Of a stretch of DNA of 38,020 bases, positions 1-38,020 are shown piece after piece; positions within the stretch are counted from its first letter, which is position 1; each line of letters opens with the position of its first letter. A program made the translations under genes and the position numbers. Below the pieces are notes generated by a model, which worked only from the letters and a program-made list of their open reading frames with translations, ran no database searches and had not been told where the DNA came from. Origin of the DNA: Patescibacteria group bacterium (lineage in GTDB: Bacteria; Patescibacteriota; WWE3; UBA101185; UBA10185); NCBI GenBank assembly GCA_016926555.1, contig JAFGOI010000005.1, positions 1 through 38,020 of the forward strand. The letters are read 5' to 3'.

Positions 1-1564
1 AGTCTCCGATGCCCAGTCTTCCGGAGCCGTTATAATAGAACGAGTAGTTATCAAGGGATAAGCTTCCGGTAGACGCGATAAAGTATAGTCCGGCTTGGGG
101 AGTTGAACCTCCGACAGTTAGATTGTCTGTCTGAGAGGTAAGAGTAGTCATAGAACCAAGGTCGGCCCATTTAGAAGAACCTCCGCCGAGTATACTTATC
201 TGTTGATCTAGGTCGTCTAGAATATCTTGAAGCCTCGTGTTATCCGAGTTAGTGAGTTCATCGTATACGCCAATTAGATAAGCTCCCGAAGTCGTTGCTG
301 TTCCTGAATCTCCGATTCCTATACTGCCAATGTGCAGATCGTATCCGGTGGCAATGTAAGCGTTACCTGCTACATCCAGAGTGCCTTGCGGGGACGAAGT
401 TCCAATACCCAATCTATTATTCGCGCCGTTATAAAAGAAAGTGTAATTGTCTAAAGATAGGCTTCCCGTGGAGGTGTTTAAGTAGAAATCTGACGTGGTT
501 CCCGATCCACCCATTGCTACATGATCGCCAGTTGCTGTTAAATAAGATATTGTTCCCCCGTCAGTCCATAGGGATATACCTCCGCTGGCAATTGCAGTGT
601 CTAGATCATCCAAAACGTCTTGTACATTTGTAGCACTTGAATAGGTAAATTCATCATATACACCTATTAGATAGGCTCCGGATCCTGTTCCGGATGAAGT
701 TCCGTCAAGGCCCAGCCTTGATATCGGTTCATCCCACTCCGGCATGTCTCCATCCGAGAATAGTACGTATCCGCTTGAACCTATATTTAGAACGTCAAGC
801 GAGTCGCTTCCGTCGGCATATAGAATATCACCCTCGTCGTATGAGTCTAGTCCTGTTCCTCCGTATTCTGGAGCGATAATATCTCCTGACCAGGAAGTTA
901 CATTAGTTATGACTCCTCCGTCTATACCAAGTAGTGACCCCTCTGTGTCGTCAAGTGTCCCTAAGTCTATTCCACCCATTGCGCCAACCGTATTGTCATT
1001 AAGAAATCCTGTTACATCTCCTGTGAGTTCAAGACTATCTTCAAGTGTTGTTTTCGTTACAGCATTTATGGCACCCAAGTCGTTCATTATGGCGGTATCC
1101 CTAAATGTTAATGATGTGAGGTTTACCTCATTTGCAGTTGCGAGTCCTTCGAATGTTGACTCTCCCAGAACTGTGAGGGTTCCCTCTATACGCGCCGATT
1201 TAGCAAAAATAGTATCTTCTAAGAATTGAACGGGGTTTCTGAAGAATGTATCTAAATAAATATTCAGATCATATTCCTCGTTTGTATACGCGGCGAGTAC
1301 GTTTCCATCAGTTTTGCTATCAGATTTTTTTCTTGAGTCCGGATCAGAGGCGTCTGTATTTTCATCATCTTCATCTAATGTACTCTCTCTCACATTTGAC
1401 TCATTATATGCGTCTTTGACTTTAAGAGCTTGCTTAAATTGTGAAAATGTAAGAAGTGACAAAGAGGAGAATATTATGGAAAACACCAACAACCCCGCTA
1501 GGGCAGACTTTATGTCAGGCTTTTTAACACTCTCTTGGGCAAGAATTTTCATTTTTTCGAACAT
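1..1564 (-). CDS. Large repeat-containing surface protein, N-terminal part (runs off left edge)
   Basis: The minus-strand frame is open from the ATG at 1564 to base 2 with no stop, giving about 521 visible residues. The N-terminus has a cytoplasmic stretch and one hydrophobic segment (about residues 22-42, LAGLLVFSIIFSSLSLL), then an Asp/Glu/Ser-rich linker and a beta-rich repeat region. A block of about 131-132 residues occurs twice: it contains AYLIGVYDE, then a LDDLD stretch, then SLDNYxFxYNG followed by RLGIG. Such LGIG blocks are common in phage tail-fibre-like and S74-peptidase-terminated surface proteins of Patescibacteria. The C-terminus lies outside the window, so a self-cleaving chaperone domain cannot be checked. 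A -10-like TATAAT (1569-1574) lies four bases before ATG 1564; a second in-frame ATG is at 1552. The role is probably an anchored cell-surface fibre or adhesin (inference). Confidence 0.85.
   Translation of the reverse strand, partial: MFEKMKILAQESVKKPDIKSALAGLLVFSIIFSSLSLLTFSQFKQALKVKDAYNESNVRESTLDEDDENTDASDPDSRKKSDSKTDGNVLAAYTNEEYDLNIYLDTFFRNPVQFLEDTIFAKSARIEGTLTVLGESTFEGLATANEVNLTSLTFRDTAIMNDLGAINAVTKTTLEDSLELTGDVTGFLNDNTVGAMGGIDLGTLDDTEGSLLGIDGGVITNVTSWSGDIIAPEYGGTGLDSYDEGDILYADGSDSLDVLNIGSSGYVLFSDGDMPEWDEPISRLGLDGTSSGTGSGAYLIGVYDEFTYSSATNVQDVLDDLDTAIASGGISLWTDGGTISYLTATGDHVAMGGSGTTSDFYLNTSTGSLSLDNYTFFYNGANNRLGIGTSSPQGTLDVAGNAYIATGYDLHIGSIGIGDSGTATTSGAYLIGVYDELTNSDNTRLQDILDDLDQQISILGGGSSKWADLGSMTTLTSQTDNLTVGGSTPQAGLYFIASTGSLSLDNYSFYYNGSGRLGIGD
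181..290 (-). repeat. Surface-protein repeat block, copy 2 (AYLIGVYDE segment)
   Basis: This is the second copy of the 131-codon unit. It encodes AYLIGVYDEL followed by RLQDILDDLD. The differences from copy 1 are conservative substitutions, so the copies are diverged tandem modules and not a recent duplication. Confidence 0.75.
571..695 (-). repeat. Surface-protein repeat block, copy 1 (AYLIGVYDE segment)
   Basis: This part of the partial surface protein encodes AYLIGVYDEF, then NVQDVLDDLD. The same segment recurs about 393 bases further into the gene with a few substitutions. The downstream part of the unit (SLDNYTFFYNG followed by RLGIG, around 400-470) recurs at about 2-60. The period is therefore about 131 codons. 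Confidence 0.75.
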
Positions 1565-1568
1565 AAAA

Positions 1569-1574
1569 ATTATA
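1569..1574 (-). promoter_or_regulatory. -10 element of the left-edge surface protein
   Basis: On the minus strand a perfect TATAAT sits four bases before ATG 1564 and sixteen before ATG 1552. No convincing -35 is visible. If this is the active -10, translation may begin at 1552 on a very short leader. Confidence 0.45.
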
Positions 1575-1585
1575 TACGAAATTTA

Positions 1586-1615
1586 TTGAAATTTGTAGCA
1601 TTTATGCGGTAAACT
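1586..1615 (+). promoter_or_regulatory. Promoter of the gene starting at 1622
   Basis: TTGAAA (1586-1591), an 18-base spacer and TAAACT (1610-1615) are followed six bases later by the GTG start codon. Transcription would start at or next to the start codon, giving a leaderless mRNA. Confidence 0.5.
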
Positions 1616-1621
1616 GATACT

Positions 1622-2386
1622 GTGAAAAGAAAGGAAATTTTTACAATTCTTGCCCTTCTTTTTTTTGTTTTAGTAGCGGGTTATTTTCGAGTTGCAGCGT
1701 ATACAATCAGCTTTTCTATAGATATTGACCCAGAAACAACTCCGGCGGGGACTATAATTTCAATGGTTGAGAATGTATACAAACATTGTGATGAACCTTA
1801 CAGTAGAAATATTATTGGAGTTGTGACCGCGGATCCTGAAATTGCTCTAGTAGGGAAGACACAGGAGAGTTTTGTGCATATTGCATCTTTAGGAAATTCT
1901 CCTGTAAGGGTAACGGCTAAGAACGGTCCTATAAATGAAGGAGATTACGTGACTTCATCTGAAATACCAGGCGTTGGTATGAAAGCGACAGAATCTGGAA
2001 ATGTCATTGGTCGCGCATTGGAAAGTTATACACAGGAGGATCCAAGCCAAGAAGGTGTGATAATGGCTGCTTTAGATGTGAAGCAGGTGAGTATAGAGGC
2101 AAATTACTCGAGAAACTTGTTAACGTTGTTACAGAAAGGATCATCGGGGGTTGTGTTATATCCCCTCGAATCTCTTAGGTACTTGCTTGCAGCCGTGCTT
2201 GTTGGAGCTTCGTTTATACTTGGCCTGTTTTCGTTTACGAGGATCGCTATAAATAGTGTTCAAGCTATAGGAAGAAATCCTGTTGCGCATGAGTATATTA
2301 AAAGGGAAACTAGGTCCAGTTTTCAACTCACCACAATCGTAATTATCGCGGGGTTAGCAATCTCATATATAATATTGGCCATTTAA
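1622..2386 (+). CDS. Membrane-anchored protein with beta-rich domain and c-ring-like C-terminal hairpin
   Basis: The 254-residue protein starts at GTG 1622. Residues 6-28 form a signal anchor. Residues about 62-155 form an extracellular beta-rich domain with the motif [13 protein letters not shown] and then [18 protein letters not shown] recall this pattern from many Patescibacteria surface proteins, where it follows repeat regions. Two C-terminal membrane segments (about 184-212 and 233-254) are joined by a loop [15 protein letters not shown]. That loop and the glycine/alanine pattern resemble the hairpin of F-type ATP synthase subunit c, but the acidic ion-binding residue expected in helix two is absent ([14 protein letters not shown]). 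A rotor function is therefore unlikely, and the similarity may be structural only. It is divergent from the left-edge surface protein, so the two may form one surface system. The function is unknown. Confidence 0.8.
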
Positions 2387-2757
2387 CTTTTCCATAGGCC
2401 GTGTACGTTGCAGTACTCCCTCAAACTAATGATATTTTCCTCGATATGAAAGGATGCTTCTGCGGGCTCCCCAGGTTTTAGGTATGCCCTGTACGTTTTT
2501 TCCTCTGTTATAACTTCTATCCATTCAATGTAGTGCTCGGTTTCCATGGGGTGGGGAACGGAACCTACTTTCACTAAAATCCCATGTTCAGTATTTTCCA
2601 TGACGGGAACATGTTTTTCTAAGCCTTTATCCTGGGTTTTTTCCTCGAGTAATTCCATTGGTTTTCCACAGCATACAAGTTGACCCCCTCCTACGTGAAT
2701 TACTTCAACCATATTTCCGCAGATACTGCATTTATATATTTGATTTCTTTTTAACAT
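2383..2757 (-). CDS. dfx: Desulfoferrodoxin / superoxide reductase (class I, two-iron)
   Basis: This 124-residue cytoplasmic enzyme reduces superoxide to hydrogen peroxide without making oxygen, as used by anaerobes. The N-terminal desulforedoxin domain has the rubredoxin-like iron ligands C10, C13, C29 and C30. The C-terminal neelaredoxin domain has the catalytic iron set H49 (in EKHVP), H69, H75, C116 and H119, with E47 and K48 beside the site. Length and motif order match complete class I enzymes, so both iron centres should be present. A purine-rich AAAGGGG lies upstream of the ATG at 2757. The stop overlaps the end of the convergent gene by four bases. It is the last gene of the minus-strand group and implies exposure to oxygen in an otherwise anaerobic or microaerobic cell. 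Confidence 0.95.
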
Positions 2758-2797
2758 ATAATGCCCCTTTCTTAATTAATATATTTTGCAATTGCAA

Positions 2798-3703
2798 TTA
2801 ATTTTCCACATCTAATTCCGTATTTTCTTCTACTTCTCGTGGTATCAGCTCACGGTTATTTTGTACACTTTTCAACGATTCCTGAATTGTATCACCTCTA
2901 AAGTGATATAAAACTTCTGCGAGAGAAAGGTATCTAAGCTTGGTCTCTTTTGAAGGAATATAATAGAGATGTAAAGCGTCGACAATATCCCTAACAGATT
3001 CTATTTGATGTACCATTTCGTCGGTTGAAATATTTAATTTGTTAGGAGGATGTACTGAAATTTGTGTCATGATGTATAGATATGGATTTTTGCCTCGTAG
3101 CTTTTCTACTAAACTGGTTACTTTTTCTGTGTAGTCCGTATCGTTTTGATAAAAATCGGTTTTAAGTAGTATGAACCTTGTGTATTTAAGGTACCACGTG
3201 TCCTCTGATTCTAACTGGGATTTAGTAGGTGAATACCCCAGAATTATTTTATATTTTTTAGCTAGTTTATATGCTGTTTTCATAAATTCTTCGATTGATA
3301 CACCCGACTGTTTTTTCGAAATTCTGTCTTCAAAAGGCATGTTGAAGTCACTTTCCTGGGGAGTATATATTATCAATGTAGAGTCGATTTCTTGCGCCAA
3401 TATAAAGTAATTCTCGATGTTCTTGTAATGGGAATCGTTGAGAATGATGTATTTGTTAGGTGTGGTTAGCTTATCAAAAACACCATTTTCTATATATTCG
3501 GGTTCTGCCATTATGAAGTCCTGTTCTTTTGAGAAGTGGTTGAAGAAGCTCGTTTCAAACTTTGTATGAGTACTTATTCCAAATGGAAGATCATCATATC
3601 TTTTTATTTCGTATGAAAATTCACGTATTTTTGAGAGGTACATTGTTACTGCGGATATAACAAGAGTTACACCAACGATAAAACACAGCTTATGTTTTTC
3701 CAT
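2798..3703 (-). CDS. Membrane-anchored protein of unknown function
   Basis: I chose the ATG at 3703 (MEKHKLCFIVG) and not the one at 3721, because a perfect TATAAT (3710-3715) lies between them, six bases before 3703. The protein has 301 residues. One N-terminal transmembrane helix (about residues 5-24) is followed by a soluble alpha/beta domain presumably outside the membrane. Alternating hydrophobic strands (YIILND, STLIIYTPQ, KIILGYSP, YLYIMTQIS, VDALHLYYIPS) and intervening helices look like a TIM-barrel or Rossmann-type fold, possibly a degenerate glycoside hydrolase, but I see no catalytic signature. It sits between dfx and another anchored protein on the same strand. Confidence 0.75.
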   Translation of the reverse strand: MEKHKLCFIVGVTLVISAVTMYLSKIREFSYEIKRYDDLPFGISTHTKFETSFFNHFSKEQDFIMAEPEYIENGVFDKLTTPNKYIILNDSHYKNIENYFILAQEIDSTLIIYTPQESDFNMPFEDRISKKQSGVSIEEFMKTAYKLAKKYKIILGYSPTKSQLESEDTWYLKYTRFILLKTDFYQNDTDYTEKVTSLVEKLRGKNPYLYIMTQISVHPPNKLNISTDEMVHQIESVRDIVDALHLYYIPSKETKLRYLSLAEVLYHFRGDTIQESLKSVQNNRELIPREVEENTELDVEN

Positions 3704-3709
3704 CGTAAT

Positions 3710-3715
3710 ATTATA
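3710..3715 (-). promoter_or_regulatory. -10 element for the gene starting at 3703
   Basis: A perfect TATAAT on the minus strand sits six bases before ATG 3703. No strong -35 is visible. It lies inside the longer reading frame that starts at 3721, which argues against that longer start. Confidence 0.6.
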
Positions 3716-3757
3716 GACCATTATGGTAACAGGAACATGTGCTAGTGTTCAGGCTTA

Positions 3758-4528
3758 CTATTGCTGTATGAGTGGAAAATTATTTTTATTTAGTACTAGG
3801 GACTTCGCTATCTCTTTGATAATATTTCGCTGGTCAAGGTTTTCGTAGTGTGCACTAAATCTTCCTAAGTAGGTAGAATTTTCTGTGGGTTCAAAATTAA
3901 TCCTAAGTTCCATATAGTTTGCTCCGATATCTCGTAGACGTTCTTCACTTCCCCCATAGCTTTCAAAGGAGTTAATATCTATTGGTTCTAACCCTCCATA
4001 ATCTAATACATCATAGCAGGATGAATTAGCGCACAAGCTTCCCCCTCCTCCGGAGTCAAACGAGATGTAAACATGAAAATCGGGATTATCTTCATAAGTA
4101 ACTTCATAAATATCGAAAATTGAGGAAATTATTCCCTGTTCTTCTTTAACAACCTTATTAATTGAAAGATCAGCAGGATGTTCCAAGGTATATATTCCTT
4201 CAGGGTGAGTGAATGTTCGCCAACTGTTTTTTGTTGCCAACATATTTGAAAAAGGCGTATCGTCGCGATTCAGCAGAGTTAATATATGATTTCTTACTAA
4301 TAAGTCAGTGTTAAGGGTTGTATTATCCTGTGTACTGGTATTGCTGTTTTTAGCAACTTCTTCTTTAGTAACTTTAGTTTCCGGTATTAGTAAAATTTGT
4401 TTTCTTAATAGAAAATATGCGAATAAGACGGAACCAACTATTAGTATTTGTGTAAGTAGTATTCCCGACAGTAAAAATATAAAGAAGGAGCTATTTGTTT
4501 CGGGGCTTTTTTTATTAGCTTCTTTCAC
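3758..4528 (-). CDS. Anchored extracytoplasmic protein, PsbP-like pattern
   Basis: The protein has 256 residues. A transmembrane helix at about residues 16-42 is followed by a polar linker and a globular domain from about residue 100. That domain begins WRTFTHPEGIYTLEHPADL, the kind of motif seen in PsbP-like or related domains that are frequent in anchored Patescibacteria proteins. Two cysteines (in CANSSC) may form a disulfide in the extracellular domain. The ATG overlaps the stop of the upstream DUF6498-like gene by four bases (ATGA), so the two are translationally coupled. The function is unknown and the family assignment is tentative. Confidence 0.75.
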   Translation of the reverse strand: MKEANKKSPETNSSFFIFLLSGILLTQILIVGSVLFAYFLLRKQILLIPETKVTKEEVAKNSNTSTQDNTTLNTDLLVRNHILTLLNRDDTPFSNMLATKNSWRTFTHPEGIYTLEHPADLSINKVVKEEQGIISSIFDIYEVTYEDNPDFHVYISFDSGGGGSLCANSSCYDVLDYGGLEPIDINSFESYGGSEERLRDIGANYMELRINFEPTENSTYLGRFSAHYENLDQRNIIKEIAKSLVLNKNNFPLIQQ

Positions 4529-5223
4529 AAAGTTATTTTACCATCCTTTGCGGATGAATATATAAGCCTTTCTCTTATATGTGCATTTAGATCAAGGACT
4601 ATCTTAAGGAGAATCATAAACACAAGCATTATCGTTGATCTTTGAAAAAGAAAAAACGCGAATCCCCCAAATATTAGACTAAAATGCATTACTGCAACTC
4701 TTTTATAAGGGTTTGTTGTGATATTATCCCAGCCAGCCATTCGGTATTCCTTTTTTCCTATGTAGTTGAAGATAAAAGATAAACCATGACTTATAAAAAG
4801 GAAAATAATTCCTGGTGAAACAAGATTGAGATATTGAAAAAGAGATTGAATATCCGCCCCTTGTGTATAGTCGGTAAAGAAGAATGAGCTGAGAAAAATA
4901 CCATGTACTAGCATAAACCCTCCAAAATGCAGTACAAAGAAGGGTATTACAAACAGTTTCAGAATTGAAGTAATAATAAAATTACTAAAAACAACCTTTG
5001 GTTTGTATTTGATTTTAGCCTTACCTAGCGGGTGTAAATTCCAAATTAAGAGTGTTTTCAGAAGCATATAAACACCGATTACACCTGTTTCTGCCCAAAA
5101 TAAAGCGAGTATACTTCTCACGTCCCAATTGAGAAATATTACACCATATATGGGATATAAGTTGGATAGAATAAGAAAAAATGATGACTTATATTTATTT
5201 AAGTATCTAAAATTAAAATTCAT
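4525..5223 (-). CDS. DUF6498-like polytopic membrane protein
   Basis: The 232-residue protein has about six hydrophobic segments. The first region (LSNLYPIYGVIFLNWD, then LALFWAETGVIGVYML) matches the pattern I associate with DUF6498, including the conserved aromatic-E-glycine-x-x-G stretch of helix two. The function of that family is unknown. Its -10 (TATAAT, 5232-5237) lies eight bases before the ATG, so it is probably first in a transcription unit with the overlapping gene at 3758-4528. Confidence 0.75.
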   Translation of the reverse strand: MNFNFRYLNKYKSSFFLILSNLYPIYGVIFLNWDVRSILALFWAETGVIGVYMLLKTLLIWNLHPLGKAKIKYKPKVVFSNFIITSILKLFVIPFFVLHFGGFMLVHGIFLSSFFFTDYTQGADIQSLFQYLNLVSPGIIFLFISHGLSFIFNYIGKKEYRMAGWDNITTNPYKRVAVMHFSLIFGGFAFFLFQRSTIMLVFMILLKIVLDLNAHIRERLIYSSAKDGKITL

Positions 5224-5231
5224 TGTTTAAA

Positions 5232-5237
5232 ATTATA
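5232..5237 (-). promoter_or_regulatory. -10 element of the DUF6498-like gene
   Basis: A perfect minus-strand TATAAT ends eight bases before ATG 5223; a second overlapping copy lies at 5237-5242. No clear -35 is seen. Confidence 0.5.
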
Positions 5238-5280
5238 TTATATTTCCATATACTCTTTTTAGCGGAGTATATAGAGCTAG

Positions 5281-5309
5281 TTGACATATTGTAAGTTGCT
5301 TGGTACATT
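5281..5309 (+). promoter_or_regulatory. Promoter of the small gene at 5321
   Basis: A consensus -35 TTGACA (5281-5286), a 17-base spacer and TACATT (5304-5309) precede ATG 5321 by eleven bases. The promoter overlaps an alternative TTG start at 5300, which is therefore unlikely to be the start codon. Confidence 0.65.
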
Positions 5310-5320
5310 TTTGGGTATAT

Positions 5321-5521
5321 ATGAATCAGGATGATAGGAAGGAAGAAGTCGATAAATTCTTTGAACGGCACCCGGAATTGGAGAGGTTTGCATTAACTGA
5401 ATCTCAGACAAAGACTATTGAGGTGTATGTAAGAGAGATTCTTGAGGAGAAGTTTAAAAAAGTGTTTTTAAACGGGATAGGGTACGCTTTGGCAAAATTT
5501 AAAGAGGAATCTAAAGGTTAG
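5321..5521 (+). CDS. Small helical protein, unknown
   Basis: The 66-residue protein begins MNQDDRKEEVDKFFERHPE. The ATG at 5321 is preferred because the promoter covers the alternative TTG at 5300. It is highly charged and predicted to be all-helical with no membrane segment; a hydrophobic patch lies near the C-terminus (VFLNGIGYALAKF). I do not recognise a family. It is eleven bases upstream of another small gene on the same strand, and the two are probably co-transcribed. Confidence 0.6.
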   Translation: MNQDDRKEEVDKFFERHPELERFALTESQTKTIEVYVREILEEKFKKVFLNGIGYALAKFKEESKG

Positions 5522-5532
5522 TTTGTAATTAT

Positions 5533-5775
5533 ATGCCATCAGCAGGACCAAGGTCACAATCATCCATAGAATTTAATCTTATGTTTGGGGAGTGGGAACA
5601 AGAGGGGAAGCCCGATTTGGAGACTGCTTACAATGCAGCTTCGGAGGCTTATACTGATTTGAGTATCGAGCAACGTCAAGCAAACGAAGCCGTAGCTAGA
5701 GAAGTAGCGGCGAGAAGTACCGACGCATTTGTACAAGGTCTACGAGCTTTACTTGGGGATCCTGAGGGTAAATAA
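5533..5775 (+). CDS. Small soluble protein, unknown
   Basis: The 80-residue protein starts MPSAGPRSQSSIEFNLMFG. It is acidic, alanine-rich and helical in its second half (RQANEAVAREVAARS), with no signal peptide. It follows the small gene at 5321-5521 in the same orientation. No family is recognised. The 146 bases after it, up to the GH130 gene, contain no clear terminator or RNA gene. Confidence 0.55.
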   Translation: MPSAGPRSQSSIEFNLMFGEWEQEGKPDLETAYNAASEAYTDLSIEQRQANEAVAREVAARSTDAFVQGLRALLGDPEGK

Positions 5776-5921
5776 AAAACCTTCGGAAATTCTTTAGATT
5801 GAGGCGCGAATAATTACCCAAAAAAGATGAAAGTAAGTTCTATAGTATTTTAAGCCCCCTTACCCTGTAGTAACAACGATTAAGCATCTATTCATTTTTT
5901 TATTAGTGTGCTACCATTAAA

Positions 5922-7064
5922 ATGCGAATTCGAAAAAAAGTTAAAATGACTGCCTTATTTAACAAAATTCTTGAGTTTATTAGAAGGATTTTCTTTCGGG
6001 ACTATTACAAAAAAACGCCCAGGAAAAAGAGAAAACCCGTTGAAGCTGTTGTCTCGCTTAAATTTGCGAAATACACTAATAACCCCGTTATTTCCCCGAA
6101 TGAAGAAAACCACTGGGAAGCTTGGCAGACTTTCAACCCCGGAGTGGTTCAGCTGGATGATGATAGAATACATTTTGTTTATAGAGCGATAGGCAGAGAT
6201 GGACTATCTCGTTTAGGTTATGCAAATTCATCTGACGGATATGAAATTCAGGAGAGGCATCCTGAACCTATTTTTTCACATAACACGATAGTGTCTAAAT
6301 ATACCGTATTTTCGATGGAATCCGGAGGGAGTTGGGGCGGTTGTGAAGATCCCAGACTGGTCCGCGTTGAAGGAGAGGATGTTATTTACATGACTTACAC
6401 GGCTTGTGATGCGGGGCTTAGGATGGCTCTGACTTCTATAAAAGTTCAGGATTTTTTGGATAAAGTTTGGAATTGGACTCCTCCGAAATTGGTTTCACCC
6501 CCCGGGGAGGTACATAAAAACTGGGTTATATTTCCCGAGAAAATAAATGGTAAGTATGCGGTTCTTCATAGTATTAACCCTGAAATATCGATAGAGTATC
6601 TCGATAACTTGGAATTTAAAGACAGTAAATATATTATAAGCCTATATGGTGGCGCAAAAGCTCCAAAAGATAGATGGGACAACTGGATTAGAGGAGCCGG
6701 ACCCCCACCGATTAAAACAAAAGAAGGTTGGTTGCTTTTCTATCATGCGATGGATATGAGAGATCCTGGTCGTTATAAGGTCGGTGCGTTGTTGTTAGAT
6801 TTAAAAGATCCGACAAAGGTATTGCATAGAGCTAAATCGCCTGTTTTGGAACCGGATCAGTGTTATGAAAATAGCGGTTTTAAACCGGGAGTCGTATATG
6901 CCGTTGGATCCGCGGTTGTTGGCGGAACGTTGTTTCTCTACTATGGCGCTTCGGACAGTTATATTTGTGTGGCTCATACAAACTTGAATGAATTTCTTAA
7001 GGAGTTATTAAAGGATAAAGGGAAGAAGTTAACGCTTGAACCTGTCGAGAAGGACGTAGTATGA
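5922..7064 (+). CDS. GH130-family mannoside phosphorylase / beta-mannosidase
   Basis: The 380-residue protein has a basic N-terminal extension (about residues 1-45) and then a five-bladed-propeller GH130 domain. Visible motifs are NPVISP, FNPGVVQ, FVYRAIGRDG and GGCEDPR with D143, the position of the acidic catalytic residue in this family as I recall it, then FPEK, GPPPIKT, GWLLFYHA and YGASD. GH130 enzymes phosphorolyse or hydrolyse beta-mannosides such as Man-beta-1,4-Glc or beta-1,2-mannans. I cannot tell which from sequence alone. There is no signal peptide, so it acts in the cytoplasm. Its stop overlaps the start of the tandem GH130 gene by four bases. An alternative ATG lies at 5946, and neither start has a clear ribosome site. 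Confidence 0.9.
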   Translation: MRIRKKVKMTALFNKILEFIRRIFFRDYYKKTPRKKRKPVEAVVSLKFAKYTNNPVISPNEENHWEAWQTFNPGVVQLDDDRIHFVYRAIGRDGLSRLGYANSSDGYEIQERHPEPIFSHNTIVSKYTVFSMESGGSWGGCEDPRLVRVEGEDVIYMTYTACDAGLRMALTSIKVQDFLDKVWNWTPPKLVSPPGEVHKNWVIFPEKINGKYAVLHSINPEISIEYLDNLEFKDSKYIISLYGGAKAPKDRWDNWIRGAGPPPIKTKEGWLLFYHAMDMRDPGRYKVGALLLDLKDPTKVLHRAKSPVLEPDQCYENSGFKPGVVYAVGSAVVGGTLFLYYGASDSYICVAHTNLNEFLKELLKDKGKKLTLEPVEKDVV

Positions 7065-8971
7065 TCGTTGAGAGATCAGAAAGAAATCCCCTACTAAAAC
7101 CAGATAGCTCAAAACCTTGGGAGGCAGAAGCTGTTTTTAACGGATGCCCAGCGAAAAAGGGCCTTACGACCTATTTGTTATATAGGGCGCTTTCGTCTGC
7201 GCATTATAACAATTATGCGAAGACAACTATGAACCTGTCTACAATTGGAGTAGCTGAAAGTTGGGATGGGGTGCATTTTAAGAATAGGAAGCAATTAATA
7301 ATACCCGAGGAACCTTGGGAGAGATTTGGTTGCGAAGATCCAAGAGTTACTAAAATCGATAATAAATACTATATTTTTTATACGGCCTTATCACGATATC
7401 CATTTAATGCGGATGGAATAAAGGTTGGGGTTGCCATCACAAAGGATTTCAAGAAAATCCAGGAAAGGCATTTGGTTACTCCATTTAATGCGAAGGGCAT
7501 GGTATTGTTTCCCGATAAGATAGGCGATAGATATTGGGCGATCTTAACAGCTAATACAGATAGGCCTCCTTCCAAAATTTCGTTAGCGTCATTTGATACG
7601 GAGAGCGAAATGTGGTCGCGTGAGTATTGGGAAGACTGGTATAAGAATTTAGATACTCATACACTAACTTTGACTCGGCGAAAACAGGATCATGTAGAGG
7701 TAGGGGCGCCTCCTATAAAAACAAATCACGGGTGGCTACTTTTGTATTCGTATATTAAAAACTACAATACTCCTGTTGTATTGTTCACTATTGAGGCAGT
7801 ATTGTTGGATCTAGAGAATCCCCATAAGATTATTGCCCGAACTGAAATGCCTCTTTTAACTCCGGATGAGTATTATGAAAGAGTGGGGCTTGTCCCTAAC
7901 ATAGTATTTCCTTCGGGGGCAATGGTTAAAGGGGATATTATTTACTTATATTATGGGGCTACCGATACTACTATATGTTTAACTTATATCGAACTTTCTT
8001 CCCTTTTAGATAGAATGCTTGAAGATTATAAGACTGTTACCGTGATAAGAGGTAAGGAGAATCCAATTATTAAACCCGATAAGACACGAAATTGGGAGAG
8101 TTTTGGTACATTCAATCCAACAGCGATTTATTTGGAAAATAAAGTGAGGATTTTATACAGAGCTCAATCTAATGATTTTACATCTGCGCTTGGATATGCG
8201 GAGAGTTCAGATGGTGAGACAATAGATTATAAATCAGACGAACCGGTATATATACCAAGAGAGCCGTTTGAGAAAAAAGCCAAATCAGAAGGCTTTTCCG
8301 GATGTGAAGATCCAAGAATAACCTTGATGGACGATAAGATATATATGTGCTATACGGCGTATGATGGAGTGAATCCAACAAGAGTAGCATTATCCGAGAT
8401 TTCCAGGGAAGATTTTTTGAACAGGAACTGGAATTGGAGCCGCCCTATCTTAGTTACTCCTCCGGAGGATTATAACAAAGACGCATTGATATTTCCCGAG
8501 AAGGTAAATGGTCAGTATATGATAGTACATAGGAGCGGAGATGATATTGATTACTTTTTTAATGAGGATCTGAAGTTTGGGATTTATGGTTGGGCAGAGG
8601 AACATAGGTGGATAAATGTTAGGAAAGGTTGGTGGGACAGCAGGAAAGTGGGTGCCGCTTCAACTCCGATTAGAACAGATGCCGGATGGATATTTTTTTA
8701 TCACGGTGTTTCTGAAGATAATATTTATAGGGTTGGCGCCGTTTTATTAGATTTAAATGATCCGTTAAAAATAATAGGTAGAACAGATGTGCCTATTTTG
8801 GAGCCGGAGGCTCCTTATGAATTGGAGGGGAATGTTCCTAATGTTGTTTTTCCTTGCGGGAGTGTTTTAATTGGAGATTATATATATCTTTATTATGGAG
8901 GCGCGGATAAAGTTGTGGGTACAGCAAAATTTAGATTAAAAGAGTTGCTCGATATTATAAAGAGAGTTTAG
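7061..8971 (+). CDS. Tandem double-domain GH130 protein
   Basis: At 636 residues it is about twice the usual GH130 length. Domain 1 (about residues 1-325) has the catalytic-type motif GCEDPR with D93 and ends YYGATDTTI. Domain 2 (about 330-636) has NPIIKPD, ILYRAQ, GCEDPR with D417, FPEKVNG, TPIRTDAGW and YYGGADK. Both acid motifs are intact. Domain 2 is closer in pattern to the upstream single-domain protein (both keep the NWxWxxPxLVxPP segment), while domain 1 is more divergent and lacks FNPG, having FNGCP instead. Fused GH130 pairs are unusual as far as I know. The ATGA overlap with the preceding gene implies coupled synthesis and perhaps one complex. There is no export signal. Confidence 0.9.
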   Translation: MIVERSERNPLLKPDSSKPWEAEAVFNGCPAKKGLTTYLLYRALSSAHYNNYAKTTMNLSTIGVAESWDGVHFKNRKQLIIPEEPWERFGCEDPRVTKIDNKYYIFYTALSRYPFNADGIKVGVAITKDFKKIQERHLVTPFNAKGMVLFPDKIGDRYWAILTANTDRPPSKISLASFDTESEMWSREYWEDWYKNLDTHTLTLTRRKQDHVEVGAPPIKTNHGWLLLYSYIKNYNTPVVLFTIEAVLLDLENPHKIIARTEMPLLTPDEYYERVGLVPNIVFPSGAMVKGDIIYLYYGATDTTICLTYIELSSLLDRMLEDYKTVTVIRGKENPIIKPDKTRNWESFGTFNPTAIYLENKVRILYRAQSNDFTSALGYAESSDGETIDYKSDEPVYIPREPFEKKAKSEGFSGCEDPRITLMDDKIYMCYTAYDGVNPTRVALSEISREDFLNRNWNWSRPILVTPPEDYNKDALIFPEKVNGQYMIVHRSGDDIDYFFNEDLKFGIYGWAEEHRWINVRKGWWDSRKVGAASTPIRTDAGWIFFYHGVSEDNIYRVGAVLLDLNDPLKIIGRTDVPILEPEAPYELEGNVPNVVFPCGSVLIGDYIYLYYGGADKVVGTAKFRLKELLDIIKRV

Positions 8972-8992
8972 TGCGATCAGTCGTAGATCGTA
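8972..8992 (+). terminator. Weak hairpin after the GH130 pair
   Basis: TGCGATC (8972-8978) can pair with GATCGTA (8986-8992), with one G-U pair and a seven-base loop. It starts right after the stop codon. Only a short T-rich tail follows, so it is at best a weak terminator or an mRNA-stabilising hairpin. Confidence 0.3.
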
Positions 8993-9045
8993 TTTACTGA
9001 GGTTTTGTAACAGTATAAAGTTAATGTAAAAGTAAGAAAATAAAT

Positions 9046-9423
9046 ATGTTTGGTTTTTTTGGCGGAGCAAAATTTGAAAGATTATCGGAAGACGTAGTTC
9101 GTCCGTGGGGTTCTTTTCATGCGTTAGCTAAAGAGGAAGGGAAATGGTTTGTAAAGCTATTGAAGATTAGAAAAGGTGAAAGAATTAGTCTTCAGAAGCA
9201 TAAAAAACGAGAAGAAATGTGGTTTATCATCTCGGGAAAAGTAAAAGTACAGAAAGGAACGGATGTTTTCAATTTAGGGCGGGGTGAGAGCGTTTTTATT
9301 GAAAAGGAAGAATTGCATAGATTAAAAGGGTTGACAGACGCAGAATTTATTGAAGTTTCACTTGGGGATTTTGACGAGGATGATGAGGTTCGTTTGGAAG
9401 ATGATTACGGACGGGTCGGTTAG
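9046..9423 (+). CDS. Mannose-6-phosphate isomerase type II-like cupin
   Basis: The 125-residue single cupin corresponds to the C-terminal isomerase part of bifunctional ManC/AlgA-type enzymes. It opens with the family hallmark RPWGSF, has metal ligands Q50, H52, E57 and H91, and ends VRLEDDYGR, another hallmark of that domain. It would interconvert mannose-6-phosphate and fructose-6-phosphate in the cytoplasm. It lies 74 bases after the GH130 pair, which release mannose or mannose-1-phosphate, so a mannose-recycling or mannan-building role is a reasonable inference. No phosphomannomutase or guanylyltransferase is in the window to complete the route. Confidence 0.85.
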   Translation: MFGFFGGAKFERLSEDVVRPWGSFHALAKEEGKWFVKLLKIRKGERISLQKHKKREEMWFIISGKVKVQKGTDVFNLGRGESVFIEKEELHRLKGLTDAEFIEVSLGDFDEDDEVRLEDDYGRVG

Positions 9424-9445
9424 TGTAGTGTGATAGTATTAATAT

Positions 9446-9784
9446 ATGATAAAAGGTTTGATTGAATCTAAAAAAGAACTTGAGAAGTTGCTCGGGGAGA
9501 ATTCTTCTGAAACTGATTGGGTAGGAGAAACTAACTGGTTTAACGCGCAGATTAAGCACCTTCAACATGAGAGAGAGGTTCATCTGATTGTTACACTAGC
9601 CGTTGGTTTATCTGGGCTGATATCTATATATGTAAGTTTATTTAAACCTATAATTTGGCTATTAGTTTTGGATATCATTTTCTTAGTTTTGTTCGCCGCT
9701 TATATTTTTCATTACCGATACTTAGAGAATGAAACCCAACGCTGGTATTCACTTTTAAGAAGACTGAAAGAAAAGGTTTCCTAA
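9446..9784 (+). CDS. Small membrane protein with two helices
   Basis: The 112-residue protein has a soluble helical N-terminus (residues 1-47), two closely spaced transmembrane helices (about 48-66 and 68-88) and a charged helical tail. The gene starts 22 bases after the cupin gene. A weak -10-like TAGTAT ends six bases before the ATG. No family is recognised. Confidence 0.65.
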   Translation: MIKGLIESKKELEKLLGENSSETDWVGETNWFNAQIKHLQHEREVHLIVTLAVGLSGLISIYVSLFKPIIWLLVLDIIFLVLFAAYIFHYRYLENETQRWYSLLRRLKEKVS

Positions 9785-9850
9785 AATATCCCAGGTCAAG
9801 TTTATATAGATAAATGTATAAGCTCAAGATGTGTATTTCCTGTAAAATAA

Positions 9851-10459
9851 CTATTTTGCGGCTAAAGCAACACCAAGAGCGATCTGCATATTGTTTGTAA
9901 AAGATGCAGAATCAGATTCTTCCAGATTTCGCGTCATTTCACTAAAGTAATAAGAAAGCTGTCCTTTGATTTTGGCGACATCTTCAAATTCAATGCCTTC
10001 ACTTTCAGTATCTTCTGTAAGAAATTGTACTGTGGGTATTCTATCACCTGCTAGGCAGACACCGAGTGCAGCTTCTATCCGATTTACTGCAGTATTATTA
10101 TCTTCCATATCCAAAGCACCTCTAATTTCTTGGAAATGTGCCGACAAATCACCTGCGACCGCGTCTGGATTAGGTGAATTCCCGATACCCTCGCTAGAGG
10201 TTCCCGTGGTGAGAAATATTACAGTTGCCTTGTGCGCTCCTGCCAGTGCAACGCCCATTGAAGTTTTTAGAGTTCTTACAAATGAACCAGAGTTGCCCTG
10301 TTCTAGATCGTCCTTCATTTCCGCAAAGTAGGCGCGTAACTTGTCTTCGACTTCTTCTTGGGAGGCGTGTTCTATACCGCCACTTGAAGTACCTTCTGTA
10401 AGGTATTTAATTACCTGTTCTCTACCAGAACTTTTTATTTGTTCATCTGATCTGTGCAT
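9851..10459 (-). CDS. Three-repeat protein of unknown family
   Basis: The 202-residue soluble protein is built almost wholly of three diverged repeats of about 62 residues (residues 14-76, 77-140 and 141-202). Each repeat reads: a strand ending FLT or YLT, a TSSxGI-type loop, a helix ending YFxEM or HFxEI, then a helix ending ALGVxLA or SMGVALA. Shared anchors are LTEGTSSGGIE, LTTGTSSEGIG and LTEDTESEGIE. There is no signal peptide or membrane segment. I know no family with this pattern. It lies alone between a convergent gene and a divergent DUF2330 gene. A -10-like TATATT is nine bases before its ATG. Confidence 0.75.
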   Translation of the reverse strand: MHRSDEQIKSSGREQVIKYLTEGTSSGGIEHASQEEVEDKLRAYFAEMKDDLEQGNSGSFVRTLKTSMGVALAGAHKATVIFLTTGTSSEGIGNSPNPDAVAGDLSAHFQEIRGALDMEDNNTAVNRIEAALGVCLAGDRIPTVQFLTEDTESEGIEFEDVAKIKGQLSYYFSEMTRNLEESDSASFTNNMQIALGVALAAK

Positions 10460-10511
10460 AATGAGTTAAATATAGTCTAGATTATGTTTTAGGTAAAGGA
10501 GTTAAAAAACA

Positions 10512-10540
10512 TGGACAACATAGCGATATCCTCATACAAT
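10512..10540 (+). promoter_or_regulatory. Promoter of the DUF2330-LamG gene
   Basis: TGGACA (10512-10517), a 17-base spacer and TACAAT (10535-10540) match the consensus at five of six positions each. The ATG at 10548 is seven bases after the -10, so the mRNA should be leaderless. Confidence 0.7.
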
Positions 10541-10547
10541 AGACAAG

Positions 10548-12401
10548 ATGAATAAAAAACATCTGCCCCTGATATTTTTTACACTTTCATTTTTCTTAGC
10601 GTTTGGTTCTTTTTCCAGCAGACCTGCATTAGCTGATGGAATGGTTCTACCTCCTTCTAATAGGTATATATATGAGACAGAGCAGAAAGCGGTAATCTGG
10701 TATGACGAAAAAACTCAAAGGGAAACTCTAGTGTTATCAATATCCTTTGAAGGTGACGCCGAAGATTTCGCGTGGGTTGTACCTGTACCTAGCAAACCGG
10801 AAGTTGAGAAAGCCAGGAATGAGTTATTTTTGGCTTTGGAAGAGCTGACTGCTCCAACAGTGAGTAGAGTGCAGTATGATACCGGCTATAAACTTATGGC
10901 ACCCGAGGCCAGCGATAATGCTGTCACAGTAGTAGAAAGTAAGGAAATTGGCTATTACCATATAGATGTTTTAAGTTCTACGGATGCTGGGGAACTGGCA
11001 AAATGGCTATCCGATAATGACTATCACTATCCTGAAAAATATTCATATGTTCTTGAAGATTATATGGGAGATACTTGGCATTTTGTTGCAGTTAAAGTAA
11101 ATCAGTCAAAATCTGGTGATTATGTAAGTGGCCAGTTGAACTCTGGTAATGCTACGCCATTAAAAATTAGTTTTGGATCGGAGCGGATTTTCTATCCTAT
11201 GAAAATATCCGGGGTTCTTTCGCAGGAAGGGTCACCGGAAGTTGATACCGGCTATGATAGGCGGGGAGTTGATCCGACGTATATAGACAGTCCGCGGCAT
11301 AAATACCTTGTGTTTGATGGTAATGATGATTACGTCTCACTTCCACGTATGAATTTGAATGGCTACGAGACTTACACCCTGGAAATGTGGGTCAAACCTG
11401 ATGATTTTCTACAAGAAAACGGATGGCGGAAAAGGCTTGCTTCGTTTGCGGATTTAGATTTAGCACTATACGAAACTAACGCTTTTTCGTTTTATTCAAC
11501 AAGTTATGGTAGCTATATTACTTCATCAAACTATACTCCCGGGAGGTGGTATCACTTAGCACTTGTAAAAAGCACGGAGACATCCGGGGATAAAACCACA
11601 TCGCCGAGATTATATTATGAAGATACAGAGTATGATTATAATGACCGAGAAATGATGTATCCGTCTCAGCCCCCGATTAGACAAACTCCAAAATATACAT
11701 TGTACATAAACGGAGAGGAGGTTACCACTTTTAGAGGAGGTATAACCAATCATTCTATCGAAAGCACTCTTTTAGGCGTAGGTGTTAGAAATACTGACAG
11801 CACATATAGAGGTCACTTTAAAGGAAGTATGGATGAACTTAGAGTTTGGAGTGTGGCCAGAACTTCAGACGAAATTGTGGCAAATATGAACAAGCATATT
11901 TCCGGATCATTACCCGGATTAGTTGGTTATTGGGATTTTAATGGGTATGGGGAAAATATAGTCGATTCAAGTTTATATGCTCGTCACGGGAAATTGATGA
12001 AAATGGTGTACTCGCCCCAAGTCAATACAGCAAATAAGAGAGTTCAAGTAGAGTTATATGTGTTCTCAAAAGACAAAACTGCTATACCTGGATATTCTAC
12101 AACATACGCAGGTTGGTTAAACGCAGATAAGATAGAAAACTTGGCAAGTGACCCCGAAGATGGCCCCTGGATGGATGTAAGCAACAGCGCTTGGCTGACC
12201 AAAATGTCTAGATCCATGCTTCAATCTGAGATGACGGAGGATATATTTGTCAAAACCGCAGAAGATAATACGATTGTAGGCTCGGGTTCAGGTAAGTTAT
12301 CATTTATGACTCCGTTGAAGGGGACCTTATTCTTTGTTCCCATTGCAGTTGAAATTTTGTTGATTATTCGCTGGAAGCGAAAAAAGAAAGAAAAAAATTA
12401 A
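10548..12401 (+). CDS. Secreted, anchored DUF2330 protein with an inserted LamG domain
   Basis: The 617-residue protein has a signal peptide at residues 1-29 (cleavage probably after ALA). It then starts the DUF2330 domain DGMVLPPSNRYIYETEQKAV, with FAWVVPVPSKPEV following. At about residue 250 a LamG/concanavalin-like domain begins (YLVFDGNDDYVSLP, YTLEMWVKP, YTLYINGEEV, GSMDELRVWSVART) and runs to WDFNGYGENIVDSS near 480. The DUF2330 fold then resumes (VQVELYVFSKDK, YAGWLNADKI). A C-terminal helix (about 590-606) and a KRKKKEKN tail anchor it. The LamG is therefore an insertion inside DUF2330, not an appended module. A carbohydrate- or protein-binding surface role is inferred. It is in an operon with the next gene. 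Confidence 0.9.
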   Translation: MNKKHLPLIFFTLSFFLAFGSFSSRPALADGMVLPPSNRYIYETEQKAVIWYDEKTQRETLVLSISFEGDAEDFAWVVPVPSKPEVEKARNELFLALEELTAPTVSRVQYDTGYKLMAPEASDNAVTVVESKEIGYYHIDVLSSTDAGELAKWLSDNDYHYPEKYSYVLEDYMGDTWHFVAVKVNQSKSGDYVSGQLNSGNATPLKISFGSERIFYPMKISGVLSQEGSPEVDTGYDRRGVDPTYIDSPRHKYLVFDGNDDYVSLPRMNLNGYETYTLEMWVKPDDFLQENGWRKRLASFADLDLALYETNAFSFYSTSYGSYITSSNYTPGRWYHLALVKSTETSGDKTTSPRLYYEDTEYDYNDREMMYPSQPPIRQTPKYTLYINGEEVTTFRGGITNHSIESTLLGVGVRNTDSTYRGHFKGSMDELRVWSVARTSDEIVANMNKHISGSLPGLVGYWDFNGYGENIVDSSLYARHGKLMKMVYSPQVNTANKRVQVELYVFSKDKTAIPGYSTTYAGWLNADKIENLASDPEDGPWMDVSNSAWLTKMSRSMLQSEMTEDIFVKTAEDNTIVGSGSGKLSFMTPLKGTLFFVPIAVEILLIIRWKRKKKEKN

Positions 12402-12414
12402 ATAAGGAGATTTT

Positions 12415-13119
12415 ATGGAATCGAAAACAGCAACTTTACTTCCGAAAGAAGATATATATGTTCCACCCTATCCCTATCCGGATTATGATGTATATGGTTT
12501 GATTGTTCGGCTTATTTTCCTTTTTCTTGGGTTATTAACGCTAGCAGCTATCGGGTATGTTATTTATATGGTTTTGCGAAAGCGCGACTCGAAGGTTTCC
12601 ACAAAGAGGTGTGTTGAAAGATTTTACTTTTATCTCGGTAGTTTTGTAAGTTTGTTTATTCTTAGCTGGGCTATAGCTGATTTAATTAGGGTGTTTTTTG
12701 ATTATTGGAATGACTACGGTTTTCCCTTTTTAGAAGCTGCGAAAAATAGCTACTACTACCGCAGGTTCGTATCTAAGCTGTCTTATCGGATGGCTTCTTT
12801 GCTTGTTGCAGTGCCGTTTTATTTATTCCACTGGAGCAGAGCTGAAAAAGTTGAGGATTTAATTGAAAAGGAAACCGGAGAAAAACAAGATGGGGGCAAC
12901 AATGCAGTCAAACACTACTGTTTATCTGTTATGGGTATAAGCGGGATTGTATCTTTTAGTACCTTCGGGTGGTTTGCGTATACACTTTTTATGCTGTTGT
13001 TATTAGGTGAGTCAGGAAAGACTATAGAACTGCTTACATCTGCTGTATACGGAGTCGTATATGGTGTTGTGTGGTTTTTGCATTTTAGACTGCTGAATAA
13101 TAAAGATATTAGCAGGTAG
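12415..13119 (+). CDS. Polytopic membrane protein, partner of the DUF2330 protein
   Basis: The 234-residue protein has a proline/tyrosine-rich N-terminal segment (YVPPYPYPDYDVYG) and five or so transmembrane helices (about 28-52, 68-90, 120-138, 165-190 and 196-220). An AAGGAG ribosome site (12404-12409) is five bases before the ATG and thirteen bases separate it from the DUF2330 gene, so the two are one operon. It may belong with small DUF5671-like membrane proteins of Patescibacteria, but I cannot confirm this. Confidence 0.75.
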   Translation: MESKTATLLPKEDIYVPPYPYPDYDVYGLIVRLIFLFLGLLTLAAIGYVIYMVLRKRDSKVSTKRCVERFYFYLGSFVSLFILSWAIADLIRVFFDYWNDYGFPFLEAAKNSYYYRRFVSKLSYRMASLLVAVPFYLFHWSRAEKVEDLIEKETGEKQDGGNNAVKHYCLSVMGISGIVSFSTFGWFAYTLFMLLLLGESGKTIELLTSAVYGVVYGVVWFLHFRLLNNKDISR

Positions 13120-13183
13120 TCGACTTATGCTTACAGTTTTGGGTAATTATAGATTGAAATAAGTTTTAGTACGTTAATACGTG

Positions 13184-14680
13184 CTAGGGTTCAATCCTAT
13201 AAATTCTAACTACAGTATTCCCTTCAGCGTCTTCTATTTTGTGCACGGTTTCTTTGTTCTTTATCTGAGGAAATTTGTAATCATACTGAAGTGAAAGAGG
13301 CCTTTTTATACCAATTGCGTAATAACCCCCACTGCTGCTTTTTTCCGCGTCCATATAAAAGCCATCAATTCTATCTTCATTTGTAATGTAGCCGAAGTCT
13401 TCTCCATTTAACCTATTTTGTTCATTTATAAACTCATTTATTTCCTTCCAGTATCTTTTATGAGGGAAACCTGTTCTGTGCCTGATGTTATCCGAGTGCT
13501 CGTATTTCTTTGTTTTTAGTCCCAGTATATTTTCACTTTCCATTGGGTATTCAGTTGTTGGGTCAACAAAAAGTAAATACGATTGGTAGAAGAAGAATGC
13601 AAGAAATAATGTGATTAGCGCAGTGATTGGAATCTTTAATTTCCGTGGAGATTTTTTAATAACTTTTTCGACACCTATTCCAACGAGGACGACTAGAGGT
13701 ATGAAAATGTTGTAAAAGTGCAAGCCGGAGTAGTTAACGAAAAACCTGAAAATAACAAAAACAGCAATAAACCAGATCGCAAATAGATAGTGCTTTTTTG
13801 CTTTGAGAAGTCCGATCGCTCCGAAAACTAAGTAAAACCAAATGGTAAAAAAGGGATTATAAAGCTTAAATTGACCAAGATCTGGTCTTTTGCTAAAGGG
13901 TAATCCCAAACCCACAATGGAATTCAGATACTCCATATTAGCCGGAGAACCTTTTTGGTACGAGATATAGGGGATCATAAAGGGTGACAAAATAAGGAGT
14001 ACAAGTATTATGTTAGAAAAAATCAGTGCAGCTTTAGCAATGTCTGGCTGTTCCTTATCCAAAAGGTATTCAACCACTAGTGTAAGAATTGGTATGAGAA
14101 TATAAAGCGCGTCCCAATGAGATAAAAAAGACAGACAGAACATTAAAGAGCCCAGCAGACTTTTTACTAGATAGGTTTTGATTGGAAGGCCTTTATCCCT
14201 CAGAAAACTGAAGAAATAAAGCGCTGAAAATGAGAAAAAGAGATTCAGGTTTTGGTATTGTGCAACTCTGCCATATCCGGCTATTAAGCCATTAGTCGCA
14301 AGCAAAAATGCTGATATAAAAGCCGCGAATTTACTAGATGTAAGTCTATATACTAGTAGATAGAAAATAATTATTGCTCCGGTGCTAAATAATGCAAATG
14401 GAAGTCTTTGCGCGAATTCGTTGCTATAGTTACCTACTAGTGTGTATGGTATAAAACCAACTAGAATCTGCATGGGGCCTTTTCTTTGCTTAAGTAAAAA
14501 TTCCCAGTGGGATAAGTGAGAATCAACTCCATATCCTCTGTAAAAGAAAGTTCCGGGTTCATCGGAAATATAATTGGAGTAGCCAAGGTTCATGAATCGG
14601 AGTGATAGTGTGATAGCTAGTAGTAAAAAAAGGGGAATCCTTTCGAAGTGTTTCGTAATGAACTGTTTCATGTATGACAT
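13184..14680 (-). CDS. GT-C glycosyltransferase, GT39/ArnT (PMT-like) family
   Basis: The 498-residue protein has about eleven transmembrane helices. The first outer loop carries D40-E41 (ISDEPG), the acidic pair expected of lipid-phosphate-sugar-dependent GT-C enzymes such as protein O-mannosyltransferases and ArnT. RKGPMQILVG and AQRLPFALFS follow, both typical of the family. A soluble C-terminal domain begins near residue 375. It would transfer a sugar from a polyprenyl phosphate carrier to an outside acceptor (protein or lipid). The frameshifted small gene ends four bases upstream of its start. Mannose supply from the GH130/cupin group is a possible link but is not shown. Confidence 0.85.
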   Translation of the reverse strand: MSYMKQFITKHFERIPLFLLLAITLSLRFMNLGYSNYISDEPGTFFYRGYGVDSHLSHWEFLLKQRKGPMQILVGFIPYTLVGNYSNEFAQRLPFALFSTGAIIIFYLLVYRLTSSKFAAFISAFLLATNGLIAGYGRVAQYQNLNLFFSFSALYFFSFLRDKGLPIKTYLVKSLLGSLMFCLSFLSHWDALYILIPILTLVVEYLLDKEQPDIAKAALIFSNIILVLLILSPFMIPYISYQKGSPANMEYLNSIVGLGLPFSKRPDLGQFKLYNPFFTIWFYLVFGAIGLLKAKKHYLFAIWFIAVFVIFRFFVNYSGLHFYNIFIPLVVLVGIGVEKVIKKSPRKLKIPITALITLFLAFFFYQSYLLFVDPTTEYPMESENILGLKTKKYEHSDNIRHRTGFPHKRYWKEINEFINEQNRLNGEDFGYITNEDRIDGFYMDAEKSSSGGYYAIGIKRPLSLQYDYKFPQIKNKETVHKIEDAEGNTVVRIYRIEP

Positions 14681-14684
14681 TTTA

Positions 14685-14919
14685 TCACTTGCTTATGTCT
14701 TTATTGTTGGGTTTTTTAGTAATGAGTTTAAAAGCTATAAACGTGAAAATTACAAGCCAAGTACCGCCATCTCCTAATGGTTTGTATCCGTCTGCATGGT
14801 TGCAGAATAACCCAAACCTGAAATCAACTTTTTGAAAACATCTGATAAATGAACAGTATTATAAAAAATGTCGTGAAGACCACAAAGAAAATTGACGGAG
14901 TTTGTGGGGAGTTGTTCAT
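14685..14919 (-). pseudogene. Frameshifted small two-helix membrane protein gene
   Basis: The ATG at 14919 follows AAAAGGAG (14923-14930). The frame reads MNNSPQTPSIFFVVFTTFF then IILFIYQMFSKS and stops at TGA 14824-14826. The +1 frame continues with no stop: DFRFGLFCNHADGYKPLGDG, then GTWLVIFTFIAFKLI, and ends at TGA 14685-14687, four bases before the glycosyltransferase ATG. The change of frame falls at a run of five A (minus strand, 14829-14833) just before the TGA. One base fewer there gives a single ORF of about 77 residues with two transmembrane helices. This could be a sequencing error, a real mutation or programmed +1 frameshifting. No family is recognised. Confidence 0.6.
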
Positions 14920-14922
14920 ACG

Positions 14923-14941
14923 CTCCTTTTATCACAAGGAG
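14923..14941 (-). promoter_or_regulatory. Hairpin that would bury a ribosome-binding site
   Basis: CTCCTT and AAGGAG form a perfect six-base-pair stem with a seven-base loop. On the minus strand the 3' arm is the Shine-Dalgarno of the small frameshifted gene at 14919. It lies 21 bases after the GIDE-LemA stop and has no U-run, so translational control or insulation from upstream reading is more likely than termination. Confidence 0.4.
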
Positions 14942-14961
14942 CAGAAGTGAAAAATTGCGTG

Positions 14962-16347
14962 TTATTGTTGTTGAGAAGTCAAGGCTAAATAGTCCATTGG
15001 TTTTGTATTTGTTGTTTTCGCAACAATTACAAAAGGAAATTGAGTGATTAGTGTATTAAGCTTATTAACACTTCTGTTATAAAACGCGCGTGAATACGCA
15101 ATTCTCTCTTCAGTATCAATAAGGCTTCTCATCAACTCTTGGTAACTATCTATAGCATTTAACTCAGGATATTTTTCGCTGATTGCAAGGAGTGGAGAGA
15201 TTACATCAGCTGTTTTTTCTGGTAGATCATGCTGGAATCTTGTTTGCATCCTTAACTGTGCAGTTAAGTTTTGGATATTTTTTTCGTGTGAGGAATACCC
15301 TTTTATTACCTCAACTAACCTGGGAATTAATTCTGATCTTCTTTTTAACTCTATATCTATGTTGCTTAGAGCTGATAGCGCTCGTTGTTTTAATGTGTTA
15401 AGTCTGTTATGCATGGTGAATAAAATACTACCTAGTATTAAGAAGTTGCCTATACTAAGAGACATATAAACGAAAGCAGGATCAAAATGGTAATGGTAAT
15501 TTGCTGAAAGAAGAGCCGTTGTAAAACCCAAGGATGTTAGTAGGTGAACAAGGAATACAAGACTTTTCCCTTTGTAAAACTCTTCGACGTATTTCTCCTT
15601 AGTTTTATTACTGATTATAAGCTGGTGTTTTTCATGTTCCTTTAAAACTAACTCTCCATTTTCTTTTAGAACGAAACCATGCGCAAATATCTTAGTGTTT
15701 GGCATAAGAACAAATTCACTTTTTCTAAATCTATTGGAACCAATACTAAAAATAGAATCTGTTCTTTTCACTTTAAACTCTTCATGTTTAATAATTGGAA
15801 TTGCATCTATTTCGCTATCGTGAGGTGGAGGTATGGGTCTGGTGAAATCTCTCATAATGTAACCAGAAAAATCCTTATCCATGTTTGATATGTCTACTTT
15901 TAACTTACCTCTCTCATCTACAATGTAGAAAGGTACAAAGTTAACAATGTTTTCCACGGTTTCCCATCTTGAACTTTTTCCCCCTTGGATATACTTTTCA
16001 GTTATGCTGTGATAATAAACACAGTACGTGTTTGTGTATGGGGATTTGAGTAGATTACCTTCAATTTCTTTAATTATTCCGTGACAAGAAAACGGAACAT
16101 CTGGAGTTGCTTCGTTTGTTTCAAGAAGAGGTAGTAAATCAATATCATAAATTTCATTTTCACTTTTGAGAAATACCTTAGTGTAATAAATACTTGAAAT
16201 AAATACAATAATACCGCTGATAAACAATTTAAAAGACATAGTATCTGGGGAAAAACAATCAGCGCAATCTTCATAAAAAGCTAGCAGTACTATAGTGCAC
16301 ATTAAGAAGATCATTGTAAGTGCATATTTTGTGGATACGCGTTTCAC
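14962..16347 (-). CDS. GIDE-LemA fusion membrane protein
   Basis: The 461-residue protein starts at GTG 16347. Two N-terminal membrane helices (about 10-25 and 38-58) frame a short loop. A GIDE-type domain follows (about residues 75-265), with the signature SCHGIIKEIEGNLLKSPYTN, then YCVYYHSITEKY and FAHGFVLKENGELVL. Two more helices (about 270-310) lead into a LemA domain (about 318-455), shown by ALSNIDIELKRRSELIPRLV, IAYSRAFYNRSVNKLN and FPFVIVA. GIDE domains in eukaryotes sit beside RING ligases; bacterial ones lack the RING, as here. The function of LemA is uncertain and probably membrane-stress related. The gene is single, with a -10 six bases before its start. Confidence 0.85.
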   Translation of the reverse strand: MKRVSTKYALTMIFLMCTIVLLAFYEDCADCFSPDTMSFKLFISGIIVFISSIYYTKVFLKSENEIYDIDLLPLLETNEATPDVPFSCHGIIKEIEGNLLKSPYTNTYCVYYHSITEKYIQGGKSSRWETVENIVNFVPFYIVDERGKLKVDISNMDKDFSGYIMRDFTRPIPPPHDSEIDAIPIIKHEEFKVKRTDSIFSIGSNRFRKSEFVLMPNTKIFAHGFVLKENGELVLKEHEKHQLIISNKTKEKYVEEFYKGKSLVFLVHLLTSLGFTTALLSANYHYHFDPAFVYMSLSIGNFLILGSILFTMHNRLNTLKQRALSALSNIDIELKRRSELIPRLVEVIKGYSSHEKNIQNLTAQLRMQTRFQHDLPEKTADVISPLLAISEKYPELNAIDSYQELMRSLIDTEERIAYSRAFYNRSVNKLNTLITQFPFVIVAKTTNTKPMDYLALTSQQQ

Positions 16348-16353
16348 ATTTCT

Positions 16354-16359
16354 ATCATA
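16354..16359 (-). promoter_or_regulatory. -10 element of the GIDE-LemA gene
   Basis: Minus-strand TATGAT ends six bases before GTG 16347. The -35 region is not convincing. This again predicts a leaderless mRNA. Confidence 0.45.
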
Positions 16360-16387
16360 CTACATACACTGTAGCTGGTTATATTAT

Positions 16388-16810
16388 TTATCTTCTCCAG
16401 ACAACAGCCGATATATTAAAACCGCCATCTATCAGTTTGATTGCCTTTTTAAGTCCGTATTGGCTGATTCCGGCATCGTATGGTTCTCTGTCGGGTATTT
16501 TTCCTGTGTAGTATTTTAGTAAGACAGGCAATGCTCTTTTATCTCCCAGTTGTCCAAGTGCCCATATCGCGTAGTTCTTCTCCCTGTTGCTGCTTTCTTG
16601 GTTGTCGACCACCTTAGTTAAAGCCCCCACACAGTCCCCCTCATATTTACTCTGCGCCATCATACATCTTTCCCTAACATCTACACCAATCCATGTTGTA
16701 GTAATTAGAAAAGTTAAAATGAAAAAACCTGTACCCAGCACAGACCAGTACAAAAACCATTTTGTTAACATAGCCTTGTCAAAACCGAAGATTTCCTTAG
16801 TTTTCTTCAT
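16388..16810 (-). CDS. Membrane-anchored HEAT-repeat-like protein
   Basis: The 140-residue protein has one N-terminal transmembrane helix (about residues 15-42) and then a helical domain with the HEAT/PBS-lyase-type pattern NREKNYAIWALGQLGDKRAL followed by PVLLKYY. The cysteines at about residues 49 and 60 may be paired outside. It overlaps the XRE regulator gene by fourteen bases on the same strand, so it is the third gene of a DUF2178-like / XRE / HEAT operon. The role is unknown. Confidence 0.75.
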   Translation of the reverse strand: MKKTKEIFGFDKAMLTKWFLYWSVLGTGFFILTFLITTTWIGVDVRERCMMAQSKYEGDCVGALTKVVDNQESSNREKNYAIWALGQLGDKRALPVLLKYYTGKIPDREPYDAGISQYGLKKAIKLIDGGFNISAVVWRR

Positions 16811-17012
16811 TATTATCTCCTGTTAAATAAAATACTTCACCTATTTCAACTTTAAATACCTGTGTGATGTCGAAAGCAAGTTTAAGTGACGGGAAATATT
16901 TCTTTTTTTCTATTGCTAAAATAGTTTGTCTAGTCACGCCGGATTTTTCTGCTAGTTCTTCTTGTGTCATATCATGTTTTGCGCGAAGCACTTTTATATT
17001 ATTTTCGATCAT
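16797..17012 (-). CDS. XRE-family small transcriptional regulator
   Basis: This 71-residue protein is a single Cro/CI-type helix-turn-helix. Residues 13-33 (DMTQEELAEKSGVTRQTILA) are the DNA-binding motif, and IEKKKYFPSLKLAFDITQVF completes the fold. The length matches the short YozG-like group that regulates neighbouring membrane proteins. It starts directly after the stop of the DUF2178-like gene and overlaps the HEAT gene. It probably represses its own operon through the dyad at 17424-17441 (inference). Confidence 0.9.
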   Translation of the reverse strand: MIENNIKVLRAKHDMTQEELAEKSGVTRQTILAIEKKKYFPSLKLAFDITQVFKVEIGEVFYLTGDNNEEN

Positions 17013-17408
17013 TTATCTGCCTCCTGATTTTCGATCGAAATAATAATATACAAGAATATATATGATTAATCCCAAGCATGTGATGTAGGATAATATGATC
17101 CCGAGAGATTTTATATAATAGTGGAACTCTTCGTTTCCGCCGCCTAGTATCAAAGTAATACTGCTAAATAAAAGTATGGGCATTAATATTTGAAAAGAAA
17201 TCTGTGACGCTTTTCCTACTGCTTCCTGTTGTCTTTCGTCCACTAGCACGCCTTGTACTCTTATTCTGAGTAGGCCGATTAATAGCATGTATACTCCCAA
17301 GCCTAAAAGTGCAGTGAGGGCGTTTGAATACATTATCGAGCAAGTTAACACCGTAAAAACAAGAAGAGTCATTATTAATTTGATTTTTTTGTATTTTTTG
17401 ATTTTCAT
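17013..17408 (-). CDS. DUF2178-like membrane protein paired with XRE regulator
   Basis: The 131-residue protein has four transmembrane helices in two pairs (about 10-30, 32-48, 70-90 and 98-122). The loop VDERQQEAVGKASQISF carries the DER signature that I associate with DUF2178 and related proteins, which are often encoded beside small XRE regulators. It is the first gene of the three-gene operon. The function is unknown. Confidence 0.75.
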   Translation of the reverse strand: MKIKKYKKIKLIMTLLVFTVLTCSIMYSNALTALLGLGVYMLLIGLLRIRVQGVLVDERQQEAVGKASQISFQILMPILLFSSITLILGGGNEEFHYYIKSLGIILSYITCLGLIIYILVYYYFDRKSGGR

Positions 17409-17423
17409 AATGTATAGACCGCT

Positions 17424-17441
17424 ATACTATATGTATAGTAT
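17424..17441 (-). promoter_or_regulatory. Dyad operator candidate upstream of the XRE operon
   Basis: ATACTAT and ATAGTAT form a perfect seven-base inverted repeat separated by ATGT. Part of it (ATGTATAG) recurs nearer the gene at 17410-17417. A minus-strand TTGACA lies upstream at 17464-17469, so a repressor bound here would block the promoter. An AT-rich palindrome next to an XRE gene suggests autoregulation (inference). Confidence 0.5.
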
Positions 17442-17537
17442 TTTTAACATGCAGTTTGATTTATGTCAAGTATTAGATAATAGAGTATATTAAGTATGCC
17501 CTAAAAGTGTTACCTATGTACTTAGCTCGTACAATCT

Positions 17538-17567
17538 TTGACTTAACAGTGTAAAGTGTGATATAAA
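17538..17567 (+). promoter_or_regulatory. Promoter of the leader region before the PaaK-like gene
   Basis: TTGACT (17538-17543), an 18-base spacer and TATAAA (17562-17567) match the consensus at five of six positions each. Transcription would start near 17574, just before the 29-codon ORF. The 14-base stretch at 17549-17562 (GTGTAAAGTGTGAT) recurs with one change at 17659-17672. Confidence 0.55.
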
Positions 17568-17672
17568 TTTTGTTATGTCTTACGACATGTCTCACACAAC
17601 CAAATATTTAATAGGAAGCTTGTTTATTATTAACGACGAGGTTGTGGGAGGCGTGGTTGTGTAAGGTGTGAT
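17549..17672 (+). repeat. Pair of 14-base direct repeats, 110 bases apart
   Basis: GTGTAAAGTGTGAT (17549-17562, in the promoter spacer) and GTGTAAGGTGTGAT (17659-17672, at the end of the short ORF) differ at one base. They could be protein-binding sites or the trace of a duplication or insertion. CACACAACCA (17593-17602) can also pair with TGGTTGTGT (17653-17661), closing a large stem across the leader. Confidence 0.45.
17575..17664 (+). CDS. 29-codon leader ORF (possible)
   Basis: ATG 17575 opens a frame encoding MSYDMSHTTKYLIGSLFIIN and then DEVVGGVVV, with stop TAA at 17662-17664. It lies between a good promoter and a strong terminator and has a hydrophobic C-terminal half. It has no clear Shine-Dalgarno sequence but would be nearly leaderless. 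It might be a leader peptide, a small membrane peptide, or only an accidental frame in a small RNA. Confidence 0.3.
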   Translation: MSYDMSHTTKYLIGSLFIINDEVVGGVVV

Positions 17673-17697
17673 CGTAAAAACCATACAAAGGCTAAAG

Positions 17698-17721
17698 CCT
17701 CCCGGAAAGGGAGGTTTTTTT
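17698..17721 (+). terminator. Rho-independent terminator upstream of the PaaK-like gene
   Basis: CCTCCC (17698-17703), loop GGAAA and GGGAGG (17709-17714) are followed by seven T. It is the only textbook intrinsic terminator seen in the window. It would end transcription before the PaaK-like gene unless the alternative hairpin at 17689-17700 forms. Confidence 0.85.
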
Positions 17722-17742
17722 ATTGGTAAAACTTTGGTCTTT

Positions 17743-17779
17743 CGAGAAGTGGTTAGAAAGTGTTTTTAACCACTTTTCG
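17743..17779. repeat. Inverted repeat on the upstream side of the GC-rich gene
   Basis: CGAGAAGTGGTTA (17743-17755) and TAACCACTTTTCG (17767-17779) are complementary at 12 of 13 positions, with an eleven-base loop. It stands between the terminator and the SD of the PaaK-like gene and may mark a junction of the acquired segment. It is not followed by a T-run. Confidence 0.6.
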
Positions 17780-17846
17780 GTGGGGCAGATCAAAAACAGT
17801 TGAAAGAGAAAAAATACATATAGTAGAAGTGAAAAGGAGGCCTATT

Positions 17847-19211
17847 GTGGCTAAGCAAAAGTTTACACGTTTACCAAGAGTTGAAGAAACAACCACCGCG
17901 CACCTTGATCGTAGAATATTGGAAATGGCTCATTGGGTTGGCCAAAACTCCCCTTTCTATAGGGGGTATTGGACTGGGAATCAGCTACCTACGAGGGTTG
18001 CGGAATTACCGCAGCTCCCCATTTTGGAGCGACACCACATGCACGAATGGGGGCAGCATGACGGCGGTTTAACCGCTCCCGTATTGACACGGCCACCTCA
18101 TGGGGCGTTCGTCTTTCTGACTGGTGGAACTACGGATCATCAGTCGACCATTGTACTCGACGCAGAAGAGCTTCGGCGAGTTCTACTCAATGAAGTGGCG
18201 TTGTACCCGTATGTGTATCCTACGGGTTCTCGGGTTGCGATTTGTTCTGGTCAGTACTGTATGTGGTCGGGGTTTCCATACAACCTGCTCAAGTGGCAGT
18301 TGGACAGCAGATTGACAGTGCTGCCAATGGGTGGAGGGGAACCAAAGCAAATCGTTAAGACGTTTGCACGGTTTAAGCCAACAATCGCTGCAGGGCTGAG
18401 CAGCAGCACATTGGGTGTGTTTCGCACACTCGAGGCTGCTGGCGTAAACTGCTCCCAGGTTGAATTCGTTCAGTACGTGGGGATGCCGATGTCGGATTCA
18501 GCGAGGGCAGAGATCGAAAGCAGTGTAGGCCATCAGGTTCGCTTTGTCTCCGATTACTCCGGGACAGAGTCCTGGGGCATGGCTTACGCGATCGACGCAG
18601 AGCACCCGAACCATCTTTACGTCACAAACAACGTTGTGATCGAGGTGGTGGATTGCGAAACGGGTGAGCCCCTACCTGATGGTCGACGTGGTGATTTTCT
18701 GATGACTCGGCTTCAGGAAACCCTAATGCCGATTTGGCGTTATCGTATGAGGGACATGGGCCGCATCGTTTCATTGTCCGAGTTTCCTGCGTCAGCACGG
18801 GTTTTTCCCAACGCGCGGATCATCGAGCTCGGAGGGCGCTCCGATGACACGATTAACCTGATGGGTGTCAAACCCAGCGCTTCCGCGCTCATGCAGGTTA
18901 TCGTGGAGGCATTTGCTAATGTAGGCGCGGTTGGCGCACAACTGCACAGAAGTCTTGACTCAGAAAGCAGGGAGGTGCTTGAAATCTGGGTCGAGGTCCC
19001 CGACGTCAGTGACGCTGAAGCTAGATACGATGCCGCAGACGCTAGGGAGCAGTTCATTCGGGGAGCATGCGAAGCTTTCATGTCGGACTACCCAGTCCGA
19101 ACGATATTTTCGCTTGGCGTTATCCGTGCCAAGTTCGTACTCAAGGGAGGATTGGAGACGACATCGGTTGGGAAAGTAAAACATGTGATCGATCGCCGTC
19201 CCAACGGATAA
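17847..19211 (+). CDS. PaaK-like adenylate-forming enzyme (acyl-CoA ligase family), probably acquired
   Basis: GTG 17847 is the start: an excellent AAAAGGAGG (17832-17840) lies six bases upstream, whereas the longer frame from 17760 starts inside an inverted repeat. The 454-residue protein has the order of a phenylacetate-CoA ligase type enzyme: N-terminal NSPFYRGYW, phosphate loop TGGTT (92-96), YSGTE (237-241), RYRMRD (298-303) and a C-terminal GKVKHVIDRR with the likely catalytic lysine K443. It should activate a carboxylic acid as an acyl-adenylate; the substrate is unknown. The gene is clearly richer in G+C than its neighbours (37 of 60 bases at 18781-18840 against 22 of 60 at 20281-20340) and uses GC-rich codons, so recent lateral transfer is likely. 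Confidence 0.85.
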   Translation: MAKQKFTRLPRVEETTTAHLDRRILEMAHWVGQNSPFYRGYWTGNQLPTRVAELPQLPILERHHMHEWGQHDGGLTAPVLTRPPHGAFVFLTGGTTDHQSTIVLDAEELRRVLLNEVALYPYVYPTGSRVAICSGQYCMWSGFPYNLLKWQLDSRLTVLPMGGGEPKQIVKTFARFKPTIAAGLSSSTLGVFRTLEAAGVNCSQVEFVQYVGMPMSDSARAEIESSVGHQVRFVSDYSGTESWGMAYAIDAEHPNHLYVTNNVVIEVVDCETGEPLPDGRRGDFLMTRLQETLMPIWRYRMRDMGRIVSLSEFPASARVFPNARIIELGGRSDDTINLMGVKPSASALMQVIVEAFANVGAVGAQLHRSLDSESREVLEIWVEVPDVSDAEARYDAADAREQFIRGACEAFMSDYPVRTIFSLGVIRAKFVLKGGLETTSVGKVKHVIDRRPNG

Positions 19212-19248
19212 AGCAAGAAAAGGCGAGTTTATTTGAAGGAAAGAGCCC

Positions 19249-19306
19249 GGCATAGTTCTCGAATGTGGTTCCACCAAGAACCCTGAAGGATTACGAGAAC
19301 TATGCC
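19249..19306. repeat. Perfect inverted repeat on the downstream side of the GC-rich gene
   Basis: GGCATAGTTCTCG (19249-19261) and CGAGAACTATGCC (19294-19306) are perfect 13-base complements. The 32-base loop holds a second hairpin, GGTTC/GAACC (19267-19282). The 3' arm includes the ATG at 19302. The two-level structure recalls folded recombination sites, but no integron attC core is present. As a terminator it lacks a T-run. Confidence 0.65.
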
Positions 19307-20684
19307 AACGGCTATGAGTGAATTATATAAATTTTTAAAACAAAAGAATAATACTTATAAAACTTGGTTACAGGATGTGTGTTCTGTGCCCAGTGTGGCA
19401 ACTGATAAAGATAGTTGTAGAAAAGTGGTCGATTCTTTAGGGGAGCTGTTGCTGTCCATAGAGGCAAAAGTCACAATTTACGAAACTGAAAGTAATCCAG
19501 TTATATGGGCGGAAGTTGGTGAAGGTGATAAAACATTTATGATTTATGGCCACTACGATGTTCAGCCAGTTGATGATGAAAATGCTTGGAATAGTTCTCC
19601 TTACAAAATAAAAGAGACGAAGGATAAATACTATGGTAGAGGAGTATGTGATTGCAAGGGAAACATAATTGCCAATATCTTTGCAGTAAAAGCTTATTTG
19701 GATGAATATGGAAAACTTCCATGTAGAATTATCTTTTTCCTCGAGGGAGATGAAGAACGAGGTAGCCCAACACTAGAGAAATTCAGTTCTAAAAATAAAA
19801 AACTGTTTAGTGATGTTGATTTTTGTATGTTTCCGGGAGAGCAGAACTATATTGATCCTGCAGAAAATAATGTTGTAACAGTGGGATATAAGGGGTGTTA
19901 TTACTGTGAACTTGAAGTTACAGGTGCGAATACTCCGGTTCATTCCAGTCTAGGGACGTTAATAGAAAATCCCGCCTGGAGATTAGTATGGGCACTTTCG
20001 ACTATAAAAAATGAAAAGGATGAAATTTTGATAAATGAAATAACCGAAAATGCTGTTCCCCCTACAAAAAAAGAGGAGGAAGTACTAAAGAAATGGCCGT
20101 TTGATACTGACAAGGTTAAAAAGCAGTATTCGGTAAAAAAGCTAATCGGAGATGTACTTGGATATGCTGCTAAAAAGAAGCATATTTTTGAACCAACGTG
20201 TACAGTGTGTGGAATTTGGGCAGGCAACACTGGTGAAGGAGTAGTAAAGACAATAGTACCTAATAAAGCAACAGTAAAGTTAGATTTTCGCCTAGTTCCT
20301 AATTTAACCCCTGACTTTGTGGAAAATGCCTTAAGAAATCATTTAGACGAAAATGGTTTTGCTGATGTAACTGTAAAAAACCTAGTAAAACTTCCTGTAG
20401 GATATTCAGATTTAGATTCTCCAATATATAAAACAGTAAGCAGTGTCATGAAGGATGTATACGGTAAAGAACCGAAGTACCTCGTTAGAAGTCCCGGGGG
20501 AGGCCCACAGTACTATATTTGTTCACAATTTGGTGTCCCTGTGTTTACTGCGGGTGTTGGGTATTATGGCTCAAAAGTTCACGCTCCCGATGAAAATGTG
20601 AGAATTAATGATTTCTATAAACATATGGAATTTGTATTTAGTTTTTTAGAAAATCTCGGTCAAAAAGGAGGTAAAGTAACATGA
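19302..20684 (+). CDS. M20-family metallopeptidase (dipeptidase-like)
   Basis: The 460-residue cytoplasmic zinc enzyme hydrolyses dipeptides or related amides. The metal and catalytic set is complete: H84 with D86 (YGHYDVQP), D117 (GVCDCKG), E151-E152 (EGDEERGSP) and H427 (GSKVHAPDENV). A dimerisation lid domain (about 200-350) contains PVHSSLG and GIWAGNTGEG. It resembles CNDP/PepV-like dipeptidases. ATG 19302 has GAAGGA eleven bases upstream; ATG 19314 is an alternative just past the inverted repeat. Base composition returns to AT-rich immediately, so this gene is not part of the GC-rich insert. It overlaps the acetyltransferase gene by four bases. Confidence 0.92.
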   Translation: MPTAMSELYKFLKQKNNTYKTWLQDVCSVPSVATDKDSCRKVVDSLGELLLSIEAKVTIYETESNPVIWAEVGEGDKTFMIYGHYDVQPVDDENAWNSSPYKIKETKDKYYGRGVCDCKGNIIANIFAVKAYLDEYGKLPCRIIFFLEGDEERGSPTLEKFSSKNKKLFSDVDFCMFPGEQNYIDPAENNVVTVGYKGCYYCELEVTGANTPVHSSLGTLIENPAWRLVWALSTIKNEKDEILINEITENAVPPTKKEEEVLKKWPFDTDKVKKQYSVKKLIGDVLGYAAKKKHIFEPTCTVCGIWAGNTGEGVVKTIVPNKATVKLDFRLVPNLTPDFVENALRNHLDENGFADVTVKNLVKLPVGYSDLDSPIYKTVSSVMKDVYGKEPKYLVRSPGGGPQYYICSQFGVPVFTAGVGYYGSKVHAPDENVRINDFYKHMEFVFSFLENLGQKGGKVT

Positions 20685-21205
20685 AGTACTCAGTGAAAAA
20701 AGCAGCGAATAAAGATAAACAGAAAATAGTGTCTATGATTGAAAACGTGGGAGATTCGTTTGTACCAAAGGTGCGCGACAGGGTAGATCCTGGTGGATAT
20801 TTTACTTATCTCCGGGGAAAAAACCGCAAGTATTTAGAAGAAAAGTATGGTAACAAAATACCATCCCCTAAAGGTGCAAAGATGTTTACTATAAAAAATA
20901 AGGATGAATTACTTGGTTTTGCCTCGTATTACAAGCATTTCGAGCCTTTTGACGGCGCTTATTTTATATGCATAATGGTCACCCCGGAACTGCAGAGTAA
21001 TGGCTTAGGTAAAACACTTGTACAAAAAGTTGTGGATGATGCAAAAAAGGAAAATATAACCAAAATGTCAGTTACAACATGGTCTACAAACGAAAATAGT
21101 AGAAGATTATTTGAATCCAATGGGTTTAAGCTAAATAAGACGGTTTTGAATGAGCGCGCTCCCGGTGTCCATGGATTGTATCTTGAGAGATATTTTTCAA
21201 GTTGA
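20681..21205 (+). CDS. GNAT N-acetyltransferase
   Basis: The 174-residue single-domain GNAT protein has an acetyl-CoA binding motif A at IMVTPELQSNGLGKTLVQKV, with the Q-x-x-G-x-G pyrophosphate loop, and motif B at RRLFESNGFKL. It would transfer an acetyl group to an amine of unknown identity. AAGGAGGT (20665-20672) is eight bases before the ATG, which overlaps the M20 stop (ATGA). A peptidase plus acetyltransferase operon suggests amino acid or peptide processing. Confidence 0.88.
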   Translation: MKYSVKKAANKDKQKIVSMIENVGDSFVPKVRDRVDPGGYFTYLRGKNRKYLEEKYGNKIPSPKGAKMFTIKNKDELLGFASYYKHFEPFDGAYFICIMVTPELQSNGLGKTLVQKVVDDAKKENITKMSVTTWSTNENSRRLFESNGFKLNKTVLNERAPGVHGLYLERYFSS

Positions 21206-21250
21206 TTGATAACGGCAAAAGACAAGCGAGGGTGTGCGGAAGTGGTTCTT

Positions 21251-22735
21251 CTAGTCTTGTCTCCCTACGCTACTTCCTTCTGCGGCTTTGACATGCTCGA
21301 CACCAATAAAAGAGGCAATGCACTCATTTATAAAACTCTCTTGATCCTTTAGATCTTCAATTTTAAGCCTACTTGATACATGAACATCATATGGGCTGGT
21401 GTGTATATAGTAGATACCTCCGTCGTAATGTATTAATCCCATGTTTATTACCCTGTGATAGTATTCGTTATTTGCCCTTGCATTTCCGGATGATATATCT
21501 TCAATCACGAGTGCCAAATTACCCTTAGGGAAGATCGAAGGTGGGATAAACAGTTTCCTGTGAGATAGATAGTTTCCAACAAAGGAAAAAAGAGCCACCG
21601 ATATTAGCGCAATAAGTACCTTTTTCCCTTTTTCAGATTTGAGTAATTCGTAATAAGTTGCAACCAGTTTTGCTAAAAAGAAAAGAAAGAACAAGTTCAG
21701 TACGAATACCGAGATATTTAGTGTTCTTTCAGGAATGTAGTCGGGTGAAGTTCTAACTATAACTGTAAAGAACTGACACCATAATACACAGGATATTATG
21801 AGTGCAGATTTAACAAATGATTTGATATTTACTTTATGAGATATTCTTTTATTAATATCTTGATAAGTTATTAATGTATAAAAAATAAATATGGCCAAAT
21901 ACGGAAGTATGATCCTATTTAAGAGTATCCAGCGAAATATAAAAAAGGCACCCTTTTGGAGACTAAGAAAGAGAGATGTAATTATAGGAACATCCGAATC
22001 AAAAGTTTCAATTCTAAGCTTATTACCAGGTGTACCTACAACTACCCAAGAACATAGTATGGTTAAACATAGAAAGTAAAACGCAGTAAGTACATTAGTA
22101 TTGTTTTTAACTGACATGATCAAATAAAAAAGGCAGATCCATAATGTATAAAGCATTATTACTTCGCTGCTTCCTATTGCTGCTGTTATCAGTAATGCCG
22201 TGTAAATGTAATCTGGTGGTGAAAATTTCTTACTTGAGCATATTCTTGATAGAAATAGAAGAACAAAGGATAAACCCAATGTATACGTGGTACTGCCTGA
22301 TGACCAGTAGTGTCCCAAGTTTAAGGCTGGTGCGATTTCGAAATACATTATACTTATCAAAAGGGCAAAGTTAAGATTAATGATTGGATTTTTAACTTGT
22401 AGTATGGGTTGTAAAAACTTATATATTGAGAAAAGAAGTACAAGGAATGTTGACATAAAAACCAGGTAGAAGTTTTCCATAAAGTTGAGTTTTACAAGAG
22501 TAATAGATTGAATAAATGCGGAGAAATATCTGCCTGACCACATAAAGTACCAGTTCTTTACAGCTTCAAATACCCCTAGGTCTTTAGCTCTCATGTAGTA
22601 ACAAAAATCGTCTCCTTGTGGGAATGAATAAAAAGATAATAGTATGAATGGCATGTGTAACCCGATAAGTGCGAGGAGTAGGAAAAGGTGGATTGGAGAG
22701 ATATTTTTGAATATTCTTTTCAGATTCAAATACAC
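21251..22735 (-). CDS. DUF6056-like polytopic membrane protein (GT-C type)
   Basis: The 494-residue protein has about twelve transmembrane helices. Its first outer loop, YSFPQGDDFCYYMRAKD, followed by WSGRYFSAFIQS, fits the DUF6056 pattern, in which an acidic pair in loop one resembles GT-C glycosyltransferases. A soluble C-terminal part (about 405-494) begins at FIPPSIFPKGN. It probably handles cell-surface glycans, but the activity is unproven. A short AT-rich region with TATAAT precedes the ATG. The 154 bases to the upstream surface gene hold nothing I can name. Confidence 0.75.
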   Translation of the reverse strand: MYLNLKRIFKNISPIHLFLLLALIGLHMPFILLSFYSFPQGDDFCYYMRAKDLGVFEAVKNWYFMWSGRYFSAFIQSITLVKLNFMENFYLVFMSTFLVLLFSIYKFLQPILQVKNPIINLNFALLISIMYFEIAPALNLGHYWSSGSTTYTLGLSFVLLFLSRICSSKKFSPPDYIYTALLITAAIGSSEVIMLYTLWICLFYLIMSVKNNTNVLTAFYFLCLTILCSWVVVGTPGNKLRIETFDSDVPIITSLFLSLQKGAFFIFRWILLNRIILPYLAIFIFYTLITYQDINKRISHKVNIKSFVKSALIISCVLWCQFFTVIVRTSPDYIPERTLNISVFVLNLFFLFFLAKLVATYYELLKSEKGKKVLIALISVALFSFVGNYLSHRKLFIPPSIFPKGNLALVIEDISSGNARANNEYYHRVINMGLIHYDGGIYYIHTSPYDVHVSSRLKIEDLKDQESFINECIASFIGVEHVKAAEGSSVGRQD

Positions 22736-22889
22736 ATCTAATTATATATTTATGCACTCGAGGAGCAAGTGTCACAGTTAGTTTCCCTTACAGGGGGTTA
22801 AATATAAATAGTCAAGCCTTTTTCTAGGTTTGTTGGTGATATCGTATTCAAATCAGTGATGGCCAGGTAATGCCTTATTCTACTCAAAG

Positions 22890-25844
22890 CTAATTCACCC
22901 AGAAAAGTCCTCTTTCAGTTGAATCTTGAAAGAAGTTCCCATGACGCATGATATCACTTGTTCCTGGTGCAGTTGTGATTTTTGGATAACCATCTGCGTT
23001 ATAAGCTGCGAATACGGTGCCGTCTCCCCTTATCATTCTAAAACAGTAGGTAGTATTATCAATTGCCCCATTGTTTTCTATAGGCCAATCCCACTCACTT
23101 GTTTCTGTAACTTGAATATCGTTTGGATTTGCTCCAGTAGGATTAATTTCAGAGTAGAATCCTTCAGCAGAGGATGTGGATGTAGATACGTCGTTTACTT
23201 GTGGCGTAGTGTCACCAATGCCAGTTTCGTCGTATAGGCGCCAAATCTCCCCAGATCCCTTGGTACCAACGTCAGTCCATCCGGTTGCTGTAGTGCAGTC
23301 CTCAGCTGTGTCGTACTGCAACTTGAAAGTTCTAGCACCTGGGTTTAAATAAATAGTACCAGCGGTGATATTCATTTGTACGCGAATTTGGTCATGGGGT
23401 TTTAGAGTCATATTTGATGCCGGGAGTTGTGTTAGCACCTCATTTTCGCTGAGATCCCCACCTATTCCGGGTGGCCAAGGGTTAGTTAGGGTAACAGAAC
23501 TTTCCGGAACAAAGAATTCAAAGTCGTTTTGTGTATATGATGTAGCTGTCCATGTTACTGCCCAATCCTCTAAATAAGGTGTTCCGCTAGAATCGGTTAA
23601 AGTCGCTTTGAGACAGATATTATTGTATGTTGTTGAAACTGGGTAAAGATCGGATATATCAATGGGGCTGGCAGCAACATCAAAACCGGATGAATTTCCG
23701 GCAAGTATACCATCAGGTACTATTGTATCGCATGGGGTTGATACTGTGTAATAAACACTTAATTTTACATCGCCTGCTGATTCGGTTGTACTAAAACTTA
23801 TTTCATCCCACACATCCTGACCACTAACGAAATCAAAATCTATCTCTGGGGACATAACTGTTGCGGGGCTTGCTAGTGCAGGCTGCCAAGATGCAGAAAC
23901 TCGGGTCATTCTGTTTGCACCGCTCGTAAATGTGGAGCTTAGTGTGGTTTCGGTGCCAGTTGCATATCTGAGCTCTGCTACACAAAACAGCGAGCTGGTG
24001 TCCTTAAAATCATATAATTCATCTTGGTTTTGTCCCTGGGCCCAAGAGGTACCTGTGTTGCCACAGCCGGCTGTGGAAAATACCCAAGAATGTTCAGAGG
24101 GGCTAATGGTATTTTCGATTGTATCATCAGGGGATGATGCCTCTGCAGTCTCGTCGGTTGTTTCTGGGGGGCCTTGATATACGCCTGTATATTCCGCGGC
24201 GAACCCGTTGATTTCTGGTTCACTTGCTGTTCCCGTGCCGGTTATAGCTACCGTTTGGGAACCTGTACTTGGCATATCCGCATCCAATATATACCAAATT
24301 TCTGAGAGGTAACGGAAACCAGAGGTGCCTGTAATAGCTGTTTCACCCTCTGTCATAGCTACGCCGCCATATGTTACACCTGTGACATCGGCAGTATTGC
24401 CGTTTTCAACGCCGATGTAAACAACAACAAGCCTGTTTGTTCCAGCTTCAAGTGTGTGACTAAAAGACACAGATAAGGCCCCCGCCGTTCCGTTTGTATC
24501 TGTTCCAACTTTGGCAATAGTGCCAAGAGAAAGTTCGACAGAATCAGCTCCACTTGTTTCCGAGTTGGTTAATGTTCCTGTATTAAGTTGTTCGTCCGTT
24601 GATTGATACCATTCATCTGGGTCTGTGCCTGAAACGTATCTAATACTCTGAACAGCGGAGTACGCACCATAGGTGCCCGAACCTCCCGTCCCAGAGTCGT
24701 CTTCAGCTCGAACACGCCAATAGTATGTATTTCCAGTTGTCATTGATGTAGCAGGTGTGAAACGGATTCTTTCACCTTCGTTGAAAGGGTTTGTATCCCC
24801 GCCGGAAACAGTATTTGAAAAGGTTCCGCTACCTGCAACACAGGAGGTATCTGATTCACAGTTGATTAGTGGCGAGCCAAAAGCATAATCGTCATCAACT
24901 TGTATTTGGTAAATAATATCTGCAGATCCATCTGGATCGCTAGCAGTAAATTCATATATGGGTGCGGAATCCCCAGTCCTTATATTGTCAAAAGGAGTAT
25001 CATGAAGTGTTGGTGCATCCGGACTAGTCATTTCTCTTACAGCGAATTGAAAATAAGCAGCGCCATCACTTACAGCACACGTTACTGTAGCTGAACCAGT
25101 TCCCCCTGCCGTAGCCATATCTCGTGTTCCCCATGTGCCGCTGGCATTCTCTGCTCCTGTGCCTGCTGTTTGTTCACCTCTCTCACCCCATCCTGTTCCG
25201 GCCACGCTGAAGGGGTATCCATCACCCCCATCAAAGCTTAAGCCGTAAAATACCAGGGTATCATTTTCAGTGGTTGTTACCTGAGGTATTGCGTGACTGG
25301 TGGTGTCGGTTGATGACTGAGTGAAATTGTATACATTTATAGGTGAGTTTATGTTTGCACCGGAAACTCGGATATACCAGCCGAACATATCGTCGAATGT
25401 TGCAGCGTTTACGGTTACCTTTCCTTCTGTTCCCGTAGCCACGCGCCAAAAAGCGGCAATATGAGCTTGTGCAGTAGCATTACCTCCCTCATCAATTTGA
25501 GTCCAACCGGATGCTATTGAAAATTCATCCCCTGCTTCAGCATCATCACTGCCTACTATTATTATTAAAAGTTCTCCTGCAGTAATTCCAGAAGGAGGAG
25601 CAAGTGTTAGACGACCCATGTCATCCGCCCCTCCGCTTGTTGCTTGAAATCCCTCCACTACGGGTATTGCTGCGTATGCAAGTCTTGGATTGAATGTGAA
25701 CTTTAGAGTATTGACTTTAAAAGCCGGTATTCCAACGAAAAACAGAGAGAAAATTGTAAAAAATGCAAGAATTCTTACTGTAGGCAAAAAGAGCTTTATT
25801 ATTGTTTCCTTCCTTATGAGTATACTTTTAGCAAGGGTTTTCAT
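22890..25844 (-). CDS. Giant modular surface protein A
   Basis: The 984-residue protein has an N-terminal basic segment and a signal anchor (about residues 25-45), then modules. A beta-sandwich at about 58-270 begins VEGFQATSGGADDMGRL. An Fn3-like module (about 275-400) has PFDNIRTGDSAP and IIYQIQVDDDYAF. A jelly-roll-like module (about 440-650) has NGTAGALSVSFSHTLEAGTN. A beta module (about 660-765) has MSPEIDFDF. The C-terminal module (about 770-984) has WRLYDETGIGDTTPQVND and ends MRHGNFFQDSTERGLFWVN. Four modules match protein B across the divergent promoter region. It is probably exposed at the surface, with a role in attachment or as a surface layer (inference). The start at 25844 lacks a clear SD. 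Confidence 0.85.
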   Translation of the reverse strand: MKTLAKSILIRKETIIKLFLPTVRILAFFTIFSLFFVGIPAFKVNTLKFTFNPRLAYAAIPVVEGFQATSGGADDMGRLTLAPPSGITAGELLIIIVGSDDAEAGDEFSIASGWTQIDEGGNATAQAHIAAFWRVATGTEGKVTVNAATFDDMFGWYIRVSGANINSPINVYNFTQSSTDTTSHAIPQVTTTENDTLVFYGLSFDGGDGYPFSVAGTGWGERGEQTAGTGAENASGTWGTRDMATAGGTGSATVTCAVSDGAAYFQFAVREMTSPDAPTLHDTPFDNIRTGDSAPIYEFTASDPDGSADIIYQIQVDDDYAFGSPLINCESDTSCVAGSGTFSNTVSGGDTNPFNEGERIRFTPATSMTTGNTYYWRVRAEDDSGTGGSGTYGAYSAVQSIRYVSGTDPDEWYQSTDEQLNTGTLTNSETSGADSVELSLGTIAKVGTDTNGTAGALSVSFSHTLEAGTNRLVVVYIGVENGNTADVTGVTYGGVAMTEGETAITGTSGFRYLSEIWYILDADMPSTGSQTVAITGTGTASEPEINGFAAEYTGVYQGPPETTDETAEASSPDDTIENTISPSEHSWVFSTAGCGNTGTSWAQGQNQDELYDFKDTSSLFCVAELRYATGTETTLSSTFTSGANRMTRVSASWQPALASPATVMSPEIDFDFVSGQDVWDEISFSTTESAGDVKLSVYYTVSTPCDTIVPDGILAGNSSGFDVAASPIDISDLYPVSTTYNNICLKATLTDSSGTPYLEDWAVTWTATSYTQNDFEFFVPESSVTLTNPWPPGIGGDLSENEVLTQLPASNMTLKPHDQIRVQMNITAGTIYLNPGARTFKLQYDTAEDCTTATGWTDVGTKGSGEIWRLYDETGIGDTTPQVNDVSTSTSSAEGFYSEINPTGANPNDIQVTETSEWDWPIENNGAIDNTTYCFRMIRGDGTVFAAYNADGYPKITTAPGTSDIMRHGNFFQDSTERGLFWVN

Positions 25845-25959
25845 TGTTCTCGAGCTATTTGTTTCTATAAATAACTAAAATAATTATAACAAACACTTTA
25901 GATTGATTATAGAGAGTTAGAGTACCATTAGCTCCATAAGTGATGTTAACATATATATA
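25845..25959. promoter_or_regulatory. Divergent promoter region of surface proteins A and B
   Basis: The 115-base, very AT-rich spacer lies between two paralogous divergent genes. It has several -10-like strings, including TATAAT at 25956-25961, which overlaps the ATG of protein B. No convincing -35 pair or operator was found. Shared control of both genes is possible from position alone. Confidence 0.4.
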
Positions 25960-28900
25960 ATGGAAAAACGTGAGTGCTGCACTGCCAAGTTAGAATCCGG
26001 TGTATTTGTTTCTGTTGCGGTGTTTTTGTTCACTTTTTTGTCCATTCTGAAGTTGGCTGATCTTAAACCGTCTTACGCACAGGATTTATCGTGGGGTGTT
26101 CTTGCTATTAATACAAATAAGTCTGTTTATACTCCTGGGGAAGTGGCTAAGATAGATATTGCTGTTCTTGATCATGAAGGAGAGATGGTTTGTGATGCAG
26201 AATTAAGGTTGGCGGTTGTAGATCCCCTTGGGAGAGTTACTATTTTATCAACTGCGGATAATACTATTAAGGTCAATCCAGAATGTAAAGTAAAGGGTGT
26301 AGTCAATAGACCTGATTTTGAAGCAGTTTATAGTGTGGGTGCAGAAGGTAAATATGAGATGAAGCTTGAAACGAGGACGTCTGCGGGGAGTTATTCAATA
26401 ACTGACTCGTTTGTAGTCAAAAAAGATGTTTTGTTTGATGTTGAGAGGATTACTGCAACAAGGATTTATCCAGTTAAAGATTATCCCGCGGTTATAAAAG
26501 TGGTTCCAAATACAGATTTTCGAGGACGGGTTACAGAAATTGTACCGAGTAATTTTGAAATAAAAGAGACAAGTGAGGAGCTTTTTGAGTTGTTTACAGG
26601 TTTGGAAGATGAAAAATATGCTGTTCCCTACTCTACTGACACTTTTGTTGGCGACCAAGATGGTGCGGCCTTATTAAGATGGGATGTAAATTGGAAAAAG
26701 GGCGAAACATATTACTTAACATATTCATACAATGCACCTGATATGAGTCCGGAATACTATACTTTAGGACCGGTCGCACTTACAAACGAACAAGATGCTG
26801 CTATATTTACAGAAACAAGAAACTGGGAAGTAGCTTCAGACGCGGCCACCATAGCACTGCTTGATTCGGCAAGTAATGGGACAGCAGGAGCTTTGAGCCT
26901 AACCTTTAGTCATACACTAAGTGCAGGCGCTAATAGAATGGTGATTGTACTAGTTGGAATAGAAAACGGAGATACTGTTTCCTGCTCCTCTTCTGCCGTC
27001 ACATATGGTGGTGAAAATATGACCAGAGCGGTAACTGAACTTACTGGTACATCCGGGTTTAGATCGTTAACCGAAATATGGTATTTACTAGAAGCCGATT
27101 TGCCAAGCGAGGGCTCAAACAATGTAGTAATAACGTGTACAGGAACATCCAGCGCTCCTGAAATAAATGGTGTGGCTATGACACTCGAAGAAGTAGACCA
27201 AACAGCACCAGATGACACGAACTCACAATCTCAAACTAGTACGGCTGACATATCAACTAGTATTGTACCTGTTGTAGATAACTCCTGGCTTATAGATGCT
27301 TTAACTCTAGGGGATTATACCGTCACTCCAACAGTTGTCTCCCCTCAAACCGAAGAGTACAGTTTTCAAGACACCTCCTCGTACTTTTCTGTGTCCACAA
27401 ATAGAGATGTAGCTGCCGGATCAGATGCAATGGCTTGGACGCACTCCTCTGTAAATAGAGAGGCACATGCGGTAATAGCAATTGCTCCTCATCCGGGAGC
27501 TGTTCCTATAACCTTAAATGATCCCTTTGACAATATAAAGCTTGGTGATTCCACACCTAGTTTTGATTTTACTGCGTATGATTCGGACGGGACAGCAGGT
27601 ATAATCTATCAAATCCAAATTGACGACACCTACGATTTTAGTTCGGCTTTCATCGATTGCGAGTCAGACACAACATGTACCGCCGGCAACGGCTCTTTTT
27701 CCAATACGGTCACGGTTGGAGATACCAGTCCCTTTAATGAAAATGAAAAAGTACGGTTCACACCTACCACACCAATGACAACCGGAACAGTTTATTACTG
27801 GAGGGCAAGAGGTGAGGATGCTGCAAGTGAAGGCGGCTCCGGAGCTTACGGTGAGTGGTCTGCTATTCAAAGTGTTACCTACATAGACGGAACGAGACCT
27901 TCGGAGTGGTTTCAGACTGCAGACGAGCAATTTGATACGGGCACACTGGATTTAACGCAGACAACTGGGTCAGATTCGGTAGAACTTGAGTCAGGTCTTT
28001 CCTATTACGGTGTAATATCTGGAATGTCACCTGATTATTGGTGGCGGCTTGATGGAGATGAAACGGATTCCGCGGATAGTGCGAATTCTGATGGTGGTAA
28101 TGATCCATCTTGGGCGGCATCTATAATACCGGCCATTTCGGCTACGAATGAATGCGGGAATTACAACGGAACCAATGATGAAACATATATTCCAAATCAG
28201 ACAGACATAAACTCAGCTACTACATATCAGAAATCAATATCGGTGTGGATTGACGCAGACACACTCGATACGTCAAGTAATGGACGAGTAATATGGGGAG
28301 AGGGGGGAACTTACAATGGGTTGGCGTTATACATATATGGTACAAGTTTGTACTTTCTTGTATATGAAAGTTCTAACAGAGATTATATCTCGACCACTAT
28401 AAGCACGGGTACTCTCTACCATATAGGGGTAACTCTTGATACTACAGCTCAGGAAATGTATTTGTATATTGATGGGGATGTAGCTGCCAGCGATACAGAT
28501 GGATTAAATATTGGTTCCGATTTCGCGGCGCACTCAGCGGGTGCTGCAATAGGCGGAGTTGATTCCAATCTTGTGAATCATAGCGGGAGTACGATGAGTG
28601 GGTTTTTTGATGGGGATATCGCGGATGTCGTTTATTGGGCGGAACAGACGGTGTTAAGCGAAAACGATTTCGAGACTATATATGCTGCAGGTGTGGGGGA
28701 GCCTGCTAACGGCTATATAACATCGCCAACTATTGACTTTGACTCTGTCCCCGGAGGTATAGCATGGAATCAGTTTTTATTTTCTGATACAGAACCGGGG
28801 AGCAATATAACCTATGATATTCAATATTGGGATGGTGATAGCTGGGAGAATACATCTATTGTTGACCAAGACTTTTCACCTGTAGATATATCAGGACTTG

Positions 28901-29649
28901 ATCCGAGTGTTTACAATGAAATTAGAATTGTGGCATTTTTGGAGTACGTAACAGCTGGACCAACTTTGTATGACTGGACGATAACATGGTACGCGCCGGA
29001 TTATACTCAGAACGATTTCGAATGGTTTGTAACAACAAATTCCGTTACGTTAACAAACTTGTGGCCGCCTGGAAATGGTGATAATTTTAGTGAGAATACG
29101 GCTATAACTCCGCTTCCGGTAACAAACCGGCCTTTAATAGATGGAGATCAGATACGGATTCAGATGAATCTCGCGGTGTCGTCTTCAACACTTCTTACGG
29201 ATAAGCAGACCTTTAAGCTGCAATATAGCGCTGCGTCTGACTGTACTACTGCCAGCAGTTGGACGGATGTTGGGGCTAAGTCATCCGGTTCCATATGGCG
29301 GTTATTTGATGAAACGGGAATCGGTGATACAACACCGCAAGTTAATGATATTTCTACATCTACATCGTCAGCGGAGGGTTTCTATTCGGAAATTAATCCT
29401 ACGGGAGTAAATCCAAATGAGGTTGCGATTGGTGAAAATGTGGAATGGGATTGGCCGGTGGAAAATAATGGCGCGGCAGAAAATACGACTTATTGTTTCA
29501 GGATGGTTAAAGGGGACGGAACTGTGTTTAGGACGTATAATTCCGATAGTTATCCTAAGCTAAACACTGCGCCGGGAGTGTCGGATTTTATGCGGCATGG
29601 TAATTTCTTTACTAATTTAGAGAAGGCCGGTTACTTTTGGGCGAATTAG
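25960..29649 (+). CDS. Giant modular surface protein B with LamG domain
   Basis: The 1229-residue protein has a signal anchor at about residues 14-36. An alpha-2-macroglobulin MG-like region follows (about 42-290; NTNKSVYTPGEVAKIDIAV). The jelly-roll-like module (about 300-505) has NGTAGALSLTFSHTLSAGAN. The Fn3-like module (about 515-640) has PFDNIKLGDSTP. A LamG domain (about 680-925) has ISVWIDADTL, MYLYIDGDVAAS and FFDGDIADVVYW. A beta module (about 930-1010) has ITSPTIDFD. The C-terminal module (about 1015-1229) has WRLFDETGIGDTTPQVND and ends MRHGNFFTNLEKAGYFWAN. Compared with protein A, the Fn3 and jelly-roll modules are in swapped order. The downstream gene follows at once. Confidence 0.87.
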   Translation: MEKRECCTAKLESGVFVSVAVFLFTFLSILKLADLKPSYAQDLSWGVLAINTNKSVYTPGEVAKIDIAVLDHEGEMVCDAELRLAVVDPLGRVTILSTADNTIKVNPECKVKGVVNRPDFEAVYSVGAEGKYEMKLETRTSAGSYSITDSFVVKKDVLFDVERITATRIYPVKDYPAVIKVVPNTDFRGRVTEIVPSNFEIKETSEELFELFTGLEDEKYAVPYSTDTFVGDQDGAALLRWDVNWKKGETYYLTYSYNAPDMSPEYYTLGPVALTNEQDAAIFTETRNWEVASDAATIALLDSASNGTAGALSLTFSHTLSAGANRMVIVLVGIENGDTVSCSSSAVTYGGENMTRAVTELTGTSGFRSLTEIWYLLEADLPSEGSNNVVITCTGTSSAPEINGVAMTLEEVDQTAPDDTNSQSQTSTADISTSIVPVVDNSWLIDALTLGDYTVTPTVVSPQTEEYSFQDTSSYFSVSTNRDVAAGSDAMAWTHSSVNREAHAVIAIAPHPGAVPITLNDPFDNIKLGDSTPSFDFTAYDSDGTAGIIYQIQIDDTYDFSSAFIDCESDTTCTAGNGSFSNTVTVGDTSPFNENEKVRFTPTTPMTTGTVYYWRARGEDAASEGGSGAYGEWSAIQSVTYIDGTRPSEWFQTADEQFDTGTLDLTQTTGSDSVELESGLSYYGVISGMSPDYWWRLDGDETDSADSANSDGGNDPSWAASIIPAISATNECGNYNGTNDETYIPNQTDINSATTYQKSISVWIDADTLDTSSNGRVIWGEGGTYNGLALYIYGTSLYFLVYESSNRDYISTTISTGTLYHIGVTLDTTAQEMYLYIDGDVAASDTDGLNIGSDFAAHSAGAAIGGVDSNLVNHSGSTMSGFFDGDIADVVYWAEQTVLSENDFETIYAAGVGEPANGYITSPTIDFDSVPGGIAWNQFLFSDTEPGSNITYDIQYWDGDSWENTSIVDQDFSPVDISGLDPSVYNEIRIVAFLEYVTAGPTLYDWTITWYAPDYTQNDFEWFVTTNSVTLTNLWPPGNGDNFSENTAITPLPVTNRPLIDGDQIRIQMNLAVSSSTLLTDKQTFKLQYSAASDCTTASSWTDVGAKSSGSIWRLFDETGIGDTTPQVNDISTSTSSAEGFYSEINPTGVNPNEVAIGENVEWDWPVENNGAAENTTYCFRMVKGDGTVFRTYNSDSYPKLNTAPGVSDFMRHGNFFTNLEKAGYFWAN

Positions 29650-29672
29650 GTGAGTTTAGCCAAAGAGTGTTT

Positions 29673-30668
29673 ATGGGTTCTTTAGAACGAAGAAAATCAA
29701 CTAGATCTGTGTTGTTTTTGTTCTGTGCGGGTATCGCTTTTGGCGGGTTTGTGCGTGCCAGGGAAAATATTAGCTCATATAAAGAAATAGATAAAAATGG
29801 TTATACCCAAATTGTGTATAAAAAAGGCGGTAAAAAAGTTCAGATAACCGACGAGCAGTTTCCGCATACAGACCCGAAAAATAGTGAGTCGTTTATCGTA
29901 TGGGCAAGTCAGGTAGGGCAATACTGGCAGATATTTTATTATAACGTAGCCGCCGAAAGAACCGTTCAGCTTACTTCGCAGGAGAATAATGTTAATCCCC
30001 AGATTTTCGGTAAATATATTGTATGGGAGGGACAAAGGAACGGTGTTTGGCAGATTTTCCTTTTTGATGGAGTGCGCACTAAACCGGTTACTTCCGGAGT
30101 GTATCCTTCCCAAGATGTGGCTATAAATGATGGGTATGTAGCGTTTTCGAGAAAATCCGTAGATAACAAGTGGAAAGTTTATTATTACGATATTTCCTCC
30201 GAAGATCTAGTTAACCTTACTCCGGCCGAATCAGGTAAAAAACCAATTATTAAAAATGGCCAGATAGTTTGGTATTCGACAGAGCAGGACAAGAGAAACG
30301 CGGTATTTTACAGGTACGATCTTAATACAAAGTTAAAATACCGTGAGGGAACATTGAGTGAGAAAGGAGTGATTAGCAGTAATATTGATCACAATCTTGA
30401 AAGGCTTGCCGCTGAACAAGGATCTGGGGGAAGTGGCTTTCGGCTTAACCGAGATAATATTTATAAAATAGTTACAGTTGATGATATTAAAGAAGAAATA
30501 TCCGAAATTCAGGGGGTAAATGAGTCAACTGCGTCTGAAACAGATACATTTGAGGAAGATGTTGATAGTGTTGTAGAGGCCGAGGAGACGCGGGAGTCTA
30601 CATCTTCACATGATGAAGAGGAGACAACAGAGGAGACAACAGAGGAGAGTACTTCCTCTGAAGACTAG
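29673..30668 (+). CDS. Exported TolB/beta-propeller-like protein with acidic tail
   Basis: ATG 29673 is chosen over the TTG at 29637, which lies inside the end of protein B. The 331 residues begin MGSLERRKSTRSVLFLFCAG, a signal peptide or anchor. Four to five propeller-type repeats follow (about 30-220), each with a strand like SFIVWASQ, YIVWEGQR, YVAFSRKS or QIVWYSTE, then WQIFYYN or WKVYYYD. The last 60 residues are Glu/Thr/Ser-rich low complexity. It starts 23 bases after protein B, so it is probably co-expressed as part of the same surface system. Confidence 0.75.
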   Translation: MGSLERRKSTRSVLFLFCAGIAFGGFVRARENISSYKEIDKNGYTQIVYKKGGKKVQITDEQFPHTDPKNSESFIVWASQVGQYWQIFYYNVAAERTVQLTSQENNVNPQIFGKYIVWEGQRNGVWQIFLFDGVRTKPVTSGVYPSQDVAINDGYVAFSRKSVDNKWKVYYYDISSEDLVNLTPAESGKKPIIKNGQIVWYSTEQDKRNAVFYRYDLNTKLKYREGTLSEKGVISSNIDHNLERLAAEQGSGGSGFRLNRDNIYKIVTVDDIKEEISEIQGVNESTASETDTFEEDVDSVVEAEETRESTSSHDEEETTEETTEESTSSED

Positions 30669-30725
30669 TAAGGAAGATTAGTAAGATAGTAGCGCGGATT
30701 TAATGATTATTTATAGCGAGACTGA

Positions 30726-31580
30726 TTAACGTGTTTTTTCTGCTAGTTTATTAATTGCTTTGTCCAGAGTATATATCTCGTTTGTGAGGTTGGTAAGTAT
30801 TGTAAGAAAGTCATCTGATAGAAGGTTGGATAACTCTGTATTGTATGTGATGGTCTTTAAGTTATCGATAGCAAGATTCTCTTCGCAAGTAGCCAAGTCT
30901 CCATATGTAGCCTGTTTCTTATTTATTTTGTTTAGGCAGTTTTCAAAAGCGGTTTGTGTCGTTTCCAGCTGAGCTATTAGTTTTTCGGTTTTTGGCAGTG
31001 GCGGTTCTAAATTAATAATTTTATCCTTAATATCCGAGAATACCTTGTTGTTTTCAATTTCCTTTTCGGTGAACTCTGCGTATACTGACTTGTAAGGTTG
31101 GAAATTACTTGGTAAGTTAATTTTATAAATTGTTTGGAGTTCGTTTCCGGCTTTTTCAAAGTTATTTAGGAATGGTTCTATATCTTGAGAATTTGCAGAT
31201 ATTTTTTTGATTGTCCCGGGGATTTTATTTAGTGTTTCAAACCATACCGTTGTGAGATATCTCAAGGAAAGTATTTCTGTATTTTTTTTGTTATTCTCAT
31301 AATTTTCTATGTCGCCTTTTAGATCTTGGTTAGTGTTTCTAATATTTGTGAGGATCTCGGATTTTTTCTCAGTGAAGCTAATTTCTAGGGGATCTAATTC
31401 ATACAAACTCATAATGTTTAGTCTTTTTTGTACCGCGCTCTCTTTTATTTTGGATAACACGCTGAGTTCGTTTGAGCGAAAAATTGCCAGTGTGTTTAGT
31501 CTAACTTTATTAAGGCAGTAAATGAGGATTACTGCGGAGATAAGTAAAGTTAAATAAAGGAGCTTTTTATTTTTTAGCAT
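30726..31580 (-). CDS. Anchored helical protein, unknown
   Basis: The 284-residue protein has an N-terminal transmembrane helix (about residues 7-24) and a long mostly helical, probably coiled-coil, extracytoplasmic part. Two cysteines (in ENCLNKINKK and in LATCEEN) could form a disulfide. No family is recognised. It stands alone, convergent with the propeller gene; the 57 bases between them hold no terminator-like hairpin. Confidence 0.7.
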   Translation of the reverse strand: MLKNKKLLYLTLLISAVILIYCLNKVRLNTLAIFRSNELSVLSKIKESAVQKRLNIMSLYELDPLEISFTEKKSEILTNIRNTNQDLKGDIENYENNKKNTEILSLRYLTTVWFETLNKIPGTIKKISANSQDIEPFLNNFEKAGNELQTIYKINLPSNFQPYKSVYAEFTEKEIENNKVFSDIKDKIINLEPPLPKTEKLIAQLETTQTAFENCLNKINKKQATYGDLATCEENLAIDNLKTITYNTELSNLLSDDFLTILTNLTNEIYTLDKAINKLAEKTR

Positions 31581-31654
31581 GGATGTATATTACCACCAAG
31601 GATAGGTTCGATGTGCCGTCAGTGTCACTTCTGGCTAGAGTGTGCCTGTTTAAT

Positions 31655-32413
31655 TCAATCCGAGTTCTTCAACTCTTTTTGTAAAGCGACTGGAAGTTTT
31701 CGGCTTCCATCACGAAAGGATAATCCAGACAGCTCCTTTTTATGTTTCTTCAAAAAGTTAAGCGCCGTTTTGGGATCCTTGTTGGATATTTCCCGTATTG
31801 ACCAGCCCATCGCTTTTCTGATAAAGAATCGCGCTCGCTTTCTTTGTAGAGGATCCTTATATTTTTCGTTAATCCAGCTTTCATCAAATTGGGACTTTGC
31901 CAATTCAAAAAACAGTTCCTTGTTACCTCCTTTGTTTTCCCTGAAAAACAGTATTTGCGCTAGTAACGCCGATCTTCTAACCCAATAATCATCGTCTTTT
32001 ATCCATTTTTTAAGATAAGAATAGGCTTTAGGGTCTCTTTCCAAGATAGTGGGCATGAGGGGAATTATTAAATTATCTAAAAATACCCATCCCCTTGATT
32101 CGCTCATAAGCCTTTCAACTAGGGGCATATCCTTTGTTGAAAGTTCGTTTTTGTGATAGTTGAGAATTGTGAGTGCTAGGTTTTTCTCTTCGTATGAGGG
32201 TTTGCTCCAGAAGTATTCAACATATTGAAGAGTGCTTTTTTTATCTAGTGCCTGTAATTCCTTTTTGTGCTTTCTTGTAAATTCTCTATTTTTAGGTGTT
32301 GAAACTCCGTAGTGTTTACATTCTGAGTATAAATAGGCTTTTTCTTTGTCCGCCCGTTCCTTGTCTGAGTTTTGTTCTAGAAATTCCAGATATTCCTTGT
32401 GCAGTTTTATCAT
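31655..32413 (-). CDS. AlkD-like DNA alkylation repair HEAT-repeat glycosylase
   Basis: The 252-residue protein is built of AlkD-type HEAT repeats. Key segments are YVEYFWSKPSYEEKNLALTI, SRGWVFLDNLIIPL, DDDYWVRRSALLAQILFF and RKAMGWSIREISNKDP, which fit PF08713. It would excise alkylated bases such as N7- or N3-methylpurines. The frame extends to 32629, but I start at ATG 32413 because a -10 TAAAAT (32421-32426) lies seven bases before it and the extension overlaps the divergent transporter gene with no homology. The length then matches AlkD. Confidence 0.88.
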   Translation of the reverse strand: MIKLHKEYLEFLEQNSDKERADKEKAYLYSECKHYGVSTPKNREFTRKHKKELQALDKKSTLQYVEYFWSKPSYEEKNLALTILNYHKNELSTKDMPLVERLMSESRGWVFLDNLIIPLMPTILERDPKAYSYLKKWIKDDDYWVRRSALLAQILFFRENKGGNKELFFELAKSQFDESWINEKYKDPLQRKRARFFIRKAMGWSIREISNKDPKTALNFLKKHKKELSGLSFRDGSRKLPVALQKELKNSD

Positions 32414-32420
32414 AACGTTG

Positions 32421-32426
32421 ATTTTA
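32421..32426 (-). promoter_or_regulatory. -10 element of the AlkD-like gene
   Basis: Minus-strand TAAAAT ends seven bases before ATG 32413. It is the evidence used to choose that start. No clear -35 is visible. Confidence 0.45.
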
Positions 32427-32504
32427 CCAGTTTTAGGGGGGTTTGTGGGTGAATTTCCCTTACGGGATTTTGCATGGAACGTAATCCAAAAACTATCTGG
32501 GTGG

Positions 32505-32510
32505 TAAAAT
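32505..32510 (+). promoter_or_regulatory. -10 element of the EamA-type gene
   Basis: TAAAAT ends six bases before ATG 32517. The spacing matches that of other first genes in the window and again implies a leaderless mRNA. Confidence 0.5.
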
Positions 32511-32516
32511 AGTCTT

Positions 32517-32933
32517 ATGCAGTGGTTGACTTTTGCTCTTCTATCTGCGCTGTTCGCGGCGTCTACCTCGATATTAGCCAAAATAGGAGTAAAAGATATT
32601 AACTCTAATCTGGCGACGGCTGTTCGCACTGTTGTTATTACTATTTTCGCCTGGTCAATAGTGTTTTTTCATAAGGACTTCAATGGTTTAAATTCGATCT
32701 CAAAACATTCTCTTCTATTTCTTATTCTATCCGGCTTAACAACAGGTATATCCTGGCTGTTTTATTTTAGGGCTCTTCAACTGGGCAGTGTTTCTAAAGT
32801 AGTGCCAATAGACAAATTGAGTTTGGTTTTGGTGGTTTTGTTTGGTGCGCTGTTTTTGAGTGAAAAAGTCACTTTTCATGTGGTTTTAGGGAGTATTTTG
32901 ATGATAGTGGGGGCTATTTTGGTGGCTTTTTAG
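32517..32933 (+). CDS. Single-domain EamA (DMT superfamily) transporter
   Basis: The 138-residue protein has five transmembrane helices and one EamA repeat: WLTFALLSALFAASTSILAK at the start, FYFRALQLGSVSKVVPIDKL in the middle and FGALFLSEKVTFHVVLG near the end. Most EamA proteins have two such repeats in about 300 residues; this one-repeat form probably acts as a dimer. The substrate is unknown. It is divergent from the AlkD-like gene. Confidence 0.88.
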   Translation: MQWLTFALLSALFAASTSILAKIGVKDINSNLATAVRTVVITIFAWSIVFFHKDFNGLNSISKHSLLFLILSGLTTGISWLFYFRALQLGSVSKVVPIDKLSLVLVVLFGALFLSEKVTFHVVLGSILMIVGAILVAF

Positions 32934-33009
32934 GTTTCCTAATTATAGAAACTGAGAGGAAACTTAAGGATGTCCGGGATATATTAATGATGTATTTTCC
33001 TTATAGAAG

Positions 33010-34017
33010 TTAATCCGACGGCGCGGCAATTTTTGTGAATTTAAAAGCGCGGTGGCTGTGTCTGGCGGTCATGATAAGTTCATCACCGGGAAAGCAAATG
33101 GATTGATCCGCGTAAGAAATAATTAGGGAATCTTCTTTAGCCTTTATGAGTTGAATAGTATTGTCAAAAAGGTTTTTAATTCTGGCTAGAATGTCGCCCT
33201 TTTTAACCATATCGCCAGCCCTTACTTTATACTCTACTATGCCAGCATAATCAGGTGTGTAGCGGTTCCAGACAGTCTCATAAACAGGGTTCAAGTTTAG
33301 TTTATACTGGTATTGCCACGCTGGGTTTATGGGTTGGATCATGTCTAGGTGTGAAAGGAAGTTTTTCACGGAATTTAGTCCAATTTCCACAAATTTGTTG
33401 CTTACTACCAATGGGCCTCCGAGCTCTAATGTGAAGGAGGGTACCTTAGCAATATTTACTAAGGCGCCTGTTATAGTGTCTTTAAGTTCTTCAGAATATG
33501 TTTCGCTGTTTTCTACAAAGTAATTGATCCCGGATAATTCAGAATAGTCCAGTAAAGTTTTAACCATTGGCGCGTCCTTTTCATCTAGTACCTGATCCAA
33601 ATATACGTATGGTATGGATTCCATGGAATCAGTGTGCAGGTCAATAACCAAAGAGGGCTTTGTCTTTACGATTTTCGAATATATTTTATACGCTATTCTT
33701 TCTCCAGTATTGCCTTTAGGATTACCGGGAAAGCATCTGTTAAGATCATAAGAACCGGAGGGTTCGTACCTGTTTATTTGCTCATAGCCGGTAGGGTTCA
33801 TAATAGGCAGACTATAAACCTTGCCCTTTAAGAGAGGGGTTCTGTTTAAAAATCTGTTTAGTCTGAGCACTATTTCAGTACCGGTAACTTCGTCTCCGTG
33901 AATTGCTGCGACCACCCAAACAATAGGGCCAGGTTCCTGAGACTCTTGGATGATAAGTGGTATTTTCCTGCGTGCAAAATCCACACTTTTAAAGATTGAT
34001 ATATATTCTTTCTTCAT
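33010..34017 (-). CDS. Succinylglutamate desuccinylase / aspartoacylase family metalloenzyme
   Basis: The 335-residue enzyme belongs to the M14-related AstE/AspA group that hydrolyses N-acyl amino acids. The zinc ligands are H40 and E43 (HGDE) and H128 (DLHT); the general base is probably E198 (FTLELGG). DLNRCFPGNPKG and MNPTGYEQ are further family motifs. A C-terminal barrel-sandwich (lipoyl-like) domain begins at about 255 (GIVEYKVRAGDMVKKGD). The substrate is not defined. The ATG has TATAAT nine bases upstream. It is a cytoplasmic enzyme with no close partner. Confidence 0.88.
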   Translation of the reverse strand: MKKEYISIFKSVDFARRKIPLIIQESQEPGPIVWVVAAIHGDEVTGTEIVLRLNRFLNRTPLLKGKVYSLPIMNPTGYEQINRYEPSGSYDLNRCFPGNPKGNTGERIAYKIYSKIVKTKPSLVIDLHTDSMESIPYVYLDQVLDEKDAPMVKTLLDYSELSGINYFVENSETYSEELKDTITGALVNIAKVPSFTLELGGPLVVSNKFVEIGLNSVKNFLSHLDMIQPINPAWQYQYKLNLNPVYETVWNRYTPDYAGIVEYKVRAGDMVKKGDILARIKNLFDNTIQLIKAKEDSLIISYADQSICFPGDELIMTARHSHRAFKFTKIAAPSD

Positions 34018-34026
34018 CAGAAGTTG

Positions 34027-34032
34027 ATTATA
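34027..34032 (-). promoter_or_regulatory. -10 element of the desuccinylase-family gene
   Basis: Perfect minus-strand TATAAT ends nine bases before ATG 34017. The -35 region is weak. The predicted leader is three bases or fewer. Confidence 0.55.
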
Positions 34033-34146
34033 CTCCTGTTTTTGAGGATTTGCCTGTGAGATAAGGAAATAACCGATGTTGACTTGTGAGGCAGTATGAC
34101 TTTCGAAGCCCGGGATGTATGAGTATAACTGGATACAATAAGTCTA

Positions 34147-34710
34147 TTACAGCGGTTGTTTTAAATACATGTCAGCAAGTAGAATAGCATAACCAGATTC
34201 GGCGCCCTTTATAATTGAGTCTTTTCGGCCCATCTTTTTTACAGTTTCATCAAAATCAACAAGTTCTATAGACATATCGAAATATTTCTCTATTACATCA
34301 TCTAACTGGGGTTCTCCTTGCTTTTTAACATCTAGGGCCAAAACCACGTAAATCCATCGGTTAGTTTCACTAGGCAAAACGTAATGTTTACCTAAGGCAA
34401 TTAACTCTTTCGCAGTGTAGCCGGTTTCTTCCTTTAATTCTCTTTTCGAACTCTTTAGTAGACTCTCTTTTGACACGTCAAAACTGCCCGCAGGGAGTTC
34501 ATATACAGCTTTTTTGAGATTGTATCGATACAGTTTTACCAGCAGTAATTCTCTTTTTGCAGTCAAAGGAACAACTAAAACGCTTGATGGGGTGTCTAGA
34601 TAATACCAATCTAGTTCACTTCCATCGCTTACTATTAGTCTCTCCTTGACCAGAGTCTTACCAAATTTGTCGAGGATAATGTCTTTTTTTTGAACCGTCG
34701 CTTTTTTCAT
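34147..34710 (-). CDS. Nudix hydrolase, ADP-ribose pyrophosphatase-like
   Basis: The 187-residue protein has the Nudix box at about 75-97: G, then SFDVSK, E, seven residues, RELKEETGY. The first glycine is one residue further from the first glutamate than in the G-x5-E consensus, so a one-residue insertion in the loop is present, while the catalytic RExxEE core is intact. YELPAGSFD is typical of ADP-ribose and NDP-sugar pyrophosphatases. It would clear or recycle nucleoside diphosphate compounds. It has no close same-strand partner. Confidence 0.9.
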   Translation of the reverse strand: MKKATVQKKDIILDKFGKTLVKERLIVSDGSELDWYYLDTPSSVLVVPLTAKRELLLVKLYRYNLKKAVYELPAGSFDVSKESLLKSSKRELKEETGYTAKELIALGKHYVLPSETNRWIYVVLALDVKKQGEPQLDDVIEKYFDMSIELVDFDETVKKMGRKDSIIKGAESGYAILLADMYLKQPL

Positions 34711-34792
34711 ATTTCAATACTCATTTAATTCACTAGCCATATTTAGGTCTAAGCATGGCAATTTAAGTTTATATCAAACTAAGTATTACAAC

Positions 34793-35299
34793 CTAATTTT
34801 TTTCAGATACACTTTTCTTAGCGGTAGTACCTTCTTGTGAACCTGTGGGTGCCTCTTTTGTGTAATAGCTTTTCACTTGGAATAAAAAATATAGCGAAAT
34901 TACCAAGCCTAGAAGTCCTCCAACAATATTCGCTGTAAATAAAGAATGGACCCCATAAACTAATATGGAATAGAACAGAAACATCCATCCACTCTTTGAT
35001 TTTGAGAACAATCCCGGAATAGAAAGCCCTACTAGTACAAGATTGGCCACCAAAAACGCTTGCGCGATATAATATTTGGCCATGTAACCCGTTCCCAGGC
35101 TGTGATACATGTATCTACTTATTCCCATATAGTTGAAATAAGAATTAAGTCCAAGTAATGATAAGAGTGCAGGGAGAGAAAATACTACCGAAAGAATAGC
35201 CAGCCAGGGAGCAAATTTCACAATCACTTCCTTTATATTATTAGGTAGTGGGGGAACCTTTTTTACATATGTTTCTATTGTTTCAATAAGTTGGTCCAT
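34793..35299 (-). CDS. Small polytopic membrane protein, unknown
   Basis: Start ATG 35299 has GGAG five bases upstream; the longer frame from 35341 adds an unlikely 14-residue extension. The 168 residues begin MDQLIETIETYVKKVPPLP, then NIKEVIVKFAPWLAILSVVF. Four transmembrane helices follow and a polar tail ends the protein. I recall similar short membrane proteins in other Patescibacteria, but no function is known. Confidence 0.75.
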   Translation of the reverse strand: MDQLIETIETYVKKVPPLPNNIKEVIVKFAPWLAILSVVFSLPALLSLLGLNSYFNYMGISRYMYHSLGTGYMAKYYIAQAFLVANLVLVGLSIPGLFSKSKSGWMFLFYSILVYGVHSLFTANIVGGLLGLVISLYFLFQVKSYYTKEAPTGSQEGTTAKKSVSEKN

Positions 35300-35499
35300 A
35301 AAATCTCCAGAAGTAATTAAATACATGTTTATGTAAGTCAATTAAACTGCCTAAGAAACAAGGTGTCAAATAAGAAGATTTATATAGAAATGTTCGGACA
35401 AAGTCTGTTTGGTTTGAACGATGGGAGGTTTTCCGATAAGTTGACTGGCTGACTTACCTTGAATATCCCGAATGGACATCAAAAGAAGTGAATAAATTT

Positions 35500-36789
35500 T
35501 TAAACTTGTAACAACCACTCATACAAAGGAATGACTTGAACTTGCATACTTTCTTGTTTAAATTCAAATTTCTCACTTTCGGTAATGATAGCTAGTTTTT
35601 TAGCATTTTTCTGCTCATTAGCTGCACTCACCAGTGCTCTCAACTCTCTTTCTCTAGTCTCTGCCAAATCAAAGTGCTGTGCTACTTGGATTAGCAATCC
35701 CTCACCAGGTAGAAAAAAATCAACTTCGTAGTCTTCAGTCGTTTTGTAGTAGTACACATCCTGGTATTTTTTTCGCAGGTGCAAAAAAACTATATTTTCC
35801 ATTAACTTGCCTTTATTCTCTGAGAACGAGAAGCTCACAGATTGAGTAAGCCCAGTATCAATACCATATATTTTTTTGGCAGCAATTTGTTGTTCTTTGA
35901 CTGAATAAGCATATTTATTAACCACAAAAAATAGCCAACTGTTTTCCAAATAATCAACATAGTTAATGACAGTATTTACACTCCCTAACTTAAGGAGATC
36001 TTTAAGCTTGTTGTAAGATGCTAAGCTGGCAGTATTGCTAATTAAATAAAAAGCCAATTCCTTTAAACTCCTGACGTTATCCAGCTTGTATCTGGTGGCA
36101 ATATCTCGATACAAAACATCATCGTAGAGTGCTTTATGAATTCCCAGCTCCGGGTATTTAAGTGCGTCTGGAATACCACCAAAAGAAATGTATTCATCCA
36201 CCAGTTTACGTAAATTACCTTTTTGTCTGGTTGTTAAGACATTTAAATCGGGAGTTTTTACTTTACGAAAGTCTAAGTATTCCCTAAATGAAAATGGATA
36301 AAGTTCTACTCGTATTGAACGACCAGTTAACCTTGTTCCCAGTTCCTGGCTGAGCAGTGACGCATTTGAACCAGTAACGATAAATTTATAGCCCTGATCG
36401 TGAAGCCGACGCACAAACCGCTCCCATTCAGGGACGTTTTGAATCTCATCAAATAAAAATGTTTTCTTCTCGCCAAATAGGCTAATCAAAGTCTCATGAA
36501 GCACATCAAAGTCACTGACTTGGAAGTTTAGTAGTCGTTCGTCCTCGAAATTGACAAAGTAAAAGTCATCTTTGAGATATTTCTTGGCTACTTGGGCAAG
36601 TAAGGTTGATTTCCCTACTCGCCTAAGGCCAGTGATAACCGTCACTTGTGGAGCAGAAATTGCCTCTTTTAAGTTTTTTAAAATGTTTCTTTCCACTCCT
36701 AAATCACGGGATACAAAAGTCCCATGCTGTTCTTTCAAGGCAGAAGCTAAGAGATTTTTGGTGATTTTTGTTTGGATTTGATCATTCAT
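35500..36789 (-). CDS. AAA ATPase with C-terminal DUF4143 domain
   Basis: The 429-residue protein has an AAA_14-type ATPase N-domain with Walker A GLRRVGKS (54-61), Walker B FLFDE (111-115) and sensor TGSNA (139-143). A winged-helix middle region follows (about 230-290), then the DUF4143 nuclease-like C-domain (about 300-410). That domain contains ENIVFLHLRKKY and EVDFFLPGEG, whose D-x-F pattern recalls the PD-(D/E)XK fold. Proteins of this type are very common in mobile and accessory DNA, and their role is unsettled (defence or toxin-antitoxin-like roles have been suggested). A strong promoter overlaps the operator dyad. The gene is divergent from the pRiA4b ORF-3 gene. Confidence 0.92.
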   Translation of the reverse strand: MNDQIQTKITKNLLASALKEQHGTFVSRDLGVERNILKNLKEAISAPQVTVITGLRRVGKSTLLAQVAKKYLKDDFYFVNFEDERLLNFQVSDFDVLHETLISLFGEKKTFLFDEIQNVPEWERFVRRLHDQGYKFIVTGSNASLLSQELGTRLTGRSIRVELYPFSFREYLDFRKVKTPDLNVLTTRQKGNLRKLVDEYISFGGIPDALKYPELGIHKALYDDVLYRDIATRYKLDNVRSLKELAFYLISNTASLASYNKLKDLLKLGSVNTVINYVDYLENSWLFFVVNKYAYSVKEQQIAAKKIYGIDTGLTQSVSFSFSENKGKLMENIVFLHLRKKYQDVYYYKTTEDYEVDFFLPGEGLLIQVAQHFDLAETRERELRALVSAANEQKNAKKLAIITESEKFEFKQESMQVQVIPLYEWLLQV

Positions 36790-36798
36790 ACCTCATCT

Positions 36799-36827
36799 AC
36801 TATAATATAAAAAGTTTTCACTGTCAA
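36799..36827 (-). promoter_or_regulatory. Promoter of the AAA-DUF4143 gene
   Basis: On the minus strand, TTGACA (36822-36827), a 17-base spacer and TATAGT (36799-36804) form the best promoter in the window. The ATG at 36789 is nine bases after the -10. The -35 hexamer lies inside the dyad 36814-36834. Confidence 0.8.
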
Positions 36828-36834
36828 TGAAAAC
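36814..36834. promoter_or_regulatory. Operator dyad, copy 1
   Basis: GTTTTCA and TGAAAAC are perfect seven-base complements separated by seven bases (CTGTCAA). The dyad covers the -35 of the AAA-DUF4143 gene, so a bound protein would block transcription. Confidence 0.6.
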
Positions 36835-36846
36835 AATTTTGGGATA

Positions 36847-36867
36847 GTTTTCAACGGAAATGAAAGC
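36847..36867. promoter_or_regulatory. Operator dyad, copy 2
   Basis: GTTTTCA, seven bases (ACGGAAA) and TGAAAGC repeat the first dyad with one mismatch. The centres are 33 bases apart, about three helical turns, which suits cooperative binding on one DNA face. It ends 15 bases before the -10 of the pRiA4b ORF-3 gene. Confidence 0.55.
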
Positions 36868-36881
36868 CTTTTGATCAATGG

Positions 36882-36887
36882 TACAAT
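36882..36887 (+). promoter_or_regulatory. -10 element of the pRiA4b ORF-3 gene
   Basis: TACAAT ends six bases before ATG 36894. The -35 position is weak and falls in dyad copy 2, so this promoter may need or be blocked by the bound regulator. Confidence 0.5.
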
Positions 36888-36893
36888 GAACGT

Positions 36894-37520
36894 ATGACAA
36901 AAAATCCTCAAATCTACCAACTTAAAGTCATCTTACAGGATATTAAGCCACCAATTTGGCGACGGTTATTGATCCCTTCAGATGCAACTTTTTGGGAACT
37001 GCACATTGCCATTCAAGATAGTTTTGGGTGGGAAGATTATCATCTGCATCAATTTTTTGTTGGTTCCGCTTGGGACAGAAATGCTATTCATATTTCGATA
37101 CCTAATCCAGAGGACGATTGGGATGAAGGAGAGGAGGCACTTGATGAGGAAAAAATCAGATTAGAGGAGTATCTATCACCAGATCAACCCAAACTTACTT
37201 ATGTTTATGATTTTGGTGATAATTGGGAACATAAGATTGTTTTAGAAAAAATATTGCCCCTTAACCCCAAAGAAGTTTATCCGCAGGTTATCACTGGTAA
37301 ACGAGCTTGTCCTTGGGAAGACTCCGGTGGAACATGGGGCTATCAGGACAAAATTGAAATTCTGAAAGATAGAAAACACGAAGATCATCATTCACTAATG
37401 GACTGGGTTGGGGTAAGTGACATCAGTGAACTAGATATTGAGTCGTTTGATCCCGAGGAAGTGGTGTTTAGAAACCCAGGAACTGAATTGCAAAGGCTGA
37501 AAAAAGCCATGGGTGTTTAA
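36894..37520 (+). CDS. Plasmid pRiA4b ORF-3 family protein
   Basis: The 208-residue soluble protein matches the pRiA4b ORF-3 family (PF07929). Typical segments are YQLKVILQDIKPPIWRRLLI, FGWEDYHLHQF, YVYDFGDNWEHKI and RACPWEDSGGTWGY. The family is common on plasmids and in accessory regions; its biochemical role is not established. The complete N-terminus and the leaderless-type promoter suggest an active gene. It shares regulatory DNA with the divergent AAA-DUF4143 gene. Confidence 0.92.
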   Translation: MTKNPQIYQLKVILQDIKPPIWRRLLIPSDATFWELHIAIQDSFGWEDYHLHQFFVGSAWDRNAIHISIPNPEDDWDEGEEALDEEKIRLEEYLSPDQPKLTYVYDFGDNWEHKIVLEKILPLNPKEVYPQVITGKRACPWEDSGGTWGYQDKIEILKDRKHEDHHSLMDWVGVSDISELDIESFDPEEVVFRNPGTELQRLKKAMGV

Positions 37521-37897
37521 CCTTGCTATGTTGGATAATTTCTTTTCTAACCAAACTTACGGTTTTGCGTTAAGCGGCGGAACTGGTCGTATTCTGTATC
37601 GACTGAAACAAATTGATTGTTGCACGATCAACTTGCCTTTGTTTTAGGTTTGGGTACTTATTCTAGTGTCGATCAGGATAAAATTCGCACCGAAACCGTG
37701 TGCATTCTGGCTCGCTACAGCTTTGGAGGTTAGAAATTATTGTGATATGAATTCAACTGCTTTATCTAACCACTGATTGAGTAAATCTGGCCTTAAGCCC
37801 ATATATTGAGGTGCTCAGATTTTTGCCTATCTTTCTGCCAAAAAGATTAAGCGATTAATGTGGGTATTGTACATCAGCTAAATCTCAATGTCCGTAG
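37521..37897. other. Decayed non-coding stretch
   Basis: No intact gene is visible in these 377 bases. The first half holds a beta-barrel-like remnant, annotated separately. At about 37815-37881 a plus-strand frame reads QIFAYLSAKKIKRLMWVLYI before a stop. Its KKIKRL pattern faintly recalls AbiEi-type antitoxins, but it is too short to assign. No RNA gene or terminator was seen. Confidence 0.5.
37528..37733 (+). pseudogene. Remnant resembling an outer-membrane beta-barrel protein end
   Basis: Frame one (37528-37647) reads MLDNFFSNQTYGFALSGGTG and more, with stop at 37645-37647. Another frame that overlaps its end (from 37644) reads LGLGTYSSVDQDKIRTETV, then CILARYSFGG, stop 37731-37733. The alternating aromatic and polar strands and the LARYSF ending look like the last strands of a barrel, broken by a frameshift. 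An outer-membrane protein would be unexpected in a Patescibacterium. Chance resemblance is possible. Confidence 0.3.
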
Positions 37898-38020
37898 TTA
37901 TGTCAAGACCTTTGCAACAAAGTCACAAGGAAAATTGCAGTTAATTCCTAGATGCAACCTCTGATTGTTGTAATAAAATATGTAATTTTCTAATTGTTTC
38001 TTAACAGTATTTTGTTTTGG
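37890..38020 (-). mobile_element. Insertion sequence end (IS481/IS3-like), runs off right edge
   Basis: The transposase C-terminus reaches 37898. The sequence from 37890 (TGTCCGTAGTTATGTCAAGA) starts with TG and overlaps the stop codon, so it is a candidate terminal inverted repeat. The other end is outside the window, so the boundary and target duplication cannot be checked. Confidence 0.55.
37898..38020 (-). CDS. Transposase, rve-type integrase core, C-terminal end (partial)
   Basis: The minus-strand frame is open from the right edge to TAA at 37898-37900. The 40 visible codons include VKKQLENYIFYYNNQRLHLG, then INCNFPCDFVAKVLT. The YxxYYNNQRxH segment and the following NxxxPxxF stretch are the hallmark end of rve-family transposases of IS481 and IS3 elements, just after the catalytic glutamate. 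The family cannot be narrowed without the rest. No SD or start is in the window. Confidence 0.8.
   Translation of the reverse strand, partial: PKQNTVKKQLENYIFYYNNQRLHLGINCNFPCDFVAKVLT

Follow-up and report, generated by a model that had tools for sequence, protein, structure and literature searches.

A Conserved C-Terminal Tail of Secreted Patescibacteria Proteins and Its Pairing with the Gene of a Phage-Tail-Fibre-Like Giant

A short element, named here the RHG tail, closes two secreted proteins encoded side by side in the genome of a Patescibacteria group bacterium. It is a conserved, C-terminal element across Patescibacteria, which is present or absent independently of the domains that precede it. 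Both the tail as a tag and its pairing with the gene of a fibre-like giant were well supported by the comparisons described below. To our knowledge, little has been established about how most Patescibacteria bind to other cells, and a phylum-wide C-terminal signature with a linked fibre gene can be used to look for adhesins and surface enzymes in the thousands of genomes that lack annotation. The window is the whole stretch of DNA that was analysed, 38,020 nucleotides of the contig called C9.

Results

ORF A (22890..25844, minus strand) encodes a secreted modular protein of 984 aa with an N-terminal signal sequence, and ORF B (25960..29649, plus strand) encodes a secreted modular paralogue of 1229 aa in divergent orientation, with 115 bp between the two. 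Three blocks common to both proteins were obtained by BLASTP. The putative Fn3-like block covers residues 279-441 of A (24522..25010, minus strand) and 518-679 of B (27511..27996, plus strand), with 62% identity. The putative jelly-roll-like block aligned A 441-~690 with B 296-~544 at 41% identity and was mapped as A ~441-655 (23880..24524, minus strand) and B ~296-515 (26845..27504, plus strand). The C-terminal block aligned A 663-984 with B 920-1229 at 56% identity. The jelly-roll-like block precedes the Fn3-like block in B and follows it in A, so the shared modules with swapped order described by the first-pass annotation were recovered. Neither of these two blocks had a Pfam match above cut-off, and no Fn3 was found. 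The same annotation had assigned additional MG-like and LamG domains to B; both parts are indeed in B alone, but their names are weak. The MG2-like stretch (26110..26241, plus strand) reached 16.9 of the 32.8 bits of the curated Pfam cut-off (E=0.008) and the LamG-like block (27997..28704, plus strand) 12.8 of 22.9 bits for Laminin_G_2 (E=0.17). The C-terminal module before the tail lies at 22959..23537 (minus strand) in A, where it is ~190 aa long, and at 29017..29580 (plus strand) in B. It is 66% identical between the two with the tail included, and elsewhere it is found without the tail.

The synonymous sites were saturated in every shared block (pS 0.81-0.86), dN was 0.17-0.55, and in the C-terminal block 109 of the 169 identical residues are written with different codons in A and B. 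Because the synonymous differences are saturated, the duplication is judged old and the identity kept by purifying selection, in agreement with the earlier statement that the module identity is old and selected. As read from their sequences, both secreted proteins descend from an ancient duplication and are under this constraint.

The tail of A is located at 22893..22967 (minus strand; PGTSDIMRHGNFFQDSTERGLFWVN and then the stop) and that of B at 29572..29646 (plus strand; PGVSDFMRHGNFFTNLEKAGYFWAN and then the stop). Both read MRHGNFF-x8-FW-x-N, with 18 residues from R to the end, which matches the ending previously described and sets its spacer at x8; both fit the general form of the tail, R-[HG]-G-x-[WF]-F ~16-25 residues before the stop. 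A degenerate pattern of this ending had 2 sites in the 872 kb genome and its reversed control 0. The 27 tails collected gave the consensus P-x5-h-[ML]-R-[HG]-G-x-[WF]-F-x5-10-aromatic end, of ~25 residues. In the core R-H-G-x-[WF]-F the residues R, H (G once), G and F are near-invariant; M or L stands before the core, and a Pro is located ~7 residues before the R. The aromatic end was FWxN, FWWxx, QPFTF or FSW, and QQPxDTPxY in family f20. The length from R to the end was 16-25 residues in 26 of the 27 tails, the exception being that of G061 with 37 and a Pro-rich extension; the tail of G346, which was read apart from the 27, has a longer extension and ~36 residues from R to the end.

An unbiased scan of 84,980 genomes was carried out with the pattern [M/L]RHG[K/N]xF-x(6-8)-FW, no stop codon being demanded. 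It returned 16 matches. Long ORFs of Patescibacteria accounted for 13, each with the motif starting 19-21 residues before the stop. The ending in the middle of proteins, which the first-pass annotation had named as evidence against its proposal, was thus seen in none of these 13. The remaining 3 matches were in short frames in other phyla, as chance predicts. A chance motif was ruled out by the reversed-pattern controls together with the clustering at the C-terminus in the pattern scan. All complete tail proteins checked had an N-terminal hydrophobic signal, except that of locus L074, where the start is unclear. No hydrophobic C-terminus was found in the complete tail proteins checked, the maximal 19-residue hydropathy being <1 over the last 60 residues of 13 tail proteins.

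It had been proposed that the ending is specific to this lineage and that the genome and its relatives be searched for it. The genome search returned only A and B, and the carriers outside it were distant Patescibacteria instead of relatives. Searches of 56 relatives and of 44 further class genomes returned no relative of the C-terminal module. Among 26 family relatives, none had a tail within an ORF of >=60 aa; candidate tails in two of these (G016, G022) were rejected, being outside any such ORF. The module recurs in 24 of 380 genomes of the phylum, and the 13 long-ORF tail carriers belong to Dojkabacteria, Woesebacteria, Microgenomates, Saccharibacteria and unclassified Patescibacteria. A lineage-specific tag is therefore ruled out, since the tail is missing from 26 family and 44 class relatives and yet occurs phylum-wide, across distant families. 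Only ~1-3 tail genes were seen per genome. In the source genome the tail is missing from a LamG/DUF2330 surface protein of 617 aa (10548-12401, plus strand), from the beta-propeller protein and from the fibre giant; taking into account the first of these, the RHG tail is not a general surface tag there.

The cargo that carries the tail includes LamG domains, Kelch propellers, an M23 peptidase with MG2, the Fn3/jelly-roll-like type of A and B and, in L076, a glycine-rich region. The proteins with MG2 and an M23 peptidase domain (L152, 6835-9570, minus strand; L151, 1256-4087, plus strand) are candidate peptidoglycan hydrolases at the cell surface. The module that precedes the tail is often internal in giants of up to 7010 aa, and considering that these matches stop before the tail, module and tail are separate; the LamG-associated domain was also seen without the tail. 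Alignments A3 and A4 consist of sequences recovered by means of the tail, so tail conservation is biased in them. The query of A1 was the module including the tail and that of A5 the LamG-associated domain without it, and in both searches the tail was present in several further genomes and absent in many. It was also possible to see that many other Patescibacteria giants (L045, L049, L054, L055, L057 and others) end in ...AGxYxxxVVYxVxxxF, which is possibly a second C-terminal signature.

The partner of the tail genes is a giant whose C-terminal domain has the signature PEYPGAVLTGDG...GTMTSD (the "PEYPGA" domain); as a rule the tail gene comes straight after it. In the six loci found by the tail alone with their 5' flank kept (L071, L072, L074, L076, L083, L084), the PEYPGA giant is directly upstream of the tail gene, or one gene away in the case of L076 (genome G354). 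Direct adjacency was likewise observed in G061, G137, G251 and G331, and the gaps between the two genes were ~-7 to +7 bp where measured. The PEYPGA domain was present in 37 of 380 phylum genomes: in 10 of 12 tail genomes, all found without help of the partner, versus 27 of 368 others (p=1e-9), and, counted by family, in 5 of 7 versus 11 of 149 (p=1e-4). G106 and G159 were excluded from the stricter statistics, one search pattern having been derived from their tails. The reverse search, in the DNA downstream of PEYPGA genes, found large genes ending in variant tails in G091, G106, G159, G211, G239, G285, G323, G331 and G346; all of these except G331 were first reached via the partner (G211, G239, G285 and G323 being f20 loci) and do not count as independent evidence. 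No adjacent tail gene was found beside the fibre giants of f71, f98 and f49, nor beside some of those of f20. In f71 and f98 (L155, L156, L157, L158, L160, L162, L163, L167, L168) two PEYPGA-domain genes stand in tandem and a tail gene is missing; the fibre may take a paired form there.

The partner matched PHROG tail-fibre families at 1e-18 and 3e-9. It resembles phage tail fibres in its repeats and its intramolecular chaperone, the latter (Peptidase_S74) only in L072. The fibre copy of the source genome contains 16 GIGTxxP-like motifs versus 0.025 in shuffles, and the partner of L083 is without this repeat motif. The first-pass annotation, right about divergent paralogues with shuffled modules, had missed this conserved gene partner. 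A phage origin of the tail or the module was also considered and rejected, as neither phage records nor viral contigs contained a match. A contig of 164 kb classed as viral (L186) encodes a relative of the PEYPGA domain.

In the source genome the fibre giant is encoded away from the tail genes, on another contig (C13), and runs off the end of that contig; a second beta-propeller gene lies behind it. The first ORF of the window (2..1564, minus strand) encodes the N-terminal 521 aa of a phage-tail-fibre-like protein with the repeat GIGTSSPQGTLDV and runs off the start of C9. Considering that both have the same repeat, this ORF may be the N-terminal part of the C13 giant; no overlap was found between the ends of C9 and C13, so a single fibre gene over the two is a guess. 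If the ORF belongs to the fibre gene, A and B are ~21 kb from it. The source genome has both the tail and a PEYPGA giant and the sampled class relatives have neither, which suggests that tail and fibre were gained or kept together.

Directly after B there is a secreted beta-propeller gene (29637..30668, plus strand; probable ATG start at 29673), whose orthologues come straight after the tail genes of L074, L081/G202 and G251 and are separated from that of L076 by one small gene. In loci of the f29 type this place is taken by a cyclophilin-type prolyl isomerase (L071, 2880-3503; L075, 1837-2505; L078, 791-1447; L079, 3517-4176; L085, 616-1233), followed by ComEA/ComEC-like genes; the order is conserved and links the cargo gene to competence genes. 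Elsewhere in the window, two adjacent genes with matches to glycosyl hydrolase family 130 (mannooligosaccharide phosphorylase family; 5922-8971, plus strand) form a tandem that is unusual in so small a genome, and one ORF (14962-16347, minus strand) had a match to the LemA family as well as to a GIDE-type (E3 ligase-like) domain.

Discussion

The reading that we favour, with about even confidence, is that the RHG tail would be a portable element that docks or sorts interchangeable adhesins or enzymes as its cargo, partnered with a surface fibre. The tail would act as a recognition element that delivers or docks varied cargo (lectin-like, Kelch propeller, M23 peptidase, Ig/jelly-roll-like) to the cell surface. 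Its most likely receptor would be the partner fibre, and fibre and tail protein together would form a fibre-plus-adhesin surface structure, which makes the tail and the PEYPGA domain a concrete candidate binding pair. Since there is neither a transmembrane segment nor an LPXTG-like motif, attachment via the tail would be non-covalent or by unknown machinery. Both tail-domain types were modelled with low confidence (mean pLDDT 53 and 50, tail 33-45), so no binding face can be named, and a PDB fold search with these models gave nothing below 0.01. The occurrence of the tail on M23 peptidase and LamG proteins suggests a role in host contact or wall handling. More tentatively, and as a possibility that falls short of probable, a trimeric phage-tail-fibre-like giant may be loaded via a universal RHG docking tail with exchangeable adhesins or wall-cutting enzymes for contact with host cells.

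A portable, strictly C-terminal tail on many kinds of secreted protein is also consistent with a signal for sorting to, or anchoring at, the surface that the envelope or an unknown machine would read, the fibre giant being merely co-regulated; the adjacency of the two genes could indeed be co-regulation only, and in the source genome the tail genes are unlinked to, or far from, the fibre gene. However, the low number of tail genes per genome and the tail-less surface proteins of the source genome argue against such a signal, and so do the tail loci themselves, where the fibre giant is the only neighbour shared by most of them and no processing enzyme recurs constantly; we consider this explanation rather unlikely. 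The sorting or attachment signal of the first-pass annotation survives in part, given that the tail acts like a portable C-terminal signal on unrelated domains, though not one specific to the lineage.

By eye, the short aromatic-rich pattern P-x(n)-R-x-G-x-W is like the hairpins of phage fibres, the partners are fibre-like, and two short strands are predicted for the tail, with low confidence, in the model of A, all of which would suit a folding or trimerisation element (a foldon-like beta-hairpin) of fibrous adhesins. This is improbable in our judgement, taking into account that the LamG, M23 and Kelch cargo is not fibrous, that none of 21 tails matched a Pfam/NCBIfam family at E<=5, and that a profile of the 21 retrieved no PDB chain at E<=10, which leaves membership in the T4 fibritin foldon with no support from sequence; foldon-fused chains are, as far as we know, present in the PDB. 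Inside any single cargo type the tail goes with its domain, as if it were that domain's final strand, retained through common ancestry and without function of its own. That idea is largely refuted by the diversity of the cargo, with the same tail after non-homologous domains and the same domains also without it, and we give it very little credence.

Comparison with Known Systems

Portable C-terminal signatures are known, and the RHG tail is not described in the sources searched: the string RHGKWF was not found in the literature searched, and searches for the tail motif or for such surface proteins gave nothing relevant. The tail resembles those of LPXTG/sortase, PEP-CTERM/exosortase, MYXO-CTERM and the T9SS CTD in being a short portable C-terminal signature on secreted proteins of unrelated architecture. 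It differs from them in that it has no transmembrane helix, no LPXTG, PEP or Cys motif and no basic end; it has an aromatic end and few copies per genome, and it is linked to a fibre and not to a sortase. No LPXTG motif was found in A or B, no hydrophobic helix in 13 tail C-termini, and no Pfam/NCBIfam match to the T9SS CTD (Por_Secre_tail) among the 21 tails at E<=5.

In T4-type phages the long tail fibre gene (gp37) is followed directly downstream by a separate gene for the tip adhesin (gp38). Our loci share with this arrangement that a variable binding protein is encoded immediately after the fibre, and the partner has tail-fibre and S74 matches. Here, in contrast, the proteins are cellular and secreted, with signal sequences, and neither the tail nor the cargo showed homology to phage proteins. 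Among Patescibacteria, surface adhesins have been described in Saccharibacteria, including the type IV pilus component PilX2 with a beta-propeller (PMC12206443). By description only, they are alike in being candidate secreted adhesins with propeller domains for host contact; the portion of that report drawn on here does not mention the RHG tail. The RHG tail is thus set apart from each known class of C-terminal signature by its anatomy and by its partner.
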